DNA of 64,000 bases from a virus. Numbering within the stretch: the stretch's first letter is position 1; the number at the start of each line of letters is the position of its first letter. Below are positions 1 through 64,000 of the stretch, in pieces. Position numbers and translations under genes: made by a program. The DNA lies in the IMG/VR virus record IMGVR_UViG_3300042339_000788, positions 1 through 64,000 of that record; one strand, 5' to 3'. The notes below the pieces were generated by a model. The model was not told the origin of the DNA. It worked only from the letters and a program-made list of their open reading frames with translations, and searched no databases.

Positions 1-326
1 TCGTGCCATATTTCCGTACGGCTGTCTATGATACCCTTCTGCAAGTGGGCGAATATCCAACTAAACGCCAGTGCTTGTGGCAGTCCCTTAAACTGACTCT
101 TGGCAGTTTGGTAAAAGCCTCTTTGCTCCGTTAAGCATCCAATGTAGGAATAGTCCGCCTCATTATTTGAGCCTCTTAAAACTGACACAAAATAGAGGTC
201 GCTATCCTCTGCTTTGCGTACCTTATAAGTAAAGCGGTTTGTAGTGCCAACAAATGTGGCGGTCGCGTTACCGCCTAAAAGAAACGCGAGTGCTTGGCTT
301 GGTTCGGTGATTTGTCTAGTAGTCAT
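1..326 (-). CDS. Hypothetical protein, 3' end cut off by window edge
   Basis: An ATG at 326 opens a leftward frame that stays open to the window edge (at least 108 codons). The visible protein starts MTTRQITEPSQALAFLLGG and continues with aromatic-rich sequence. I recognise no family. It lies 67 bp downstream of the leftward gene at 394-975 and is probably co-transcribed with it. Total length is unknown because the C-terminus is missing. Confidence 0.6.
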   Translation of the reverse strand, partial: MTTRQITEPSQALAFLLGGNATATFVGTTNRFTYKVRKAEDSDLYFVSVLRGSNNEADYSYIGCLTEQRGFYQTAKSQFKGLPQALAFSWIFAHLQKGIIDSRTEIWH

Positions 327-393
327 TTTAAAGCGATTTAAGGGGTTTAAATTAAGGGGTAGGCTAACTACCTACCCCAATGGTTAAAGTGTC

Positions 394-975
394 TTACAAC
401 TCAGCGAAAACATCGTAAATTTCGCCATTCAAACTAACCGACCTAATGGAATTTAAGGATGGGTTAATTACAGGAATTTGGTCTTGCTTTGCAATACCAA
501 AATCGGACTGCTTTTTACTTGTGTTATCCCTAAAATAAGGCTTAACTTGGTCTAAGGTTAGCGGTCGCATTTGAGAATCATAATACTCCGCTTCTCTTTG
601 GCAATCTTTGTGCAACATAAATTGTGCGTACAATCTGCGTTGCTCAATAGGTAGATTTACATCTGCTCTATGATAAAGAACATTACCGCTTAAATGGTCT
701 GCGTATAAATGCGGTTGCGGTGTCCAATTAGCAAAATCTAGATTTAGTTTTTCTGCTAATAATTCTACTGCTCTATCATACTTGCGATTTGCAACAATAG
801 TGTAGGTAGCAAACTTGTAAACAACTCCCCCGAATTGTGCTTTTACTTGCTTACCGCCCTCTAATGTAGCCTCTGTCATTAAAGCCCAATGGCTAAATGG
901 GTGTCCTTTTACCGCCATTAATAACTCTCTTAATTCAGCTACTGAAATGCGGTTTCTTGTTTTGTTCTTATTCAT
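394..975 (-). CDS. Hypothetical protein, 193 aa
   Basis: A complete 193-residue frame with a basic N-terminus (MNKNKTRNRISVAELRELL) and a mixed alpha/beta pattern, but no motif I recognise. It is divergent from the DUF932 gene at 1246, with a 270-bp AT-rich gap that can hold promoters for both directions. It is the first gene of a leftward pair that leaves the window. Function unknown. Confidence 0.75.
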   Translation of the reverse strand: MNKNKTRNRISVAELRELLMAVKGHPFSHWALMTEATLEGGKQVKAQFGGVVYKFATYTIVANRKYDRAVELLAEKLNLDFANWTPQPHLYADHLSGNVLYHRADVNLPIEQRRLYAQFMLHKDCQREAEYYDSQMRPLTLDQVKPYFRDNTSKKQSDFGIAKQDQIPVINPSLNSIRSVSLNGEIYDVFAEL

Positions 976-1036
976 AATGAATCTAAATTAGTGCCTACTT
1001 GATAGGGCATCGGCAATCCCTCTTGGTTTGTGTCAA

Positions 1037-1068
1037 CAAAGTACGGAAATAGTTTTCACATACACAAA
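1037..1068 (-). promoter_or_regulatory. Possible Bacteroidota-type promoter for the leftward pair
   Basis: On the minus strand TTTG (1068-1065) is followed after 21 bp by TACTTTG (1043-1037), a one-base-short version of TAnnTTTG. It points to the gene starting at 975. The -7 box is imperfect, so this is tentative. Confidence 0.35.
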
Positions 1069-1176
1069 TATATTTTTGGTATTATTTTAAATTTATTTTA
1101 TTTCTGGCATTAATCTATTGAAAATCAATAAGTTAGCACCGAAAAAAAAACTTAAATAATTTTTATATAAATCTTA

Positions 1177-1209
1177 TTTGTTTATTTGGAATAGTTTTAT
1201 TTAACTTTG
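1177..1209 (+). promoter_or_regulatory. Bacteroidota-type promoter for the DUF932 gene
   Basis: TTTG at 1177-1180, a 21-bp spacer, then TAACTTTG at 1202-1209, a full match to TAnnTTTG. Transcription would begin around 1214-1216, giving a leader of about 30 nt before the ATG at 1246. Confidence 0.6.
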
Positions 1210-1245
1210 CGAAACAATTTTATTTAAACCTAAATTTTATCCATT

Positions 1246-2130
1246 ATGCAAAAGTCAATTTTAGAACAAGCGAATTTGAATTGGGCCGTTAAAGGCGAAC
1301 GATTAGTTACCGCAGAGAGTAACATTGAAACGGATAGCATTGCTATTGTCCGAACGGATAATAATGCTATTCTTGGAGTACATGGCAAGGGTTATCATCC
1401 TTTGCAGAATTTAGAGATGATGGAAATCCTTGACCGCATTAGTGGTAAGATGGATTTACCTTTACACAAGGGCGGTTATTTTGGCGAAGGTCAAAAGGTC
1501 TATGTTCAATTAAAGACAAAAGACCAGCGCGTGAACAAAGATATGGTTAAAGGGTATCTAACTTGTGTGAATAGTTTTGATGGCTCTACCTCTCTTGCGT
1601 TTGGCCATAGTAATTTAACTATCTCTTGCCAAAACACATTCTTTGCTAACTATCGCGAGATGGCTAACAAAGTGCGTCATACACAAAAGATGCACGAGCG
1701 TATCGACTTAATTTGTATGCAGATTGAGGATGTACTACGCGCGGAGGAAAAGATTTTCCAGCAGATTGTAAAGATGGATAGTGTTTCTATCAACGAGCCT
1801 AGTGCCGTATTACTTAAAGCACTTAAATCAAAAGGCTTTGCATCCGTTAAGGATTTGGCTTTAACTCGCATCCTTAATTTAGAGGGTGAGGAGCGTTTGG
1901 CTGACTTGTCTACTTTGTCTACTCGCAAGAAAAATATTCTATCCGATTTGGAGGTGAATATTATGGGTGAGGTGCAAGACAAGGGTAGTAATATCTGGGG
2001 GTTGTTCTCAGGTATTACAAAGTACACTACACATCAATTAAAGGGCGATAGCAACGAGAACAAATTGTTCGGAGTGTATGGCCGTAGAGAACGCGAGGTG
2101 TTCGCAGAATTAGGCCAATTAATTTCTTAA
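1246..2130 (+). CDS. DUF932 (phage/plasmid-like) protein
   Basis: A 294-residue protein with the DUF932 / phage-plasmid-like protein pattern: N-terminal ILGVHGKGYHPLQN, central YLTCVNSFDGSTSLAFGHSN and TISCQNTF, then a helical C-terminal half. Family members of about 300 residues are widespread on phages and plasmids; their biochemical role is not established. The gene has its own promoter (1177-1209) and is followed immediately by an intrinsic terminator, so it is probably a single-gene transcript. The start at 1246 is the first ATG after the promoter. Confidence 0.85.
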   Translation: MQKSILEQANLNWAVKGERLVTAESNIETDSIAIVRTDNNAILGVHGKGYHPLQNLEMMEILDRISGKMDLPLHKGGYFGEGQKVYVQLKTKDQRVNKDMVKGYLTCVNSFDGSTSLAFGHSNLTISCQNTFFANYREMANKVRHTQKMHERIDLICMQIEDVLRAEEKIFQQIVKMDSVSINEPSAVLLKALKSKGFASVKDLALTRILNLEGEERLADLSTLSTRKKNILSDLEVNIMGEVQDKGSNIWGLFSGITKYTTHQLKGDSNENKLFGVYGRREREVFAELGQLIS

Positions 2131-2137
2131 TCTTAAT

Positions 2138-2167
2138 GGGGCGGGTATTACGCTCGCCCCTTATTTT
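2138..2167 (+). terminator. Intrinsic terminator after DUF932 gene
   Basis: GGGGCG (2138-2143) pairs with CGCCCC (2155-2160) across an 11-nt loop and is followed by TTATTTT. It lies 8 bp after the stop codon at 2130. Confidence 0.8.
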
Positions 2168-2190
2168 AAAACTACATAAATTTAATTAAA

Positions 2191-2451
2191 ATGAAATCAT
2201 TTGATTTTTATTTAGACACAAAGGTTACAACTTGGTATCGCACCCCTTTTGAAATTGAGGCTAACTCTTTGGAGGAGGCCAAGCAAAAGGCTATTAAGTT
2301 CGTTAAAGATGATGAGCATAGTTCTATCTCTTGGGATCAAGTTGATGAAACTATCGAGGTGATGTCGGTAGATGAAAATGGTGGTGAGTCTACGGAGGAA
2401 CTATATTATGAGTCCAGCAAAAATATGGTTTGGGATAACACTAAGAAATAA
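2191..2451 (+). CDS. Small acidic hypothetical protein, 86 aa
   Basis: Starts MKSFDFYLDTKVTTWYRTPF and contains a helical EANSLEEAKQKAIKF segment, then an acidic C-terminal half. The strand-helix-strand arrangement is common in small phage and plasmid proteins of unknown role. It is the first gene after the terminator at 2138-2167, so it needs its own promoter, which I could not define. No catalytic motif. Confidence 0.7.
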   Translation: MKSFDFYLDTKVTTWYRTPFEIEANSLEEAKQKAIKFVKDDEHSSISWDQVDETIEVMSVDENGGESTEELYYESSKNMVWDNTKK

Positions 2452-2521
2452 TTATGGTAGGGATTTTGTCCCTATCCATTTTATTCTTAAATTTGAATTA
2501 TTAATTAAAACTATTTCAATT

Positions 2522-2761
2522 ATGGAAAAGAAACTAAAATGTAGAACAAGCGAATTTAAAAGTGATATAACTTTTAATGAATGGGTTGTTATGTTTAATG
2601 TTAGTCGAGACTATATCCAGCCGACTCCTTATTTTCAAGGTAATCCCAAAACCATTATGGAATTTGACGGATATAAACTTAATCGAAAAAAAGAACCATT
2701 GTCTTGGAGAATTGGGAAAATAGCCACTATGCTGGTGAATAGTATTAAATTGCCGTTTTAA
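2522..2761 (+). CDS. Small basic hypothetical protein, 79 aa
   Basis: I use the ATG at 2522 because it follows the leader TTAAAACTATTTCAATT, a variant of the AAATAAAACTAT element seen before many starts in this block. The upstream in-frame extension overlaps the previous gene. The protein (MEKKLKCRTSEFKSD...) is basic with no recognised domain. A strong terminator follows at 2770. Confidence 0.65.
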   Translation: MEKKLKCRTSEFKSDITFNEWVVMFNVSRDYIQPTPYFQGNPKTIMEFDGYKLNRKKEPLSWRIGKIATMLVNSIKLPF

Positions 2762-2769
2762 GTAGTTAG

Positions 2770-2803
2770 TCCCGCATTCGTAATACGGGTGCGGGATCTT
2801 TTT
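2770..2803 (+). terminator. Intrinsic terminator
   Basis: TCCCGCA (2770-2776) pairs with TGCGGGA (2790-2796), followed by TCTTTTTT. It is 9 bp downstream of the stop at 2761. Confidence 0.8.
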
Positions 2804-2828
2804 TAATTTACTTATTACAAAAAATAAA

Positions 2829-2860
2829 TTTGTTGGTTTAAATTATTTCATTTAAATTGC
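2829..2860 (+). promoter_or_regulatory. Possible promoter, degenerate -7 box
   Basis: TTTG at 2829-2832, about 20 bp, then TAAATTGC at 2853-2860. The -33 box is good but the -7 box only partly matches TAnnTTTG. It sits just upstream of the gene at 2868 and after a terminator. Confidence 0.4.
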
Positions 2861-2867
2861 GTTCACT

Positions 2868-3218
2868 ATGTTAGACTCTAAAACTTTAATCTTTACGCGT
2901 GGCGAATTCTCCCAATCAATATGGAAGTTTGAACCTGGTGATTTCGAGGATATGAGATTGTCCGATGCGGAGTTGGATGATCTGCACGATAGGTTGATCG
3001 CGTATTACCAATATATGTTGATCACCAATGAAAATTCGATCAAGGAATTTCGTGCAAATCTTGTAGATTTGATATGGGAATTCGCGTATGATGAATTTGA
3101 GTCTACTGATGATTGGATTGGTTTAGCAAAAAGTACGGAGGAAGATTTGATATGGAATGTGCGTTCGTGTTTTGCTTATGTTATTGAAAGGAATGCTGAG
3201 ATGTATGAAGATTATTAA
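2868..3218 (+). CDS. Acidic hypothetical protein, 116 aa
   Basis: Starts MLDSKTLIFTRGEFSQSIW. It is rich in Asp/Glu and Trp (DFEDMRLSDAELDDLHDRL) and is predicted to be helical throughout. No family recognised. Its acidity and small size match many neighbours in this block. The octamer CGTATTAC occurs inside it at 3001. It is probably the first gene of a transcript that continues into 3237. Confidence 0.7.
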   Translation: MLDSKTLIFTRGEFSQSIWKFEPGDFEDMRLSDAELDDLHDRLIAYYQYMLITNENSIKEFRANLVDLIWEFAYDEFESTDDWIGLAKSTEEDLIWNVRSCFAYVIERNAEMYEDY

Positions 3219-3236
3219 CCTTTAAATAAAGTTCGT

Positions 3237-3446
3237 ATGACAACTACAAACAACAAATGGCCGATCGGTCAAATTATTGAGATCATTAAAATGGATGATC
3301 CACAAGCACCGCCACCGCATACACGCGGAGTAATACAATCAATTGATGGTATAGGGCAGATCCACGTAAAATGGGATAATGGTTCAAGTCTGGCAGTTCA
3401 GCCGTATGACGATGTTTATCGAATTCTTGATGAACCAAAAAAATAA
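3237..3446 (+). CDS. DUF4314-like small SH3-type protein
   Basis: A 69-residue protein with the DUF4314 pattern: WPIGQIIEIIKMDDPQAPPP, then a GVIQ-IDGIGQIHVKWDNGS strand pair and a final PYDDVYRIL. The family forms a small beta-barrel and is common in phages and mobile elements; its role is unknown. The ATG lies inside the octamer CGTATGAC (3234-3241), and a second copy falls at 3403. It is 18 bp downstream of the previous gene. Confidence 0.8.
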   Translation: MTTTNNKWPIGQIIEIIKMDDPQAPPPHTRGVIQSIDGIGQIHVKWDNGSSLAVQPYDDVYRILDEPKK

Positions 3447-3447
3447 T

Positions 3448-3478
3448 TTTGGTAATTAAATAATTTTATTTATTTTTG
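3448..3478 (+). promoter_or_regulatory. Bacteroidota-type promoter (duplicate of 8298-8328)
   Basis: TTTG at 3448-3451, a 19-bp AT-only spacer, then TATTTTTG at 3471-3478. A 33-bp stretch (3447-3479) is nearly identical to 8297-8329, with three differences. It drives the gene at 3500. Confidence 0.7.
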
Positions 3479-3499
3479 CTAAACAAAACAATTTAACCT

Positions 3500-3763
3500 A
3501 TGGCAAAGAAAACATTTAAAATCGGGGAGTACGCAATCGGAGGAATTATCCAAGTGTGTACTACAAGTGAATCGGTTACTATTGATGCACTTGATTGGAA
3601 TAGTAAGCAGAAAATTATGGGTAGAGAATTTCAAGTTAGAGCAACCAATGTTACTAACGAAATGGATAACTACCTAAATGAATTAACGAGTTCGTATTAC
3701 GCAGACAAGGTATTAGACTTTATCAAAGAAAATGTTACATTTAATCTTAACTATCAATTTTAA
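3500..3763 (+). CDS. Hypothetical protein, 87 aa
   Basis: Starts MAKKTFKIGEYAIGGIIQV; beta-rich first half, helical second half. No family recognised. It is the first gene behind the strong promoter at 3448-3478 and is followed 5 bp later by the gene at 3769, so it heads an operon that runs at least to 5003. CGTATTAC occurs at 3693. Confidence 0.75.
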   Translation: MAKKTFKIGEYAIGGIIQVCTTSESVTIDALDWNSKQKIMGREFQVRATNVTNEMDNYLNELTSSYYADKVLDFIKENVTFNLNYQF

Positions 3764-3768
3764 TTATT

Positions 3769-4200
3769 ATGAAAGCAAATCCAATTGTTGATGCAATCCG
3801 TGAATCTTATTTTAAGCACGGCAGAGATACTGAAACCGCAGTATTCGCAATGTTAATGACCAAAGCAGTTAAAGACCAAGTTAGTCAAGATGACATTCAA
3901 AATTTTAATATTGGTCAAATTGCAAAGGTTGTTCACGAAACAAGTATGAAAAATACTTGTGTTAATTTTGGTGAGGGTGAATTAGTGATGCAAGATAATT
4001 ACGAAATTCATTCGGTGAGTGCGTGCCGTGATGAAGATGGTGACCCCGAAGTGCATATTCATATGTACGAAATTAATTCGGGTGAAACTCATTCAGTTCG
4101 TGTGTACCAATTTCCACAATTGGATTGGTTGCTACAAATTATTGAGATGGTGAATAACAAATGTGAATTAACTTTTAATACTGATGAAGATGAAGATTAA
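3769..4200 (+). CDS. Hypothetical protein, 143 aa
   Basis: Two-part protein: a helical N-terminal half (MKANPIVDAIRESYFKHG) and a beta-rich C-terminal half ending in an acidic tail (NTDEDED). No recognised motif. It overlaps the next gene by 17 bp, showing translational coupling within the 3500-5003 operon. Confidence 0.75.
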   Translation: MKANPIVDAIRESYFKHGRDTETAVFAMLMTKAVKDQVSQDDIQNFNIGQIAKVVHETSMKNTCVNFGEGELVMQDNYEIHSVSACRDEDGDPEVHIHMYEINSGETHSVRVYQFPQLDWLLQIIEMVNNKCELTFNTDEDED

Positions 4201-4528
4201 TAAAATAATAGTTGCAAGTTCAAGCACTCAATTGAACAATAGAATTAATGAAATGATTACTGAGGGGTGGGAGCAAATTGGCTCTCACTCAGTAGTGGTT
4301 GTTCACTCACAAAATAGATATGCCGGCAGTCAGCATATGGATACTATTAATGAAACTGAATATTCAGTTACAATGCAGAAGGTTGCAGATAATACCATTA
4401 GTGTTGATATTGCATTCTATCACCCCGAAGGTGAAGATGGTAATGTAGATGAAACCAAAAAGATTTTTGATGAGGAGGGAATGCGTGAGGAATTTGAAAA
4501 TAAATTAGCTAACCTAATTAAACAATAA
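4184..4528 (+). CDS. Hypothetical protein, 114 aa
   Basis: Starts MKMKINKIIVASSSTQLNNR with an N-terminal helix carrying NEMITEGWEQIGSHSV. The EGWEQI core resembles small DUF4177-type folds, but the match is weak. The start overlaps the 3' end of the previous gene. The C-terminus is acidic and helical. Confidence 0.7.
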   Translation: MKMKINKIIVASSSTQLNNRINEMITEGWEQIGSHSVVVVHSQNRYAGSQHMDTINETEYSVTMQKVADNTISVDIAFYHPEGEDGNVDETKKIFDEEGMREEFENKLANLIKQ

Positions 4529-4532
4529 TATT

Positions 4533-5003
4533 ATGGGAATGGATGTAATGGGTATGAATCCAATTAATAACGAAGGAGAAACCTTCCACGCGAACTTATG
4601 GTCTTGGAGACCTATTCACTATTTGTGTGAGTATTTGTCAATGAAAAATAATCTCAATTTTGATACAAAGAATTGGGGTCATAATGATGGTGGTGGATTA
4701 AGAACTCAAAAGGAGTGTAATGTGTTGGCTGATAAAATAGAGAGGTATCTTAAAGACCATCCTTTTCTTAAAGGTGATGATGATCGAATGTTTATCTGCT
4801 TGGATATGTGGTGTGATACAAACACTAATCAATTTGTGAAACCACAAGGAATATCGGTTCAGTATCCTAATGGTACAATCTTATATTCAAGCGTTGTTAC
4901 AAAATCTGGTGATGTGGTTCAGCCGGCTCACTCAATATCACTTGGACATTTAAAAAGATTTATTTCATTTCTAAAAGTTTGTGGAGGATTTGAGATATTC
5001 TAA
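4533..5003 (+). CDS. Phage protein of the MGMDV...NLWSWRPI type
   Basis: A 156-residue protein starting MGMDVMGMNPINNEGETFHA, then NLWSWRPIHYLCEYL. I know this N-terminal pattern from a widespread phage and plasmid family without an assigned function. It is 4 bp downstream of the gene at 4184 and is the last gene of that run. No catalytic residues can be assigned. Confidence 0.75.
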   Translation: MGMDVMGMNPINNEGETFHANLWSWRPIHYLCEYLSMKNNLNFDTKNWGHNDGGGLRTQKECNVLADKIERYLKDHPFLKGDDDRMFICLDMWCDTNTNQFVKPQGISVQYPNGTILYSSVVTKSGDVVQPAHSISLGHLKRFISFLKVCGGFEIF

Positions 5004-5057
5004 TAAATTATTTGTAGTTTTACAAAATAAATTACTAACCAATTAAATTTAATTCAA

Positions 5058-5393
5058 ATGGAAAATTTACACAATGTCGATTTAGAATTTGTAATGGAAA
5101 CCGCTGAGGGTTGTTCAGCACTAAAACCCGATGGGTTTGATGGTAGTAAGGATGGCTATGATAGAGCCGTAATCGGTATAACTGATAATGGCCAGTTAGT
5201 CTATTCAAAGGAATGGATGGTGCGCTTATTACTGGAAATGGATTATAAGAGCATAATGGAGGCCGAAGATAAAACGGACTTAGAACCGATGACTGAGGAG
5301 GAGGCTTGGGAATTTTTAGAATTCAATTGTTTCTGCGCATATGTTGGAGAGCAAACCCCTATCTTTGTTAATACATACGAAACTTTTAAATAA
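5058..5393 (+). CDS. Acidic hypothetical protein, 111 aa
   Basis: Starts MENLHNVDLEFVMETAEGCS and is strongly acidic (KTDLEPMTEEEAWEFLEF). No family recognised. It is followed by an AT-rich gap of 29 bp and the next gene in the same direction. Confidence 0.7.
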   Translation: MENLHNVDLEFVMETAEGCSALKPDGFDGSKDGYDRAVIGITDNGQLVYSKEWMVRLLLEMDYKSIMEAEDKTDLEPMTEEEAWEFLEFNCFCAYVGEQTPIFVNTYETFK

Positions 5394-5422
5394 ATTTATT
5401 TCAAACTTAAATTAAATCAATT

Positions 5423-5800
5423 ATGTCTACAATTATTAAATTAACCTACACGCAAACGGGTAGAACCACATTAGTGAATTTAGAGCAAGTAACTACTGCA
5501 TTTAGAATTTTTGAAAAGACCACGCAGAAATATGCTACCCGTGTTAATTTCCAAAACGATTCATTTTCAATTGTGAATGAAGACCTTCAAACTATTAAGG
5601 AGTTAGGAGAGAAAGCACTATCGGGAGAATATCAATCTAATGATTGGTCGGAAGAAGATGCTGGTGGCGGAGAAGACCTACACGATAGACTTCGTGAAGA
5701 CTACAATAATAATATGGGTGGTGGTTATCAACAACGACCATATCAAAATCAAAGGAGAGGAAATTATAATAATAACTATAATACTAATCAAAGATGGTAG
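5423..5800 (+). CDS. Hypothetical protein with an Asn/Gly/Gln/Arg-rich tail
   Basis: A 125-residue protein with two parts. Residues 1 to about 75 form a compact beta/alpha domain (MSTIIKLTYTQTGRTTLVNL). Residues about 85-125 are low-complexity: acidic first, then NNNMGGGYQQRPYQNQRRGN and further Asn/Tyr/Arg repeats. A compact domain with a disordered tail recalls phage single-strand-binding proteins, but an OB fold cannot be shown by eye. Its last codons overlap the start of the membrane protein at 5794. Confidence 0.7.
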   Translation: MSTIIKLTYTQTGRTTLVNLEQVTTAFRIFEKTTQKYATRVNFQNDSFSIVNEDLQTIKELGEKALSGEYQSNDWSEEDAGGGEDLHDRLREDYNNNMGGGYQQRPYQNQRRGNYNNNYNTNQRW

Positions 5801-5949
5801 AAATGATAAAAGAATTATATCAAGGCTCAAAAGACCTTTGGTATAATGACAGAAAAGAATTCTGGGAGATGTATGGTTCATTCGCTTTGGTAGTATTCTG
5901 GTTCATAATAACTTGGTTCGTATTACTTCCATTAGTCGAAGGACTTTAA
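5794..5949 (+). CDS. Small single-pass membrane protein, 51 aa
   Basis: ATG at 5794 overlaps the stop of the previous gene. The protein (MVEMIKELYQGSKDLWYNDR) has a charged amphipathic N-terminus and one hydrophobic segment (about 29-47, FALVVFWFIITWFVLLPL). CGTATTAC occurs at 5919. A terminator follows at 5998. Function unknown; it could act at the host inner membrane. Confidence 0.65.
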   Translation: MVEMIKELYQGSKDLWYNDRKEFWEMYGSFALVVFWFIITWFVLLPLVEGL

Positions 5950-5997
5950 AATAGATTTATTTTGTTTTGTTTTTTTGGTTTGGTGATTTGTTAAAGG

Positions 5998-6029
5998 GGT
6001 GGGACTTCCCCCAGTTCCACCTTCTTTTT
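5998..6029 (+). terminator. Intrinsic terminator
   Basis: GGTGGGACT (5998-6006) pairs with AGTTCCACC (6013-6021), one G-U pair, loop TCCCCC, then TTCTTTTT. Confidence 0.75.
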
Positions 6030-6085
6030 GTTTAACCTTCCAGTAGTAAAAATAAAACAAATGTGCATATGTGGAAAAACTTCAT

Positions 6086-6093
6086 TATCTTTG
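6086..6093 (+). promoter_or_regulatory. -7 promoter box TATCTTTG
   Basis: TATCTTTG is a full match to TAnnTTTG, but no clear TTTG lies 19-21 bp upstream. It follows the terminator at 5998-6029. A TTATTCACA word (6099-6107) sits just downstream in the leader. Confidence 0.45.
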
Positions 6094-6122
6094 CGAAGTT
6101 ATTCACAAAAAATAAAATTCGT

Positions 6123-6452
6123 ATGACAACAAAAAACACAAACAACCTTCCAGTCATCAAGAGATCACTTGGTGGGTTGAAGAAGTTACTGGCGGAGGAT
6201 TTGAAAAGTGAGAGACATAAAATTAGGTTTAAACGCTATGGTAGTAAATATGTCATCACTAATAGTAATAGTGATCTGACCAGTAAGTTAGAAAGATCAT
6301 TTAACTCATTTATGAGTAAACTATCTGTTCATTCAGATGGAAAAAAATTACGTGGAATATGCTTCGTCGATAAAAATTCTGATGACTTCAGCGTTGGTTA
6401 TCAGAAGGAAGGTGAATTCGTATTACACCAAATAAAAGGAAAGCTGGGTTAG
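6123..6452 (+). CDS. Basic hypothetical protein, 109 aa
   Basis: I place the start at the ATG at 6123, inside CGTATGAC. An upstream in-frame ATG would put the -7 box inside the gene. The N-terminus (MTTKNTNNLPVIKRS) resembles that of the gene at 3237. The protein is Lys/Arg-rich with no recognised domain. It is a single-gene unit: promoter box upstream and a perfect terminator at 6470. Confidence 0.65.
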   Translation: MTTKNTNNLPVIKRSLGGLKKLLAEDLKSERHKIRFKRYGSKYVITNSNSDLTSKLERSFNSFMSKLSVHSDGKKLRGICFVDKNSDDFSVGYQKEGEFVLHQIKGKLG

Positions 6453-6469
6453 TAAAGGTTAGTTATCCT

Positions 6470-6506
6470 GAAGACGGGTTAGTCGTTTCTCCCGTCTTCT
6501 TTTTTA
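6470..6506 (+). terminator. Intrinsic terminator with perfect 9-bp stem
   Basis: GAAGACGGG (6470-6478) pairs perfectly with CCCGTCTTC (6491-6499), followed by seven T. Confidence 0.9.
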
Positions 6507-6527
6507 TTAAAAATTATTACAAAAAAA

Positions 6528-6558
6528 TTTGTCTGGGATTAAAATAAGTTTATATTTG
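6528..6558 (+). promoter_or_regulatory. Bacteroidota-type promoter
   Basis: TTTG (6528-6531), 19-bp spacer, TATATTTG (6551-6558), both boxes matching fully. It lies 20 bp upstream of the gene at 6579 and after a terminator. Confidence 0.75.
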
Positions 6559-6578
6559 CAAAACAAAATAATAATCAT

Positions 6579-7238
6579 ATGCCAAACTGGTGCTGGAACA
6601 ACTTAATTATTTCGCCTTCAGATTCAGATGAATCTGGTGAAGGTATCAAAAGACTTCGTGCTAAACTTATGTTTATGCTTGAAGATATGACTGCGAATCC
6701 AAAGGTATGGGGTGGTTCGTATGACTATCTGGTGGGCAGAGAAAATGATTGGGATGAGATAGATGGCTGGTACGAACATAACCTTCGTGTTTATGGAAGT
6801 AAGTGGCAGAAGTCTGCTGAGGATTTTATCGAGGCGATGGAAGATGATGGCGAATGCATTACTATGGGATTTCAATCTGCTTGGTCGCCTGTTGTTGGAT
6901 TTACTAAATTACTATCAAACCAGTACAGGCTACATATCGAGCATACATATGATGAAACTGGTGACTGGTTCGCAGGAAAGTTGGTTGTTGATTCTGGGGT
7001 GGTACTGGAAGAATTCTGTTTGGATTATTATGCAGGGACATATAAAATTGATGCAGATTTATTCTGGCACGAAATAAGAAGCAATATGGAATGCTGGGTA
7101 GAAGATGATGAAGATGAAGCCAGAAGCCAATACGCCTCCACGCTGAAGCAACTGGATTTCTTATCACCAGAAGAATTAAAGCAACTGGATGATGAATTCA
7201 ATGAAGCACTCACAGATTATCAAAACGAAAACAAATAA
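6579..7238 (+). CDS. Api92-like (MPNWCWNN) ferredoxin-like-fold protein
   Basis: The N-terminus MPNWCWNNLIISPSDS is the signature of the DUF1281/Api92-like family found in phages and plasmids. Later GFQSAWSPVVGF, the HIEHTYDETGDWFAG segment and the CLDYYAG stretch also fit it. At 219 residues the length is typical. The C-terminal 50 residues are acidic and helical. Function unknown. It heads the operon 6579-8285 behind the strong promoter at 6528. Confidence 0.8.
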   Translation: MPNWCWNNLIISPSDSDESGEGIKRLRAKLMFMLEDMTANPKVWGGSYDYLVGRENDWDEIDGWYEHNLRVYGSKWQKSAEDFIEAMEDDGECITMGFQSAWSPVVGFTKLLSNQYRLHIEHTYDETGDWFAGKLVVDSGVVLEEFCLDYYAGTYKIDADLFWHEIRSNMECWVEDDEDEARSQYASTLKQLDFLSPEELKQLDDEFNEALTDYQNENK

Positions 7239-7244
7239 AACTAT

Positions 7245-7505
7245 ATGGAAAATTTAGAAAGAGATTCTAAGATTGCTAACTTCAATAAGAAGTTAAAAGA
7301 CATTCTAATTGAACTGGCTGTTAATGATGAGCTACCATTGGATATGACCACGCTGGACTCCAGCGTTTTCGATCCCTGTACTACTCCGCTGGTCGATGCC
7401 CTAATTACACTACAGGAGGATGCTGAATGGGCGTTGGATGATAGATGGGATAGAAGTGATGATGGCTTCAAAGCACAGATTGAATTAATCAACAGCGTAA
7501 TTTAA
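7245..7505 (+). CDS. Acidic hypothetical protein, 86 aa
   Basis: Starts MENLERDSKIANFNKKLKDI; helical and acidic. No family recognised. The ATG directly follows the leader AAATAAAACTAT (7233-7244), which supports this start. It is the second gene of the 6579-8285 run. Confidence 0.7.
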   Translation: MENLERDSKIANFNKKLKDILIELAVNDELPLDMTTLDSSVFDPCTTPLVDALITLQEDAEWALDDRWDRSDDGFKAQIELINSVI

Positions 7506-7516
7506 AATAAAACTAT

Positions 7517-7759
7517 ATGGAATTTATACCAGCCAGCGAAACGGCACGCAAAGAAGTACTGGATTATGCCAGAGAGCAGATCAGAGTCTATGGCATTGAT
7601 GTGGATTTACTACCTGATGAGTACAGAATCTCGGACAACCCTGAAGAATTTATTAAGGAAGCTGAAGCTCAGGGATTAGTATGGAGTCTCAAGGGCTTCG
7701 AGCTTCAGACTAACAATGACCAGATAAACTTCAATAATATATTCATTAAAATAATTTAA
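7517..7759 (+). CDS. Hypothetical protein, 80 aa
   Basis: Starts MEFIPASETARKEVLDYARE. Acidic, largely helical, no recognised domain. The ATG directly follows a second AAATAAAACTAT (7505-7516). It is 2 bp upstream of the gene at 7762. Confidence 0.7.
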   Translation: MEFIPASETARKEVLDYAREQIRVYGIDVDLLPDEYRISDNPEEFIKEAEAQGLVWSLKGFELQTNNDQINFNNIFIKII

Positions 7760-7761
7760 TC

Positions 7762-7977
7762 ATGTCAGAAGAATCAAAATACTTTTTAACGGAGGTGCAA
7801 TTGCATCATATCGAATCCAACAAATGGACAGCAAAACCTAATGGAGCTTATGTAGATTTGTATCCTGAAGATTTTACTGGTGACGCGTGGAATCAAATAT
7901 GTCAACAGCTGGAGATTCCAGTTGAATCAGGGTCAGCAACAATATTATACTTTGGTGTTAAAAATGAAACAATATGA
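7762..7977 (+). CDS. Hypothetical protein, 71 aa
   Basis: Starts MSEESKYFLTEVQLHHIESN; a small acidic alpha/beta protein. No motif recognised. Its stop overlaps the ATG of the gene at 7974 (ATGA), so the two are translationally coupled. Confidence 0.7.
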   Translation: MSEESKYFLTEVQLHHIESNKWTAKPNGAYVDLYPEDFTGDAWNQICQQLEIPVESGSATILYFGVKNETI

Positions 7978-8285
7978 AATATAGAATCAATCAACATGAC
8001 GAAATGGAATTCGATGTAATCGTCGAAGATGGTGGCGTGGTATCTGTTTACCATAATGATGAAAATCAGGTTAGCACGTATTACCAAGATAGGCTCACAG
8101 AAGATATGAGTCCTGATGAGATCTGGGAGACTCTAGGCGAGGGAAAAGCCTATATAAAGGATTGGCCTGAAGGGACTACTAGAGAAGAGATTATTAAGGA
8201 CGCATTGAACTGGCTCGTATTACCTGAACCAGAAAGCTGGGAGCTAGATGAAACTATCTGGAGCAAATTTGAATTGAGCTGGTAA
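7974..8285 (+). CDS. Acidic hypothetical protein, 103 aa
   Basis: Starts MKYRINQHDEMEFDVIVEDG and is rich in Trp and Asp/Glu in its second half. No family recognised. It contains two copies of CGTATTAC (8077, 8216) in different reading frames. It ends the 6579-8285 run just before the promoter at 8298. Confidence 0.7.
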   Translation: MKYRINQHDEMEFDVIVEDGGVVSVYHNDENQVSTYYQDRLTEDMSPDEIWETLGEGKAYIKDWPEGTTREEIIKDALNWLVLPEPESWELDETIWSKFELSW

Positions 8286-8297
8286 CAAAAAAAATAT

Positions 8298-8328
8298 TTT
8301 GTTAATTAAATAATTTTATTTATCTTCG
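8298..8328 (+). promoter_or_regulatory. Bacteroidota-type promoter (duplicate of 3448-3478)
   Basis: TTTG (8298-8301), 19-bp spacer identical to the one at 3448 except at one position, then TATCTTCG (8321-8328). It drives the GP88 gene at 8351. Confidence 0.65.
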
Positions 8329-8350
8329 CATACACAAAAAATATATAGTC

Positions 8351-9136
8351 ATGCATAAAAAATTTCTGTTTATGAATTACAAGACAAAAGCCGACGCAAA
8401 GCGTATTACAGGCTTGAGCTATCTAGGTGGGATCAACACTAGCTCAAAGATCGCAAAAGGACTCAAGTATGACGAGATGACCTACATCCTTTATCTGGCT
8501 CCTGCTAAATCTAGCGGCTACGAGGTTTGCCCTATGCGCAGCAAAGAATGCACAGCTGCCTGCTTAAATGAGAGCGGGCATAACAGAATCGATATTCATG
8601 ATAATACAATTAATAAGGCGCGTATTACCAAGACGAAGTTATTTTTTGAGAATCGTCCTTTCTTTATGGGCTGGCTTATCGATGAGATCAGAAGCGCGCA
8701 GCGTAAAGCAATTGCAGCTGGCAAGAACTTCAGCGTGCGCCTGAACGGTACTAGTGACTTAAGCCCTGAACAGTTTCACCTGGATGGCAAAAACATCCTG
8801 GAGCTGTTCCCAGATGTACAGTTCTATGATTATACTAAAGTCTTCAAGCGTATACAGCTCGCGAAAAAATACAGTAACTATGATTTGACTTTTAGCTTCA
8901 GCGGAAATAATATTGCTGAGTCACTGTTGGCCCTTGAGCAGGAGATCAGAGTAGCTGTAGTATTTGAAGAGGTTCCTGCACAGTACTGGGGCGTCCAGGT
9001 CGTTGACGGCGATGCATATGATATGAGATATCAAGATCCAGGGAAGGTCGTGATCGGCCTGAAGTATAAGAAGGTGAGAAATAAAATAGATTTATCTAAA
9101 AGTAAATTTATTGTTGCCAAAGAAAATATTTTGTAA
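8351..9136 (+). CDS. GP88-family phage protein
   Basis: A 261-residue protein with the gene-88-protein pattern: GLSYLGGINTSSKIAKGLKY, then a Cys-rich CPMRSKECTAACLNESG segment, VRLNGTSDLSPEQFHLDGKN and a final VVIGLKYKKV strand. The conserved Cys cluster suggests metal binding (inference). The family occurs on phages and plasmids of many hosts; function unproven. The ATG at 8351 follows a promoter and a 20-nt leader; a second Met seven codons in is an alternative start. Two CGTATTAC copies lie inside (8402, 8621). Confidence 0.85.
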   Translation: MHKKFLFMNYKTKADAKRITGLSYLGGINTSSKIAKGLKYDEMTYILYLAPAKSSGYEVCPMRSKECTAACLNESGHNRIDIHDNTINKARITKTKLFFENRPFFMGWLIDEIRSAQRKAIAAGKNFSVRLNGTSDLSPEQFHLDGKNILELFPDVQFYDYTKVFKRIQLAKKYSNYDLTFSFSGNNIAESLLALEQEIRVAVVFEEVPAQYWGVQVVDGDAYDMRYQDPGKVVIGLKYKKVRNKIDLSKSKFIVAKENIL

Positions 9137-9141
9137 CATTG
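9111..9141 (+). promoter_or_regulatory. Weak Bacteroidota-type promoter
   Basis: TTG repeats at 9111-9116, about 17-20 bp, then TAACATTG (9134-9141), overlapping the end of the GP88 gene. It would serve 9160. One -7 position differs from the consensus. Confidence 0.35.
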
Positions 9142-9159
9142 TAAAAAAAAAAACACACT

Positions 9160-9501
9160 ATGGATTATGTAATGGAAATTTCTAGAATGCGCGATACTCT
9201 CCATAAGGAGATTATCCTTACAATGATAACAGATAACCGTCTGGAGAAAGACGAATACCTGATAACATTTAATCGCCCAGTTGAGTGCACGGTAATATAT
9301 TATAGGCCAACAATACATGAGGGCACTGAAAATGTTATTATAACTGGAATTGACGGCGTATCAAATGAATTGATGGCAGTTAACGAAGACCATAATGATC
9401 GTTTTGTTTTTTACAGCGATCTCAGGATGGAAGATCTAGCCCTGATTCATAGAATAGTAATGACAAAAAATTATACAATAAAACAATTTCAATTATGTTA
9501 G
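9160..9501 (+). CDS. Hypothetical protein, 113 aa
   Basis: Starts MDYVMEISRMRDTLHKEIIL; helix followed by a beta-rich middle. No recognised family. It overlaps the next gene by 7 bp, so the pair is translationally coupled. Confidence 0.7.
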   Translation: MDYVMEISRMRDTLHKEIILTMITDNRLEKDEYLITFNRPVECTVIYYRPTIHEGTENVIITGIDGVSNELMAVNEDHNDRFVFYSDLRMEDLALIHRIVMTKNYTIKQFQLC

Positions 9502-9881
9502 AACAGCTATCAACGCTAGTGAGAAAGCCGAGTAAAATTGATGAGGCGGAGCTAGATAAAATCGGATGGACATCCAGGCGCAATAAGGTCCTGGATTATA
9601 TGGATCGGGACCAGGTATTACAAAGGCTCCTGGCGGATTTTAAAATCGTTAATGATCACCTAAAGCAGATAAGATCTACCAGGGATGTAAAGATCTATTA
9701 TACAGAACTTGAAAAAGCTGGCACGTACTACACGTACGCCAGATGCATCTTCAATGTTAACGGTAAGCAAACAGAATTCAGGAAGTACCTGGGAAAGAGC
9801 GACGATTTAAAACCAGGTGACATTGACGAAGACTTTTTAAAACAAATCTTTTTAAAGAAGTTAAAAAATTTCTTGGTATAA
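9495..9881 (+). CDS. Basic hypothetical protein, 128 aa
   Basis: Starts MLEQLSTLVRKPSKIDEAEL. A helical N-terminal half (ending HLKQIRSTRD) precedes a beta-rich segment with YYTYARCIFNVNGKQTEFRK and a Lys-rich C-terminus. No family recognised. The start overlaps the previous gene. DNA binding is possible from charge but not shown. Confidence 0.7.
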   Translation: MLEQLSTLVRKPSKIDEAELDKIGWTSRRNKVLDYMDRDQVLQRLLADFKIVNDHLKQIRSTRDVKIYYTELEKAGTYYTYARCIFNVNGKQTEFRKYLGKSDDLKPGDIDEDFLKQIFLKKLKNFLV

Positions 9882-9922
9882 TCAACCAGGTTTATTACTT
9901 TTACAATCTAATCTAAAAAACA

Positions 9923-10132
9923 ATGGAACCATATAAAGTAAAAGCAAATGAAGAATTTTTTACCAATGTTATCCATGTACTACGCGAAGGCGGCGTATGG
10001 GGTTGGCCTGATGCGGCGGTCCTGTTTACGAAGCGTGGAGATAAATTAATTGGTAATGAAATCGCAAACAGGGAAGCAAAGAAAATTGTTAGCGAAGAAT
10101 TTTTTAACAAGCACTTTGAAGTTTTAAAATAA
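9923..10132 (+). CDS. Hypothetical protein, 69 aa
   Basis: Starts MEPYKVKANEEFFTNVIHVL and continues with a Gly/Trp-rich LREGGVWGWPDA segment and a basic helical C-terminus. No family recognised. The next gene begins 6 bp after its stop, behind an AAATAAAACTAT leader. Confidence 0.7.
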   Translation: MEPYKVKANEEFFTNVIHVLREGGVWGWPDAAVLFTKRGDKLIGNEIANREAKKIVSEEFFNKHFEVLK

Positions 10133-10138
10133 AACTAT

Positions 10139-10537
10139 ATGAAATCAATTAAAGTTAGATTTAACCTGGCAGCCGGTAAGAATTATATGACCTGGAAGAT
10201 TGACATTCCAGGACAGCCGGCTAGGTATGTAAACCCGGATGCTGTACAGCTGCGTATGACGGGCTGCACAATTAAGAACCAGAAATCAACAGCTAGCAAG
10301 ATTCACCAGGGCGCGCACAAAAGCGTATGTGCCTGGATTCTCTGCAACGAGATCAACATCCTGGCAGATCTAGATGGGCCAAGTATTACACAGCTAAAAA
10401 ATTATGAGCAGCTGTCATATAATCCCCGCGTGCAGCCCAACTGGTTATGCGGGGGACAGAATGTGGACAATGAATCGTATGACAACATTGTTAGTATGGG
10501 GAAAACTTTATTTGTGGAATTAAAAAACATTTCTTAA
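10139..10537 (+). CDS. Hypothetical protein, 132 aa
   Basis: Starts MKSIKVRFNLAAGKNYMTWK; beta-rich, five Cys residues. The ATG directly follows AAATAAAACTAT (10127-10138). Two CGTATGAC octamers lie inside (10253, 10476), read in two different frames. No family recognised. Confidence 0.7.
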   Translation: MKSIKVRFNLAAGKNYMTWKIDIPGQPARYVNPDAVQLRMTGCTIKNQKSTASKIHQGAHKSVCAWILCNEINILADLDGPSITQLKNYEQLSYNPRVQPNWLCGGQNVDNESYDNIVSMGKTLFVELKNIS

Positions 10538-10558
10538 TATTACAAAAAAAATAAAACA

Positions 10559-10825
10559 ATGGAAAAAGTAGCAAAGTACAAAGCGGCTGCGCAAAGATGG
10601 GCAGCAAGATGGAAAGTTGAGGAGCAACACGCAATAGATGTTGCAGCATCAATATTGATGACTCGTGATAAAGTTATGATGGGCGGTAGCTTCGCTCAAG
10701 CGATTGTAGATAATAATCTGCGTGAAGCTATTAACCGAGCGGATGATACTTGTATCAAGTATTTAAAGTTCTTCAGCATCATCAACTATAACTGTGGTAG
10801 TTATGAAATCGAAAACGGACAATAA
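10559..10825 (+). CDS. Hypothetical helical protein, 88 aa
   Basis: Starts MEKVAKYKAAAQRWAARWKV; helical, with a conserved-looking GGSFAQAIVDNNLREAINRAD segment region. I recognise the pattern from other Bacteroidota phages but know no function. A possible degenerate promoter (TTTG at 10511, TAATATTA at 10535) lies just upstream. It is followed 1 bp later by the gene at 10827. Confidence 0.7.
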   Translation: MEKVAKYKAAAQRWAARWKVEEQHAIDVAASILMTRDKVMMGGSFAQAIVDNNLREAINRADDTCIKYLKFFSIINYNCGSYEIENGQ

Positions 10826-10826
10826 G

Positions 10827-11000
10827 ATGACTAAGAATCAAATCGAACAAAAGATTGGGGAGTTGAAATCATTAAAGCTCCCACAATTAAATAAGCGAAG
10901 CAAAGCTCACCACGACTGGAAGCTGGAGATGGAGAAGCTAACTAGTTTACTGGATGGAGAAATTAATAAGATGAATAACCTTTTAAATAAAACTATATGA
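10827..11000 (+). CDS. Small basic helical protein, 57 aa
   Basis: The ATG at 10827 directly follows the previous stop; in-frame ATGs at 10794 and 10803 would overlap the upstream gene. The protein (MTKNQIEQKIGELKSLKLPQ) is one or two amphipathic, probably coiled-coil helices, rich in Lys and Leu. No family recognised. Confidence 0.6.
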   Translation: MTKNQIEQKIGELKSLKLPQLNKRSKAHHDWKLEMEKLTSLLDGEINKMNNLLNKTI

Positions 11001-11224
11001 AAGCTCTAACAAAAGGAGAACTAATGGATTTCTGGGTGAAGTATGCATATGACAAGCGAGGTGTATGGGACAACGACCCAAGCAAACCCCTGCGCACAGA
11101 TACTTGGTGCGATTATCTTTATGATAACTACTGGGAGATTATGCGATTGCAGGGACTCACCAGAAACGATGTCTTCTACGGGATGAGATTCCCAATCAAC
11201 AGATTTAAAAAGAATTTAAAATAG
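10997..11224 (+). CDS. Hypothetical protein, 75 aa
   Basis: Starts MKALTKGELMDFWVKYAYDK; aromatic-rich, basic C-terminus (FPINRFKKNLK). The ATG directly follows AAATAAAACTAT (10985-10996) and overlaps the previous stop by 4 bp. No family recognised. Confidence 0.7.
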   Translation: MKALTKGELMDFWVKYAYDKRGVWDNDPSKPLRTDTWCDYLYDNYWEIMRLQGLTRNDVFYGMRFPINRFKKNLK

Positions 11225-11230
11225 ATTTAT

Positions 11231-11548
11231 ATGAAAGCTATATTCATTGATGCAAAAAATCGTCAGGTATCCATTATTGAGAATAAGGGACAGCTGGAAG
11301 ACAAATACTTAATCCTGAAGGTCGACATGGTGGAGATTGGTTTTTACTGGGAGAATGGAGATACTCTATGGGTTGATGAGGAAGGATTAATTAACGGAAC
11401 CGATTATGGATTTCAACTGGAAGGTAGAGAGTTCATGGGCAACGGCTTAATCTACGGGACTAATGTTGAGAACCCTGAATTATGTGATTCCGCCGTTACT
11501 CCATTAAAAGATATCAAAATTAAATTCTTCACCTTAATACCAGCATAA
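11231..11548 (+). CDS. Hypothetical beta-rich protein, 105 aa
   Basis: Starts MKAIFIDAKNRQVSIIENKG; acidic and beta-rich throughout. The leader AAATAGATTTAT is a variant of the block's AAATAAAACTAT element. The stop overlaps the start of the DUF6915-like gene at 11548 by one base. No family recognised. Confidence 0.7.
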   Translation: MKAIFIDAKNRQVSIIENKGQLEDKYLILKVDMVEIGFYWENGDTLWVDEEGLINGTDYGFQLEGREFMGNGLIYGTNVENPELCDSAVTPLKDIKIKFFTLIPA

Positions 11549-11964
11549 TGGCAACACCACTTATACACGCACAGTCCTCTGTCAAGAAATGGAGAGGATG
11601 TACAGACGACTATGTATCCATCCATGCCAAGATGGATTGCAGCAAGAAGTATTTTCCTGATAACAGGCACAGGCTGCTAACGCATAATATGTTCTTTATC
11701 TTCGAGGTAATCATTCCCCTGTATGGTGAATATATAGTTAACTCGGATGGTAGAAGCGTAAGCGTTAAAGATATCTGCGAGCTTCACATCCTGGAGGATT
11801 ATCATATGAAGTATATCCCGACGCCGCAAGACTGGCTGGAAAACTTGCAGCTCAAGCCCTGGATGAATAACGGCCTGGGAGAAGCACCATCATCCGCCAA
11901 GCTACGCTTCCCAGATGGAATAGTTAGAACAGAAACAAAAACAGTTAGAGAATATATTGATTAA
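11548..11964 (+). CDS. DUF6915-like protein
   Basis: A 138-residue protein with the DUF6915 pattern: HAQSSVKKWRGCTDDYVSIH near the N-terminus, then a DNRHRLLTHN segment, EYIVNSDGRSVSVKDICELH, an HILEDYH motif, and IPTPQDWLENL-KPWM near the C-terminus. The conserved His and Asp residues hint at a metal site (inference). The family is scattered over phages, plasmids and bacteria; no function is established. Confidence 0.75.
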   Translation: MATPLIHAQSSVKKWRGCTDDYVSIHAKMDCSKKYFPDNRHRLLTHNMFFIFEVIIPLYGEYIVNSDGRSVSVKDICELHILEDYHMKYIPTPQDWLENLQLKPWMNNGLGEAPSSAKLRFPDGIVRTETKTVREYID

Positions 11965-11982
11965 CCCATAAACCTTATTATT

Positions 11983-12435
11983 ATGTCTGAAATAAAAAAA
12001 ACAAAAAGAGAAACAATCGCTCAACTAGCAGAAAAGTTCCCTGGTGTCGCCACATTTGAAGTCGCTTATCAGGGCGCAGGTGATAACTTTGATTCATTCT
12101 TTGATTTCATAATGAAAGATTCAGCAGGTAATGAAATTGAATCATCACAAACTGATGAGGATAGTTTTTTAACCATTGCTGATGATTACATATGGCACAT
12201 ATTTGACAAAGCGCAGAGCCAGCCAGATTTTAATAACGACGGCTCGGAAGGTAAAGTTATCTTTGATATGATAAACAAAGTTGTTATCCTGGAAGTAACC
12301 TACCTGGAAGATGTAACCCCAGATTATGACGGTGATGAAGACGACCCAGACTATGATGAGAAGCGTGATGAGTACTGGGATAATATGGATGAAAGGGACT
12401 GGGAATATCATGTCCAGAAGCCTGAAGAATTCTAA
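11983..12435 (+). CDS. Highly acidic hypothetical protein, 150 aa
   Basis: A Lys-rich N-terminal helix (MSEIKKTKRETIAQLAEKF) is followed by a beta-rich domain containing AYQGAGDNFDSFFDF and a very acidic C-terminal third (DYDGDEDDPDYDEKRDEYWD). The GxGD segment resembles DUF6878-type proteins, but the match is weak. The acidic tail could mimic nucleic acid (inference only). A strong terminator follows. Confidence 0.7.
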   Translation: MSEIKKTKRETIAQLAEKFPGVATFEVAYQGAGDNFDSFFDFIMKDSAGNEIESSQTDEDSFLTIADDYIWHIFDKAQSQPDFNNDGSEGKVIFDMINKVVILEVTYLEDVTPDYDGDEDDPDYDEKRDEYWDNMDERDWEYHVQKPEEF

Positions 12436-12453
12436 TCCGCCAGTCGGGCTAGC

Positions 12454-12496
12454 TCCCGCTTGTGCTGCAAGCTTGCGCAGCGGGATCACACTTTTT
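12454..12496 (+). terminator. Intrinsic terminator with long stem
   Basis: TCCCGCT (12454-12460) pairs with AGCGGGA (12479-12485), with partial inner pairing, followed by CACACTTTTT. It ends the transcript of 11983-12435. Confidence 0.8.
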
Positions 12497-12519
12497 AATC
12501 TTAAATAAAACTATTTCAA

Positions 12520-12774
12520 ATGGAAGATAGATCATTTAGAGTTGTATGGGAGATCGATGTAGATGCTCCTGATGCAAGGACAGCTGCTGTCCAAGCACAT
12601 GACAGTGTCATCAACGGGCTAGCTTCAGTATACGAAATTCATGAGTGGGACCAGCCGGATATGATTACCGCAACCCCGGTTGCGATGATTGATGTGAAGG
12701 AACCGGATGCCGATCTACCGGTCCCAGACAGAAGGATCTTTAACGAAAACTACATGGGCCCCACAATTATTTAA
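12520..12774 (+). CDS. Small hypothetical protein (RVVWEIDVDA type), 84 aa
   Basis: Starts MEDRSFRVVWEIDVDAPDAR, an N-terminal strand-helix pattern with TAAVQAHDSV that is common in small phage and plasmid proteins of unknown role. The ATG follows AAATAAAACTATTTCAA (from 12503). Proline-rich, acidic C-terminal half. Confidence 0.7.
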   Translation: MEDRSFRVVWEIDVDAPDARTAAVQAHDSVINGLASVYEIHEWDQPDMITATPVAMIDVKEPDADLPVPDRRIFNENYMGPTII

Positions 12775-12802
12775 GGGACCTAATCATTTAAAATAAAACT
12801 AT

Positions 12803-12991
12803 ATGAATCCTCAAATCTTAAAGCTATGGATAGAGTCAAGAAGATCTCATGTCCAGTATTGTCAAGCAATTGGTATTAAATTTACCGAACAAGAAGCTAA
12901 CGCCATCCTCAGCATCCTGAACGAACTGGAAGAAGACTTCAACCTGGAGTTATACGCAAAGGAAGAATATCAATTCCAAAATAATTTTTGA
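12803..12991 (+). CDS. Small helical hypothetical protein, 62 aa
   Basis: Starts MNPQILKLWIESRRSHVQYC, acidic helical C-terminal half. The ATG directly follows AAATAAAACTAT (12791-12802). No family recognised. Its end overlaps the -33 box of the next promoter. Confidence 0.65.
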   Translation: MNPQILKLWIESRRSHVQYCQAIGIKFTEQEANAILSILNELEEDFNLELYAKEEYQFQNNF

Positions 12992-13016
12992 TTTTAAGAA
13001 AATATTCTTAACTTCA
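12987..13016 (+). promoter_or_regulatory. Bacteroidota-type promoter, imperfect
   Basis: TTTG (12987-12990), 18-bp spacer, TAACTTCA (13009-13016). Two -7 positions differ from TAnnTTTG. It precedes the gene at 13038. Confidence 0.5.
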
Positions 13017-13037
13017 CTAAAATAAAAAAACACTCGT

Positions 13038-13595
13038 ATGACAGAAGTTATTAACCTATCAAGCAATGTTATTGTTAGCGACCCTTGCTACAGTAGACCA
13101 ACCTGGTGCCAAACAGTACTAACAGATGTATTACCTGGAAGATATATTTCCCAGGTGAATGAAGATCCTGAAACCGACAGGTGTGCTGAGCTACTCGTCA
13201 TACACGAGGATTATTACCAGAAGCATCTAGACTATGTCGATCATTCAAGCTGCGGGGTTGACAGTGGGCAGCTGGGGATCTTTGATGCCGCGTCATACAG
13301 AAACGATGCTGCAGCTGCAGGTATCTCAACGCCGCGTATTAAATTCTCTGTTGCAGGTGATTACCAGGACGGTGACGCCTGGTATGAAAAGATGTGTAAG
13401 ATCACCTTGGGTGAGCCACTTCGGTATGGAGCGTATGACACAGGTGTGGTTTCCTCAAGCGGATGGGGAGATGGAATGTACCCGCTGCAGGTGGCCAGAA
13501 ATGATGGCGGCCAGATTGTTGGAATGCTGGTAACATTCATTGACCTTGAGGACGAAGATGAGGATGACTTCCTGATGGACGATGATGAAGATTAA
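13038..13595 (+). CDS. DUF4241-like protein with poly-acidic tail
   Basis: A 185-residue protein. VIVSDPCYSRPTWC near residues 11-24, HSSCGVDSGQLGIFDAASY in the middle and VSSSGWGDGMYPL toward the end match the pattern of the DUF4241-like family, whose function is unknown. The last 15 residues are almost all Asp/Glu (LEDEDEDDFLMDDDED). The ATG lies inside CGTATGAC (13035-13042); another copy is at 13432. The conserved Ser/Asp/Cys residues may form a site, but nothing can be assigned. Confidence 0.75.
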   Translation: MTEVINLSSNVIVSDPCYSRPTWCQTVLTDVLPGRYISQVNEDPETDRCAELLVIHEDYYQKHLDYVDHSSCGVDSGQLGIFDAASYRNDAAAAGISTPRIKFSVAGDYQDGDAWYEKMCKITLGEPLRYGAYDTGVVSSSGWGDGMYPLQVARNDGGQIVGMLVTFIDLEDEDEDDFLMDDDED

Positions 13596-13631
13596 ATAAA
13601 ACTATTTCAAAATATATTTGCCCCAGATTTT

Positions 13632-13659
13632 TTTGTTCCAGTTTTTTTCCTTATATTTT
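13632..13659 (+). promoter_or_regulatory. Possible promoter upstream of 13680
   Basis: TTTG (13632-13635), 16-bp spacer, TATATTTT (13652-13659). A copy of AAATAAAACTAT (13594-13605) with no start codon nearby lies just upstream. Confidence 0.45.
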
Positions 13660-13679
13660 ATTATAAATTAATAAATGAT

Positions 13680-13865
13680 ATGAAAAAAACAAAAGCAACT
13701 CAGTCCCAGCCCCTGACCTATTCGTCAGTGGCACCAAACATTTACTTCGACGGTACTAGTTACCGTGTAAGAATGATTCTAAACGGAGAGCGCTACAGCA
13801 AGAACTTAACTTCTAAGCGTGCTGCAGTAATGTACCGTAACTCACTTCTTAAGACAGCTTCATAA
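13680..13865 (+). CDS. Small basic protein resembling an integrase arm-type DNA-binding domain
   Basis: A 61-residue protein. After a disordered N-terminus, NIYFDGTSYRVRMILNGER and KNLTSKRAAVMYRNSLL form the three-strand plus helix pattern of AP2-like/arm-type DNA-binding domains of tyrosine integrases. No catalytic domain follows, so it is a stand-alone DNA-binding protein rather than an integrase (inference). It has its own promoter and a strong terminator. Confidence 0.75.
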   Translation: MKKTKATQSQPLTYSSVAPNIYFDGTSYRVRMILNGERYSKNLTSKRAAVMYRNSLLKTAS

Positions 13866-13887
13866 GCTTCCTGGTATAGGTTTGTTC

Positions 13888-13922
13888 AAAAGGGGACCTG
13901 AGGAATCGGATCCCCTTTTTTT
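13888..13922 (+). terminator. Intrinsic terminator
   Basis: AAAAGGGGA (13888-13896) pairs with TCCCCTTTT (13911-13919) within a run of T. It sits 22 bp after the stop at 13865. Confidence 0.9.
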
Positions 13923-13931
13923 AATATTTAT
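13923..13931 (+). promoter_or_regulatory. Start-proximal AATATTTAT element
   Basis: AATATTTAT ends 5 bp before the ATG at 13937. The same element, 4-6 bp before the ATG, occurs at five other starts in this window. Candidate late promoter or translation signal. Confidence 0.5.
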
Positions 13932-13936
13932 ATAAC

Positions 13937-14665
13937 ATGAGAGAACAAAACGAACCAACAAAACTATCCATTACCGGCAAGACGCTAGCGGGACTAGCCG
14001 GCCAGGTATTCAAAGATGACCCATATGAATATAGAATATACGTGAAGACCGGCGAGCTTGGAGACTCGACAATTGTATCCATATCCATCTTCATCGAGAA
14101 CACTCCTCCGCATGTAGGTGTGGACCTGTACCTAATGGCCCTAAAACGTGTGGCCGAAGTGGCCGGCGATCACATAGAAAATTCAGAATGGATGATCAAT
14201 AAGGTAATCATAGAACAATATGAAGCCCTGGGTGAAATGACCCCAATGGTCACCGGACAAAGATCAAACATATTCGGGCTCCAATCATATAGAAGCCTCG
14301 AAGAGAAAATTAGAACCAATCTAACAAAATCAATTAACTTTCAACAAGTAAACGATATTATAGATGTTAGAAAAAGAAAGCTAACCAAGGTTCTTAACTA
14401 TATGCAGAAAACACTACCAACATATAAGCAACCTCTTAACATAACTTACACCATATCTGGTGAAGTAAAAAGACACAACGAAGAAATCCTGGCTCCAAGT
14501 ATTAAAGCAGATATCAATGTCACCATGGTAGAAAAACCAAAAGCAAGCGATCACACCGCAAGAGTAATTATAGACGCTATAAAAGATAGTATATATGAAA
14601 TGATAGAAGATCTATCACCCATAGACATCCACTCGTATGACAACATTACAATAAAAGTATCATAA
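13937..14665 (+). CDS. Hypothetical protein, 242 aa
   Basis: Starts MREQNEPTKLSITGKTLAGL. A mixed alpha/beta N-terminal half is followed by a helical middle (EEKIRTNLTKSINF, NDIIDVRKRKLTKVL) and a beta-rich end. No recognised family. Base and codon use are poorer in the AAATAAAACTAT and promoter signals of the block; instead it has the ATATTTAT element. It is the last rightward gene before the non-coding hub and may be expressed separately from the genes upstream. Confidence 0.75.
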   Translation: MREQNEPTKLSITGKTLAGLAGQVFKDDPYEYRIYVKTGELGDSTIVSISIFIENTPPHVGVDLYLMALKRVAEVAGDHIENSEWMINKVIIEQYEALGEMTPMVTGQRSNIFGLQSYRSLEEKIRTNLTKSINFQQVNDIIDVRKRKLTKVLNYMQKTLPTYKQPLNITYTISGEVKRHNEEILAPSIKADINVTMVEKPKASDHTARVIIDAIKDSIYEMIEDLSPIDIHSYDNITIKVS

Positions 14666-14669
14666 GATG

Positions 14670-14696
14670 CTCGGACCAGTACCATACTGGTCCTCG
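14670..14696 (+). repeat. CTCG-bracketed hairpin, unit 1
   Basis: CTCG (14670-14673), GACCAGTA, loop CCA, TACTGGTC, CTCG (14693-14696). The 8-bp stem is perfect. Confidence 0.85.
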
Positions 14697-14706
14697 CTGT
14701 ATGACG

Positions 14707-14732
14707 CCCAGACTAACCCTCTGGGTTTTTTT
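14707..14732 (+). terminator. Intrinsic terminator closing the rightward block
   Basis: CCCAG (14707-14711) pairs with CTGGG (14721-14725); an alternative AACCC/GGGTT stem uses the same arm. Seven T follow (14726-14732). Confidence 0.7.
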
Positions 14733-14786
14733 ATGCGTCTATCTTATGACCGCGTATGACTGGCCCACTGTATGACGGTCCAGCAG

Positions 14787-14817
14787 CGAGCCGGTCAGTA
14801 TAGTACTGACTGGCGAG
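14787..14817 (+). repeat. CGAG-bracketed hairpin, unit 2
   Basis: CGAG (14787-14790), CCGGTCAGTA, loop TAG, TACTGACTGG, CGAG (14814-14817). The 10-bp stem has one G-U pair and shares CAGTA-nnn-TACTG with units 1 and 3. Confidence 0.85.
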
Positions 14818-14870
14818 CATTCTAAATAAAACTATTTTAAAATTGCGTATGACACGCCAGGACATATATG

Positions 14871-14895
14871 CTCGCCCAGTACCATACTGGGCTCG
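14871..14895 (+). repeat. CTCG-bracketed hairpin, unit 3
   Basis: CTCG (14871-14874), CCCAGTA, loop CCA, TACTGGG, CTCG (14892-14895). The 7-bp stem is perfect. Loop and inner stem equal unit 1 while the outer stem differs in both arms. Confidence 0.85.
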
Positions 14896-14924
14896 TCCTG
14901 CGGAGCCGTATGACATCCCCTTAT

Positions 14925-14956
14925 TTATGCACAATATATCCCCTCTTTTATGCACA
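14925..14956 (+). other. Two DnaA-box-like sites TTATGCACA
   Basis: TTATGCACA at 14925-14933 and 14948-14956, a 23-bp repeat, embedded in the 12-mer TTTATGCACAAT. Both fit the TTATnCACA DnaA-box consensus. The phage encodes a DnaA domain IV-like protein at 32752-33168. Confidence 0.6.
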
Positions 14957-14996
14957 ATTAAATCGGCCCGTAATACACCGGACGCGCGCAAGCAGG

Positions 14997-15030
14997 CGAG
15001 CCCTCGATCCCCTTTATGGGAGAGGGCGAG
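14997..15030 (+). repeat. CGAG-bracketed hairpin, unit 4
   Basis: CGAG (14997-15000), CCCTC, then an inner TCCC/GGGA stem, GAGGG, CGAG (15027-15030). A 5-bp outer and 4-bp inner stem separated by a small asymmetric loop. Confidence 0.8.
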
Positions 15031-15158
15031 ATCATATAAAACTGTTTAAATTCCAAATTATTTTTTTTGTGGGTCGTGAGTCACACAAGGTACACTTCCT
15101 GGAGAGTTCCCACTTATCCCCATTTTCTCCCACTTTTTGCGATTGTAATACAGCTAGC

Positions 15159-15182
15159 CAAAAAAAGTGCCCCTAGTGGGGC
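15159..15182 (-). terminator. Minus-strand intrinsic terminator
   Basis: GCCCC (15169-15173), loop, GGGGC (15178-15182). On the minus strand the stem is followed by AC and then T7-8 (15166-15159). It would stop leftward transcripts from the HNH genes. Confidence 0.75.
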
Positions 15183-15350
15183 TTGTATCGCTATAAAATC
15201 AGCTACGATGGAATCAGTACCTAAAATGGCAGTATTATACACATATATTTGCATAAATATGGACTTTTTGGCATGTTTCTATTGTGCAGATTTTAGACCA
15301 TTTATTGTGCCAAATCCGGAAGTAAAAACGCGCCAAACCAGGAAGTTAGT

Positions 15351-15401
15351 GTTCACAAAATACTGTTGTTCACGGATCGTGAACAGAGAACAAACGTGAA
15401 C
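15351..15401. promoter_or_regulatory. Nested GTTCACG palindrome
   Basis: GTTCAC at 15351-15356 and GTTCACG at 15368-15374, then CGTGAAC at 15378-15384 and 15395-15401. All four half-sites are symmetric about 15376, with a 17-bp step on each side. The inner pair is a perfect 7-bp inverted repeat around GAT. Likely a protein binding site for a dimer or tetramer. Confidence 0.7.
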
Positions 15402-15409
15402 ATATAGGG

Positions 15410-15431
15410 CTCGCAATCTCTCGATTGCTCG
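15410..15431 (+). repeat. CTCG-bracketed hairpin, unit 5
   Basis: CTCG (15410-15413), CAATC, loop TCTC, GATTG, CTCG (15428-15431). A short CTGC-GAA-GCAG hairpin follows directly (15432-15442). Confidence 0.8.
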
Positions 15432-15449
15432 CTGCGAAGCAGGTAGTAT

Positions 15450-15481
15450 GATCGCCCCTTCGCATAAAGTGCTTAGGGGCT
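15450..15481. repeat. 32-bp hairpin element, copy A (copy B at 27207)
   Basis: 29 of 32 bases match 27207-27238. Outer stem GCCCCT/AGGGGC, inner stem GCA/TGC around TAAAG. The C-G pair fifth in the outer stem is T-A in copy B, a compensatory change. It lies 12 bp downstream of the HNH gene stop on the minus strand. Confidence 0.75.
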
Positions 15482-15492
15482 TTAACAATATA

Positions 15493-16032
15493 CTATATAA
15501 ATTTAAAGATATAACCTTTAAATGATTTTACATCTCCCCTTAAAACCTTTCTAATTCTTTGACTATTTTTTCTTAAAGCAACATTTTTAAGATCGGGGTA
15601 AAAATACCTTGTAGCTTCATTTACTGAATTAAAGGTTTTTGTTTCATTTGTTTTTTTATTAACCATAAGGACAGGTTTATCGAGTCTACCTAAAGAAACC
15701 CCAACAGTATCGATATAGTGTTTAATATTCTCATCTCCTGTGACCCATTCAAGATTCTCTATTCGATTATCATTTTTAATCAAATTAATATGATTTACTT
15801 CTGGTTTATTTTCTGTATTAGGAATAAATGCAGTTGCAATTAATCTATGTATAAAATGTCTTTTTCTTTTATAACCATTTTGCAACGTAACATTAATATA
15901 ACCTTTATTTGTTTTTAATGGTGTGAGTAATCTATTTCTATGTTTAGAATATACCTCACCATTCATACTTACAAAATAAACTCCGTCATATCCAGGAATT
16001 TCTTTCCATATTGATTCATTACTTAAATCCAT
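15493..16032 (-). CDS. HNH homing endonuclease (NUMOD4 + HNH_3)
   Basis: A 179-residue protein. Residues 8-30 (WKEIPGYDGVYFVSMNGEVY) are a NUMOD4 DNA-binding motif. Residues about 60-100 carry the HNH core (HRLIATAF, VNHINLIKNDNRIENLEWVT). A NUMOD1-type segment (TFNSVNEATRYF) and a basic end follow. Such free-standing enzymes cut a specific site and spread by repair-driven copying. It overlaps the next HNH gene upstream by 14 bp and is the most distal gene of the leftward block. Confidence 0.9.
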   Translation of the reverse strand: MDLSNESIWKEIPGYDGVYFVSMNGEVYSKHRNRLLTPLKTNKGYINVTLQNGYKRKRHFIHRLIATAFIPNTENKPEVNHINLIKNDNRIENLEWVTGDENIKHYIDTVGVSLGRLDKPVLMVNKKTNETKTFNSVNEATRYFYPDLKNVALRKNSQRIRKVLRGDVKSFKGYIFKFI

Positions 16033-16324
16033 TATTTTTCTTTTTTACAGGTTTTCTGGTGGCTTTCCTTAATTCTTGTACCGACTCATAAACCATTTGA
16101 TGTTTTATGTTATAATGTTCTATCTTGTGACAGGTTTCGCATAGGGTATATAAAGCTTTATTATCATATTCCCATGGCATTCTACCTTTGATATAATATC
16201 CATGATGTACATGTAGAATCTTATTATTTCTTTTACACCCCCGACATGTGAATTTATCCTTCCGTTTTACCTCATAGGCTTTAGCTTTCCATCTAGGGTC
16301 TTGTAGGAGTTCCTTATAAACCAT
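16019..16324 (-). CDS. HNH endonuclease, 101 aa
   Basis: A compact HNH nuclease: CRGCKRN (zinc Cys pair), then HVHHGYYIKGRMPWEYDN and a second Cys pair in LCETCHKIEH. The Cys4 zinc ribbon with an HH/N/H core is typical of phage HNH proteins next to packaging genes or acting alone. Basic ends suggest DNA binding. It is coupled to the genes on both sides by short overlaps. Confidence 0.85.
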   Translation of the reverse strand: MVYKELLQDPRWKAKAYEVKRKDKFTCRGCKRNNKILHVHHGYYIKGRMPWEYDNKALYTLCETCHKIEHYNIKHQMVYESVQELRKATRKPVKKKNNGFK

Positions 16325-16823
16325 ATTTCTTTGCTTTTACCTCCAGTTTGTCTTCATCTGGAACATTATAGTCTGGATGGAGTTCTTCAATAACCACATA
16401 GGTATCATAGAGGTCATATATGAATTTAAAGTATTGTCTCATGGTAACCTCACGATTATGTTTTAGTTCTTTAACTTTCTTCCTTACCTTTCTGCCTTTG
16501 ATCTCATATATTTTATCAGAAAAGAATTCTTTATAGTTATCCCATACTTTATGGATATCTTTTTGTAATCTTGTTGGGGTTATTGGCATCCAATCTATTG
16601 CAGTACCGTTGCATCTTGGGGCGTGGGCGCATGAGATATAATCAATATGGTGGCCAGGGATTCTAACCACCTTATAGTTTCTTACCGAATATATGCTTCC
16701 GCAGTGCAAGCATTTAACTTTGGTATCCATTTTTGGTGGTGCGCCTTTTGGATAGTTATCTATAAGATATTTTTCCCTATCTTTAATATGGACCAAATGT
16801 CTGTTATCCTCATATATTTCCAT
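16314..16823 (-). CDS. Putative zinc-binding protein, 169 aa
   Basis: Contains CLHCGSIYSVRNYK and, about 30 residues later, CAHAPRCNG, a likely Cys4 zinc site in the N-terminal half. The C-terminal half is helical and highly charged. This arrangement suggests a nucleic-acid-binding protein (inference). The stop overlaps the HNH gene at 16324 by 11 bp. Confidence 0.7.
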   Translation of the reverse strand: MEIYEDNRHLVHIKDREKYLIDNYPKGAPPKMDTKVKCLHCGSIYSVRNYKVVRIPGHHIDYISCAHAPRCNGTAIDWMPITPTRLQKDIHKVWDNYKEFFSDKIYEIKGRKVRKKVKELKHNREVTMRQYFKFIYDLYDTYVVIEELHPDYNVPDEDKLEVKAKKYGL

Positions 16824-16839
16824 AATGAATTTGTTTTAT

Positions 16840-17292
16840 TTATTCCCCTGTAAACGTTCCATCCGACTGAAGATACACCCCTTCTGACATATAAACCCCT
16901 TCTCCGTAATCGTCTGATGATAATTCTCTATACAGCTCAGCCATAGATTCTCTAGCCTGTTCTTCATTGTATTCGTCAATAATATTTTTATCTTTATCTG
17001 ATAATAAGGTATAGATCTTATCTAACATCTCGCATGAATTATCCATGAAGATTTGCTCATATTCCATTAAATCTAGATCTATTGCGGATTGGTGGTTAAA
17101 CCAATGATCTTCTGGGAGTTTCTTTTTGGGGTAGTTACTAAAATCTAGAACCATATTGGCCATCATTGCTTTGGATTTTTTAATCATCCTCCTATTCAAT
17201 TCTAACCATAGATCCGCATTTACTTTTGAGTAATAAGTGACTTTTTTCATTTTTTTTATGTTATTTCTTCTATTGTTACCTTGTTCTTTCAT
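16840..17292 (-). CDS. Hypothetical protein, 150 aa
   Basis: Basic N-terminus (MKEQGNNRRNNIKKMKKV), acidic helical C-terminal half. An internal ATG at 17250 (MKKVTYYSKVNADLWLEL) is an alternative start. No family recognised. Co-directional with the genes downstream at a 16-bp gap. Confidence 0.65.
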   Translation of the reverse strand: MKEQGNNRRNNIKKMKKVTYYSKVNADLWLELNRRMIKKSKAMMANMVLDFSNYPKKKLPEDHWFNHQSAIDLDLMEYEQIFMDNSCEMLDKIYTLLSDKDKNIIDEYNEEQARESMAELYRELSSDDYGEGVYMSEGVYLQSDGTFTGE

Positions 17293-17324
17293 TGTTGCCC
17301 ATCTACAGTTAGATGGTTTTCATT

Positions 17325-17546
17325 TTAAATGTTTCTCCATAACCAAAATAAGAATTTATTTTCTCTACGTTTCTTATTTGGTTTATTTTGTTCTTTGATA
17401 AGTTGTTCGTGGCTTAAATAGCTGTTTCTCTCATTATGCTTATTCAACGATGTATTATGTTTTCTCATAACGCTTCCACCAATGTGCATGTAAGGATTGC
17501 ACGATGTGATTGATATTGTTATTAATAATATTATAATCTTTCTCAT
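17325..17546 (-). CDS. Small lipoprotein, 73 aa
   Basis: MRKIIILLITISITSCNPYM is a lipoprotein signal with lipobox ITSC (Cys16). The mature part is about 57 residues, basic, ending in a Trp/Phe-rich FLFWLWRN segment. It could anchor in the host envelope (for example exclusion or lysis), but nothing specific can be assigned. Confidence 0.7.
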   Translation of the reverse strand: MRKIIILLITISITSCNPYMHIGGSVMRKHNTSLNKHNERNSYLSHEQLIKEQNKPNKKRRENKFLFWLWRNI

Positions 17547-17601
17547 AATGTATTGATTTAAGATTTATAATGCTAATATACAGAATTAATTCCATATTTC
17601 C

Positions 17602-17631
17602 AAAAAAATCCCCGGAGTTAGTTTTCCGGGG
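17602..17631 (-). terminator. Minus-strand intrinsic terminator
   Basis: CCCCGGA (17610-17616) pairs with TCCGGGG (17625-17631). On the minus strand the stem is followed by seven T (17608-17602). It ends the transcript of the gene at 17656-19155. Confidence 0.85.
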
Positions 17632-17655
17632 GTTTCTTTATTATATAGATTAAAA

Positions 17656-19155
17656 CTAGTACTTCGTGAATCTATTAAATTGCTCAGATAGTTCCTCTTT
17701 TAATTTCTTTGGTGGGGTCGGCTTAGATAATCTACCTAAGAGCGTGGACTTTATTCCATTATACTCTTCGTGATTCTTTACATCCGCGATAAAGGTAAAC
17801 ATATCCCCTTTATTATACTCACCATATAATTCTTCAGTTCCTTCTGCAGTTCTAAATGCTGAATTAAGCTCTCCGAACTTCTTTACCTTATTACCAAGTG
17901 AATCTTCGAATGACCAGATATGCCCCATACCAAACTGACTTTGAAATGATTTATGATTCAATAATTTTAAATCAGTGAATAATAACTTTTCGCCAACAGT
18001 TCCGATATACTCATTAGACTTTTCAGCTCTGGTTAAACCTTCAGTATATTCATGAACAGCATAAATAAGTTTGCTGCAATCAATTACTCTGAATTCACCA
18101 GAGGATAAGATATCTTTAACTGATTGTAAGAACTCACCGAAACCACTACTTGGATCTTTAATTTCAACGCTTTCCCAATATGTTTTAACCTTTTCAGTTA
18201 AATCATTAACAGGTTTGAATTTTTTCATCTCATCCTCGGAAAATAATATATCTTCACATAGATCAGCGGTTGCTTTTCCTTTATTTGTTCTATGGTATTC
18301 TTGTCTAGATCCCCAGCCACTTCCAGTGCTAATATATTCGCCTTCCTTTTTAACATAACCCCTTGAATCCAATGCAAACTTAACAACAGCCATAGCCAAA
18401 GGAATTGGGACAGCAGTTAATAGTGGAGAAATTCCACGACGGCCACCACCTGATGGTTCATCATCAGGATCAAAATCAAAACCTGCATCCATTCTTTCAT
18501 AGAATGCTATGGCAGCAATAAACTTGGCTGGATTAATACCAAATACTTTTTTAACACAATCCCCACCGAATCTCTTGATCTCTCCGGTTGCTGTATCTTT
18601 TACAAGATAACTTTTTCCTCTATATCTATTAACATTACAAAGATGACACTCACTAGACGGTGTCAACATCTCAGATGGAACCGGCTCGTCACCAATCCTT
18701 ACACTACCGCCAGTTGTATTGTCCACAATGGCCAAGACATCCAATCCTTGTAGTTTGAAAATATTTTCCACAGTTACAGTTACAGGAATAAGATCAACAT
18801 AATAACTGTACGTGCCCCAGATATCGTTCCAACCGAAACCCGCACGTTTTTTCTCACCAACATTAATGATTGGCTCCGGAACTTTATACTTCTTGCTCAT
18901 CTTTTTGATGGTCTCGATGGCTTGTCTCAATGAAGACTCACTGGACACCCTGAATTTGTATTCAGTTCTAACTGTATTTTTTGGGATGCTAAGACTATCG
19001 TCGTCCTGATTTACATCAGTAGATTCTATTTCTCTTTCAAGATCATTAATTACTTGTACATCCTTTTCGGATTGAACGGGTTCGCCCATTTCATCATTCT
19101 CTAAGATATTGGAAATCAGGTCTTTGTTTTCTTTTAAAATGTCAATTAATTTCAT
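17656..19155 (-). CDS. Large phage protein with CHLC...C zinc-like motif, 499 aa
   Basis: Residues 1-30 (MKLIDILKENKDLISNILEN) are an amphipathic leader. Around 170-205, ECHLCNVNRYRGKSYLVKD followed by RFGGDCVKKVFG is a treble-clef-like Cys motif seen in many phage and plasmid proteins. A Gly-rich linker follows, then a C-terminal domain with FTFIADVKNHEEYNGIKST, an OB-like strand pattern. Function unknown. I choose the ATG at 19155 over 19161 because the AATATTTAT element overlaps the latter and lies 4 bp before the former, as in related genes. Confidence 0.8.
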   Translation of the reverse strand: MKLIDILKENKDLISNILENDEMGEPVQSEKDVQVINDLEREIESTDVNQDDDSLSIPKNTVRTEYKFRVSSESSLRQAIETIKKMSKKYKVPEPIINVGEKKRAGFGWNDIWGTYSYYVDLIPVTVTVENIFKLQGLDVLAIVDNTTGGSVRIGDEPVPSEMLTPSSECHLCNVNRYRGKSYLVKDTATGEIKRFGGDCVKKVFGINPAKFIAAIAFYERMDAGFDFDPDDEPSGGGRRGISPLLTAVPIPLAMAVVKFALDSRGYVKKEGEYISTGSGWGSRQEYHRTNKGKATADLCEDILFSEDEMKKFKPVNDLTEKVKTYWESVEIKDPSSGFGEFLQSVKDILSSGEFRVIDCSKLIYAVHEYTEGLTRAEKSNEYIGTVGEKLLFTDLKLLNHKSFQSQFGMGHIWSFEDSLGNKVKKFGELNSAFRTAEGTEELYGEYNKGDMFTFIADVKNHEEYNGIKSTLLGRLSKPTPPKKLKEELSEQFNRFTKY

Positions 19156-19159
19156 ATCC

Positions 19160-19168
19160 ATAAATATT
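19160..19168 (-). promoter_or_regulatory. Start-proximal AATATTTAT element
   Basis: Reads AATATTTAT on the minus strand, 4 bp before the ATG at 19155. Confidence 0.5.
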
Positions 19169-19211
19169 ATCGTTTATGATACAAATAAAAAGAATAATAT
19201 TGGGATTACCA

Positions 19212-19246
19212 AAAAAAAATCACACCACATATATGATGAGGGTGTG
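19212..19246 (-). terminator. Minus-strand intrinsic terminator
   Basis: CACACC (19221-19226) pairs with GGTGTG (19241-19246). On the minus strand nine T follow (19219-19211). It is 10 bp after the stop of the gene at 19257. Confidence 0.75.
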
Positions 19247-19256
19247 CGTTAGTATT

Positions 19257-19475
19257 TTAAAAGAATGAATCTGGATACCAATCATCTAGTTGACGTCTAT
19301 TATCTGTTATCTCTATATGGGTTTTTATAACATCTTCTGTTATGTCATCCTCATTCATTACCCTTAATGCTTTACCATTGAATATAGGTGAGATCACCTT
19401 ATGATATATTATTTCTCCTTCTGGATCAAGGATGGTTTCAATTAATACTTTGTAGTGGCCTATTATTTTCTCCAT
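19257..19475 (-). CDS. Hypothetical protein, 72 aa
   Basis: Starts MEKIIGHYKVLIETILDPEG; beta-rich first half, acidic second half. No family recognised. It is 11 bp downstream of the radical SAM gene and followed by a terminator, so it is the last gene of that operon. Confidence 0.7.
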   Translation of the reverse strand: MEKIIGHYKVLIETILDPEGEIIYHKVISPIFNGKALRVMNEDDITEDVIKTHIEITDNRRQLDDWYPDSFF

Positions 19476-19486
19476 AGTAATTTTTG

Positions 19487-21625
19487 TTATATTAATTTTT
19501 TTGGTTGATAATCAAAGTCAATTGGTTTATGGTTTTTGTTTCCCCAGTATCCATTTCCTTCCCATTGGTATTGGAAGCTAAGGTCTAGTTCTGAGTTAAG
19601 TCTTCTTTCTTCTGCCATTAACATATCAAATTCTTCATGTGATCTACCATTTTCTCCCCAGATTGGTTTTGCGTGTACTCTTGCTCGTACGGCCGCGTTT
19701 ACCTTTATATGAGAAAAATCTACGGTTTTAAATGGCGTTTGTTTTTCAATATTAGATTCCGGTTGTTTAAAATTAAAATCACATTTATATTTCCAGTTTC
19801 CATCTCTATCTATAATAAACTTATGGTTGGCCCAGAATGGCCCCACGTTTCTTTCTCCGAATTCAACCAGATCCAATTGTTGATCAAACTTTATATCCAA
19901 TGAGAATCCACCTCTGGTTCTCCATAACATTCTGAATAGTACAAACATTTCATTTACCAGAGTATTTGCAAATGGGTGCATGTTTGGTTGTATAATCCGG
20001 TAGTCAAACTGCTCGTATTCAATTTCATTTAATGTGGATCGATCAAAAATGTTTAATACATAGTGATCTCTTATTAGGTTTGGTCTATGTGGAACATGTA
20101 CATGATTAATGGTTACTAAGTTTTGTAAGAATATGGCAAATGATTTGATTCTACATAGCACGTGTATCTTTGTTAACCTAAAGTCTTTGGTCATCCATTG
20201 ATCCATGAAGAAGTGTGGTGATACCCCATATCTATCAGGATTTTGACCAACCACCGTATTCATCCCCATACCGAATCCAAATCCCGCAGCTATTGTTAAT
20301 ATGTTTTGATTTCTATTTCTCCATATGAATGTTAGCGTGTCCGAGAAGTCTTGGTAGTCTTCAGTTGGGAATCCAACAATCCAATTGGTAAACGCGCTTA
20401 TACCGACAATCCTTCCAGATTCCATGTTCTGTTCCATCTCCAGTATGGTTACGCCCTTGGCCATATCATTCAATACTTTCTGGCTTCCCGATTCAATTCC
20501 ATAGTTAAGTGCCTCACAACCAGAACCCCTTAGATCCCAATAGAAATCCAGATCCATTCTTCCATCACATCTACAATACCCGGTCCAATGTAATTTTATA
20601 TCCTTTGCGATGATGGCCTTGCAGAACGCCCTTAGTTCAGAAAGATTTCCATTTACCAAGCTATCAATAAACCATACAACATCCGTACCTTTGCTATAAT
20701 ATAAATGTTCAATCTCCGCTAGTGCATCTGTGGCCATCCTTTGTCTATACTTCCAGAAGTGTGTCTCCTCACAGAATGTACATTTGGCAACACAACCTCT
20801 GCTGAACTCGGTATTGATTCCATTTGGATAAACATATTCATTAAAATCAAAATCGCTGTAGTCAGGTAGCGGAAGATTATTTAAATCCAACCTTTGCTTT
20901 TCTGGTTGTGATAGTATTTGAATTTCATTATGCACAACACCATTCTCCACCTCATCTAATATCTGTAACAATATGGCTTCGCCCTCACCAATGACAGAGT
21001 AATCAATTAAACCTTTTGGATAGTCATCTTTAAATTGATGTATTCTTAATACCGCATTGGGACCGCCGATAGCGATCTTAATGTTTGGCATAAGTCTTTT
21101 TAATTCGGTGGCCACCCATTTAACTGGCTCCTCATTGCAATAGTACATGGTAAACCCAACCACATCCGGCTTCCAATCAACAATCTGTTGGATATACTGT
21201 CGAAGCACCGGCTCAATATGCGGATGCAACTCCGTATAATATGTTTTCTCTAACCATTTCCATTCCTTTGCCCCATCCCATGGATCAAAATCAATCTTAT
21301 TTTCTCTAATTAATTCTCTAAAAACATTATGTATCTTTATATTTAAATCCAAGCATTTGGTTTCATATCCGGAATGCTTTGCAACGGAAGCCAATCTCGC
21401 CGTGTTGAATGGTGGGAAATTTGGGGACCACTCCGGTAATAACATTAAAAACAATCTTGTTTTCTTTGTTGCTGGAATGATATCAATGGTGGTTAGATTA
21501 CCTTGCACCTTGTTCTTTGCAAAGGGAGCAATCGCTTCCATCATCGCCACATGTTTGTCCTCCGAATCTGGGGTTTTTATTCTTGGCTTGGCCTCGTCTT
21601 TTTTGAAATTATATAAATCGCTCAT
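19487..21625 (-). CDS. B12-binding-domain radical SAM protein, 712 aa
   Basis: Residues about 55-245 form a cobalamin-binding-like Rossmann domain (FLMLLPEWSPNFPPFNTARL, VVGFTMYY, IAIGGPNA, DYSVIGEGEA). It lacks a clear DxHxxG cobalt-ligand motif. The radical SAM domain begins near 270 with RGCVAKCTFC (Cys278, 282, 285), which binds the 4Fe-4S cluster and S-adenosylmethionine. A GIESGSQKVL segment also fits the family. The reaction cannot be told; B12 radical SAM enzymes often methylate or rearrange. Phage IscU/IscA at 46 kb could serve its cluster (inference). Confidence 0.9.
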   Translation of the reverse strand: MSDLYNFKKDEAKPRIKTPDSEDKHVAMMEAIAPFAKNKVQGNLTTIDIIPATKKTRLFLMLLPEWSPNFPPFNTARLASVAKHSGYETKCLDLNIKIHNVFRELIRENKIDFDPWDGAKEWKWLEKTYYTELHPHIEPVLRQYIQQIVDWKPDVVGFTMYYCNEEPVKWVATELKRLMPNIKIAIGGPNAVLRIHQFKDDYPKGLIDYSVIGEGEAILLQILDEVENGVVHNEIQILSQPEKQRLDLNNLPLPDYSDFDFNEYVYPNGINTEFSRGCVAKCTFCEETHFWKYRQRMATDALAEIEHLYYSKGTDVVWFIDSLVNGNLSELRAFCKAIIAKDIKLHWTGYCRCDGRMDLDFYWDLRGSGCEALNYGIESGSQKVLNDMAKGVTILEMEQNMESGRIVGISAFTNWIVGFPTEDYQDFSDTLTFIWRNRNQNILTIAAGFGFGMGMNTVVGQNPDRYGVSPHFFMDQWMTKDFRLTKIHVLCRIKSFAIFLQNLVTINHVHVPHRPNLIRDHYVLNIFDRSTLNEIEYEQFDYRIIQPNMHPFANTLVNEMFVLFRMLWRTRGGFSLDIKFDQQLDLVEFGERNVGPFWANHKFIIDRDGNWKYKCDFNFKQPESNIEKQTPFKTVDFSHIKVNAAVRARVHAKPIWGENGRSHEEFDMLMAEERRLNSELDLSFQYQWEGNGYWGNKNHKPIDFDYQPKKLI

Positions 21626-21643
21626 TAATATTTTTTAAGGGTA

Positions 21644-21808
21644 TTATTTATTTAAATTTTTTAATATTCTTATTTCCCTTTCTGTTTTAGTTATCTCATT
21701 CCTTATGTATCTACTTAAAGCATCTTCACTATATCTAATACTCATAGTTAATAAATCATTTAGATTTACTAACCGTGACTTCAATTCTATTATCACCTTT
21801 AAGCTCAT
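21644..21808 (-). CDS. Small coiled-coil protein, 54 aa
   Basis: ATG at 21808, stop at 21644. The protein (MSLKVIIELKSRLVNLNDLL) is a basic, Leu/Ile-rich, probably coiled-coil helix. It fills the gap between two larger leftward genes with tight spacing. No family recognised. Confidence 0.6.
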   Translation of the reverse strand: MSLKVIIELKSRLVNLNDLLTMSIRYSEDALSRYIRNEITKTEREIRILKNLNK

Positions 21809-21818
21809 CGTTTTTTTG

Positions 21819-22139
21819 TTATTTTAATCTATAATAGATATCCAATAATATTTTATATAACCATTGCGGTTTTCTATAATAAAATCCTTTGGATCTATTC
21901 TTGGGGTACCAACTCCAATGATACCCTATACATATTTCAAACCAAAGTTGTTTAAGCTTCCATTTTCTTTCCCCATTCTTATTTAGATGAATCAAAAATA
22001 AATGATCCGTTCCTTCTTTTCTTCTAAAGTAATATAGTTTACCCAAGTAATAACATGAGCCCTCTAATGGCTCATCATAGTAATTTGAGACGAATCTATA
22101 ATCAACTTGTGTATCTTTAACTAATTCTATCTGTGACAT
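21819..22139 (-). CDS. Basic hypothetical protein, 106 aa
   Basis: Starts MSQIELVKDTQVDYRFVSNY; rich in Tyr, Trp and Lys, especially in the C-terminal half. No family recognised. It is 4 bp from its upstream neighbour, so co-transcribed. Confidence 0.65.
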   Translation of the reverse strand: MSQIELVKDTQVDYRFVSNYYDEPLEGSCYYLGKLYYFRRKEGTDHLFLIHLNKNGERKWKLKQLWFEICIGYHWSWYPKNRSKGFYYRKPQWLYKILLDIYYRLK

Positions 22140-22143
22140 AATC

Positions 22144-22332
22144 TTACTGTTTAATTCTCATACCATAATCATCAAACTCATTTTCTTCTGGTAACGATTC
22201 CATTTCTCTTTTGAAGATGTAGGAACCAACATCACATAGGATAAGTTCCCAACCCTCTTTACCCATTTGGGACAATAGAGCTTGATTAATATAATCCATT
22301 TTAGTGATCTGTTTGTATTCAAATAGTTTCAT
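22144..22332 (-). CDS. DUF4177-like small protein, 62 aa
   Basis: MKLFEYKQITKMDYINQALL, then MGKEGWELILCDVGSYIFKR, is the strand-helix-strand pattern of DUF4177-type proteins (the GxEGWEL core). The family is widespread in phages and bacteria; no function known. Acidic C-terminal tail. Confidence 0.7.
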   Translation of the reverse strand: MKLFEYKQITKMDYINQALLSQMGKEGWELILCDVGSYIFKREMESLPEENEFDDYGMRIKQ

Positions 22333-22333
22333 A

Positions 22334-22549
22334 TTATTTTATTTTTACGTTTCCGGTTATAGGGTCAATTGAAATTCTATCATTATCTTTAAAGTGATTT
22401 GCTATGTCTTGATACTTTGGGTCCGCGACCACCGATACCGTTAAACCAATGCACACATCTTTTTTATATAATGGTTCTAGTTTATAACTTCGTATCTTTA
22501 TTTTGAGTTCGTCTTCCAACATCTCCTTATCTATTATTATCTTAAGCAT
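22334..22549 (-). CDS. Hypothetical protein, 71 aa
   Basis: Starts MLKIIIDKEMLEDELKIKIR; alpha/beta, beta-rich at the end. No family recognised. Its ATG overlaps the stop of the upstream gene by one base. Confidence 0.65.
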   Translation of the reverse strand: MLKIIIDKEMLEDELKIKIRSYKLEPLYKKDVCIGLTVSVVADPKYQDIANHFKDNDRISIDPITGNVKIK

Positions 22550-23706
22550 TATATTAAGTTTGTTGGTTGTAGTTGGCTTTCAATATTGTAAAGATAATTT
22601 AAAAATGTTTTATTTAAAATATCTTTTCGATATTCTTTGTTAAAATATAAATCCTGATTGAACTTACATATGTCTAAAACCTCTTTGCTATTATATACAT
22701 TGGACAACTCAACAGCGCTATCTATAATGTGTTTTATTTTATGATCACCATCCATTTCATCATAGTCTTCGTTAATAACCGAATTAAATGTTTTGAATCC
22801 CATATCCCTCAATGTTTTAAGGTGGCCCCTTGATGCAGAAACAACAAATGGTACACCCAAGTATATTGCCTTCCAGGTTTTTTCGGTTATATGGATTTCT
22901 AATTGGTTAAAGTTTGTTTCAGTAATAATATTAACCTTACTTTTATAATACCAATTAGGGTTTACTGTATAAAGATATTCCTCGCGCTTAGATAATTCAC
23001 TACCATACATTACATCATCTTCCAATTGAATTGATTTAAAATTGTCCGAATCTATTCCTAAGTGATCGGTTAATTTTTTATTTAATAGGTTTTTTTTATG
23101 TTTATTATCCACCCAACTAAGTCTTGTGTCATTTAGTAATTCCCTATCAAATAGTTCTTCAATTATTTTATATTTGTGATAATACATTCTTCTATTTAAA
23201 CACAAAAATTTTTTATCTGGTGTTATGTGATTATGTTTAACAACATAATTTATAAGATGATTATAAGTTGATAGAAAGAAATTAGGAAAGAAAATGGTGT
23301 TTAATATAAAATTTTCATATTTTACTTTATGTATACCAAGATTATTTGAATTATTAATTGCAACAAATAAACGATTTATATTAATACTATTTGATTTTAA
23401 TTTATTTAAAAAATTTAAACTTAATTCATCCGGTCTACTATGTGATTCACCTGAAAAGTCTGATATAAAATAAAAATTCTCTGTTTGTAATCTAATCAGT
23501 AATTCTATAAATTCAATGGAATGTGTATGTGTGCTATTGGGAAATGACCATCTTACTTCCCATTTGAAAACTAAAAAGTTTAATTTGGTTTGGTCAATAG
23601 GGTTGGTATCAATATTTTTAAATAGAATTGTGCAATCTATTTTTTCAATAGACTCTCTAATGCGTGTATTAGGCGATATATTGGTATACCAGAAATCTAT
23701 TCCCAT
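22549..23706 (-). CDS. Putative glycosyltransferase-like protein, 385 aa
   Basis: The C-terminal half has KVNIITETNFNQLEIHITEK, then TWKAIYLGVPFVVSASRGHL. This is the pattern around the donor-binding site of fucosyltransferase-like GT-B enzymes, and the (T/S)EKTxKAIxxG motif recurs in phage sugar transferases. The N-terminal half (about 1-170) has no clear match. A role in modifying a glycan or DNA base is possible. It begins a short operon with small unknown genes. Confidence 0.55.
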   Translation of the reverse strand: MGIDFWYTNISPNTRIRESIEKIDCTILFKNIDTNPIDQTKLNFLVFKWEVRWSFPNSTHTHSIEFIELLIRLQTENFYFISDFSGESHSRPDELSLNFLNKLKSNSININRLFVAINNSNNLGIHKVKYENFILNTIFFPNFFLSTYNHLINYVVKHNHITPDKKFLCLNRRMYYHKYKIIEELFDRELLNDTRLSWVDNKHKKNLLNKKLTDHLGIDSDNFKSIQLEDDVMYGSELSKREEYLYTVNPNWYYKSKVNIITETNFNQLEIHITEKTWKAIYLGVPFVVSASRGHLKTLRDMGFKTFNSVINEDYDEMDGDHKIKHIIDSAVELSNVYNSKEVLDICKFNQDLYFNKEYRKDILNKTFLNYLYNIESQLQPTNLI

Positions 23707-23707
23707 A

Positions 23708-23896
23708 TTATTTAATTTTGAAAAAATTAATAAACCTATCTTTTAATGTGGTTTTCTTATGTGCTTTTAGTGTTTCTTGATATTCAATAACTTCAAGAGC
23801 CTCACTCATTTTTATTGGAATACCTCTTCTTACCTTATCAGATAATTCTTCAAGACGTTTATCAATAATTGTTTTTCTAAATGTATTTTCTTTCAT
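23708..23896 (-). CDS. Small basic helical protein, 62 aa
   Basis: Starts MKENTFRKTIIDKRLEELSD; charged, helical, C-terminal Lys-rich. No family recognised. Its ATG overlaps the stop of the gene at 23893-24039. Confidence 0.6.
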   Translation of the reverse strand: MKENTFRKTIIDKRLEELSDKVRRGIPIKMSEALEVIEYQETLKAHKKTTLKDRFINFFKIK

Positions 23897-24039
23897 AATG
23901 TTGTATAAAAAAATAATGAATCAAATTTAGAATGCGCAAGAAAGTAACTACCATCTTTACATTGATACAAATTAACTGCCCTACCATTTACTCTATCATA
24001 AAATCTACATTCTATAAATTTTGAGAATAATCTTTTCAT
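23893..24039 (-). CDS. Small hypothetical protein, 48 aa
   Basis: ATG at 24039, stop at 23893, overlapping the next start by 4 bp (ATGA). The protein (MKRLFSKFIECRFYDRVNGR) has a beta-like middle (AVNLYQCKDGSYFLAHSKF). No family recognised. Confidence 0.55.
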   Translation of the reverse strand: MKRLFSKFIECRFYDRVNGRAVNLYQCKDGSYFLAHSKFDSLFFYTTL

Positions 24040-24043
24040 ATTT

Positions 24044-24688
24044 TTAATCTAATGAATTTGGATAATATAATAATGTTGGGTTCTTCTTTTGAATGTCGAT
24101 GTCTGAATACTTTTCATTAAATGCCATTACATCAAATCTTTTTGTGATAAGATGATGTCCGTTCTTGGTTGGGATTATCTTTTCAATCTTAGGTCCAACC
24201 TTATATCCAATTGGCATTCCAGCTTCATCAAACTCAACCTCAGTAAATGGTTTGCATCCATATTCAATATGTGCAATCATCAGTGGTGATATTTCTTTTT
24301 GATCAACATCAACAATCCATCTCTTCTCCGATGTTTTTATTTTACCAACAACAGAATCAAATACATTCTTTTGATTAATTTGTCCTGATTGTATTCTGGT
24401 TACAATTTCTGTTATCATATCCAATGAAACATCCATATGGTTTTGTTTGGCCACATGAATATATGCTCTAGCTTTGAATACCTCACATAGTTGTTTAATT
24501 TCGTCATATCGCATATCGAGATATGGAATATTATCAATACAATATGATTTTATTGTCCTAACTGACTGGTGATTATCTCTCTCACCTTCAGGTTGATCTT
24601 TCTTGCGTTTGAATACATAGAGCATATAGAAGTCACCTTCTTTATCAAAGTTCAAGAGCGGTTTAATTAATTCTATATTGTCTACCAT
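24044..24688 (-). CDS. Putative primase-polymerase-like protein, 214 aa
   Basis: WIVDVDQKE (about residue 123) fits the hhDhD motif I of archaeo-eukaryotic-type primases, and NGHHLITKRFD (about 178-188) fits the sxH-type motif II. The length of about 210 residues suits a minimal primase-polymerase domain. A third acidic residue cannot be assigned with confidence. It is the upstream gene of a leftward run and lies near a DEDDh exonuclease. RNA ligase-type families are an alternative. Confidence 0.5.
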   Translation of the reverse strand: MVDNIELIKPLLNFDKEGDFYMLYVFKRKKDQPEGERDNHQSVRTIKSYCIDNIPYLDMRYDEIKQLCEVFKARAYIHVAKQNHMDVSLDMITEIVTRIQSGQINQKNVFDSVVGKIKTSEKRWIVDVDQKEISPLMIAHIEYGCKPFTEVEFDEAGMPIGYKVGPKIEKIIPTKNGHHLITKRFDVMAFNEKYSDIDIQKKNPTLLYYPNSLD

Positions 24689-24696
24689 CTTAAATT

Positions 24697-24834
24697 TTAT
24701 TTCTTATATTTCCTTAACTTATTCTGTTCATTTAATATCCAGAGTCTTATCTTCAATCTTTGAAAGAAACCAGTTGTCTCAGATAATAACGTTTTAAAAT
24801 ACATAATCTTCTTTTCGATTATTCTTTTTGCCAT
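24697..24834 (-). CDS. Small basic protein, 45 aa
   Basis: ATG at 24834, stop at 24697. MAKRIIEKKIMYFKTLLSET and a Lys/Arg-rich C-terminus form one or two amphipathic helices. It fits the gap between two genes with 8-bp spacing on each side. No family recognised. Confidence 0.55.
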   Translation of the reverse strand: MAKRIIEKKIMYFKTLLSETTGFFQRLKIRLWILNEQNKLRKYKK

Positions 24835-24842
24835 ATGTGTGT

Positions 24843-25748
24843 TTATTTGTTTAAGAATCTTGTAAAAAGATCTTCTGTATCTTTACAGAAATAATACTTC
24901 TCTGGTTGTTTACTACCCTTCATTACTCCCCATCTACCAGCATTATAATAAAAGATATACATCTTTCCTTTGTATTTGAATGTGGCCTTTGCTGGTTCAT
25001 CCAATACAATCATTGAGATAATGTCATATTCAGATAAGAATCCCTCAATAACCTTCTTAGTGTGATTAAATTTATCTTCGAACGTTTTGGGATCGTGACT
25101 AACTTCTTTGTTGCTCTTAAATTCTTTAGGTACCGGCTTAAAGTCTTCCTCATTAATATATCTAGAGACTTTTGAAATAGTTTTATTTGTTCTTAGTTGA
25201 TCAATACTTTCTTTGATGATGGGGTCTTCAGCAAAGTCACATAACTTATATAGGATCTGAGCCTCATCTAATGCATCTGGTAATGCCCTATGTTTCTCCA
25301 CATAGTTTCTATCCTGCATCAACCACCTATATACATTCTCTTCCTTGAGACTTATTTCCTCGTCAAGAAGAACTTTAGCATATTCGCTAGCGGTTTCCAT
25401 TAAACATTTGCTTTCTTTGTACCTGAAACCAAGACTAGATAACCACCCCATATCAAATCTCTTGTTATATGCTGTTACCTTGTACTTGTCTAGTATGGCT
25501 TGAATCTCGGCTCTATATGTGTTAATGTCTTGAGCACGTTCGACATCTCTGAATTTCAAATCAGAATGATCAAATATCCAGGATCTCTTATGATAATCAC
25601 TGAGTGTGCTTTCCCTAACAATGTTATTGAACAGAATCTCAGTTTTTCTGGTCTCTGTGTCGCATAAAACTATTGCAAGTTCAACTATAGAATTGTTTTT
25701 TTCCCTAACAAATCCTGTAGTTTCAATGTCAATAATAGCTAATTTCAT
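24843..25748 (-). CDS. DnaQ-like DEDDh 3'-5' exonuclease with C-terminal extension
   Basis: Exo I LAIIDIETTG (residues 3-12), Exo II in YNKRFDMGW, Exo III in EKHRALPDALDEA (His and Asp) give the complete DEDDh catalytic set. The exonuclease domain covers about 1-180. A further 120 residues end with a beta-rich, Trp-containing segment not typical of DnaQ. Likely trims or proofreads DNA or RNA during phage replication. Confidence 0.9.
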   Translation of the reverse strand: MKLAIIDIETTGFVREKNNSIVELAIVLCDTETRKTEILFNNIVRESTLSDYHKRSWIFDHSDLKFRDVERAQDINTYRAEIQAILDKYKVTAYNKRFDMGWLSSLGFRYKESKCLMETASEYAKVLLDEEISLKEENVYRWLMQDRNYVEKHRALPDALDEAQILYKLCDFAEDPIIKESIDQLRTNKTISKVSRYINEEDFKPVPKEFKSNKEVSHDPKTFEDKFNHTKKVIEGFLSEYDIISMIVLDEPAKATFKYKGKMYIFYYNAGRWGVMKGSKQPEKYYFCKDTEDLFTRFLNK

Positions 25749-25802
25749 CTGGATGTCTCTTATTTTTATACTATAATAAGAGAAAAAAACTACAATTCCA
25801 AA

Positions 25803-26510
25803 TTAATCCCAATATTTGTGTGATTGCCTAAAAAATTCAGGATTGTTTCTATTGATATATGCTTTAACCATAATGTTAAACATCCAAAAAATACCTTTTG
25901 ATTTAAATCTTCTTGGTGATGTATATATGCCGGATAAATTTAAAATTTTAAATTCTTTGACATTCACTTTCTTTGATAAAGAATAATCCTCTGCAAATAA
26001 TTCCAGGGGATTATAACCACCAACTTTCCAATAAGATCGTGTGTTCCAAAGTTGAAATCCACCTATAGCAAATGGTGTTCCGGCTAGTATCGATAACCTT
26101 TGAAATATATCAAAAACCCTAAATACCCATCTATATGGGTAATCTGTATAAAATGGTACTGTTATTAAATCTTTATGGTGTTTTAAACACTCTTCTAACA
26201 TAATTGGATTTGTTAAAAACACATCAGCATCCAGAAATAACATATAGGGTGTATTAACCAATATACTACCATTAAATCTCGCTTCTGATGGGTAACCACC
26301 CTTAATCACCTCAATGTCTAATAGATGGCTAAAATCTCTTATTAAGTCCCTTATATGAAATAAAGAATCATATGTATCAGACACATCAGATATTATTATC
26401 CTTGTGCCATTAATATTGGTTTGTTTAGAGATATTATATACACAATCATATAATGTCCTTGACTCATTCTTGGACGGAATAACAATTGTTAAATTATTTT
26501 TTATATTCAT
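25803..26510 (-). CDS. Family 2 glycosyltransferase, 235 aa
   Basis: N-terminal LTIVIPSKNESRTLYDCVYN is the GT2 Rossmann start; FLDADVFL carries the DxD sugar-nucleotide/metal motif; FAIGGFQLWNTRSYWKVGGY and FAEDYSLSKKV (ED motif) complete the GT-A fold. Its start overlaps the end of the LpxH-like gene by 17 bp, so the two are coupled. The substrate is not predictable; the pairing suggests a lipid- or envelope-linked sugar. Confidence 0.88.
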   Translation of the reverse strand: MNIKNNLTIVIPSKNESRTLYDCVYNISKQTNINGTRIIISDVSDTYDSLFHIRDLIRDFSHLLDIEVIKGGYPSEARFNGSILVNTPYMLFLDADVFLTNPIMLEECLKHHKDLITVPFYTDYPYRWVFRVFDIFQRLSILAGTPFAIGGFQLWNTRSYWKVGGYNPLELFAEDYSLSKKVNVKEFKILNLSGIYTSPRRFKSKGIFWMFNIMVKAYINRNNPEFFRQSHKYWD

Positions 26511-27186
26511 GTGAGCAATATATTCCGTTGTTATATGTTATATATGAATTATTTTCTATCCAGTCACCAGTGTTTAAGTATCTTATACCATCAACCATTC
26601 TGTCCTCTGGATGATGTATATGTCCACAGATTACTGAGTGACAGTGATGCTTCTTGGCTTGTCTTGTTAATTCTATTTCAAATTGTGTAATAAACTTAAC
26701 AGCTTCCTTTACTTTGTCTTTTAAAAACTTGGATAACGATCGTTTCATCCCAAATTTTTTAAGTCTTCTATCAATTGTAATGGCCATATCATAACCAATA
26801 GACCCCAGAACACCCAACCATTTTAATTTAACCACACCATCATAAAGATCCCCATGTGTAATAAAAGTATTTTTCCAAATATACTCGTTGTGAATTTCAA
26901 TATTTCCAAAGGAGAATTCCCCATATTCCCTTAAGAACTCATCATGGTTACCAGGAATGTAAATCACTTTACACCCATTCTTTGAATGTGATAAAATTTT
27001 TCTTAATACGTTTGTGTGAGACTGTGGCCAACGGAACTTTCTTTTTAATAACCAACCATCTATTATATCCCCAACCAAAAAAAGATATTCAGGTTGATAT
27101 TGTTTAAGAATTGCTAAAACACCTTCGGCGTTAGAACCCTTTGATCCGAGGTGTACATCGGATATGAATAATGCTTCTATCTTCAT
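26494..27186 (-). CDS. LpxH-like calcineurin-type metallophosphoesterase
   Basis: ISDVHLGS, LVGDIIDGW, YIPGNHDEF, THGDLYD and CGHIHHP are the five metal-binding motifs in order. The GW after the second motif and the helical insertion after GDLYDG match the UDP-2,3-diacylglucosamine diphosphatase (LpxH)-like branch. I take the ATG at 27186 because a GATATTTAT element ends 6 bp before it, and the longer frame to 27222 would be coding through the repeated hairpin. About 230 residues, usual family length. Confidence 0.85.
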   Translation of the reverse strand: MKIEALFISDVHLGSKGSNAEGVLAILKQYQPEYLFLVGDIIDGWLLKRKFRWPQSHTNVLRKILSHSKNGCKVIYIPGNHDEFLREYGEFSFGNIEIHNEYIWKNTFITHGDLYDGVVKLKWLGVLGSIGYDMAITIDRRLKKFGMKRSLSKFLKDKVKEAVKFITQFEIELTRQAKKHHCHSVICGHIHHPEDRMVDGIRYLNTGDWIENNSYITYNNGIYCSHEYKK

Positions 27187-27192
27187 CTTCTT

Positions 27193-27201
27193 ATAAATAT
27201 C
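27193..27201 (-). promoter_or_regulatory. Start-proximal GATATTTAT element
   Basis: Reads GATATTTAT on the minus strand, 6 bp before the ATG at 27186. Confidence 0.5.
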
Positions 27202-27206
27202 ATAAT

Positions 27207-27238
27207 GATCGCCCTTTCGCATAAAGTGCTCAAGGGCT
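27207..27238. repeat. 32-bp hairpin element, copy B (copy A at 15450)
   Basis: 29 of 32 bases match 15450-15481. Outer stem GCCCTT/AAGGGC, inner stem GCA/TGC, loop TAAAG. It lies in the leader of the LpxH-like gene on the minus strand. Confidence 0.75.
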
Positions 27239-27528
27239 CTGACGTAGCATTATGTTAAATTTTTATTAACAATTATTTACTTTTTGCCAGTTTTCTCGTA
27301 TTTATTTTCTGTAGGTTTTCTGACAGAAAAAGGAAGGCTTTCGCCCAGAGGGTAATTCAGAAATTGAGAGTATGGGTCTAATTGGTGGGGTAGTTCTAAA
27401 TAAGAATGAGACGTACCAACTACAAAAGAGGTCAACGTTTATAAGGTTAATATGGGGAACGATCTGTTGAGGATCAAATCTGGTTAGCTGAAGCTCGTTG
27501 GGTTAGTCAAAGTTGAGAGTAAATTCTC
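27239..27528. other. 290-bp gap without a gene; candidate structured RNA or decayed gene
   Basis: The plus strand is purine-rich and less AT-rich than its surroundings from about 27320. No frame has both a start and useful length: one is open from about 27325 to 27460 but has only a late ATG, and another is broken by two TAA codons. TTTTCTGT/ACAGAAAA (27305-27330) can pair. A promoter-like TTTTTG...TTATTTTC (27281-27310) precedes it on the plus strand. Confidence 0.4.
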
Positions 27529-27780
27529 CTAGAGGTGATCTATGTCCTTACTTAAGAGTTTTAACCATTGATCTTCATTTATTAGTTTAATTTCTTGTAT
27601 TTTACCTTGTCCCATTTCTTTAGATGTTAAATGCCAACTATTACATAATGGACAGTGATAATACCTAGATTCTTTTCTCCATGGTTTATTACTATCTTTC
27701 AATATATTCAAAGCAGCTTTAGCTTCTCTTTTATTGAATTGTCTTTTATCACATATTACCCTTTCCTTCTTCATTTTCAA
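27529..27780 (-). CDS. Small zinc-ribbon-like protein, 83 aa
   Basis: RYYHCPLCNSWHLTSK (about residues 37-52) is a CPxC knuckle followed by WHLTS, a pattern seen in many small phage proteins; only one Cys pair is clear. Basic N-terminal half with KREAKAALNIL. Probably nucleic-acid-binding. The start overlaps the upstream gene by 32 bp. Confidence 0.7.
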   Translation of the reverse strand: MKMKKERVICDKRQFNKREAKAALNILKDSNKPWRKESRYYHCPLCNSWHLTSKEMGQGKIQEIKLINEDQWLKLLSKDIDHL

Positions 27781-27973
27781 TAAAAGATTTCATATAGTTA
27801 ATATGTTCATCACATTCCCTAACTTTATTAATTAACATACCCCTAACTCTCATTCCAAGTAATCTATCATCATTACATTCTGTAATAATATCAGATGGAA
27901 CAACTATTGATTGTTTTGCTTCTTCTGCTAAACTTATCGATTGTTTTGCATAATATGTTTTTTCATTTTTCAT
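27749..27973 (-). CDS. Hypothetical helical protein, 74 aa
   Basis: Starts MKNEKTYYAKQSISLAEEAK; helical and charged. No family recognised. It is 2 bp downstream of the lipoprotein gene and overlaps the next gene. Confidence 0.6.
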   Translation of the reverse strand: MKNEKTYYAKQSISLAEEAKQSIVVPSDIITECNDDRLLGMRVRGMLINKVRECDEHINYMKSFIENEEGKGNM

Positions 27974-27975
27974 TA

Positions 27976-29166
27976 TTAGTTATAAAGTTTCTTTTTATTT
28001 TTCATTGTTTCATCCCAATTATAAAAAACATCCCACCAATTCTCAACTGTTTTGTTATCAAAACTGATTTTCTTTTCACTAGGAATAGATTGAAACCAAT
28101 ATACCAACCAACCACTCTGTGGATCTCCACTAATTCCTCCACTAATTAAACTATTCCAAGCAACATGTTTTGGTATCGATGTATAATTAAATGGTACTGG
28201 TCTACTTTTTTTCCAATTAGTTTTATTAACCAATGTCTTTGTTCCACCATTTGGCTTCCAATCACCAATATCAGATAATATTGAAGTGGAATTATCATAA
28301 TCATAGTCACCAACCGAATTGGGTGAATGATGGGTGTCACCACATCTACCTTCTTTTTGTCCACCAACAAACTTTTTCCAAAAGAAATCACCATCAACAG
28401 ATCCAAGCTGTGCTTCAATTTGGTGACCACGACAGTGAATCATTTCTGCAAACCATCTACTGTACATGTTACCATAAACAACATATGTTTTATTATATAC
28501 CGGTAAGTCGGCATCTCGGTAACTATTTGATACATCCCCATATGGTGAAGACATATTGGATTCATAAACATATAAGTTTTTTATATATTGAGGATAGTTA
28601 ATCCAAACTTCCTTAACACCATAACTCTCAACCAAATTCTTTAATCCAATTGAATCAAATAATGTTTTGTAATCTGGTGTATATTTGTCAACATAGGGAC
28701 TACTGTTTTTATAAACAAGTGGTAGGTTCTGAACCTTAAAATACTTAATAACTTTAATTCCAACATATGGTGTTGCAGATGGATCATTATATCCGCGAAA
28801 TTTAGAACCTTCTTCTATTGCAAATTTTGTCTTTTGGTTATTATTTAATGTCCAATAGAATATATCGTTCTTATTTAAATCCGAAACAACACGACCAGCA
28901 TAATCTGGAACAGCCGCCTTTACACTTTCTAACAATACCCCATTGGTATCCGTTGGAATAATATCTATTATAATAACCGGAACAATTAGTTTTGCTCCGG
29001 TCGCCGGCTTAGCCAGAAAATCATCTACAATTGTATCAACAATTGGCCTGTATTTGTATACAACTGCGGTATTTTGCTGTTGTTGGTTGTCATCTAGCTT
29101 CCGAGGAAGAATTGTATCATCCTTTTGGCAGGCAGAAAATAGTAAAATTAAGATTAGATACCTCAT
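27976..29166 (-). CDS. Large secreted lipoprotein, 396 aa
   Basis: MRYLILILLFSACQKDD is a lipoprotein signal with lipobox LFSAC (Cys13), then a Gln/Asn linker. The mature part has HCRGHQIEAQL, KEGRCGDTHHSPNSVGDYDY, WKPNGGTK, SGWLVYWFQSIPS and VENWWDVFYNWD. I recall this set of Cys/His/Trp motifs from secreted bacterial and fungal proteins of unknown function. A perfect promoter at 29185-29216 supports the ATG at 29166 rather than 29187. It is probably exported to the outer membrane of the infected cell. Confidence 0.8.
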   Translation of the reverse strand: MRYLILILLFSACQKDDTILPRKLDDNQQQQNTAVVYKYRPIVDTIVDDFLAKPATGAKLIVPVIIIDIIPTDTNGVLLESVKAAVPDYAGRVVSDLNKNDIFYWTLNNNQKTKFAIEEGSKFRGYNDPSATPYVGIKVIKYFKVQNLPLVYKNSSPYVDKYTPDYKTLFDSIGLKNLVESYGVKEVWINYPQYIKNLYVYESNMSSPYGDVSNSYRDADLPVYNKTYVVYGNMYSRWFAEMIHCRGHQIEAQLGSVDGDFFWKKFVGGQKEGRCGDTHHSPNSVGDYDYDNSTSILSDIGDWKPNGGTKTLVNKTNWKKSRPVPFNYTSIPKHVAWNSLISGGISGDPQSGWLVYWFQSIPSEKKISFDNKTVENWWDVFYNWDETMKNKKKLYN

Positions 29167-29184
29167 ATTTTTGTGTTTATAAGG

Positions 29185-29216
29185 CAAAATTAATACTATT
29201 TTATTAGAATAACAAA
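29185..29216 (-). promoter_or_regulatory. Bacteroidota-type promoter for the lipoprotein gene
   Basis: On the minus strand TTTG (29216-29213), 20-bp spacer, TAATTTTG (29192-29185). Start of transcription near 29178 leaves a leader of about 12 nt. Confidence 0.75.
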
Positions 29217-29234
29217 ATATAATTCTATATTTTT

Positions 29235-29783
29235 CTAATCAATTTGATACCAAAGATAATTTAGATACTTATGTGTTTCACTATTTAAAGCTCTCCTAAT
29301 TTCTTTTGATCTATTTTTTAATTTTTGTGCTGTTCTTTCCTCAGGTAAAACCAAACTCTTAGCGGCACTATGTTTTGTATTGAATATGACCTCTTCTTTT
29401 GTTAAGAGATCTATTCTTTTTATTTTTACCGGTGAGCAATGGGTATACCCCAACACATTAATAGCGTGGTCTCTGTTTTCTTCATCATTGCTCCATTTCA
29501 AATTTTCTAAAACATTGTTTGTTTTATTACCATCCCAATGATTAACCTGATCATACTTATCTGGATCTGGATTGGGTGAAAAGGATTCCAACAATAGTAT
29601 GTGTACTCTATGTTTTTTACCAACACCGTTTTTACTCAATTCTATTCTGTGATAACCATCTTCAGTAAGGAACGGTTTGATAAATTTATTTGACCTAATA
29701 CTAAAGATCTGACCATTTTCGGTAATTGTGTAATGTCCTTTGTAATTCTTTACATTTTTCATTTTAATCTCTGAGTTTTCCAT
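29235..29783 (-). CDS. HNH homing endonuclease, 182 aa
   Basis: NUMOD4-type N-terminus (NYKGHYTITENGQIFSIRSN), then HRVHILLLESF and VNHWDGNKTNNVLENLKWSN, the HNH_3 core. A NUMOD1-like FNTKHSAAKSLVL helix and a basic C-terminus follow. It shares architecture with the enzymes at 15493 and 30987 but differs in sequence. It is 12 bp downstream of a GIY-type gene, forming a nuclease cluster. Confidence 0.88.
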   Translation of the reverse strand: MENSEIKMKNVKNYKGHYTITENGQIFSIRSNKFIKPFLTEDGYHRIELSKNGVGKKHRVHILLLESFSPNPDPDKYDQVNHWDGNKTNNVLENLKWSNDEENRDHAINVLGYTHCSPVKIKRIDLLTKEEVIFNTKHSAAKSLVLPEERTAQKLKNRSKEIRRALNSETHKYLNYLWYQID

Positions 29784-29795
29784 TTTGTTTTATTT

Positions 29796-30767
29796 TTATA
29801 GTTCGTACTTCATTCTGGGAACGAAAACATCTTCATCATCTTCCATCTCGTTTTTCCAAAAATCTTTTGGTAGCTTAGAAATGAATGTTATATCTTCATT
29901 TTCATTATCAATCCTTATTTCAATTATCTTATGGCCGTCGTTAACCTTTTCTTGAATTTTAAGTTCAACCAATTCAACAAGGTCTTCATAATAATCACAA
30001 AACCATTCTCCGCCAGTATTTCTATCCTTTTCGTTAAAGAAATCATGTAACTCTCTTTCAAGCCTAACACATAATTTTGTTGTCATGGTCCAAGCTCTTA
30101 ATGCTTTAACACACATTGGTGATAGTGTTCCACCACTCCTTTTATCAATTGATAACATATCCATTCTATCTGAAACATTTTTACCTATACCAATTTTTTT
30201 ATCATAATGTTTCATTTGAAACTTCTTTGGTCTTTTGTGTGCCATCTTGTCACCCCACTCGGCAATATATAATGAACAGGTTGTTATCTTTTCATTATAG
30301 AGACATTCATCTTCCGAATCTAATATCTTCTCGTCATATATTTTATACCCATTTTTATCTAATGTGTAGTTTTTAAAAGAATCTATTCTAAATTTAAACC
30401 CATAACTGTTGTATGCTTTAATACATTCATAGTTATTTAATTGCTTTTCTAATTCTTTAGCTGTTATAGACGGTGACTCACCGGTGATCTTTTGATTTAG
30501 ATCGTCTATGTTTAATAACGCAATAACATCTCTAATTTCATCTTTAATTGTTTCCGAGATTTCATATACCGAATTTTTTGTTCCACCAGCATCAATAATT
30601 TCTCTCTCTCTTAATAAATTATTCCAGGATAATCTGGATAAAAAAGTGTAATCACATTGAATCTCTTCCACACATCTCAATATGATGTACCATTCATAAT
30701 AGCCTTGAGATTTTAGATGTTCATAAATAAATTTCGTGTCTGAACTAGATAGGTAAATTGTTTTCAT
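29796..30767 (-). CDS. T5orf172/MUG113-type (GIY-YIG-like) protein, 323 aa
   Basis: The C-terminal part has KIGIGKNVSDRMDMLSID, RLERELHDFF and TGGEWFCDYYEDLVELVE, matching the GIY-YIG-related T5orf172/MUG113 fold (KIG, E-x-x-LH-x-x-F, GEWF). The first 190 residues are helical and unassigned; they may give DNA specificity. Typical of phage free-standing nucleases. It sits between two HNH genes. Confidence 0.75.
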   Translation of the reverse strand: MKTIYLSSSDTKFIYEHLKSQGYYEWYIILRCVEEIQCDYTFLSRLSWNNLLREREIIDAGGTKNSVYEISETIKDEIRDVIALLNIDDLNQKITGESPSITAKELEKQLNNYECIKAYNSYGFKFRIDSFKNYTLDKNGYKIYDEKILDSEDECLYNEKITTCSLYIAEWGDKMAHKRPKKFQMKHYDKKIGIGKNVSDRMDMLSIDKRSGGTLSPMCVKALRAWTMTTKLCVRLERELHDFFNEKDRNTGGEWFCDYYEDLVELVELKIQEKVNDGHKIIEIRIDNENEDITFISKLPKDFWKNEMEDDEDVFVPRMKYEL

Positions 30768-30877
30768 TCAATATATTATTTTATAATTTTATTATTATCT
30801 AATATAGTGAAAATTTTTTAAATAAAAAAAATCCCCATAAAAAATTATGAAGATTTAGATTTTTGCTGTGATTTAAA

Positions 30878-31003
30878 TTAAAATAATACTTTAAAAATTT
30901 CTCTAGCGAATACAAATGTCGTTGAGAAGACTAATACACCAACAGCAACAGCTATTAGTAACATTATCAATTCACCTATTTCTTCTTTAGTTGGTTTTTT
31001 CAT
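30878..31003 (-). CDS. Small single-pass membrane protein, 41 aa
   Basis: ATG at 31003, stop at 30878, overlapping the end of the HNH gene by 17 bp. MKKPTKEEIGELIMLLIAVA is followed by GVLVFSTTFVFAREIFKVLF, one hydrophobic segment. Function unknown. Confidence 0.6.
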   Translation of the reverse strand: MKKPTKEEIGELIMLLIAVAVGVLVFSTTFVFAREIFKVLF

Positions 31004-31385
31004 TTTGTTTCCTTCTTTTTTTAGCTCTAAACTTTCTTGCATGTTCAAGATTTTCACTTGGTGTTACCCATTCAAGATTCGTTGTTTTATTGTTTCTGGT
31101 ATTCATATTTTTATGATTAACCTGAACATTTTTTTTCCTCGGTTTTTTTAAAAACATTTCAGCAACCAGCCTATGTAAATAATATTTTTTATTTGTACCA
31201 TCAGGTTTTAGTAATGTCACTCTACTATATTCAACAGCAGCGCTCATATCTCTCCATGATTTAATTTCGTTCCCTGTAACTGTGTTTAAAATCCTACCAC
31301 TTCTAGTGATTAAATACTTACCTTTAAATCCATCAATTTTAATTGGTTTTGCCGCTCTCTTGGGAAACCTTGTTAATGTTTTCAT
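30987..31385 (-). CDS. HNH homing endonuclease, 132 aa
   Basis: NUMOD4-like GFKGKYLITRSGRILN, then LHRLVAEMFL and VNHKNMNTRNNKTTNLEWVT, the HNH_3 core, followed by a very basic tail. Shorter than the other two HNH_3 proteins because the NUMOD1-like end is missing. Confidence 0.88.
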   Translation of the reverse strand: MKTLTRFPKRAAKPIKIDGFKGKYLITRSGRILNTVTGNEIKSWRDMSAAVEYSRVTLLKPDGTNKKYYLHRLVAEMFLKKPRKKNVQVNHKNMNTRNNKTTNLEWVTPSENLEHARKFRAKKRRKQNEKTN

Positions 31386-31464
31386 TTTGATATTATTTTA
31401 CTTTTTTAATAATAACAAAATATAATTAATAAAATTGTAAAAAACAAATATCTAATTGTATTTT

Positions 31465-32709
31465 TTAATCTTTTTTATCATCTGAAATAGCATCAACCCC
31501 GTCAATAATAAACTTAGAGCATTTAACTATAATATTTAAGTTCTTCATTATCTTTTCTTTATTTGCTTTCCATAGAACCAAATAAGTTGGATGTTGTGTA
31601 ACAGGTAGCTCAAAATATTTCATAATAGCATATGATACAGATTCGGCTTGTAACTCTTTCATTTCCCTGGTGTTAACTGTGTCATCATCAATATAGAATG
31701 GTGATTTTGTTTTCCAGTGTAATAATTCATGTGCCAATTCGTGTGCCAACGTACTTGCTTGACCAACACCAGAGATATCTGATGATAAATTGATATGTCC
31801 TCCGGCGCTATAACCTTTTTCTCCACCCTCAGCGTCAGATTTAGTTAGTTTAATCCCAAGTGTTTCAGCAAACCTACTCAACCTTTCAGTTAATTCATCT
31901 GCCACATCACTTGGTTCGTTATCAGCATACCATTTTGGCGTCTCTGGAACCTCGCCCTTATCATTTAATGGATATGTGTCTGAGATATCATATACCTTAC
32001 CCATTTTGAATCTGGTGATTGTTTTCCCTTTTCTAACAGCGTCATCCACACCGGTAAAATCTATATTGGATGTGTCACCTTCTTCACCTGATTTAACTTG
32101 CATTGGGAACCATATCCATATTACTGTTGCGCCTGTTTTAACTCCTCTATTTTTTTTCCTCCAGGTATTATACCCCGCAACACGCTGAGCGTCTTTCTTT
32201 TGTAAAAATATTAATAGTGAATTGGTTAAACTATAATTGTGAAACTTACTATAAAATGTTAGATAATTTCTGATTGCTGCATCCATTGCAACCTGATCTG
32301 TTGCATTAGCTAAATCATTGATATACAACTCTAACTGATCCATAATCACATTCTTTTTTGTTGGATCAACATCGGTATCCTGAATAAAAAGCTCAAGCAT
32401 TTCGAGATCTTCAATGATATTACGTATTTTGTTATGTGACTTGATGAGCCCATTAATTGCATCAAATTTATCATAACCACCAACCCAGTGACCAAGTTCA
32501 CCTTTCCACTCAAAACCTAATTTTCCAAATTCTTTATATAAACCATAGGTTTCATTCCCTCTTGCTCTCTTATCTTCTTTGTCAGAAAATATAATTAATC
32601 TATTGTTATCTGGATCTTTTTTAACAAAGATATCCTCATCAATTTGTGATTCCTTTAGCTTTGGCCAAATTTTGTGTAGCTGAGATTCGGTTATAATAAT
32701 CTTTTTCAT
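31465..32709 (-). CDS. ArdC-like antirestriction protein / zinc metallopeptidase, 414 aa
   Basis: Three parts. Residues 1-25 (MKKIIITESQLHKIWPKLKE) form a tag shared with two other proteins here. Residues about 145-205 (YSKFHNYSLTNSLLIFLQ, GYNTWRKKNRGVKTG, WIWFP) match the ArdC N-terminal ssDNA-binding domain. Residues 320-360 hold LAHELAHELLH (HExxH, 323-327) and ELQAES with the third-ligand Glu. ArdC of plasmids blocks restriction of incoming DNA. The tag suggests virion packaging (inference). The GATATTTAT-class element lies 4 bp before the ATG. Confidence 0.85.
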   Translation of the reverse strand: MKKIIITESQLHKIWPKLKESQIDEDIFVKKDPDNNRLIIFSDKEDKRARGNETYGLYKEFGKLGFEWKGELGHWVGGYDKFDAINGLIKSHNKIRNIIEDLEMLELFIQDTDVDPTKKNVIMDQLELYINDLANATDQVAMDAAIRNYLTFYSKFHNYSLTNSLLIFLQKKDAQRVAGYNTWRKKNRGVKTGATVIWIWFPMQVKSGEEGDTSNIDFTGVDDAVRKGKTITRFKMGKVYDISDTYPLNDKGEVPETPKWYADNEPSDVADELTERLSRFAETLGIKLTKSDAEGGEKGYSAGGHINLSSDISGVGQASTLAHELAHELLHWKTKSPFYIDDDTVNTREMKELQAESVSYAIMKYFELPVTQHPTYLVLWKANKEKIMKNLNIIVKCSKFIIDGVDAISDDKKD

Positions 32710-32713
32710 ACAT

Positions 32714-32722
32714 ATAAATATA
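32714..32722 (-). promoter_or_regulatory. Start-proximal TATATTTAT element
   Basis: Reads TATATTTAT on the minus strand, 4 bp before the ATG at 32709. Confidence 0.5.
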
Positions 32723-32745
32723 AAAAAACCCGGAATAATCCGGGT
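32722..32745 (-). terminator. Minus-strand intrinsic terminator after the DnaA-like gene
   Basis: ACCCGGA (32728-32734) pairs with TCCGGGT (32739-32745), loop ATAA; T7 follows on the minus strand. It lies 6 bp after the stop at 32752. Confidence 0.85.
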
Positions 32746-32751
32746 CTTATA

Positions 32752-33168
32752 TTATCTATTATCCTTGATATCGATATAGTTATGGTGAAAATCGGTTCCT
32801 AGCTTGTTAAGAATTAGTCTAGCTCTCAACCTAAATAGATCATCATACTGACAATGATCCTTAAATTTGAGTAACTGGTGTCTTATTGTTGTGTGATCTC
32901 TATCACCCAGAATCTTGCCAATTGAAACAAGGGTCATGTTTAGTTTAATTTTTAAAGCACCGGATAAAAGTTTTCTACTATTAACGATTTCTGTTTTTCT
33001 AGACACAGACGATAACTCTTCTAGAGTAACATTACCTTCTTTACAAATTACCTCGATGATTTCTTCTTTTGTCATAATTGTTTTTTCATAGTTAAGATAA
33101 GGGTATGTTTCTTTAGAAAGCCCAGCCGTTTTTAAGCCGGGGAAACTGTAGGGGCTAATCATTTCCAT
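32752..33168 (-). CDS. Stand-alone DnaA domain IV-like DNA-binding protein, 138 aa
   Basis: Residues 32-130 match the C-terminal DNA-binding domain of DnaA: a TKEEIIEVICKEGNVTLEEL helix pair, then SIGKILGDRDHTTIRHQLLK, the DnaA-box recognition signature (GxRDHTT). No AAA+ domain is present. The N-terminus has ISPYSFPGLKT. The promoter at 33184-33215 leaves a leader of about 9 nt to the ATG at 33168, favouring it over 33075. It probably binds TTATnCACA boxes, perhaps those at 14.93 kb. Confidence 0.88.
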   Translation of the reverse strand: MEMISPYSFPGLKTAGLSKETYPYLNYEKTIMTKEEIIEVICKEGNVTLEELSSVSRKTEIVNSRKLLSGALKIKLNMTLVSIGKILGDRDHTTIRHQLLKFKDHCQYDDLFRLRARLILNKLGTDFHHNYIDIKDNR

Positions 33169-33183
33169 ATTTTCATGTTTTCA

Positions 33184-33215
33184 CAAATATATTCACATTT
33201 GTGATTCCACCCAAA
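33184..33215 (-). promoter_or_regulatory. Bacteroidota-type promoter for the DnaA-like gene
   Basis: Minus strand TTTG (33215-33212), 20-bp spacer, TATATTTG (33191-33184); both boxes fit fully. Confidence 0.75.
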
Positions 33216-33222
33216 TATATTT

Positions 33223-33840
33223 TTAGAATGGCATCTCATCTAAAACTCCATATACTGATGGTTTTTCATTAAATCTATTTGTAACAATTCTATAAATGTT
33301 TCTAGTTAGTTCTATATCATATTCAGCATTGTGTAATTTAGATTCATCTATCTCAATACCAACCGCTCTAGCTGTAGACATCAACTTAAAATTTTCCATA
33401 CCAACACGTACATCCGCTAGATATTCTGATGCCAGGACCATTACATCAATAGTGTTACCCCAGAACCATGAATTAAAATAATCATCTTTTTGATGTCTCA
33501 CATAAAACTCTCTCAAAAATGCATTATCAAACGCCGCGTTATTATATCCAACAAGAAACATTTTGTCTTTCTTATCAAACTTTTTAACATACCTTGACAA
33601 CATTCGCATAAACTCTGCGAATACCTCTTCAGCTGGCGGATAAGCCATGATCTGTTCTTCGGTGACGTTAGATGTCTCCAGGGCTTTTGGAACGATTACA
33701 GCACCTTCAAATGGCTTAATTTTAAAGTTAAATGACTCGATAATTGTACCATCGAGTTCAATACAACCAGAGAACTGGTGAATAGCATTAGTTTTGTAAT
33801 CTAACCCTGTTGTTTCTAAGTCAAAGAATAGCTTTTTCAT
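33223..33840 (-). CDS. DEDDh exonuclease (RNase T/DnaQ-like), 205 aa
   Basis: Exo I KLFFDLETTGLD (4-13), Exo II VGYNNAAFDNAFL, Exo III KLHNAEYDIELTRNI give the DEDDh set. Length and order fit RNase T/DnaQ-like single-domain exonucleases. It is one of three such enzymes in the leftward block. It directly follows the gene at 33842. Confidence 0.9.
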   Translation of the reverse strand: MKKLFFDLETTGLDYKTNAIHQFSGCIELDGTIIESFNFKIKPFEGAVIVPKALETSNVTEEQIMAYPPAEEVFAEFMRMLSRYVKKFDKKDKMFLVGYNNAAFDNAFLREFYVRHQKDDYFNSWFWGNTIDVMVLASEYLADVRVGMENFKLMSTARAVGIEIDESKLHNAEYDIELTRNIYRIVTNRFNEKPSVYGVLDEMPF

Positions 33841-33841
33841 G

Positions 33842-34312
33842 TTATTGTTTTTTTATGCACCAGATCCTTAAGTCTGATAGTTTAGATATGATTGGACGTT
33901 GTGTTTTGGGTGACACCATAATAACCTGGTCATCCTCTAGTATGTCTCGTAAGATCCATTTTGCTACAGGATTAGCCCAGGTTGTGGTGTACTCATTACC
34001 TATCTTGATTTCTTTTGGTTCCTCTTTAATGTAAAGATTTTCAACAACATCAACATTTTCTTTCCAATGAATAAAATCTAATTTAAAGTGTTTACACAAT
34101 TTTCTTAAGAAAGTGTCTTTAGATTCAATTGTTGTTCTATTGGCGGTCATATTAAAGACCTTGAAAACATATGGGTTGTTCTTTATTGGAACTAAATCAA
34201 TTAGGAAACTAATTTTAGCTGTATCAACTACAATCTGATCCTTAGCGAAATCTCGATAAGGGATATTGTATTTTTTAAATAAATCAATGTTTCTGATTGG
34301 TTGACTCGCCAT
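33842..34312 (-). CDS. Hypothetical protein, 156 aa
   Basis: Starts MASQPIRNIDLFKKYNIPYR; alpha/beta, basic C-terminus. No family recognised. It heads the pair with the exonuclease at 33223 and is separated by one base. Confidence 0.7.
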   Translation of the reverse strand: MASQPIRNIDLFKKYNIPYRDFAKDQIVVDTAKISFLIDLVPIKNNPYVFKVFNMTANRTTIESKDTFLRKLCKHFKLDFIHWKENVDVVENLYIKEEPKEIKIGNEYTTTWANPVAKWILRDILEDDQVIMVSPKTQRPIISKLSDLRIWCIKKQ

Positions 34313-34354
34313 TATATTAATATAGTGAAAAAAAATTGTAACTCAAAATAATAT

Positions 34355-34831
34355 TTAATCCTCTTTTGATCTATCCCATTTAGCTTTCCTAGCCGCAGGT
34401 GACATAACCCATCGCTCATCAATTGTATGTTTAGTGGTGGCGAAGATACATGTTGTTGGTTGCTTAGAATTCTTTAAGTAATTGTTGATATATCCCATTA
34501 TATTATGAGCACCTATTGGATTAGCTGAGTGCACATATATTTGAGGTAACGGTATATTGTGTGTCATGCTTTCTGACACCAAAAACTTTGCGGCATCATA
34601 ACCGGTCTTCTCGTATATATTACTATAATCTAATGTTGAATTATTTTTAACGTTAGTATAGTATTCAACCATCGCTTGTTCGCCTAGATCGTGATCTAAG
34701 GATATAACTTCAAATGATGCGAGGCCATATCGTTTTATTTCAGCAACAAATTCCTCGTAACTCCTGACTAATATCCAATGATCACCAACAGGTATTCTAA
34801 CATCATCCAGGTACAAATATTTTTTTTCCAT
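34355..34831 (-). CDS. Cyclic-phosphate processing receiver-domain protein, 158 aa
   Basis: LYLDDVRIPVGDHWILVRSY, then EVISLDHDLG, a TGYDAAKFLV helix, PQIYVHSANPIGAHNIMGYI. This is the cyclic-phosphate processing receiver domain, a receiver-like fold with LDDxR, SLDHDLG and HSxNP motifs, predicted in the family to act in RNA end repair. It stands alone here, 9 bp from the DNA glycosylase-like gene. Confidence 0.8.
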   Translation of the reverse strand: MEKKYLYLDDVRIPVGDHWILVRSYEEFVAEIKRYGLASFEVISLDHDLGEQAMVEYYTNVKNNSTLDYSNIYEKTGYDAAKFLVSESMTHNIPLPQIYVHSANPIGAHNIMGYINNYLKNSKQPTTCIFATTKHTIDERWVMSPAARKAKWDRSKED

Positions 34832-34840
34832 TTTTTTTAA

Positions 34841-35335
34841 TTAAGCATATGTCGAGTCAAGATAAGTTACGGAATCACTTCCAGAATATTGTAGATACCA
34901 GTTACCGTTTTCATCTAACCATGCGTATGGTTCATTCGGGCTAACTTCATCTTGCCAACCATATTTTGAATAGAACTCATAATCTTTTCTAAGTAAATTT
35001 GCTCTATGTGATAGATAGAAAACCGGATTATTAATCCAATCAGGCAATGGAACACAACCATTATGTTCCTCGACTTCCATATTATTTTTAAATCCTCTTT
35101 CTTCCCATACCATTAATGATATGTTAAAATATTCTTTCAATGCATTCTCATATCCACGCCACATTCTAACACAAGGGTGATTTAACCAACCTTTATATGG
35201 CTCTCCATCTTTTCTTGGTCTGTTCAACAAAACATTTAATATTTGTTTCGCTTCAACTCTTTGTTTTCCTAATCTTTTATTATCCAAAGATTTTAATGAA
35301 TCATAAAAACTCGGATAGGTCATGAATGTTTGCAT
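34841..35335 (-). CDS. Pyrimidine-dimer DNA glycosylase-like protein, 164 aa
   Basis: From MQTFMTYPSFYDSLKSLDNK, then RLGKQRVEAKQIL and WLNHPCVRMWRGYENALKEY, the protein matches the pyrimidine dimer DNA glycosylase/MSMEG_6728-like family. A longer in-frame start at 35398 would overlap the SPFH gene by 56 bp and add hydrophobic residues, so I prefer 35335. Repair of UV damage in phage DNA is the likely role, but family members are poorly tested. Confidence 0.75.
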   Translation of the reverse strand: MQTFMTYPSFYDSLKSLDNKRLGKQRVEAKQILNVLLNRPRKDGEPYKGWLNHPCVRMWRGYENALKEYFNISLMVWEERGFKNNMEVEEHNGCVPLPDWINNPVFYLSHRANLLRKDYEFYSKYGWQDEVSPNEPYAWLDENGNWYLQYSGSDSVTYLDSTYA

Positions 35336-35342
35336 AATATTG

Positions 35343-36257
35343 TTAGTTAACTGGTTTATATAATATAGGAGCTGTGCCGTAAACAGGAAGTTTACCATCC
35401 CATTTGTTTATATATTCTAATTGTAATAATAGTGGTGTTAATGTAACTTGCTTCATTCTATTTGCTTCGGCCTCGGCCTTAGCTGATGTTAGCATAGCCT
35501 GAGCGTTACCCTCTGCTGTTGCCACTTTAATCTTAGCTTCTGCTTCTGCTTGTTTAACTTTATTCTCTGCCATCAACGCACCTTGAACAGCATTGTTCTT
35601 GGCCTCAATTGCTTTCTTAAATGTTTCAGGATAAACCAAGTTAGATGTCAACTGATTAATAATAAAACCTTCTGGTAACAAACTAGCGTCTAATGTTGCT
35701 CTTACTTTTGTTTCAAACAATTGACGATTACTAATCAATTCTTCTGCAGTATAAAAGTTTGCTGTCATTCTGAATGCATCATAAATGTTTGTCTTTAAAA
35801 AACCATCTTCGATTTCACCTAAACTTCTGCGGTACTTAGCGAAGATCGATGGTACCTTCTCGCGCTTAACAGAATAGTTTACGATTGGAGAAATGTGAAA
35901 CTCACTACCGTCTTTTGAGTTTACAATGAATGCATTCTCTCCGGAATATTCTTTATGTTGAATGTATGTTGGGAACTCGTAGATATTATGTGTAATTGGA
36001 TTATAGAAGACCATTCCGGTAACTTCTGTCACATCACTAACACCTTTGTTATCACCATAGAGGTTCACTTTAACACCCACATGTCCAGCATCAATTCTCT
36101 CGCAAGAGAAAAATAACATTGTTAATAGAAAGAATCCCAATACTGCTGCTCCGATTGTTTTCATAAGTTTTTTTCTTTTTAATTGTTGTTCTAATTTTAA
36201 TTGTTCACGTTGTTTTTCTTGACGAATGTATCGTTCTTCAAATGATTCTAGTGCCAT
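35343..36257 (-). CDS. SPFH/prohibitin-like membrane protein, 304 aa
   Basis: A charged N-terminus, a membrane segment (about 34-50, TIGAAVLGFFLLTMLFFS), then an SPFH domain (GHVGVKVNLYGDNKGVSDVT through about 210). The Ala/Glu/Lys coiled coil (AENKVKQAEAEAKIKVATAE) is typical of band-7 proteins. Such proteins form large membrane rings or microdomains and hold proteases in bacteria. A phage copy may protect or reorganise the host membrane (inference). It is one base downstream of the membrane gene at 36259. Confidence 0.9.
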   Translation of the reverse strand: MALESFEERYIRQEKQREQLKLEQQLKRKKLMKTIGAAVLGFFLLTMLFFSCERIDAGHVGVKVNLYGDNKGVSDVTEVTGMVFYNPITHNIYEFPTYIQHKEYSGENAFIVNSKDGSEFHISPIVNYSVKREKVPSIFAKYRRSLGEIEDGFLKTNIYDAFRMTANFYTAEELISNRQLFETKVRATLDASLLPEGFIINQLTSNLVYPETFKKAIEAKNNAVQGALMAENKVKQAEAEAKIKVATAEGNAQAMLTSAKAEAEANRMKQVTLTPLLLQLEYINKWDGKLPVYGTAPILYKPVN

Positions 36258-36258
36258 A

Positions 36259-36678
36259 TTATTTTTTATTTATTGACTTTACAACCTTACTATGTGGTTT
36301 CATTGGAAACTCCGGTTTGGGGTTTTTCTTTCTGGTTTTTACAAATGGTTCATCACTCTTAACACCATCAAATTGTTTAGTGTTTCTTTTCTTTTTAAGA
36401 ATTTCTTCTTTGGGAATGTAATCTAATTCGGTTTCACCCAACTTAATTTCATCAAGAGATGATTCAAAAATGTTTTTAAAGCGAGCAAAATAACCTGGAG
36501 CTAAATAAATGAATAGCAACGTTGTTACAATACCGATTAATGCTGAAATTATATTTAATATTGTATTTGGTTCCGTTAATCCAGGAAACACAATGAATTC
36601 AAATACTAATACAATCCCAATAACCATTCCAACAAGATCTAACATGCCAGAATTAAAAAATGTTTTTATCTTTTTCAT
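36259..36678 (-). CDS. Two-pass membrane protein, 139 aa
   Basis: Two hydrophobic segments (MLDLVGMVIGIVLVFEFIVF and IISALIGIVTTLLFIYLA), then a basic, charged cytoplasmic tail. No family recognised. Its coupling to the SPFH gene suggests a joint membrane role, as band-7 proteins often have small membrane partners. Confidence 0.65.
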   Translation of the reverse strand: MKKIKTFFNSGMLDLVGMVIGIVLVFEFIVFPGLTEPNTILNIISALIGIVTTLLFIYLAPGYFARFKNIFESSLDEIKLGETELDYIPKEEILKKKRNTKQFDGVKSDEPFVKTRKKNPKPEFPMKPHSKVVKSINKK

Positions 36679-36691
36679 AACTTATTTTTTT

Positions 36692-37003
36692 TTAATATAA
36701 ATCTTCAGAATATAATTCCTTAAATGTTGTGTCTGATATAATTTGGTTAGCCTCTCTTGCTATTTTCATACCCTCATATCTATCCACAAATCTATTGGTA
36801 TTTGTAACAAATCCCTGAACCGATTCTCCGGCACAATCTTCACCATTTGTACAAGTCCTTTTACCTAATAAAATCACCATAGTACGGATAATATCAGCAT
36901 GTCTATGTCCTTCTACAACTAAACCTGTTTCAATGTTTATAGGTTTGTATTTGGGAGTTGGTATATCCTTATACCAAATTGCTGCACAATATATTCTTTC
37001 CAT
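36692..37003 (-). CDS. Hypothetical protein, 103 aa
   Basis: Starts MERIYCAAIWYKDIPTPKYK and contains VVEGHRHADIIRTM and QGFVTNTNRFVDRYEGMKIA. This is a pattern I know from phage proteins with no assigned function. The GHRH motif could bind metal. It is followed by another phage-type small gene. Confidence 0.7.
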   Translation of the reverse strand: MERIYCAAIWYKDIPTPKYKPINIETGLVVEGHRHADIIRTMVILLGKRTCTNGEDCAGESVQGFVTNTNRFVDRYEGMKIAREANQIISDTTFKELYSEDLY

Positions 37004-37013
37004 AACTTATTTT

Positions 37014-37202
37014 TTAATCTTCTTCGTCAATCACCCATTCTGCATGACATCCACCACCCTCACCATTATCATATAATTTTTTACAGTCATCACAAAAGTG
37101 AGATGCCGCATACTCCCAAGCTTCTTCACTAGAATTAAACCCACCCTTAGATGGGTCACCAAAATCAGATGCGGGCATATAAATTGCTTCCCATTTTTTC
37201 AT
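37014..37202 (-). CDS. Hypothetical Cys-containing protein, 62 aa
   Basis: MKKWEAIYMPASDFGDPSKG, then HFCDDCKKLYDNGEGGGCHA. Three Cys and one His could form a zinc site. Acidic C-terminus. No family recognised. Confidence 0.65.
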   Translation of the reverse strand: MKKWEAIYMPASDFGDPSKGGFNSSEEAWEYAASHFCDDCKKLYDNGEGGGCHAEWVIDEED

Positions 37203-37205
37203 TTT

Positions 37206-37310
37206 CTAAAATTTACCCCATTGGGATTTATCTCGGTTTTGTTCGGCAATTTTAATACCTAACCAAATCTCGTTAAATAATTGTTTAACCTTGTTAATTA
37301 TTAATTTCAT
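37206..37310 (-). CDS. Very small basic protein, 34 aa
   Basis: ATG at 37310, stop at 37206, filling the gap with 3-bp spacing to the next gene. MKLIINKVKQLFNEIWLGIK then a short basic tail; a single amphipathic helix. Tentative as a gene. Confidence 0.45.
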   Translation of the reverse strand: MKLIINKVKQLFNEIWLGIKIAEQNRDKSQWGKF

Positions 37311-37345
37311 AATCTAATATAACTAAAATAATCCGAAATAAAAAA

Positions 37346-38014
37346 TTATTGATCAACATTTTGCATATCGTCCATATGATGATCATCAACACCAAGCTCG
37401 AAACCAATTTCTCTTTTCTTCATATCATTTAATATTTTTTTCAAATCATATGGCGCGAACTCTGGGTTACCATCCATCCCCACGTCCATTCTACGTCCAT
37501 TACCGAACTTTTTATGGTTAGGTAGGTGACAATGGCCATGAAGGTGAACACGTCCCTTACGAAGCCCATTCCACGATGCAATTGGATAGTGACACATCTC
37601 AATTGTTTCACCTTGATATGAAAATTGTTCGAACCAACTCACACTTAAGAATTTACTTCTGATCTTATCTCTGTTTCTGTCGATGTGATGGTCGTGATTA
37701 CCTAATACCAAATGTATATTCTTGCAAATTAGTCTATTGTGAAACTCCTCAATGTTTTCAAACCCACCGAATGACCAATCACCCAAATGAATTAACACAT
37801 CATCTTGACCAACAACTTCGTTGATGTTATTAACAATCGCCGAATTCATCTTATCGAGAGTTTCGAAGTTTCTTGTTTGTGATTCGGGAACAGAACCATC
37901 TGGCATTCTCCAATTGGTCACACCTCTACATATGTTTTTATGATTGTAGTGTGTGTCGGATGTTATCCAAACTTTAATATCGTTATCTATCTTAATCATA
38001 CTAACAAAAATCAT
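37346..38014 (-). CDS. Calcineurin-like metallophosphoesterase, 222 aa
   Basis: WITSDTHYNHKNICRG, IHLGDWSFGG, VLGNHDHH, CHYPIASW and HLHGHCHLP are the metal-binding motifs of the calcineurin-like superfamily in order. The SDTHxxH start is typical of phage and bacterial YfcE/Icc-like enzymes. Substrate unknown. It overlaps the upstream gene by 14 bp. Confidence 0.88.
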   Translation of the reverse strand: MIFVSMIKIDNDIKVWITSDTHYNHKNICRGVTNWRMPDGSVPESQTRNFETLDKMNSAIVNNINEVVGQDDVLIHLGDWSFGGFENIEEFHNRLICKNIHLVLGNHDHHIDRNRDKIRSKFLSVSWFEQFSYQGETIEMCHYPIASWNGLRKGRVHLHGHCHLPNHKKFGNGRRMDVGMDGNPEFAPYDLKKILNDMKKREIGFELGVDDHHMDDMQNVDQ

Positions 38015-38501
38015 CTGATGATGAAACTCTTAATCCGTCTATAATTCTATCGTCATATTTAGGGTCATCAAAAAATGAACCGGCTCCTTTTGAACGTTGT
38101 TCTTTTCTGTAGTCTTGATTTACAACCCAACCATCTGGTTCACCCCAATCAAGTGCCATTATAATAAACTCTTCAACATTACATTCATCACCATACTCAT
38201 CCACAACTCTACCTGAACGAATAAACTCTAATAGAGTTTCTTTATCTTGATAATATTTCTCCTTGTGAAAATTCCAACAGAATTTCCAACCGGAACTTCT
38301 TTTACCTAAATGTATATTGGTATCTTCTAAAAACATTTCCCATGGTGAAAACCATTCCCATTCTTTTCTTGGACTGATGAATTTAAATCCACTCTCAACA
38401 TTCTCAGGTGATAAATCAAGATTATTCACAAACCCAATTAAGGTTTGTTTACGAGATTCCATTTCCTCTACGGTTGGTATGCGATAGTAGTTAGTCCCCA
38501 T
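38001..38501 (-). CDS. Phage protein of the MGTNYY type, 166 aa
   Basis: MGTNYYRIPTVEEMESRKQT is a recurring phage N-terminus; NIHLGKRSSGWKFCWNFH carries the conserved HxGKxSxGWxF core. Members occur in many tailed phages; no function is known. Its start overlaps the lipoprotein gene by 11 bp. Confidence 0.7.
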   Translation of the reverse strand: MGTNYYRIPTVEEMESRKQTLIGFVNNLDLSPENVESGFKFISPRKEWEWFSPWEMFLEDTNIHLGKRSSGWKFCWNFHKEKYYQDKETLLEFIRSGRVVDEYGDECNVEEFIIMALDWGEPDGWVVNQDYRKEQRSKGAGSFFDDPKYDDRIIDGLRVSSSDDFC

Positions 38502-38754
38502 AGTTAATATATTTTGGATGTTTCATTTGTTTTATGAATTGTTTCTTAACAATCCACTCTTTTATTTCTTCGTTTGCCGTTTCTAATGTTGGATATGCAA
38601 AACGGGATTCTTCCCATCTTAACCCAACCCTTTGTGTTGGTATATAGAAAACATGATCATCATTATGACGAATCACAAGAACTTTATAATTAACACACGA
38701 TTGTACCGATAACACTCCCATTATCGATACCACTAATAAAATTATTTTTTTCAT
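38491..38754 (-). CDS. Small lipoprotein, 87 aa
   Basis: MKKIILLVVSIMGVLSVQSC ends in lipobox SVQSC (Cys20). The mature part is about 67 residues with no recognised domain. Second small lipoprotein of the block. Confidence 0.7.
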   Translation of the reverse strand: MKKIILLVVSIMGVLSVQSCVNYKVLVIRHNDDHVFYIPTQRVGLRWEESRFAYPTLETANEEIKEWIVKKQFIKQMKHPKYINYGD

Positions 38755-38755
38755 C

Positions 38756-39412
38756 TTAATAAAACTTTCTTAATAATTCAATCACATCCCATGCATCTTC
38801 CAATGCATTATGTGTAACAATACCTTCAATATTCATTCTTTCCTTACAAGTTATAAGTGATGGTAATGATGTGTCATTAGTCCAATCAACACAAAGGATC
38901 GCCGGGTCTAAAACTCTTTGTCGAGTTCTAATTAACTTCTGCCACCATGGTAACTCTTGTAAGAATAGTTTATCAAATGTTCCAAAGTTCTTGCCAGCAA
39001 CATTTAATGTAATTGGTTTAGTTTTCCCATCGATAATTGGTGTTAATTTTCCATTTATATGTGTTGATGGTGAATCTAAAGTTGAATAACCATTACTCCA
39101 AAGAAACTTATAAAATTCTTTCACAACATCGTCCTCCTCATAGAAGTTATATCCACTATTACTGTTTAACATTCCCCTAACTTCATCTGTTCCCTCAAGA
39201 TATTCACCCATCAAAGAAATAATTTCTTTGTTCATTGTGATTGCTCTTGGCGACCCCTGAATGTTATTCTGAAGAACTATTGCGTTGAACTTTGGTAGTT
39301 CTTCGTATGGTAATTTGTTATTAGTGTCCTCGATGATAGCCCCAATAGAGAGGACATGATTCATATCATGATTCAGTCCCGAAGTCTCAATGTCAATTGA
39401 TACGTATTTCAT
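38756..39412 (-). CDS. DEDDh-like exonuclease, 218 aa
   Basis: Exo I KYVSIDIETSGLN; a middle GKNFGTFDKLFL (Exo II); VTHNALEDAWDVIELL near the end (Exo III with His and Asp). This gives the DEDDh set. It is the third DnaQ-like enzyme of the block and differs from the other two by the VDWTND-containing insertion. It is one base from the lipoprotein gene. Confidence 0.85.
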   Translation of the reverse strand: MKYVSIDIETSGLNHDMNHVLSIGAIIEDTNNKLPYEELPKFNAIVLQNNIQGSPRAITMNKEIISLMGEYLEGTDEVRGMLNSNSGYNFYEEDDVVKEFYKFLWSNGYSTLDSPSTHINGKLTPIIDGKTKPITLNVAGKNFGTFDKLFLQELPWWQKLIRTRQRVLDPAILCVDWTNDTSLPSLITCKERMNIEGIVTHNALEDAWDVIELLRKFY

Positions 39413-39414
39413 AA

Positions 39415-39618
39415 TTAATCTTTTTTAATTGTTCCTATAATACCTTCAGCGCTAGAAAAGCTGAAGAATAAATAAACTATTTTTGTTAGCCAATGCCAGT
39501 CAAGAAGATTGGGTTCTTTGGTGATAAAAACGAACATTAGATACCAAAACCCAAACCCGAACATTATTGACGCCAGTAAAATTAAGAATATTTTCATAAA
39601 AACCAAAAACTTATTCAC
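39415..39618 (-). CDS. Two-pass small membrane protein, 67 aa
   Basis: MNKFLVFMKIFLILLASIMF and GFWYLMFVFIT form one long or two short membrane segments; the C-terminus is amphipathic. It begins the leftward run ending at 38491 and is divergent from the gene at 39674. Function unknown. Confidence 0.6.
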   Translation of the reverse strand: MNKFLVFMKIFLILLASIMFGFGFWYLMFVFITKEPNLLDWHWLTKIVYLFFSFSSAEGIIGTIKKD

Positions 39619-39658
39619 TAATATATCCCTTTTTATTTAAAAAAACAAAAAAAAGCTG

Positions 39659-39667
39659 GATATTTAT
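39659..39667 (+). promoter_or_regulatory. Start-proximal GATATTTAT element
   Basis: GATATTTAT, 6 bp before the ATG at 39674. Confidence 0.5.
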
Positions 39668-39673
39668 ATTATT

Positions 39674-40204
39674 ATGGGAATTAAAATAGTTTTAACTGAA
39701 GAGCAGGCTGAAAGATTAGAAGCCAAAGTTGGTAAATTACCAATAACAGAAGCCAATATGGCGTGTACTGACCTTAATTATGATTCACTCAACAGATTTG
39801 TAGGTGGGAAAGAAATGAAAAAATTAGGTAATAATACTATTGTTCATAAGATAGATGATAAAACTATTGGTGTGAAATACCATAGAACCGATATAATAAA
39901 AATAGATCAAGACAACACCGTTATACTTAACACTAATGGATGGGAAACCACCACAACTAAAGACAGATTGAATCAATTTTTACGTTGTAGAGGATATCAC
40001 ATATTCCAAAAAAAGGGTATATGGTATCTTTCTGGTAAAGAAGATACATTTAAATACGAAGATGGGGTAAGAATAACATCAAATGGTGATGTTATTAGAG
40101 CAAGTGCAAACGCAATCAAAAATAATATTCTAAATTTAATTAAGAATAAAGAAATTGACCCTAAGTATAGTGAACTTTATGGGTTAAGTAACAACGATAA
40201 TTAA
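39674..40204 (+). CDS. Phage protein with T-E-x-Q N-terminal tag, 176 aa
   Basis: Residues 1-28 (MGIKIVLTEEQAERLEAKVG) share the tag of the ArdC-like and lysin proteins and end in LPITEA, which fits an L/IxE-A cleavage site of T4-type prohead proteases. The remainder (NNTIVHKIDDKTIGVKYHRT, GWETTTTKDRLNQFL, KKGIWYLSG) is a domain I know from other large phages, function unknown. The only rightward gene between 15 and 51 kb; it converges on the lysin gene. Confidence 0.75.
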   Translation: MGIKIVLTEEQAERLEAKVGKLPITEANMACTDLNYDSLNRFVGGKEMKKLGNNTIVHKIDDKTIGVKYHRTDIIKIDQDNTVILNTNGWETTTTKDRLNQFLRCRGYHIFQKKGIWYLSGKEDTFKYEDGVRITSNGDVIRASANAIKNNILNLIKNKEIDPKYSELYGLSNNDN

Positions 40205-40208
40205 TACC

Positions 40209-43200
40209 CTATCTTTTTTTAGCCAACTTTAATGTTTCACCTGTAGCTGGATCAAATCTAAACCAATCTTGGTTTGCATTCTGAACCGTATATGTTTGTT
40301 TATTTTCAGGTGACACTCCAACAGCATAAAATTGAGGGTGAAGAATTGTTTCTCCAGTTCTTTTAAGTAACCCCCACAACCCATCTTCGGTTTTAACAAT
40401 TATATTACCGTTTTTATCTACTGGCGAATTTTCAACAAAACGTGATAGGAATGGTACTGACTCGGTACAAGAAAATAAAGATCTTTTTATTCCTCTTGAT
40501 CCAATAATCGCAATTACTGTGTCCTCATCAAATTTCTTAAAACCATGATCAATGTAATCACAGAATGTGGTATATATACTAAAAAAGTTTTGTGATATTG
40601 ATCTTAGACTTTCAATAAATACCATTTTAGATTGGCTAATAGATGATGAATCATAAACTTGATCAAAATTACTTTTAAGTAAATCATTTGATTTAGCCCC
40701 AAAAAAAGATGTAAATGTGGATTTTTCACCAGTGTTTAATGATTCAGCATCATTAATAATATTGATAACAACATCGTCAGTAAATTTAGTTAAAAGTTCA
40801 GTCTGATTATTTAATTCAATTGACTTCTTAAGTAATTTTAGTTTAACGTTATTTGGATACTGAGTGAAATTAAGCTCGCCTCCAATAACAGCATCAATGA
40901 TACCTGGCCAAGCGCTTTCATCATTAATATTATATTTTAATGCTGGATTATTATCATACACTCTTTTTAAATCAGCAGGTGATAGATCTGCTAACTGAAA
41001 ATTATCTTCATATCTATGTACACCTTCTCTTGTGAGGCTTGTTACAGGAAATGTTGTATTAGTTAAAAGATCAATAATTTGATTGTGAAATCTTGATGTA
41101 GGTTTTTTATTACCGTGTCTGTGAAAATCACCAACAATACCACCACGTCTATAATCTAATGTCATTAACGATTCACCCTCACCAAAAGCATTTACTCTTC
41201 TGAATGATATCAACTCACCGTTATTACTTGCTCTACCGCAATGTCCCATTCTAGCTTGTTCATCTGAACAATAGCTCTTGTGTAGATTAACCCAATAATA
41301 ACCAACACCGTCAGCATTTCTATAATCAATAAAAACATCACCAGTCTCTTTATAATCAGTGTCTTTTCTTACTTCTAATGATTCATGCCATTCTTCTGCC
41401 TGATCATAAGCCATTTGAAATGTGAGATCGCGAATGTTTAATTGTTCTCTTCTTGGTGCACTAACCCAGTGCATAATATATTGATACATGGGTTTAATCC
41501 CTTGATTCCATTGTACAAATCCTTCAGGTGTCTTTTCGTTTAGTTGACTAATGATAGATTCTTTTAAATCATCATCATCCCCTTGTCGAACAATTTCTCT
41601 ATTTTGACCCTTTTCAACTTGATCAATGATAAATTTAACAAACGTATCTGCAATCCAGATTGATAGTTTTTTATTTAAACCGTGAAATTCATTAACCCAA
41701 TCTTCACTAAAACCAAATGTGTTTATGATTGCCTGTCTTTTGTCTGCCTCTAACAATAATGATTCATTTAATGTTTCGGTTTTTGTTTGAGATAAACTTG
41801 CGTAAACAGATTGATTTCTTTTTCTTATAGAAGATATTAAATTCTTTAATCCAACTTCGTATGTGCCGGCAGTCGCATAATTATTACCATCTTCGTTTTT
41901 AAAGTCATTTACTAAGTCAGAAGCTGTTTTACCTCTAACCAAATATCTTCTAGCTAATAAATCATAGTAAGCATCAACACCCGCTTCAACGGTTGGAAAA
42001 GTTTTTGAACCAGTTTCAGTGTTACCAACATTAAATGGGTTGTTAGTTCTTCTTGGTCTACTATTACTAGATGAACCGATACCACCTTCTAGTGTTAATT
42101 GTGCCAGAGCTAATTCTGGTGGAACATATTTTCTATATTGTCTGTAAGCCCTCTCCGCGCTATTGGCTAACATATCACCACTAACAACCGCATTGGGATC
42201 TCTTTGTCTAATAAAATTATCCGAAATATCTCTATATGCTCTCTTACCTTCGTTAGTTAATAAATCAAGATCGGTAAAATCAGCACTACCACCACTTGAT
42301 ACCGCAGGATCAACATGTTTTTTTAAATCATCTGATGTGACACCTTTATCTAAAAGATTATCGATCAATGTTTTAACCATACTAACAGTAATTGTTGCCC
42401 CACCAATAACATTCGCAGATCCTTTAGTGGCATAATACCCACCGATTGACGTACCAAAATATTCAAGAGGATTAACTCTATTACCATCTTTTTTTAGTGT
42501 TAAATGTAGGTGCGGGCCTTGTGAATTACCAGAGCCTGGTGCCCCCACAACACCACCTGAAAGACCAATGATATCACCTTGTTTGATAACATCACCACTC
42601 TTAACACCAACATTAGATAGGTGACAATAGCTACTAACAAAACCATCAGCATGAGAAACTGACACACCATCACCACATCTAGAATCTAATGATCCAGCAG
42701 CAATAACCTTACCGTCTGCTATTGATTTAATTGGTGTGCCATTTTTAGCTGGTATGTCAATACCTTTATGTGCACCACTTGAACGTTTTTCATCCCAACG
42801 ATAAGTTTTACCAGATTCAATTGGTAGTGGCGGCATCAAAGCAGCTTCATTTAAATCATTAGTAGTATTATCTGCAGTATCATCAAAGTCTACAATATTT
42901 TTATCCCTCTTATATTTGTTTACTGCCGCAGCGGTTTCTGGACCGAATAAACCATCCGTTCCAAATCTAGGTAGTGCATACCCCAGGATTTGCAATCCTA
43001 TTTGTACCGCCTCAACCGCTTGTTGACGAGTCATTGTACCTAACTTCTGTTCACTAATATCAGAATCAATACCTTTTAATATTTTAAAAAAATCATCTAC
43101 ATCATCTCCAATAAAGTCGGCTTTGGTTGGCTCATCTACAGCTTTTTTCTCAACATCGGTCTCCAAACCAGAAATAAATTGTTTTCCGGCTTCAATACCT

Positions 43201-43319
43201 TTATTAATTAAATTAGATCCTTTAGCGATTAAATCGTCTAACTCATCTTCATTTAACCCTTCTTTAGCTATTTTTAATTTAATCCTAGCTATTTGATCTT
43301 CTGTAAGTACAATTCTCAT
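40209..43319 (-). CDS. Multidomain lysin: tag, PG-binding, M23 peptidase, glucosaminidase, HCG domain
   Basis: 1036 residues. 1-25: tag MRIVLTEDQIARIKLKIAKE. About 97-146: PG_binding_1 (FGTDGLFGPETAAAVNKYKR). About 175-290: M23 endopeptidase with HKGID (His184, Asp188) and HLHL (270-273). About 365-505: glucosaminidase-like (LALAQLTLEGGIGSS, NNPFNVGN). About 520-1036: a separate domain opening with LNESLLLEADKR and containing EQARMGHCGRASNNGEL (687-703) and GNKKPTSRFH, related to PcfJ-like proteins. Likely virion-borne peptidoglycan hydrolase or tail lysin. A GATATTTAT element lies 5 bp before the ATG. Confidence 0.88.
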   Translation of the reverse strand: MRIVLTEDQIARIKLKIAKEGLNEDELDDLIAKGSNLINKGIEAGKQFISGLETDVEKKAVDEPTKADFIGDDVDDFFKILKGIDSDISEQKLGTMTRQQAVEAVQIGLQILGYALPRFGTDGLFGPETAAAVNKYKRDKNIVDFDDTADNTTNDLNEAALMPPLPIESGKTYRWDEKRSSGAHKGIDIPAKNGTPIKSIADGKVIAAGSLDSRCGDGVSVSHADGFVSSYCHLSNVGVKSGDVIKQGDIIGLSGGVVGAPGSGNSQGPHLHLTLKKDGNRVNPLEYFGTSIGGYYATKGSANVIGGATITVSMVKTLIDNLLDKGVTSDDLKKHVDPAVSSGGSADFTDLDLLTNEGKRAYRDISDNFIRQRDPNAVVSGDMLANSAERAYRQYRKYVPPELALAQLTLEGGIGSSSNSRPRRTNNPFNVGNTETGSKTFPTVEAGVDAYYDLLARRYLVRGKTASDLVNDFKNEDGNNYATAGTYEVGLKNLISSIRKRNQSVYASLSQTKTETLNESLLLEADKRQAIINTFGFSEDWVNEFHGLNKKLSIWIADTFVKFIIDQVEKGQNREIVRQGDDDDLKESIISQLNEKTPEGFVQWNQGIKPMYQYIMHWVSAPRREQLNIRDLTFQMAYDQAEEWHESLEVRKDTDYKETGDVFIDYRNADGVGYYWVNLHKSYCSDEQARMGHCGRASNNGELISFRRVNAFGEGESLMTLDYRRGGIVGDFHRHGNKKPTSRFHNQIIDLLTNTTFPVTSLTREGVHRYEDNFQLADLSPADLKRVYDNNPALKYNINDESAWPGIIDAVIGGELNFTQYPNNVKLKLLKKSIELNNQTELLTKFTDDVVINIINDAESLNTGEKSTFTSFFGAKSNDLLKSNFDQVYDSSSISQSKMVFIESLRSISQNFFSIYTTFCDYIDHGFKKFDEDTVIAIIGSRGIKRSLFSCTESVPFLSRFVENSPVDKNGNIIVKTEDGLWGLLKRTGETILHPQFYAVGVSPENKQTYTVQNANQDWFRFDPATGETLKLAKKR

Positions 43320-43324
43320 AAACT

Positions 43325-43333
43325 ATAAATATC
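43325..43333 (-). promoter_or_regulatory. Start-proximal GATATTTAT element
   Basis: Reads GATATTTAT on the minus strand, 5 bp before the ATG at 43319. Confidence 0.5.
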
Positions 43334-43339
43334 ATTTAT

Positions 43340-43510
43340 CTAGGTAATTTGATCTTTATCATTACCATTATCTTCATTATTCCAATTTAACCAATCATCC
43401 CCTTTATAATCCGGGTGATTTTTCTTCATGTAATCAATCCCAACCACCCATCTCCAAGAGATTAGTCCAACAATAATAAAGATTAATCCAAAAACTGGTA
43501 AGTATTCCAT
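43340..43510 (-). CDS. Small membrane protein, 56 aa
   Basis: I use the ATG at 43510 (MEYLPVFGLIFIIVGLISWR), giving a membrane segment near the N-terminus. The longer frame from 43558 overlaps the thioesterase gene by 44 bp. Acidic, Asn/Asp-rich tail (WNNEDNGNDKDQ). Function unknown. Confidence 0.6.
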   Translation of the reverse strand: MEYLPVFGLIFIIVGLISWRWVVGIDYMKKNHPDYKGDDWLNWNNEDNGNDKDQIT

Positions 43511-43514
43511 ATAG

Positions 43515-43877
43515 TTATTTTTTAGTTTTATTATGAGGTTTAGGTCTACCGTTTTCATCTAATAAAACGAAGACTATCTTGTCAATTTTAATAATAGATT
43601 GTTTAGTTTTCTTATTTCTAACATCACAGCAGATTGTTACTGATGTTGTCCCAAATTTAACCAAGTCCATTCCAAACTCGATTACATCACCACTCTTTGC
43701 TGTGGCCACGAAATCAATCTCAGACATTATCTTAGTAACAATATTAGAACTATCTAATTGACAGATGGCATATATTGCAGCCTCCTCGTCAATCCATTGT
43801 AACAATCTACCACCAAACAAGGTTCCTCTGGGGTTTAAATCTTCTGGTTTAATTAATTTCCTGGTTCTATATATCAC
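43515..43877 (-). CDS. Acyl-CoA thioesterase, hotdog fold (YciA-like), 120 aa
   Basis: RGTLFGGRLLQWIDEEAAIY is the hotdog central helix with the catalytic Asp of YciA/acyl-CoA thioesterases; FVATAKSGDVIEFGMDLVKF and the TSVTICCDVRN strand complete the fold. Usual length is 120-130. It probably cleaves acyl-CoA. Unusual for a phage; a role in lipid turnover is inference. The start overlaps the HAD gene by one base. Confidence 0.85.
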   Translation of the reverse strand: MIYRTRKLIKPEDLNPRGTLFGGRLLQWIDEEAAIYAICQLDSSNIVTKIMSEIDFVATAKSGDVIEFGMDLVKFGTTSVTICCDVRNKKTKQSIIKIDKIVFVLLDENGRPKPHNKTKK

Positions 43878-44401
43878 TATCTATTTAATTTCGTTATGCA
43901 TTCATCAACCTTATCTCTCAACCTACCACCAAATCCATGATCACCATCTACCGATACGTGTCTCCACATTGCAACTCTTGGTGACAACCACTTGAACGCA
44001 TGGTATAGATCTAGATCATCAATTGCTATCCAATTAGAAATCTTATTATCTTTAACCCACTTTGCAATTTCTAACGCCCTTTCATGTTCTAATGACGACC
44101 TACTCATTTTATTCCATAAGTCCTGATGTGTAGTTATATCAATTAATCGGGCGGTTATACCATAGTGCCAGAAAATTCGTTTCATCTGATTGAATGTAAA
44201 ATGCTTTTTCCAATCCGAACTAAGTACTAATTCAGCGTTTGTTTCCTCACATATTTTTTGTAGTGCTTCGCAGTCTTCTTTAACCCAAGGGTAGGGTATT
44301 TGAAAATCTTCTGCGCCACCTGTTATAGTGACCTTACCATCTCTCCAAGTTCCCCAAGCTAATGGGCCATCGACATCAATGAATATTATTTTTCTTCTCA
44401 T
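43877..44401 (-). CDS. HAD-like hydrolase, 174 aa
   Basis: KIIFIDVDGPLAWG is HAD motif I (DxDG); LVLSSDWKKHF gives motif II (Ser/Thr followed by W as in HAD-like phage phosphatases); a Lys in DNKIS and IAIDDLDLY (motif IV DD) follow. Compact form without a large cap. Substrate unknown. It overlaps the membrane gene at 44376 by 26 bp. Confidence 0.8.
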   Translation of the reverse strand: MRRKIIFIDVDGPLAWGTWRDGKVTITGGAEDFQIPYPWVKEDCEALQKICEETNAELVLSSDWKKHFTFNQMKRIFWHYGITARLIDITTHQDLWNKMSRSSLEHERALEIAKWVKDNKISNWIAIDDLDLYHAFKWLSPRVAMWRHVSVDGDHGFGGRLRDKVDECITKLNR

Positions 44402-44711
44402 TTCTTCTTTTAGTTAGTAACCTAAATGTATTAAAAATACCTAACAACATAAAGAGTTGTACTGGCCAAAATGGAAAATTTTGTAGCTCATGTAACATCC
44501 AAAATATATTCATGAAGACCCATGAAAATAATGTAATGTTAGTGTCTCTATTATGTTTTTCCTTTATTAGGAGATATATTGTAAGAAGTGATGTCGGGAA
44601 CACCATTAAAGTTGCTAACCACGTAAACTTCAGACACCAAAATATGTCCTTTAATAACCACGAAGTTACATGGATTTCTTGTATATCAAAATAAAAATTA
44701 CGAATTCTCAT
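44376..44711 (-). CDS. Multi-pass membrane protein, 111 aa
   Basis: Three hydrophobic stretches (ATLMVFPTSLLTIYLLI; ITLFSWVFMNIFWML; PVQLFMLLGIFNTF) with charged ends. No family recognised. It overlaps both neighbours, so it belongs to the thioesterase-HAD-SpeD run. Confidence 0.65.
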   Translation of the reverse strand: MRIRNFYFDIQEIHVTSWLLKDIFWCLKFTWLATLMVFPTSLLTIYLLIKEKHNRDTNITLFSWVFMNIFWMLHELQNFPFWPVQLFMLLGIFNTFRLLTKRRNEKKNNIH

Positions 44712-45123
44712 CTATGTACTGAAGTTGTGGTGTCCACACACCTTCTGATACAATTGTTGGGTTATTGTTTCTGTCGATCATAACCCACTCAACCTTAACA
44801 ATACCCCATGGTTCAAATTGTTCTAACACATCTTGTAGAGTAAATGATTTGCAGCTATAGATATCGAACTGAGCCATCGCGGGCTCATGATGATCCCATA
44901 TGTGTATTGACGCGTGTGATGTGGCTAATGTAACAGTTCCAGTTAATCCCTCATTACCAGGAAAGTCTACATAAACACTGGTTGGGCCAGCAACAACTTC
45001 CATTTTAACTTTATGAACTAATTGGATAAACCAATCATTTAAAACGCTAACCTTTTTTGGTGGGTTATTAAGCCAAACCTTCATTAAAAGGTGTTGGTGA
45101 TAAGGTACAAATTCTTCCTGCAT
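44698..45123 (-). CDS. SpeD-like pyruvoyl-dependent decarboxylase, 141 aa
   Basis: The core LTGTVTLATSHASIHIWDHH, then PAMAQFDIYSCKSF, matches class-1b S-adenosylmethionine decarboxylase. Ser69 is the expected self-processing residue that becomes pyruvoyl. His74 and Cys91 fit the other catalytic positions, with two extra residues before the Cys. The residue before Ser69 is Thr instead of the usual Glu. Phage SpeD homologs may decarboxylate ornithine or arginine instead; which applies cannot be told. Confidence 0.8.
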   Translation of the reverse strand: MQEEFVPYHQHLLMKVWLNNPPKKVSVLNDWFIQLVHKVKMEVVAGPTSVYVDFPGNEGLTGTVTLATSHASIHIWDHHEPAMAQFDIYSCKSFTLQDVLEQFEPWGIVKVEWVMIDRNNNPTIVSEGVWTPQLQYIDENS

Positions 45124-45207
45124 TAATATATTTTTTACTATACATATATATCATAAAATTGGATTTTTCTACGATATTTAAAATATATTTTATATTACTT
45201 ACCTCAC

Positions 45208-45888
45208 TTATTTTTTGTATTTTTTAAAGTTATCTATGAATGGTTTTTCATATTTCTTTAATTCTTTAGTATCTAAACCGTTATATAAACCAGTTGACAT
45301 AAAGGCTTGAATTTCATCATCAATTATTTTTTTGTCATCAATATACCCCATTTTGATAATCTTTTTTTTGAGTTTTTCATAATGAGATGGATTAATTTCA
45401 GAAATTAAATTGTCACAAATCTTTTTATATTCCTTATTTGTATAATATAATCCATGGGCGATTTCGTGATTCATTGTACTTGATTTAAAACTATCCGCAC
45501 CAATCAAATACCATTTTTTTCTTGGTTCCTCAAATCTTAGTGGATAATTCTCACAATGATACCATATGTTACTCATTATTTCGTCATATGGCCCCTTGTC
45601 TTTATCAAAGACATTCATCGCTTTGTCAACAATATTTGATGGTATATTAAACCCAGACCAATCTTCGGGATATGTAAACAAATCTTTGTTCCATCTGTTT
45701 TTATAAATCATCATGAATTTTTCCCAGGTGAAAAAATGCCCTCTTATTTCTTTATATGGGGACTCATAAAATTCTTGATATCTACAAAACAACATTGTTC
45801 TTTGATAATCATCTTTGATTGATACTGCGAATATTTGTGGTATAATTTGTTTTACTTCACCAACAACATATTCATTTTTAATTTTCAT
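45208..45888 (-). CDS. HExxH zincin-like peptidase, 226 aa
   Basis: STMNHEIAHGLYYTNKEYKK has HEIAH (residues 141-145), the zinc-binding motif of metallopeptidases; DEIQAFMSTGL about 55 residues later may provide a third ligand. The N-terminal 130 residues are unassigned. I know similar HE-AHGLYYTN proteins from other phages. It is separate from the ArdC-like peptidase in sequence. Confidence 0.7.
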   Translation of the reverse strand: MKIKNEYVVGEVKQIIPQIFAVSIKDDYQRTMLFCRYQEFYESPYKEIRGHFFTWEKFMMIYKNRWNKDLFTYPEDWSGFNIPSNIVDKAMNVFDKDKGPYDEIMSNIWYHCENYPLRFEEPRKKWYLIGADSFKSSTMNHEIAHGLYYTNKEYKKICDNLISEINPSHYEKLKKKIIKMGYIDDKKIIDDEIQAFMSTGLYNGLDTKELKKYEKPFIDNFKKYKK

Positions 45889-45906
45889 ATAAAATGTTTA
45901 AAGATA

Positions 45907-46236
45907 TTATAGAGAAAAACTTTCTCCACATCCACATGTGCGTGATGCGTTGGGGTTTACCCAATGAAACCCCTTTCCATTTAGACCGTCGGAAAATTGT
46001 AATTCCGTTCCGTATAAATAAAGAACAGATTTTTTATCAATTATAACACTCAGCGGCCCAAGATCAACAACCTCATCCATATCCGTAACCTGGGTATCAA
46101 AATCCATAACATATGAAAGACCACTACATCCACCACCCTTAACACCAACCCTTAGTTTATGTGTATCTGGTGCTATCTGTTGTGAAGCCATTAACGTTAC
46201 TAGATGATTTAATGCGTTGTCACTTATTGTTATCAT
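45907..46236 (-). CDS. iscA: A-type Fe-S carrier (IscA/HesB/ErpA family)
   Basis: 109 residues. Cys37 in GGGCSGLSY and Cys101/Cys103 in RTCGCGESF are the three Fe-S ligands of IscA/ErpA. Length and spacing are normal (64 residues between first and second Cys). It delivers or stores Fe-S clusters. One base upstream lies a small gene, then IscU; carrying both is unusual for a phage. The symbol denotes the family; IscA versus ErpA/SufA is not resolved. Confidence 0.92.
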   Translation of the reverse strand: MITISDNALNHLVTLMASQQIAPDTHKLRVGVKGGGCSGLSYVMDFDTQVTDMDEVVDLGPLSVIIDKKSVLYLYGTELQFSDGLNGKGFHWVNPNASRTCGCGESFSL

Positions 46237-46448
46237 TATTTAATGCCAGATTTATTTAATAAACTATCTGTAGTTTTTTTATCTATTTTAATTTCACTAT
46301 TGGTCTGAGTCTCTTTTCTTAATCTTGTTAACTCTTTTTGTTGGAAGTAACATATCAATAGCAAAGCCACAGCCCCACCCATTGTTATATTCTTTTGATT
46401 CTTTTTTAAAAATTCTATCATAATTAATTTATATGTGTGTTTCTTCAA
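46236..46448 (-). CDS. Small membrane-anchored coiled-coil protein, 70 aa
   Basis: A hydrophobic segment (NITMGGAVALLLICYF) follows a basic N-terminus; the C-terminal half is charged and helical. It lies between iscA and iscU with overlaps of 1 and 20 bp. No family recognised. Confidence 0.6.
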   Translation of the reverse strand: MKKHTYKLIMIEFLKKNQKNITMGGAVALLLICYFQQKELTRLRKETQTNSEIKIDKKTTDSLLNKSGIK

Positions 46449-46839
46449 AGGTAATTTCTTCTAACCCCTGTTTTTTTCTGTAATCATTTATTGCAGATTT
46501 TATTGCATCTTCCGCTAAAACTGAACAATGTATTTTAACTGGAGGTAAACTTAACTCCTCAACTAAATCCATATTATCAATTGTAATCGCCTCATCTAAC
46601 GATTTACCTTTTAACCATTCTGTGGCAACCGAAGATGATGCTATTGCTGATCCACAACCAAATGTTTTAAACTTAGCATCAATAATTATATTATCCACCA
46701 CCTCAATTTGTAACCTCATTACATCTCCACATTCTGGGGCACCAACTAAGCCGGTACCAACATTTGATTTAGTTTTATCTAATGTTCCAATGTTTTTAGG
46801 GTTTTCGTAATGATCTATTACTTTTTGTGAATATGACAT
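46429..46839 (-). CDS. iscU: IscU Fe-S scaffold protein
   Basis: 136 residues. Cys37 and Asp39 (GAPECGDVM), Cys62 (FGCGSAIAS) and Cys105 (KIHCSVLAEDA) are the conserved cluster-binding residues. LPPVK (98-102) is the HscA chaperone-recognition motif. The protein is complete and should work with the host cysteine desulfurase, since no IscS is visible here. It could supply cluster-containing phage enzymes such as the radical SAM protein. Confidence 0.95.
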   Translation of the reverse strand: MSYSQKVIDHYENPKNIGTLDKTKSNVGTGLVGAPECGDVMRLQIEVVDNIIIDAKFKTFGCGSAIASSSVATEWLKGKSLDEAITIDNMDLVEELSLPPVKIHCSVLAEDAIKSAINDYRKKQGLEEITFEETHI

Positions 46840-46859
46840 ATTTGTTTATATGATAAATA

Positions 46860-47105
46860 TCAGTTAATTAGTTCATCCGTATTGATATTGTGGTCATCTA
46901 ATATTTCGTGTATCTTTTCATACACCAACTCTAAGGCGTCATATTTGTCAATTTCTTTACCCTCCATTGACCACTCTAAACCTTTCTTAGTGTTATGTAC
47001 AATATTCCATAACGCCAATGCCATATCCAAAGACTTGACAGCTCTTAGATGTGCTAATACATCATCTGGTTCATTTAAATCAAATTCTAACGTTGCTTTC
47101 GCCAT
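46860..47105 (-). CDS. Hypothetical helical protein, 81 aa
   Basis: MAKATLEFDLNEPDDVLAHL followed by SLDMALALWNIVHNTKKGLE, a helical pattern found in many phages. Function unknown. Its start overlaps the membrane gene at 47087 by 19 bp. Confidence 0.7.
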   Translation of the reverse strand: MAKATLEFDLNEPDDVLAHLRAVKSLDMALALWNIVHNTKKGLEWSMEGKEIDKYDALELVYEKIHEILDDHNINTDELIN

Positions 47106-47227
47106 AAATCACTTAGTTTTTTACCTGGTTTTATTACTCTGCCGCTCTCATCCATCATTGGGGCACGGTATATCTCAAACGCAATCCACAGATAAGTGAC
47201 AAACATGATCAATATAAAAAATTTCAT
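47087..47227 (-). CDS. Small single-pass membrane protein, 46 aa
   Basis: ATG at 47227, stop at 47087. MKFFILIMFVTYLWIAFEIY is an N-terminal membrane segment; the basic tail (VIKPGKKLSDLWRKQR) stays outside it. It couples to the next gene by overlap. Function unknown. Confidence 0.6.
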   Translation of the reverse strand: MKFFILIMFVTYLWIAFEIYRAPMMDESGRVIKPGKKLSDLWRKQR

Positions 47228-47238
47228 ATTAGATATTT

Positions 47239-47538
47239 TTAAATTTGTTCAATATACTTTTTTTTCCAAAACTCCCACCATCTTCTTTTGATAATTGGTT
47301 TACATTCAGAAAATGGGTTGTCACCAAATGATGCTTTATTCAGATATTTTGAAGATAAAACATTAAAGAATATCTCATGGTACTTTGGATCTATCGTTGC
47401 AAAATCAGCGGTTACTTCAGCTCTTAATGTTATTGGGCCGTCCGGTGTAAATATGATGAACTGTTCGTCCAACCTAACCAGCGAACTGGTTTTCATATTA
47501 ATATAAGAACCATTACCTATGTGAAAATCACTATTCAT
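47239..47538 (-). CDS. Hypothetical protein, 99 aa
   Basis: Starts MNSDFHIGNGSYINMKTSSL; beta-rich, with a basic, Trp-rich end (IIKRRWWEFWKKKY). No family recognised. One base downstream of the gene at 47539. Confidence 0.65.
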   Translation of the reverse strand: MNSDFHIGNGSYINMKTSSLVRLDEQFIIFTPDGPITLRAEVTADFATIDPKYHEIFFNVLSSKYLNKASFGDNPFSECKPIIKRRWWEFWKKKYIEQI

Positions 47539-47841
47539 TTACTCTGTTTGTGTTGTTAAAATTAATTCAAATTCATCAGCCGCTTTTTTGTTTTGTTCTT
47601 TAAAAATTTCAAGTGCTGTTTCATAACGACCAACCTCAGTAAATCTGATAAATAATTCATCTCGTAAACTATCTCTTTCATTGATCAACATTTGTTTTTC
47701 AATGTCACCACCCTGAATAAAATTATCAACGGATTTGTGTTTTTGTAGTTCGTATTGCTGTTTGAAATAAAAGAACATCGTTATTATTAGTCCTAGTAGA
47801 ATAATTGTTACCCCAGCTCTAATTTTTGTTTCTCTTTTCAT
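47539..47841 (-). CDS. Membrane-anchored coiled-coil protein, 100 aa
   Basis: A single N-terminal membrane segment (AGVTIILLGLIITMFFYF) then a long charged helix (MLINERDSLRDELFIRFTEV). This resembles i-spanin or holin-associated proteins in layout only. Start overlaps the next gene upstream by 4 bp. Confidence 0.6.
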   Translation of the reverse strand: MKRETKIRAGVTIILLGLIITMFFYFKQQYELQKHKSVDNFIQGGDIEKQMLINERDSLRDELFIRFTEVGRYETALEIFKEQNKKAADEFELILTTQTE

Positions 47842-48140
47842 TTGTCTAAATTTTTAATATCCATTAATGTTTTTTCTACCTCTAGTTCTGATAGGTAACC
47901 TAACACATCATTAGTGATTGGTGTATCATAAGTTATCTCACCGTTTTTACCAAAGACAGCCAATTCATATAAACCATTAGGTCCGCCATATGTGTGTGGC
48001 CCTTGTACAATACTAGCCCCATAACCATTTGAAAATTTTACTACACATTGTTTCCCCATTCCAATTGGATGTCCTTTGAAGTTCAACTCTTGAAATGTTG
48101 TCACGTCGAAGTTGTTTGTTGGTCTTGTTGTTGTTTTCAT
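47838..48140 (-). CDS. Hypothetical protein, 100 aa
   Basis: Starts MKTTTRPTNNFDVTTFQELN. The middle IGMGKQCVVKFSNGYGASIV then GGPNGLYELAVFGKNGEITY is beta-rich and recurs in phage proteins. Acidic helical end. Function unknown. Confidence 0.7.
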   Translation of the reverse strand: MKTTTRPTNNFDVTTFQELNFKGHPIGMGKQCVVKFSNGYGASIVQGPHTYGGPNGLYELAVFGKNGEITYDTPITNDVLGYLSELEVEKTLMDIKNLDK

Positions 48141-48185
48141 CTTTAATTTTTTGTGCGAATGCTCGCGTTAAATAATAATTCATAG

Positions 48186-48350
48186 CTAAAATATTTCTTC
48201 AGCAATACCTAAGACTTCTGCGAGTCCAAACAAGGCTGCCGATGATTTAAAATCACCATTAAATAATTGATAACAGGCCCCGAATCTTAATCCACTTTTG
48301 AATAAACTTATCCAAAAATGTGTATTGGTTTTACTTTCTTTCTCTTGCAT
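48186..48350 (-). CDS. Small hypothetical protein, 54 aa
   Basis: ATG at 48350, stop at 48186. MQEKESKTNTHFWISLFKSG is followed by a small apolar helix (SSAALFGLAEVLGIAEEI). No family recognised. It fills part of the gap between 48140 and 48563. Confidence 0.5.
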   Translation of the reverse strand: MQEKESKTNTHFWISLFKSGLRFGACYQLFNGDFKSSAALFGLAEVLGIAEEIF

Positions 48351-48369
48351 ATTTTTAATATAAATAAAA

Positions 48370-48480
48370 TTATTGAATTAAAAAAATAAGTAATAATGTT
48401 ATTATCATACCAAGAGTGGCATAATATGAAACGTCTTCTGAAAATTTAATCTGTTCGGGTCTTTTACCTTGATTTTTCAT
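48370..48480 (-). CDS. Very small membrane protein, 36 aa
   Basis: ATG at 48480, stop at 48370. MKNQGKRPEQIKFSEDVSYY then a C-terminal membrane segment (TLGMIITLLLIFLIQ). Tentative as a gene. Confidence 0.5.
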   Translation of the reverse strand: MKNQGKRPEQIKFSEDVSYYATLGMIITLLLIFLIQ

Positions 48481-48562
48481 GAGTATTAGTTTAGACCGCT
48501 AAATTAATAATCTTTTTTTAAATTAAAAAGATTTTAATGATTATTTTTTAACTGGTTATAAA

Positions 48563-49948
48563 TCAACGATTTATGATGTCATATTTTTCTTTTTCTGGTG
48601 AGACCATAGAATATTTTAACATTTTCTTGCTTAAGATTTCAATAGCTGGTTCGAATTCTTGGGGCACTGTAGTGTTTGCTTTGGCTTTGTTTTGATTCAA
48701 TAGTCCTCTTCTGTATTGTAAATTAATTCTTTTTTTATTTAAAGACATCGCCATATGAATATATAAAGCACCAACGTTAAATTGTTTGGCCATACAGTTT
48801 TTCATTATCATCCCTTCTATTTTAAACTGATCTTCACTCAAAATAAGCATTGGTTTAAAAACTTGATTATCAATGATAATTTCCTGTTCCAGATCTTTTA
48901 TCATTTCATGGGGTATTGTGTATCTTAACTTATATCCAAGTTTAAAATGTTTTTTATATAGATCCCAGGTATCTTTCAATGTGATAAGCTGGTGTGATGA
49001 ATTCGATTTTAATTTGACAATCAGTCCATTTTGTTTTAAAAAATCTTTTAATGTATATAAATCAAATAATGTATTCAACACCCCATCATTAATATACGCT
49101 TCGATCTCCGAATATGTTTTCAACGATTTGGTAATGGCTTTCTTTTCTGCATCATTTTCACAAATAAATAATTTGTTTGATTTAATGTACTCCATACAAA
49201 TAGTGTTCCACTCAAACTCCCTGAAATAATCCACGTAGTTTTCACCTAATAGTGTGCATAAAAAACGAAGAGATTTAAGATTTATTTTACATTTCTTTTC
49301 TTTAACCGATAGTGTGGAAATTAAAAATCTGGACTTAATCCCATATTGGTCTAAAACGGCAGGTAAAAACTTATTGTCATTAAGTTTCAACCATTTCTTT
49401 TTAGGAAACACTTCACATATGTGCCAGTAAACATTATCATGCCCTTTGATTCCCTTTTTATCTAAATGATAATCAACGAGCATATCATATAGTGGGTTGA
49501 TAGCTTGGTCTTTTTCGTATTCCTTACCTTCCAGATTGATTTTTAACTCCTTAACAATTGATTTATAAATTTCACTAATTGTTCTTTTATATTTTACACC
49601 CCAAAAATTATATCTTTTCTCTCCACCATAAAAACCTCTTTGAGTAATTTCAATTAACATATCAAAATTATTCTTTTTTACTTTTGCGGTGTTTTGATAT
49701 AGTTTATGTGTGTTGTCTTTTTTATTGACCAATCGATATATAACAGTAAAATCTCCAGTATTTTTGTTTATGGTTAGGCCATGTTCGTAGGTTAGATAGT
49801 TCATTCTACCAAGACGAAGATACTCAACATAAAATTCTGATGTAAAGATTAAGAAATCATCATCAGCTGCTAATTTTAATTTAGCTTCGCTTCGTAATGG
49901 TTTGTTTTTTTCATACTTCTCTTGTTCATAATAATGTAAAATTTCCAT
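48563..49948 (-). CDS. PcfJ-like protein, 461 aa
   Basis: The C-terminal part has EGMIMKNCMAKQFNVGALYI, then INLQYRRGLLNQNKAKAN, which parallels the PcfJ-like EGxxMxHCV...Q motif with Asn for His. The N-terminal 300 residues are helical/beta and unassigned. PcfJ-like proteins occur on conjugative plasmids and large phages; function unknown. It is directly downstream of a second, longer PcfJ-like gene, probably a duplication. Confidence 0.65.
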   Translation of the reverse strand: MEILHYYEQEKYEKNKPLRSEAKLKLAADDDFLIFTSEFYVEYLRLGRMNYLTYEHGLTINKNTGDFTVIYRLVNKKDNTHKLYQNTAKVKKNNFDMLIEITQRGFYGGEKRYNFWGVKYKRTISEIYKSIVKELKINLEGKEYEKDQAINPLYDMLVDYHLDKKGIKGHDNVYWHICEVFPKKKWLKLNDNKFLPAVLDQYGIKSRFLISTLSVKEKKCKINLKSLRFLCTLLGENYVDYFREFEWNTICMEYIKSNKLFICENDAEKKAITKSLKTYSEIEAYINDGVLNTLFDLYTLKDFLKQNGLIVKLKSNSSHQLITLKDTWDLYKKHFKLGYKLRYTIPHEMIKDLEQEIIIDNQVFKPMLILSEDQFKIEGMIMKNCMAKQFNVGALYIHMAMSLNKKRINLQYRRGLLNQNKAKANTTVPQEFEPAIEILSKKMLKYSMVSPEKEKYDIINR

Positions 49949-49999
49949 CTATATAAGGGTTTACCTAAAATATAGACGAAAAAATTATATTATTAAACC

Positions 50000-51901
50000 C
50001 TAAAATTCTCGTTCATTGTCAAAGAGCATTCGGTATATAGCGTCTTGTTCCCTTTCTTTTATTTCAATTGTTTTACCGTTTATAACCAATGGTATTTTTT
50101 CTTTACCGGTTGATTTGATTGACCCACGATATGTTTCAATTCTATGTTTAAGTTTTTCAATGATCACTTCAAATCGTTCTGGTGGTTTTGCGTTACAATA
50201 ATATTTGGCTTGAACCATTTTCTTTTGTAAATCGAATTCACAAGTTACTCTCTCATGACCTTCACTAGATTTCTCTCTGATTGATATAATAATACTATTA
50301 TCTCTATCAGCATATGTTGCAACACAATGATGCATGTGCGCACCTTCTTCAGTATATTCTGAATCGCTCTTAAGGATAACCGGATAAAAATCCTCACCAT
50401 CTATAAGATTAACCATTGATGGTTTAATAACGCTCTCAACATGTTTAATTAACTTATTGTCAAATGTGTATTGAATAGTATATCCTTTCTTTATTGATCT
50501 ATCAATCTTGGATAATTCTAGGTGTTCATGATGAAAATCCATAAGTCCATTGCATTTGATTTCCATTTCAGGGATATGAACCCTGATCTTCGTTATTAAA
50601 TCTAAATGATCATTAAACTGTCTGATTTGATGTTTTATTGTTTGTGAATCATTCATTGCTGGTGATGAAATATTTATATCATTAAAAAACTCATTAATTA
50701 ATTTTAATAATACCGATCTTTCTGAATCTCTGATATCATATTCAAATTTATCATTTAAAATGGAGTACATTGATTCTATGTGATTTTGATCATCATATAA
50801 AATCCAACTATTATCGAAATAGTAAGGAGATAAATTATGAATATACTTGTGTACGTTTGAATACCCAAAATACTTACCAAGCAGCGTCAGTTTACATAAA
50901 TCTAATTTTGGGTTACTATGAAGTAATTTAATTAATGATTTAGTTTTAAGTCCCATTCTATCTAAAATAGAAACAACTAATTTATTATCATTGTTTTTTA
51001 AGTACTTTTTTGTTGGGTACCATCTTAAGATTAGATCCTCATAGTTGTTGGGAACTTTTATTTTATTAACCTGGATAAACAATTTAAGAAACCCTTTGTA
51101 TGCGAAATCAGTAATAGTTTTAGGGTCTACAAAATAACGTGAGTCTAGTTGTTGTGTTTTTGACGAAATGGTATGAAATAATATCTTGTTAAATTCAGAA
51201 TCAACAAATTGATTCAAGAATAACTCATTGATTTTGTCTGTGCGTCTAGGTTTAGATGTGGGGTTAAGAAACGAAAAATCATAAGTACACGCATTGGTTT
51301 CTTTTAAAAACTCCTTTAATATTTCTTGTAGATAAATAAAACTATTTTGTCTAATTTTCATTATATTCTTATCGCCACGGTATATAATAATATTACCTGT
51401 TTTTAAGTTCATGGTAACACCCATAGAATAAGTGCTCTTTCTAAAATATTTACAATTTAAATCTCGATACTTTTCAAAACGGCAAAATCTAATAGATATT
51501 TTTTCATCAGACATACTGATGTTCCTCTCAAGTATTGTTGTTTTGACCTTAGCAAATGGGTCACCATAATATTTTTTTAATTTAGTTTCATCTTGTGTGT
51601 AGAACGTGCCGAGCCAATATAATTGAACCTTATCATCAGGTAAATCATCATCACAATAAAAAAACTTGGTATTTTTCTTTTTACTTCCTTTTTTATTATG
51701 TAAAAACAATGTATCAGGAGTGGAAACCCGTTTTGATGTTATTGTTTCATCTAAAAAGAGAAATAGATCATCAATACCCGTTGTTTCTAATTGAATTGAC
51801 GCCACTTTTTCTTTCTCCGGTCTAGATGATAAGGTGGAATAATCCCTATATAATGTGATTTCAAAGAAGTTAAATCTTTGTTTTAAGATGTTATTTACCA
51901 T
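50000..51901 (-). CDS. PcfJ-like protein, 633 aa
   Basis: Near residues 515-590 EEGAHMHHCVATYADRDNSI, then ISIREKSSEGHERVTCEFDL and VQAKYYCNAKPPERF, is the clear PcfJ signature (EGxxMHHCV, ISIR, Q-x-K/R). The first 500 residues show no recognised domain. It shares layout with the 461-residue gene 51 bp downstream. Whether it is an enzyme is unknown; the HHC motif suggests a metal or catalytic site. Confidence 0.75.
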   Translation of the reverse strand: MVNNILKQRFNFFEITLYRDYSTLSSRPEKEKVASIQLETTGIDDLFLFLDETITSKRVSTPDTLFLHNKKGSKKKNTKFFYCDDDLPDDKVQLYWLGTFYTQDETKLKKYYGDPFAKVKTTILERNISMSDEKISIRFCRFEKYRDLNCKYFRKSTYSMGVTMNLKTGNIIIYRGDKNIMKIRQNSFIYLQEILKEFLKETNACTYDFSFLNPTSKPRRTDKINELFLNQFVDSEFNKILFHTISSKTQQLDSRYFVDPKTITDFAYKGFLKLFIQVNKIKVPNNYEDLILRWYPTKKYLKNNDNKLVVSILDRMGLKTKSLIKLLHSNPKLDLCKLTLLGKYFGYSNVHKYIHNLSPYYFDNSWILYDDQNHIESMYSILNDKFEYDIRDSERSVLLKLINEFFNDINISSPAMNDSQTIKHQIRQFNDHLDLITKIRVHIPEMEIKCNGLMDFHHEHLELSKIDRSIKKGYTIQYTFDNKLIKHVESVIKPSMVNLIDGEDFYPVILKSDSEYTEEGAHMHHCVATYADRDNSIIISIREKSSEGHERVTCEFDLQKKMVQAKYYCNAKPPERFEVIIEKLKHRIETYRGSIKSTGKEKIPLVINGKTIEIKEREQDAIYRMLFDNEREF

Positions 51902-51969
51902 AGTATTTTAAATTATTAACAAATATATAATAGTTTTCCGAATAATTATAAAAAATAAAGAATAATTTT

Positions 51970-52098
51970 ATGGCAAAAGCAAAAGGAAGTTCTTCTGCAA
52001 TGAAGATATCATTTGGTAAAAAAACAAGAGGTAAAGCTCGTAAATGTTACGGACCAAAGGATCAAAAACCAAAGAAATATAGAGGTCAGGGACGTTAA
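51970..52098 (+). CDS. Small basic Gly/Lys-rich protein, 42 aa
   Basis: ATG at 51970, stop at 52098. MAKAKGSSSAMKISFGKKTR, then ARKCYGPKDQKPKKYRGQGR. Nearly all charge is positive. I have seen the GPKDxxPKKYRGQGR ending in other Bacteroidota phages. Probably binds nucleic acid. It converges on the NlpC/P60 gene with a 4-bp overlap. Confidence 0.65.
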   Translation: MAKAKGSSSAMKISFGKKTRGKARKCYGPKDQKPKKYRGQGR

Positions 52099-52592
52099 TC
52101 TAATCGACCAGCACCTTTATATCCACTAAGATAACGGGGTTCAAGTAAGCTACTTACTTTGACCCCTTCATCTTTATTTGCTGAGTGAACAAACATATCC
52201 ATACCTAAGTAAACTCCGCAATGCCAACCGCTTGGGCTTTGCTTACTTCTAAAGAAGACAATATCACCAACCATTAATGAATCTTTAGGTATTCTTTTGG
52301 TTTCTTTCCACTGAGCAGCACAGTTTTCACCTAATTTCCTACCATATACCTCCCAGTATAATTTCTTACTGAACTGGGAGCAGTCAATACCTTTCATTGT
52401 AGATCCGCCTAAACGATACTTGACACCATACCATCTCATTACAAACGAAGACAATGGAGTCATTTCTACATTGTTTTCTTTATTGTAAGTGACATAATCT
52501 GAAAACTGATTTTGTGCGTTGGATGAATAATAAGTTAATCCTAACAATAGTGTTAACGTAACCGATAATAAATTAGTTTTATTTTGTCTCAT
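52095..52592 (-). CDS. Secreted NlpC/P60 peptidoglycan hydrolase, 165 aa
   Basis: MRQNKTNLLSVTLTLLLGLT, then TYYSSNAQ, is a signal peptide. The NlpC/P60 domain has KGIDCSQFSKKL (catalytic Cys), GWHCGVYLGMD (catalytic His) and FVHSANKD. It cleaves peptide cross-links in the periplasm, suiting a role in lysis. It overlaps the membrane gene at 52589 by 4 bp, a possible holin partner. Confidence 0.9.
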   Translation of the reverse strand: MRQNKTNLLSVTLTLLLGLTYYSSNAQNQFSDYVTYNKENNVEMTPLSSFVMRWYGVKYRLGGSTMKGIDCSQFSKKLYWEVYGRKLGENCAAQWKETKRIPKDSLMVGDIVFFRSKQSPSGWHCGVYLGMDMFVHSANKDEGVKVSSLLEPRYLSGYKGAGRLD

Positions 52593-52894
52593 AATATTGA
52601 TAATAAATAATATGACAGTTTGTAGCCAGCAAATGCACCCAAGGCCGATGGTATTGGAAATACAATTAACTTACCCAAATCTGTTACATATTTTGGTCTA
52701 TTAACTATTTTACCCATAAAGAAGTAATAAGTTAAATAACCGATTAATACTGCGATGTCCGTTCTAGTTGCTATAAAGACAACTAAGGTTGCACCGATAA
52801 ACCCAAATGTAAAATTATCTCTAACACCTTCCCAGATTTCTAACCATGTGGCATTTTTCCATTCTTTGTATATTTTTTGTGTTTGTTTTCTCAT
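52589..52894 (-). CDS. Membrane protein, 101 aa
   Basis: Three hydrophobic segments (FTFGFIGATLVVFIA; IAVLIGYLTYYFFMG; FPIPSALGAFAGYKL-SYYLL) after a basic, Trp-containing N-terminus. The size, several membrane segments and coupling to the NlpC/P60 gene suggest a holin, which is inference. Confidence 0.6.
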   Translation of the reverse strand: MRKQTQKIYKEWKNATWLEIWEGVRDNFTFGFIGATLVVFIATRTDIAVLIGYLTYYFFMGKIVNRPKYVTDLGKLIVFPIPSALGAFAGYKLSYYLLSIL

Positions 52895-53143
52895 TTAATT
52901 TACTAACGGTATTTTTATGTTTATAGTAATACCTGCTCTACCTGCTGATATATCATATGTGTTCTGTCGGTTATCATTTATCCATCCATACTTATTAAAT
53001 CTGAATATGATTACCAATTTACCTTCAAAAACGGCATAAATTGCATTATCCGCATAATCTATTGATGGGTGTATAATGTGGCCTAATTTCCAAGACTCTC
53101 TGAATTCTTCTTCTAATTCATCGGGTGTAATGTGAATGAACAT
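52895..53143 (-). CDS. Hypothetical protein, 82 aa
   Basis: Starts MFIHITPDELEEEFRESWKL; helix then beta strands (AVFEGKLVIIFRFNKYGW). No family recognised. It lies one base from both neighbours between thyA and the candidate holin. Confidence 0.65.
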   Translation of the reverse strand: MFIHITPDELEEEFRESWKLGHIIHPSIDYADNAIYAVFEGKLVIIFRFNKYGWINDNRQNTYDISAGRAGITINIKIPLVN

Positions 53144-53144
53144 A

Positions 53145-54308
53145 TTAATTACTTAATGGTGCTTTTATTGCTGGGTGTGATTGATAATTTTCCAATATTA
53201 CATCATGATCTCCAAATGAAAATATACCATCTCTAACATGTACTGTTGGTAGATTGAATGGTTCTCTTTTTATTTGTTCCTTAGCTTGTTCAATATGGTT
53301 TGAATATAAATGCACATCACCTAAATTACCAATTAATTCATCGGGAACCATATTCATTTCATCCGCAATCATTTTTAATAATAAACCATAAGACGCTATG
53401 TTGAACGGTAACCCTAAGAATGTATCAACTGAACGTTGGTTCCACATTAGTGAGATTGCCCTTTTAGGAATATTGTATACTTGTAATTCTTCTCTTAATC
53501 CACCACCGAATGGAACAATGTCATCAACCATCAATTGAAACTTCTCTTCTCCTACTTTTTTCTTTAATAAATCCCACATCTCTTCTCCCGTTAATTTTCT
53601 AGTGTATACTTGAAACCCATAATGACAAGGCGGAAGAACCATATGTTCTAACTCACCAACATTCCAAGCACTTACCATCAATCGTCTTGAGTCTGGGTTT
53701 GTTTTAAGTTCATCAATTAAGTTTTGAATTTGGTCAATTGTTTTATCACCCTCAACATATGTATCGTTTCCAGTTAATGGATCTTTCAACGTGGTCTTAA
53801 TTAATGTTTTGGTGTTCCACTGTCTCCACTGTGCACCATATATGGGACCTAACTCACCCCACTCTTCGGCAAATTCGTCATCTGTTTTAATTCTTTCAAT
53901 GAATTCTTCTTGAGTTAATGGTGTTAAGTCATCAGGATTACTAAACATAATTTCAATATGTGGTTGCATTCCCATTATGTCACCACACATATATCCATCA
54001 ATAAGTTCAGTTACTTCTTTAGTGTAGTTCTTGTAAGCATCACCATTCCAAATGTTACATCCGTTCATAACTAGATACTTGATGTTGGTGCTCCCACTTA
54101 AAAACCAAATTAACTCGGTCACCATTGTCTTCCAAGCCATCTTCTTAGTTGTAAGTAATGGGAACCCTTGTGACATTCTATGCCGAATTTGTCTACCAAA
54201 TACTGAAATGGTACCTGTACCAGTCCTATCACTTTTTGTGATACCATTATCTAAAATATCTTGTAATAATTCTTGATATTTTGAATCCAATGTATTCATA
54301 TTTCTCAT
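53145..54308 (-). CDS. thyA: Thymidylate synthase ThyA, with insertions
   Basis: 387 residues. SDRTGTGTISVFGRQ, FPLLTTKKMAWKTMVTELIW, LGPIYGAQWRQW, the catalytic Cys228 in LPPCHYGFQ and QRSVDTFLGLPFNIASYGLL mark thymidylate synthase. Two stretches lengthen it beyond the usual 264: residues about 95-150 after CNIWNGDAY, and about 238-275 after VYTRKLTG. ATG at 54308 or 54299 (third Met). It makes dTMP for phage DNA synthesis. Confidence 0.95.
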   Translation of the reverse strand: MRNMNTLDSKYQELLQDILDNGITKSDRTGTGTISVFGRQIRHRMSQGFPLLTTKKMAWKTMVTELIWFLSGSTNIKYLVMNGCNIWNGDAYKNYTKEVTELIDGYMCGDIMGMQPHIEIMFSNPDDLTPLTQEEFIERIKTDDEFAEEWGELGPIYGAQWRQWNTKTLIKTTLKDPLTGNDTYVEGDKTIDQIQNLIDELKTNPDSRRLMVSAWNVGELEHMVLPPCHYGFQVYTRKLTGEEMWDLLKKKVGEEKFQLMVDDIVPFGGGLREELQVYNIPKRAISLMWNQRSVDTFLGLPFNIASYGLLLKMIADEMNMVPDELIGNLGDVHLYSNHIEQAKEQIKREPFNLPTVHVRDGIFSFGDHDVILENYQSHPAIKAPLSN

Positions 54309-54670
54309 TCCAGTATTTTTAATGTTTTTTTATTATCTCTTTCAAGCTCATGTGAATAATGTTCTCTCATGCCGACTATTCTATGAAAATCTTTATATGC
54401 ATCATTATGATAATATTTTAAATAACTAACCCCTGATTCATATTGTGAGATAATACTTTGATAGTGTTGTTCTTGAGAATCAAAAGTACTCTCCTCAATT
54501 AATATCTTGGATTCTAACTCACAAATCACATTTTGTAGTGAGTCCTCTTTAGACACAAGAATTGGTTCTGGTACCATATCATGCGGCTTCCTGATTGCTG
54601 TTATCACTAACAAGATAATGATAACAACACCACCAGTAATTCTTATTAATAAATCTTTTTTATTTCCCAT
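54305..54670 (-). CDS. Membrane-anchored coiled-coil protein, 121 aa
   Basis: An N-terminal membrane segment (ITGGVVIIILLVITAI), then a charged helical stretch of about 85 residues. The layout fits an inner-membrane spanin, but no partner outer-membrane lipoprotein is adjacent. Start overlaps the next gene. Confidence 0.6.
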   Translation of the reverse strand: MGNKKDLLIRITGGVVIIILLVITAIRKPHDMVPEPILVSKEDSLQNVICELESKILIEESTFDSQEQHYQSIISQYESGVSYLKYYHNDAYKDFHRIVGMREHYSHELERDNKKTLKILE

Positions 54671-54875
54671 TTTTGTAATAAATGTTTTTTTGAATTTGTA
54701 TCCCCATAAAAAAGGTTAACCACCTTAATGAAATTCCGAAAGCGGGTGAAGATACCCCGGTTTCATAAAACTCTTCTTTATTATAGAAAACAATAATGGC
54801 AGGAATAAGAAACCAATGATATTTTTTTCGATATATAAAAAAATCGGTATGATATTTTGGTTCTCTATTCGTCAT
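54660..54875 (-). CDS. Small membrane-associated protein, 71 aa
   Basis: MTNREPKYHTDFFIYRKKYH, then WFLIPAIIVFYN and FGISLRWLTFFMGIQIQ hydrophobic segments. No family recognised. Overlaps its neighbours by 11 bp on each side. Confidence 0.6.
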   Translation of the reverse strand: MTNREPKYHTDFFIYRKKYHWFLIPAIIVFYNKEEFYETGVSSPAFGISLRWLTFFMGIQIQKNIYYKNGK

Positions 54876-55155
54876 AGTTTCCGGTTGTTCTTCTTAATAA
54901 ACGATCCACATCATCTTCTTTTTCTTTAAGTTCGATCATACGAATATAATAACAATCAGCATTCGCATTAGAGTTTGCTGTTTTTATATTCTTCTCAAAC
55001 CATTTACTAAACCATTTACCTTTGTAAGTTAAAACTTGACATCTTTCAGAAAATTCTTCTGCATCTGATTGATCTAGTAAACCTTCACTTACTAATTTGT
55101 TCAGTACAATGTCTTTAACCTTGTTGTAATTCTCCATCTCCGCTGTTAGATCCAT
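54865..55155 (-). CDS. Hypothetical helical protein, 96 aa
   Basis: MDLTAEMENYNKVKDIVLNK, mostly charged helix with a Trp/Phe-rich middle (YKGKWFSKWFEKN) and an acidic end. No family recognised. An ATG at 55137 is an alternative start that reduces overlap with the next gene. Confidence 0.65.
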   Translation of the reverse strand: MDLTAEMENYNKVKDIVLNKLVSEGLLDQSDAEEFSERCQVLTYKGKWFSKWFEKNIKTANSNANADCYYIRMIELKEKEDDVDRLLRRTTGNYDE

Positions 55156-55345
55156 TTTCTTTTTGTTTTAAGTTTTTTAAACATTTGTATATAACGTGAC
55201 TTTCCACTATGCTAAATCTATCATTACAACCATCTAAGGCTATTTCTAATAGCTTGATAGCTAGTGTGTTATCCATTTTGTCTAATAGGGAATCCAAGTC
55301 CGATTCGTTCTTAAATTCCAATAAATCATTAAAAATTGCTGGCAT
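55115..55345 (-). CDS. Hypothetical helical protein, 76 aa, possibly leaderless
   Basis: Starts MPAIFNDLLEFKNESDLDSL; acidic and helical. The promoter at 55350-55381 puts the transcript start at or within a few bases of the ATG, so the first gene of this leftward operon may be read from a leaderless mRNA. No family recognised. Confidence 0.65.
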   Translation of the reverse strand: MPAIFNDLLEFKNESDLDSLLDKMDNTLAIKLLEIALDGCNDRFSIVESHVIYKCLKNLKQKENGSNSGDGELQQG

Positions 55346-55349
55346 AGGA

Positions 55350-55381
55350 CAATATTAAGTAAAAAAAATTAAAAAAACAAA
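55350..55381 (-). promoter_or_regulatory. Bacteroidota-type promoter heading the leftward thyA operon
   Basis: Minus strand TTTG (55381-55378), 20-bp spacer, TAATATTG (55357-55350), one mismatch to TAnnTTTG. Confidence 0.6.
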
Positions 55382-55384
55382 TAC

Positions 55385-55393
55385 TGTATTTAT
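55385..55393 (+). promoter_or_regulatory. Start-proximal TGTATTTAT, variant element
   Basis: TGTATTTAT, 4 bp before the ATG at 55398; differs from DATATTTAT in the second base. Confidence 0.35.
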
Positions 55394-55397
55394 TATT

Positions 55398-55754
55398 ATG
55401 GAATTAAGAGTAAATGGTAATAGTTTTCCAGTCGAAATGCTAACACATCCTGATGATATTCAAAAGGGTATGATGGGTAGGGAAAATCTAGATGGTTGTA
55501 TGGGATTCAAACTAAAGAAGGGGTTCCATAGTTTCTATATGAAAGACTGTTTAATACCATTGGACATTATATTTGTGTTAAATGGTCGAATTAATAAGAT
55601 CTTTAGGGACTGTCAGCCTTGCTCTGATGTTGATTGCGCCCATTTTACCGCAGCTGCGGATCATGTGTTTGAATTCCCTTCTGGTACTTGTTCAGACTTT
55701 AGTGAGGGAGACACAGCAAATCTTTATTTAGGAACAAAAAATAATCCGGTTTAG
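55398..55754 (+). CDS. DUF192 protein, 118 aa
   Basis: QKGMMGRENLDGCMGFKLKK, SFYMKDCLIPLDIIFVLNGR and ADHVFEFPSGTCSDFSEGD match DUF192, a small beta-barrel family of unknown biochemical role in bacteria, archaea and some phages. It lacks the usual signal peptide, and has four Cys near the middle (CQPCSDVDC). It opens the rightward block. Confidence 0.88.
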   Translation: MELRVNGNSFPVEMLTHPDDIQKGMMGRENLDGCMGFKLKKGFHSFYMKDCLIPLDIIFVLNGRINKIFRDCQPCSDVDCAHFTAAADHVFEFPSGTCSDFSEGDTANLYLGTKNNPV

Positions 55755-55756
55755 GA

Positions 55757-55787
55757 TTTGTTTTTTTCTTTTTTTTACCTATATTTT
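55757..55787 (+). promoter_or_regulatory. Bacteroidota-type promoter
   Basis: TTTG (55757-55760), 19-bp spacer, TATATTTT (55780-55787), directly after the DUF192 stop. It serves the small gene at 55833. Confidence 0.6.
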
Positions 55788-55832
55788 ATAAAGAAAATAA
55801 TCAAATAAATATTTATATAAAAACATACAACT

Positions 55833-55982
55833 ATGGGATGCGGATGTAAAAAAAAGAATGAAGACCAGCCAGTTCAGGGCCAAACTGAACCAACACCACC
55901 ACCAACGCCGGAGGTTCAACAAGAACAAGTTATCCAAGTGGCGGTAGCTCTTCGAGAAATGATTGAAAATAAAGAACTTTAA
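55833..55982 (+). CDS. Small N-terminal Cys protein with Pro/Gln linker, 49 aa
   Basis: ATG at 55833, stop at 55982. MGCGCKKKNEDQPVQGQTEP, then a PPPTPEVQQ linker and a C-terminal helix (VIQVAVALREMIENKEL). The CGC near the N-terminus could bind metal or be acylated. Small proteins with the same MGCGCKK start occur in other phages; function unknown. A terminator follows. Confidence 0.65.
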   Translation: MGCGCKKKNEDQPVQGQTEPTPPPTPEVQQEQVIQVAVALREMIENKEL

Positions 55983-55994
55983 GATTGATTATAG

Positions 55995-56020
55995 CGGATA
56001 CTTTGTGTCCGTTATTTTTT
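55995..56020 (+). terminator. Intrinsic terminator
   Basis: CGGATAC (55995-56001) pairs with GTGTCCG (56005-56011), one G-U pair, loop TTT, then TTATTTTTT. Confidence 0.75.
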
Positions 56021-56055
56021 ACTCTTAGAGTATATAAGAATATATATTTTTAAAT

Positions 56056-56253
56056 ATGAAAGGAAACACTAAATTAACAAGTGTAACCGTCTTAGATGAC
56101 GTTTACAAAAAATTCAAAGTCAAAATTATTGACGGTAGTATTAATTTTCAGAAACTGGTAAACAGATCTATGGATTTATACAATAAGAGCGAGGACTTCA
56201 GAAAACAAGTTGATAATCACGAGAGTCTAGCTTCGACAGGATCAAAGTTTTAA
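56056..56253 (+). CDS. Ribbon-helix-helix-like DNA-binding protein, 65 aa
   Basis: LTSVTVLDDVYKKFKVKIID, then SINFQKLVNRSMDLY, is a strand-helix-helix pattern typical of RHH repressors. Basic N-terminus, acidic end. It sits just upstream of the glycan operon and may regulate it (inference). Confidence 0.65.
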   Translation: MKGNTKLTSVTVLDDVYKKFKVKIIDGSINFQKLVNRSMDLYNKSEDFRKQVDNHESLASTGSKF

Positions 56254-56257
56254 ATTA

Positions 56258-57613
56258 ATGAAAAAAAAGATTTTATTATTATCTGATGATTTAAGAATGA
56301 CATCTGGAATCGCAACTATGTCAAAGGAAATTGTTATGGGAACAATTGATAAGTATGATTGGATACAACTAGGCGCAGCAATATCACATCCAGAGATTGG
56401 AAAAATTGTTGATGTTAATGATGATATCAGAAAGAGAACAGGTGTTGAAGACGCTAATCTTAAGATAATTCCATACAATGGTTATGGTGATATTAACATC
56501 CTTAGAAAGTTAATAAATGAAGAAAAGCCAGATGCTATCTTACACTTCACCGATCCGCATTATTGGCAATGGTTATATGATAATGAACATGAGATCAGAC
56601 AACACACACCAATATTATATTATCACATATGGGATGATTTACCAGACCCACAATACAATAGAGATGTTTTTGAATCTTGTGATTGGTTAGGTTGTATATC
56701 TAAACAAACATATGGAATTGTACATCGTGTTGGTAAGAGAACTGATAAAGTAACATTCAAACCATTGGAAGATTGGCAGATAAGTTATGTTCCACATGGT
56801 ATCAATCCAGAAACATTTAAACCACTGGATAAAGTTTCAGATGAAATAAAAAATATTATCTTTGGTGATAAGAAGTATGATTTTGTTTTATTTTTTAACA
56901 GTAGAAACATTAGAAGGAAACAACCAAGTGATGTTATCTATTCATTTAAATTGTTTTGTGATCAACTACCAAAAGAAAAAGCAGATAAGTGTTTATTATT
57001 AATGCACACAGCCGCTGTTGATGAGAACGGAACAGACTTACCAGCAGTTATCGAAGCTCTTTGTCCATATGATGTTAAGTTCACAGGATTAAAGTTAGAA
57101 CAAGATAAGTTAAATGAAATATATAACCTAGTTGATTGTACTATCAACATCGCTAACAATGAAGGGTTTGGTTTAACAACAGCAGAATCATTGATGGCTG
57201 GTACACCAATTATTGTTAATGTGACTGGTGGCTTACAAGATCAATGTGGATTTGAATATAGTGCAGATGATTATATTTCAGTTGGAACGTTACATAATAA
57301 AAAAGTACACAGCTCAATATCACATGGCGAATGGGTAGAACCGATTTGGTCATCAGCTATAAATTTAAATGGATCTGTACCAACCCCATACATTTTTGAT
57401 GACAGGGTAAACGATGATGATGTTGCAAATGTTATCATGAAGATGTATAAGATAGGTAAGAAAAAAAGAAAAGCAAGAGGTTTGCTAGGTAGAGAGTTTA
57501 TGATTAACAATCTATCAAATAAAATAATGTGTGATAAAATGTCTGAAGGGATTGAGCAAGCAATCAGTAACTTCAAGCCGAGAAAGAAATTTGATTTATA
57601 TAAAATTATATGA
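56258..57613 (+). CDS. GT4-like glycosyltransferase, 451 aa
   Basis: GT-B fold: N-terminal ILLLSDDLRMTSGIATMSKE, then YYHIWDD, ISYVPHGINPETF, FNSRNIRRKQPSDVIYSF, and the C-terminal NEGFGLTTAESLMAGTPIIV with the E-x7-E donor motif. It fits family 4 glycosyltransferases. Substrates unknown. It overlaps the next GT gene by 4 bp. Confidence 0.88.
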   Translation: MKKKILLLSDDLRMTSGIATMSKEIVMGTIDKYDWIQLGAAISHPEIGKIVDVNDDIRKRTGVEDANLKIIPYNGYGDINILRKLINEEKPDAILHFTDPHYWQWLYDNEHEIRQHTPILYYHIWDDLPDPQYNRDVFESCDWLGCISKQTYGIVHRVGKRTDKVTFKPLEDWQISYVPHGINPETFKPLDKVSDEIKNIIFGDKKYDFVLFFNSRNIRRKQPSDVIYSFKLFCDQLPKEKADKCLLLMHTAAVDENGTDLPAVIEALCPYDVKFTGLKLEQDKLNEIYNLVDCTINIANNEGFGLTTAESLMAGTPIIVNVTGGLQDQCGFEYSADDYISVGTLHNKKVHSSISHGEWVEPIWSSAINLNGSVPTPYIFDDRVNDDDVANVIMKMYKIGKKKRKARGLLGREFMINNLSNKIMCDKMSEGIEQAISNFKPRKKFDLYKII

Positions 57614-58863
57614 GAAAACCATTTTTATTATTTAGAGGGCCAGTAAAAACAAGAAGTGGATATGGTGCACACTCAAGAGATTTGCTAGAAGCGTTACATA
57701 AGATGGATATGTTTGATATTAAAATAGATAGCTGTTCATGGGGATCAACACCGTTAACCGCGTTGGAGGATGATAACATGTTTCATAAATGGATTGATTC
57801 AAATATTGTAACCAATATAAATGTTCAGCCAGATTTTTATGTGCAAGTGACAGTACCTAACGAATTTCAAACATTAGGTAAAATAAACATAGGAGTAACC
57901 GCCGGTATTGAAACAACTGTAGCGCCAAAGAATTGGATAGACGGTTGTAACAAGATGGATATGGTTATAACAACATCTGAATTTTCAAAGGATGTTTTAT
58001 TGTCAACTGTTTATAATGAAAATGATAATGTTACTGGTAAACTAATAAAACAATATAGAATTGAAAAACCATTGTTAGTATTGTTTGAGGGTGTTGACAC
58101 ATCTATATACAATAACGAGTATACTGGAATCGACCTAGACATAAAAGAAGATTTTGCTTATCTGTTTGTTGGTCATTGGTTGAAAGGAGATACTGGTCAA
58201 GACAGAAAAGATGTGGGGATGTTGATTAGATGTTTTACAGAAGCATTTAAAGATCAAGAAGATCAACCAGCACTTGTTTTAAAGACATCTGCGGCCTCTT
58301 TCTCTATTAAACAAAGGGAAGAGTTCAGAAAGAAAATTGAAGGCCTTGTTGGTCAAATTGATAACCCACCTTCGATATACCTTTTGTTCGGTGATTTAAG
58401 TAACAAAGAGATGAACGAGCTTTATAATCATCCAAAAATAAAAGCTATGGTTACTCTCACCAAGGGTGAGGGATTTGGTAGACCTCTACTAGAATTTACA
58501 ATGACAGGTAAACCCGTTATTGCATCTAATTGGTCTGGGCATAAAGATTTTTTACCAATGGATAAAGCTATTATGATTGGTGGTAAACTTACGGATGTAG
58601 ATCAAAGTGCTATTGACGATTTTATTATTAAAGGGTCTAAATGGTTCACAGCAAATTATAATGAAGTTGCAGAGGTTTTAAAATTGGTTAAAATAGATTA
58701 TGAAAAGTTTTTATCTAAATCAGAAACATTAAGAATTGAAAACAAAGAAAAGTTTTCTATGGAAAAAATGATGGAAAAGTTTAGATCGTTTATCCCAGAT
58801 GAGGCCAAAGAAGAACCAATACAAAAGCAATTAAATTTACCTAAATTAAATAAAATAAAGTAG
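57610..58863 (+). CDS. GT4-like glycosyltransferase, 417 aa
   Basis: N-terminal FRGPVKTRSGYGAHSRDLLE, central AYLFVGHW, C-terminal LTKGEGFGRPLLEFTMTGKP and VIASNWSGHKDFL carry the GT-B donor-site motif (EGFGRPLLE). It is paired and coupled with the GT4 gene upstream but is clearly a different protein. Confidence 0.88.
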   Translation: MRKPFLLFRGPVKTRSGYGAHSRDLLEALHKMDMFDIKIDSCSWGSTPLTALEDDNMFHKWIDSNIVTNINVQPDFYVQVTVPNEFQTLGKINIGVTAGIETTVAPKNWIDGCNKMDMVITTSEFSKDVLLSTVYNENDNVTGKLIKQYRIEKPLLVLFEGVDTSIYNNEYTGIDLDIKEDFAYLFVGHWLKGDTGQDRKDVGMLIRCFTEAFKDQEDQPALVLKTSAASFSIKQREEFRKKIEGLVGQIDNPPSIYLLFGDLSNKEMNELYNHPKIKAMVTLTKGEGFGRPLLEFTMTGKPVIASNWSGHKDFLPMDKAIMIGGKLTDVDQSAIDDFIIKGSKWFTANYNEVAEVLKLVKIDYEKFLSKSETLRIENKEKFSMEKMMEKFRSFIPDEAKEEPIQKQLNLPKLNKIK

Positions 58864-58864
58864 T

Positions 58865-59143
58865 ATGCCAAAAAGGAAAAGAGAATCAATATTTTTAACT
58901 ACACCTACCCCGCAATCATCTTCTTTCACAATTGCTGACGCAAAGTATATTGATACATGTGAATGGTGTTTTCAATTCGATGATGACCAACCGATAGTAT
59001 TTGCAAAAGGGTCAAAAAAAGAGTTTGCATCTGAACCTAAAATAAGTTTTACCTTAACAAATAGAACAGATAGTACCATGACTTTTTTTGATGATAAAAC
59101 AAAAAAGAAATTAAAGATCTTCACAAGAGAAAAGGCCATTTAA
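58865..59143 (+). CDS. Hypothetical protein, 92 aa
   Basis: A basic N-terminus (MPKRKRESIFLTTPTPQSSS) is followed by a beta-rich domain with CEWCFQFDDDQPIVF. No family recognised. It lies one base from both neighbours within the glycan operon. A structural or adaptor role is possible but not shown. Confidence 0.65.
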   Translation: MPKRKRESIFLTTPTPQSSSFTIADAKYIDTCEWCFQFDDDQPIVFAKGSKKEFASEPKISFTLTNRTDSTMTFFDDKTKKKLKIFTREKAI

Positions 59144-59144
59144 T

Positions 59145-59990
59145 ATGAAAATTTTAGTAACAGGCGGGGCTGGGTTTATTGGTACTAATTTAATTAAAAG
59201 ATTGGTATCTGAGAAACATGATGTTGTTTCACTGGACAATTATGATAGTGGGTCGGTGTCTAACCATATTGATGGGTGTAACTATCATAGTGGCGATATT
59301 GAAAGTATATCACTTATGGATAAAGATTTTGATTTAATTTATCATTTGGCTGCGCTTAGTAGAATACAACCATCATTTGAAAATCCATCAGAGTTCTTTA
59401 GAGTAAATGTAATTGGTACTGAGGCTGTATGTGAGTGGGCTAGAAAATTGAATATAAGAGTTGTATACAGTGGGTCATCTTCAAGATGGCACGACCCGTT
59501 TCAATCACCTTATGCTATGTATAAGAAGTTAGGTGAGGATGTGTGTAAGATGTATAAGAAAGTATTTGGTAGTAAAATTGAAATTACTCGCTTCTACAAT
59601 GTTTATGGGCCCAATGAAATAACTGAAGGCAAATGGGCAGCAGTCATTGGTTTATGGAGAGGTCAGGTTAAAAAAAATCACCCTATTACAATTGTGGGTG
59701 ATGGTAAACAACGTAGAGATTTTACACACGTTGATGATATTGTTGATGGGTTAATTAGGATAGGTTTTTCAAATGAAGAACATGAGGATGCGTGGGAATT
59801 GGGTACTGGTTTTAATTATTCCTTAAATGAAGTGGCCTATATGTTTGAACAAAGGTTTAATGCAGTAAAAGTATATATGGCTGAGCAAAAAGGGAATTAT
59901 AGAGAGACTAAACGTGAAAACAACGACGCGTTAAATAGACTAGGATGGTCACCTAAAGACAGACTTAAAAATTATATAGATACTTTATGA
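59145..59990 (+). CDS. NAD-dependent sugar epimerase/dehydratase, 281 aa
   Basis: ILVTGGAGFIGTNLIKRLVS is the nucleotide-binding GxxGxxG; IYHLAALSRIQPSFENPSEF, VYSGSSSRWHD and YAMYKK (YxxxK) give the SDR catalytic set; RFYNVYGPNE and DFTHVDDIVDG complete the UDP-glucose 4-epimerase/GalE-like pattern. It supplies a sugar nucleotide for the local transferases, perhaps UDP-galactose for the mutase at 62573 (inference). Confidence 0.92.
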   Translation: MKILVTGGAGFIGTNLIKRLVSEKHDVVSLDNYDSGSVSNHIDGCNYHSGDIESISLMDKDFDLIYHLAALSRIQPSFENPSEFFRVNVIGTEAVCEWARKLNIRVVYSGSSSRWHDPFQSPYAMYKKLGEDVCKMYKKVFGSKIEITRFYNVYGPNEITEGKWAAVIGLWRGQVKKNHPITIVGDGKQRRDFTHVDDIVDGLIRIGFSNEEHEDAWELGTGFNYSLNEVAYMFEQRFNAVKVYMAEQKGNYRETKRENNDALNRLGWSPKDRLKNYIDTL

Positions 59991-60607
59991 AAATAAGCTT
60001 CGCCATTACAGTATGTAATGAACTAGAGGAGATAAAAAGATTAGTTCCATTTATACTTGAGCACAAAGGAATTCAGGATGAAATTGTTATTTTATTTGAC
60101 GATAAAAATGGTAACAAAGAGGTACTAGATTTTCTTTTACCTTTTAATATTAAACCCAACGTACAAGTATGGAGAGGTTTAGATTGGGATAACAACTTTG
60201 CCGATTGGAAGAATAAGTTAAACGAGTATTGTACAGGAGATTATATATTTCAGTTAGATGCTGATGAAATGGTTACTGAGTTTTTAATTAAAAATGTAAG
60301 TCAAGTAATTCAAGAAAATAATGAGGTTGATCTTTTTTATCTAGCAAGGGTTAATACTGTTGATGGTATAACCATGGAACATATTAATAAGTGGAGATGG
60401 AATTTGGATAAAGAAGGTAGAATTAATTTTCCAGATTATCAAGGTAGGATCTATAAGTCTAATCTTAAATGGGAGGGTAAAGTTCATGAAAAAATAACAG
60501 GAGTCAAATATTATGCAGTACTACCGTTAGAGGAAGAATATTGTTTGATACATCATAAATCAATTAATAAACAAGAGAGTCAAAACAATTATTATAACAC
60601 AATTTAA
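59987..60607 (+). CDS. Family 2 glycosyltransferase, 206 aa
   Basis: ISFAITVCNELEEIKRLVPF is the GT2 start; FQLDADEMV holds the DxD motif; WRWNLDKEGRINFPDYQGRI and LKWEGKVHEKI match the WaaE/KdtX-like branch of GT2. The start overlaps the epimerase stop (ATGA). Confidence 0.88.
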   Translation: MKISFAITVCNELEEIKRLVPFILEHKGIQDEIVILFDDKNGNKEVLDFLLPFNIKPNVQVWRGLDWDNNFADWKNKLNEYCTGDYIFQLDADEMVTEFLIKNVSQVIQENNEVDLFYLARVNTVDGITMEHINKWRWNLDKEGRINFPDYQGRIYKSNLKWEGKVHEKITGVKYYAVLPLEEEYCLIHHKSINKQESQNNYYNTI

Positions 60608-60611
60608 TCAA

Positions 60612-61157
60612 ATGGAAGTATTGGAAAATATCTACAATAAAAGATGTGAAATACCATCAGACATTAATGAACATTTACCAACATTAAAAAAATATGCTGA
60701 AGAGTGTGATCATATAACCGAAATGGGGGTTAGATGGGTAGTGTCTACTTTCGCGTTTATGATGGGTAAACCTAAAAAATTAATATCAATCGATATTAAC
60801 CCAGTTGAAAAACATGGTATCCAAACAATAGATTTAATATCATTAGCTAAAACCGCTGGTGTTGAATTTGAATTTGTTTTAGGTGACACAACAGAAATAG
60901 AAATTGAAGAAACAGATTTTTTATTTATAGATACCCTACACACATATACTCAACTAAAAAAAGAGTTAGCTTTGCATCCAAGTAAAGTTAAAAAATACAT
61001 TGGCTTTCATGATACCACAACATTTGCTCAAGTGGGTGAATATAAAGAAGTGGGGTTGTGGCCAGCAATAGAGGAGTTTCTAAGTAGTAATCCTGAATGG
61101 GTTATTGCTGAAAAATTTGAAAACAATAATGGTTTAACAATTTTAAAAAAAATATAA
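60612..61157 (+). CDS. Class I methyltransferase-like protein, 181 aa
   Basis: HITEMGVRWVVSTFAFMMGK holds the E-x-G SAM-binding start, ISIDINPVEK gives the acidic residue after strand 2, and FLFIDTLHTYTQLKKELAL then YIGFHDTTTF follow. This is the Methyltransf_24/CmcI-like pattern. Probably a sugar O-methyltransferase in the glycan operon. Glycine-rich motif I is degenerate (EMGVRW), so activity is less certain. Confidence 0.75.
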   Translation: MEVLENIYNKRCEIPSDINEHLPTLKKYAEECDHITEMGVRWVVSTFAFMMGKPKKLISIDINPVEKHGIQTIDLISLAKTAGVEFEFVLGDTTEIEIEETDFLFIDTLHTYTQLKKELALHPSKVKKYIGFHDTTTFAQVGEYKEVGLWPAIEEFLSSNPEWVIAEKFENNNGLTILKKI

Positions 61158-61913
61158 ATGAACAAACTAATATTAGCAACCGGTAGCAATCTAAACTACC
61201 TACACAAGATGACAGGTTATTTGAAGTCTATTGAAGAGAACTCGAATTTCGATTCAAATTATTTAATCTTCTTAGGTGATGATGAAATGAAGATGAAGTA
61301 TCAAAAAATAACAATAGCAAATGTTTATGAAAAAGATTTGGAAGTTGTACCATCAAACTATTGTATACAACATGGTGAGTTTTTAAAGTCAAAGTTATTC
61401 AATGAATCAACAAATGATGATGATGTTATTTTCTTTACTGATGGCGACATTAAAATACAAAGACCTTTGAGTGAGGATGAAATAAAACAATTTAAAAACT
61501 TTAAAGATGATGATGTATATGTGGGTTATAACGAATCACCAACAGACACTTTATATAACGAATCTTTAAGGTTAGGTATAATCAATAGTGAATCAGATTT
61601 ATTAAAGTATGATCTAAAGAAGATTAAGGTTTATAATACCGGTGTACTAGCAATGAATAAGAAAACATGGTTAAAATTAATGAATCAATTCATTGAGTTG
61701 TATCCGTTAGTTAATAATACTTTTCACCACTATGCTAAACAACAATGGTTATTATCGCTATTGATAAACACCAAGGGCTACAATGTTTATGAGATGCCGT
61801 ATGATATTCATAATCATCTACATTACCCTAGCCCCGCTGGCACACAACGAGATAATAACGGAACAGTATATTATAATAATAAAAAGGTTTTATTTAAACA
61901 CAAATGGGATTAA
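61158..61913 (+). CDS. GT-A glycosyltransferase (GT8-like), 251 aa
   Basis: ILATGSNLNYLHKMTGYLKS, then HGEFLKSKLF, VIFFTDGDIKIQRPL (DxD), and VYNTGVLAMNKKTWLKLMNQ fit GT8-like transferases. C-terminal Asn/His-rich IHNHLHYPSPAGT may add a metal ligand. It abuts the methyltransferase on each side, consistent with assembly of one glycan. Confidence 0.75.
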   Translation: MNKLILATGSNLNYLHKMTGYLKSIEENSNFDSNYLIFLGDDEMKMKYQKITIANVYEKDLEVVPSNYCIQHGEFLKSKLFNESTNDDDVIFFTDGDIKIQRPLSEDEIKQFKNFKDDDVYVGYNESPTDTLYNESLRLGIINSESDLLKYDLKKIKVYNTGVLAMNKKTWLKLMNQFIELYPLVNNTFHHYAKQQWLLSLLINTKGYNVYEMPYDIHNHLHYPSPAGTQRDNNGTVYYNNKKVLFKHKWD

Positions 61914-61914
61914 A

Positions 61915-62571
61915 ATGGAAAAAGAAATTAAATTAATTAGGTCATTAGAAATTGACAAAATAACTGAAAAAGAATTAGAGGACTTCTTACCTAAATTAGG
62001 AATGAATGATGAGTGCCTAAGGGAAATGCCTGAAGAGTTATCAGAATACTATGGTAAAGGTCTTAAGTTTTGGCAATATCCAAATCAATTTAGTAAGTAT
62101 CTTAAACAACTTTCTAAATATGAAATTAACTCTTACTTAGAAATTGGTTGTAGATGGGGTGGAACATTCATTATCACAAATGAAATATTAAAATTAAAAA
62201 ATCAAGATGTTAAATCATATGCATGTGATTTGATACCGATATGTGGTGTGCTAACTGAATATAAAAATTATTCTGACTTCACATATGTTCACGAATCAAG
62301 TTTTGGTTTAACTAAGAGTCACGTGGGTGATCAGATTGATTTGATTTTAATCGACGCCGAACATTCATACGATGCAGTTAAAAAAGACTTAGAGGTTGCT
62401 AAACAATTCAATCCAAAGTATGTTGTATTCCATGACATAACTAACGATGTGTGTAGGGGCGTAAATCAATTTTGGGAAGAAATAAAAAACGACTATAAAC
62501 ATCATGAGTTCATTGAACAATATGATAGTGTTGTTGGTACATACTTAGGAATCGGATTAATCGAATTATAA
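61915..62571 (+). CDS. Class I methyltransferase, 218 aa
   Basis: YLEIGCRWGGTFIITNEILK is SAM motif I (E-x-G-x-x-x-G); SYACDLIPICG carries the acidic residue; DLILIDAEHSYDAVKKDLEV and VVFHDITNDVCRGVNQFWEE match the Methyltransf_24 family. Start chosen at the ATG 1 bp after the previous stop; a longer in-frame start at 61783 lies inside the GT8-like gene. Confidence 0.85.
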   Translation: MEKEIKLIRSLEIDKITEKELEDFLPKLGMNDECLREMPEELSEYYGKGLKFWQYPNQFSKYLKQLSKYEINSYLEIGCRWGGTFIITNEILKLKNQDVKSYACDLIPICGVLTEYKNYSDFTYVHESSFGLTKSHVGDQIDLILIDAEHSYDAVKKDLEVAKQFNPKYVVFHDITNDVCRGVNQFWEEIKNDYKHHEFIEQYDSVVGTYLGIGLIEL

Positions 62572-62572
62572 T

Positions 62573-63658
62573 ATGTATGATTATTTAATTGTTGGGGCGG
62601 GATTTTACGGATCTATATGTGCGCATGAGTTAACCAAAGCTGGTAAAAAGGTTTTAGTTATTGACAATAGAGAACATATAGGTGGTAACTGTTACACAAA
62701 AAATAGAGACGGAATTAATGTACACGAATATGGTGCACATATATTTCATACATCAAATGAAGAAGTATGGAAATGGATTAATCAATTTGTGACGTTTAAC
62801 AATTATGTTAATTCACCTGTTGCATATTATCGTGGTAAATTATATTCTTTACCGTTTAATATGTGGACATTCAATCAACTGTGGGGAATTACAACACCTG
62901 ATGAAGCTAAACAAAAAATAGAAGAGCAATCTGGTGGTATTAGTGAGCCTAAAAACTTAGAAGAACAAGCGATTAAGTTAGTGGGTAAAGATGTTTATGA
63001 AAAATTAATTAAGGGGTATACAGAAAAGCAATGGAGAAAGCCATGTGATCAACTACCTAAGGAAATTATTAAACGATTACCAGTTAGATTTACATATAAC
63101 AACAACTACTTTAATGACAAATATCAAGGTATTCCTATTGGTGGTTACACACAGGTGTTTGAAAAACTATTAGATGGTGTTGATGTTAAATTAAATTGTG
63201 ATTATTTCAAGGATGAATTACCAGAACATGATAAGGTTATATATACCGGGCCAATTGATATGTTCTTTGATTACAAATATGGTGAACTAGAATATAAAAC
63301 AACAAAATTCGACCATATTCATTTTACTGATAAATCAAACTATCAAGGTAATGCTGTTGTTAATTTTACCGATAAAGAAATACCATATATAAGAATAATA
63401 GAACATAAACACTTTGAATTTGCTGACACACCAACGACCTGGATTACAATTGAATATCCAACAGAATATAAGGCCGGTGTAACTGAACCTTATTATCCGG
63501 TAAATGATGTTGAGAATAATAAAAAATATCAGCAATATAAATTAGAATCAGATAAGTTTGAAAATATACATTTTGGTGGTAGATTAGCAGAATACAAATA
63601 CTATGATATGCATCAGGTAATTGAGTCGGCATTAAATTATATAAAAAAAGAGATATGA
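62573..63658 (+). CDS. glf: UDP-galactopyranose mutase
   Basis: 361 residues. DYLIVGAGFYGSICAHELTK is the FAD-binding GxGxxG; HIGGNCYTKNRDGINVHEYG and HIFHTSNEEVWKWINQF are characteristic of Glf. YTEKQWRKPCDQLP and RFTYNNNYFNDKYQGIPIGG contain the active-site segment. It converts UDP-galactopyranose to UDP-galactofuranose. Galactofuranose is probably incorporated into the glycan made by the neighbouring transferases. Confidence 0.95.
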   Translation: MYDYLIVGAGFYGSICAHELTKAGKKVLVIDNREHIGGNCYTKNRDGINVHEYGAHIFHTSNEEVWKWINQFVTFNNYVNSPVAYYRGKLYSLPFNMWTFNQLWGITTPDEAKQKIEEQSGGISEPKNLEEQAIKLVGKDVYEKLIKGYTEKQWRKPCDQLPKEIIKRLPVRFTYNNNYFNDKYQGIPIGGYTQVFEKLLDGVDVKLNCDYFKDELPEHDKVIYTGPIDMFFDYKYGELEYKTTKFDHIHFTDKSNYQGNAVVNFTDKEIPYIRIIEHKHFEFADTPTTWITIEYPTEYKAGVTEPYYPVNDVENNKKYQQYKLESDKFENIHFGGRLAEYKYYDMHQVIESALNYIKKEI

Positions 63659-64000
63659 ATATAACATTTGTTTTAGCCGTTTATAATAAATTAGATTTAA
63701 CAAAGGAATGTTATAAACGTCTTCGTGATGTTTACCCAACAGCACCTTTAGTGATTAGTAGTGGTGGGTCAAGTGATGGAACAAAAGAATGGTTGGCGTC
63801 ATTAGAAGATGATAATTTATCTTATCTACATGATGATGAAAGGTTAACATTCTCTGACACATATAACACCGGAATTAAATTAGTTGATACCGAGAAACTC
63901 GTTTTAATACATAACGATATGGTTATTGGTGAAGGATTCCTAGAAGCCATAGAAAGATTATTAGAACCAAATATGTTGTTGTCATATACAACTATTGAAC
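63655..64000 (+). CDS. Family 2 glycosyltransferase, cut by window edge
   Basis: ATG at 63655 overlaps the glf stop (ATGA). The 115 visible residues include FVLAVYNKLDLTKECYKRL, PLVISSGGSSDGTKEWL, YNTGIKLVDTEKLVLIHND and MVIGEGFLEAIERL, a GT2-like GT-A fold with HND at the DxD position. The C-terminus lies beyond the window. Confidence 0.85.
   Translation, partial: MNITFVLAVYNKLDLTKECYKRLRDVYPTAPLVISSGGSSDGTKEWLASLEDDNLSYLHDDERLTFSDTYNTGIKLVDTEKLVLIHNDMVIGEGFLEAIERLLEPNMLLSYTTIE

Follow-up and report, generated by a model that had tools for sequence, protein, structure and literature searches.

Covarying DNA hairpins with tandem G·A feet at a putative replication-initiation locus of uncultured phages

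The window, that is, the whole stretch of DNA analysed (64,000 nucleotides), comprises bases 1-64000 of a linear virus record of 93.5 kb and contains an intergenic gap of 827 bp, home of all five hairpins described here, towards which the genes point from both sides. On its left lie a small conserved protein, p61, and a fast-evolving protein of 242 aa; protein searches found no relatives of the latter or of a 501-aa neighbour protein. On its right the locus is adjoined by an HNH endonuclease gene (window 15493-16032, minus strand), and by eye an HNH-like ORF, short at 148 aa, can be made out at the same position in one related lineage, L253 (G024). The features are listed below in window coordinates.

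13680-13865, plus strand: p61, 61-aa conserved protein and syntenic marker of the locus, with an AP2/integrase-arm-like fold prediction
13937-14665, plus strand: fast-evolving 242-aa protein between p61 and the locus
14666-15492, no strand: origin-like locus, a convergent intergenic region
14670-14696, minus strand: hairpin U1, CGAG strand GC-GA-GGACCAGTA(TGG)TACTGGTCC-GA-GC
14699-14914, plus strand: five copies of GTATGAC, at 14699, 14754, 14770, 14847 and 14908
14706-14732, plus strand: ordinary intrinsic terminator of the left operon, within the locus, with a U-run
14787-14817, plus strand: hairpin U2, GC-GA-GCCGGTCAGTA(TAG)TACTGACTGGC-GA-GC, with one G-T pair
14871-14895, minus strand: hairpin U3, C-GA-GCCCAGTA(TGG)TACTGGGC-GA-G
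14925-14956, plus strand: two copies of TTATGCACA, one letter off the DnaA box TTATCCACA
14970-15151, minus strand: two copies of GTAATAC, at 14970 and 15145 (YGTATTAC on the minus strand)
14997-15030, plus strand: hairpin U4, C-GA-GCCCTC..GAGGGC-GA-G, with a 2-nt irregularity; nearest plus-strand hairpin left of the core
15031-15068, no strand: AT-rich stretch adjoining the core, AT-rich before the core in aligned relatives too
15069-15153, plus strand: conserved core, GTGGGTCGTGAGTCAC..CAAGG..(CCCACTT)x2..TTGTAATACAG
15235: additional DnaA-like site, TTATACACA
15410-15431, minus strand: hairpin U5, GC-GA-GCAATC(GAGA)GATTGC-GA-GC, right of the core

A sequence-only reading of this DNA had placed five inverted repeats, each bracketed by one tetranucleotide, at the positions of U1 to U5, and all five were found. 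The bracketing word alternates as it had noted, CTCG for U1, U3 and U5 and CGAG for U2 and U4, and units 1-3 have CAGTA-nnn-TACTG in common. The stems, described as perfect or nearly so, are perfect in three units and slightly imperfect in U2 and U4 as listed above, and they are one pair longer than described. When the 827-bp region was shuffled 2000 times with dinucleotides preserved, perfect hairpins bracketed by any identical tetramer occurred 0.018 times on average, with a maximum of 2, against three perfect and two slightly imperfect units observed, with one word throughout. In the whole 93.5 kb record no CTCG or CGAG pairs 14-50 nt apart with a comparable stem were found outside 14670-15431, and a U-run directly after the stem is absent from all five bracketed units.

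The inner letters of the bracket pair with each other (G...C) in every unit, which leaves CTC/TCG unpaired at the foot (CGA/GAG when the opposite strand is read). Set against itself in antiparallel orientation, CGAG gives C-G, G·A, A·G and G-C. Read as pairs, the bracket is therefore the stem itself, continuing outward through a tandem G·A step, with the foot C-GA-[G...C]-GA-G. Tandem G·A steps are familiar from nucleic-acid structure as stable elements of both DNA and RNA. The same word appears at both ends because CGAG self-pairs through this step, and the spacing between the words is free (14 to 30 nt) because the stem continues through the foot; a fixed tetranucleotide pair bound by a protein in duplex DNA was rejected, since this spacing varies.

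Relatives of the locus were sought through a 166-aa protein (window 38001-38501), which as a query gave a large set of related contigs. Scanning the related records for CTCG pairs led to G006-G008, in which units such as CTCGGGACTCTTCGAGTCCCTCG alternate in orientation and which have in common with the window the core GTGGGTCGTGAGTCAC...TCCCACTT and p61. Profiles of p61 then yielded 64 IMG/VR contigs falling into 35 clusters including the window, 21 of them with a recognisable core. Uncultured phage contigs of 21 distinct lineages carry the locus, with gene polarity converging on it in nearly all. Isolate phages and plasmids gave no match to p61, the 166-aa marker protein or the locus, and no family member was found in the genome-contig collection, so that the family is one without a cultured member known here. 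The locus was also absent from the stretch compared in relatives found via a 712-aa radical-SAM protein, and was not seen in L028, the nearest by several proteins. When viral contigs were searched for the pattern CTCG..CAGTANNNTACTG..CTCG, there were 9 matches with no bracketed hairpin cluster among them, which we judged to be chance. Two further genes are of note. The thymidylate synthase gene (window 53145-54308, minus strand) matches that of Flavobacterium phage immuto with 82% identity along some 470 nt, which hints at a host among the Bacteroidota, and a TnpB-like ORF (475 aa, IS605 OrfB type by eye) lies slightly past the locus on a 310 kb contig (L210:6563-7990, minus strand).

Comparison of these lineages separates what is kept in the hairpins from what is free. 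L205 has five units in the same order and on the same strands as the window (R F R F core R) with unrelated stems, and L263 and L298 carry CGAG feet on different stems, GCCCTC(GTA)GAGGGC and GACC(GATA)GGTC. In some lineages CGA[hairpin]GAG persists around stems that bear no relation to each other; in others the form is GGGA[hairpin]GACC, in which the G·A step is kept and the outer pair changes from C-G to G-C. There are also inside-out units, for example GGGACC-GA-CC(GTA)GG-GA-GGTCCC, where the same G-A duplex is closed at the other end, and a second class, TGAA-[GGGGACC GAA GGTCCCC]-G, that keeps the inner A·G alone. The refuting case named by the sequence-only reading, hairpins of related genomes that lack the flanking tetranucleotide, is partly borne out: relatives have hairpins with GGGA...GACC or TGAA...G feet at the same places. 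The earlier proposal that a tetranucleotide at the hairpin foot is recognised stands insofar as the foot matters, but not as a separate word placed twice, since that word is self-paired and is replaced by GGGA/GACC in relatives. The conserved feature is the G-A foot and not the word CTCG.

That the stems covary, a check which the sequence-only reading had called for, was confirmed on 12 distinct units: 97.2% of the cells are paired against 62% when the 3' letters are shuffled, and covariation scores 0.82, whereas shuffling the partners gives 0.16 and none of 500 shuffles reaches the observed value. The signal is lost when the partner is displaced by one to three columns, and 8 rows have C-G as their outer pair against 4 with G-C. 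Because the 12 rows had been picked as tandem-GA units, the test was repeated without requiring the outer pair; the hairpins lying flush between GA and GA, with the next position free, all have a Watson-Crick pair at -3/+3. In 20.6 kb of sequence there are 49 stable hairpins against 1.8 in shuffles; for tandem-GA hairpins the figures are 21 and 0.12. A smaller set, of 11 lineages, had 28 hairpins in 7.1 kb at the locus compared with 46 in 603 kb elsewhere in such phages. The view that this is a selected hairpin family, and not CRISPR, terminators or plain iterons, is borne out, as the foot matters and the stems covary. The hairpins are not indispensable, since several lineages (L254, L271, L282, L284 and others) keep the core, the repeats and p61 with few or none of them.

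The loops follow a rule of their own. Read on the GA strand, those of the relatives are mostly C(GNA)G triloops (GAA, GTA, GGA) or C(GNNA)G tetraloops, and the tetraloops GTCA, GTTA and GACA are not GNRA. In the 11-lineage set, such loops close 19 of the 28 locus hairpins and 4 of the 46 found elsewhere in such phages, and the loop together with an A..G foot on one strand is seen in 17/28 against 1/46. The window is a less typical member, because U5 alone, with its GNNA tetraloop GAGA, belongs to this loop class; U1-U3 have TGG, TAG and TGG closed by A-T. In phage N4, extrusion of the promoter hairpins from DNA needs a closing C:G together with a 5' G and a 3' A in the loop, and non-conserved stem bases only need to pair (PMC4496689). 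We consider that the hairpins of the present locus probably act as DNA, not RNA.

The hairpins stand among short repeats and around the conserved core. Over the 21 lineages, YGTATGAC occurs 66 times against 1.2 in shuffles (55-fold) and YGTATTAC 60 times against 3.1 (19-fold), with 62 of 69 GTATGAC copies on the plus strand. Perfect DnaA boxes number 10 against 0.35 in shuffles and occur in 10 of the 21 lineages; the window has imperfect sites only, in one-mismatch versions. The strand of the hairpins is fixed with respect to the core: the nearest hairpin on its left is on the plus strand in 9/9 lineages and the nearest on its right on the minus strand in 11/11, while foot and loop point to the same strand in 29 of 30 informative hairpins. 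As expected of a DnaA-dependent origin, boxes cluster with an AT-rich element across the 21 lineages (in the window as one-mismatch boxes), and the enrichment of YGTATGAC/YGTATTAC is consistent with iterated initiator-type sites. As expected of ssi-type sites, strand-specific hairpins flank the core on opposite strands.

The protein p61 is predicted to fold as a beta-sheet plus a helix (pLDDT 84). Its best DNA-binding structural matches are integrase arm domains (probability 0.84 and 0.87) and AP2 (0.47), none with an E-value below 0.001, and the model weakly suggests a likeness to these domains.

Taken together, the analysis establishes the elements themselves, their structural covariation, their fixed strand orientation around the core and their co-location with iteron-like repeats and DnaA boxes; a link of the site to replication is supported indirectly, by the DnaA boxes, the iteron-like repeats and the AT-rich core. 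We somewhat favour the reading that a family of large uncultured phages starts replication at this locus, which would be their cis-acting origin or some other site of initiation, the units being hairpins with G-C-rich stems that would work as folded single strands. We further propose, more tentatively and at a little below even chances, a non-Watson-Crick foot code, in which arrays of tandem-GA hairpins with GNA/GNNA loops, on fixed strands facing the core, would be landing sites for a structure-specific replication protein, the lineage-specific feet (CGAG, GGGA/GACC) co-evolving with that protein. In such a scheme, (i) an initiator, host DnaA plus a phage protein, perhaps p61 on YGTATKAC, would open the AT-rich core; (ii) the plus hairpins on the left and the minus hairpins on the right would fold via supercoiling or once single-stranded; (iii) the G·A foot would be read by a structure-specific protein, be it a primase, a helicase loader or an initiator; and (iv) binding of the foot would set the place and strand at which synthesis starts or the helicase is loaded, perhaps with priming. 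Against the origin reading weigh the convergence of transcription and the peak of GC skew at the locus, the lineages that have the core with few or no hairpins, the TGG and TAG loops of the window and its imperfect DnaA-like sites.

Few cases are known in which DNA hairpins have a function in duplex genomes; they include N4 promoters, ssi sites of plasmids and attC. At the origin of plasmid RSF1010, ssiA and ssiB provide one hairpin per strand, and what the primase RepB' recognises is the 5' tail together with the first G-C pair of the foot (PMC4434180). The present hairpins resemble them in lying on opposite strands facing the core with a conserved foot; the ssi sites differ in belonging to a plasmid and in being single 40-nt sites of fixed sequence, whereas here there are up to six or more units with variable stems and a G-A foot. 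In the ABC primosome, DnaA loads DnaB at a folded single-strand hairpin, the A-site (PMC6127211), but this hairpin contains the DnaA box, whereas the boxes here are beside the hairpins. The N4 virion RNA polymerase promoters offer the other close parallel, since there too short hairpins of phage DNA, closed by a C(G.A)G loop, are extruded from duplex and read folded; they differ in that they are early-gene promoters for which PMC4496689 describes no tandem G-A foot, DnaA boxes or iterons, while the present locus is a convergent gap in which the foot is the conserved part. The locus would work like a folded-DNA landing site, with N4 promoters and ssi sites closest, but we do not file it as a member of either class, the first being marked also by its promoter location, polymerase and conserved promoter sequence and the second by its cognate primase.

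The main rival of the origin reading, which we regard as unlikely, is that the locus is a replication terminus, a partition site or a packaging site, the repeats and hairpins binding a fork-arrest, centromere-type or terminase complex. Convergent transcription and a local maximum of GC skew agree with it, and arrays of short repeats with a small DNA-binding protein would fit a partition site too; in bacteria, convergent transcription and a skew peak mark the terminus. The skew peak indeed lies at the locus, where transcription converges, but skew follows gene polarity here, and since gene polarity alone can explain it, the peak gives no call of origin or terminus and was rejected as evidence for either. 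The strong enrichment of DnaA boxes fits initiation better, and a cohesive-end site is not indicated because the contigs carry the locus far from their ends.

It is improbable that the units are hairpin promoters of the N4 type, at which a phage RNA polymerase would be recruited by the extruded hairpins to synthesise transcripts or primers. The C(GNA)G loops of most relatives are as in N4 (PMC4496689) and the hairpin orientation is strand-specific, but most units would give transcripts antisense to the flanking genes, and N4 conserves stem sequence and the surroundings of +1 whereas the stems here are free. A weak point against it is that the T7/N4-type RNA polymerase domain PF00940 was found in 0/20 records, which are incomplete and in which the control was silent. 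We hold it to be highly improbable that the units are RNA-level elements, that is, structured 3' ends, terminators or attenuators of the convergent transcripts: as RNA the region folds better than shuffles on both strands, and one real terminator lies inside it, but the alternation of strands and the lack of U-runs argue against terminators, many loops are triloops or non-GNRA tetraloops, and the locus has no Rfam match. Rfam matched nothing in the window and in a relative only a tRNA; this match, L298:6531-6673 on the minus strand, is stretched over 143 nt although the model has 71 positions, as if the phage tRNA contained an intron or an insertion.

REP elements have a tetranucleotide at the hairpin foot and come in inverted pairs. 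That the units are REP/RAYT, BIME or other mobile hairpins gathered in a permissive gap, a kinship that the sequence-only reading had proposed and that the foot motif and the alike stems within one genome (U1/U3; U4/U5 of L205, as if by copying or conversion) recall, is largely refuted and very hard to credit, since the foot here is self-paired via G-A, the hairpins are confined to one locus with no copies elsewhere in 93.5 kb, different lineages agree in hairpin order, in strand and in spacing from the core, and the Y1 transposase domain PF01797 was found in 0/20 family records, which are fragments, while the control matched in 5 of 14.

At a putative replication origin of an uncultured phage family, covariation over the 21 distinct lineages speaks for DNA that folds, with pairs beyond Watson-Crick among those formed. 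The oddity of the same four letters at both ends becomes a structural rule open to test, and other genomes can be searched for folded-DNA elements with the pattern GA-[stem]-GA plus a C(GNA)G loop. Should the foot code be true, it would mean sequence-level selection for mismatched pairing in genomic DNA.

Some smaller features of the locus deserve mention. To the right of the core (window 15353-15402) there is an array GTGTTCAC...GTTCACG-nnn-CGTGAAC...GTGAACA, which looks like an operator; it is conserved in L244, where it closes the intergenic region on the right, in surroundings that are not conserved. An AAGTGG-n-AAGTGG pair beside the core lies on opposite strands in L210, L258 and L282 as compared with the window, L209 and L263, as if inverted. 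Within the core of most relatives, for example L254, the sequence GGG-WCAAT-CCC could fold as a small hairpin with a conserved 5-nt loop.
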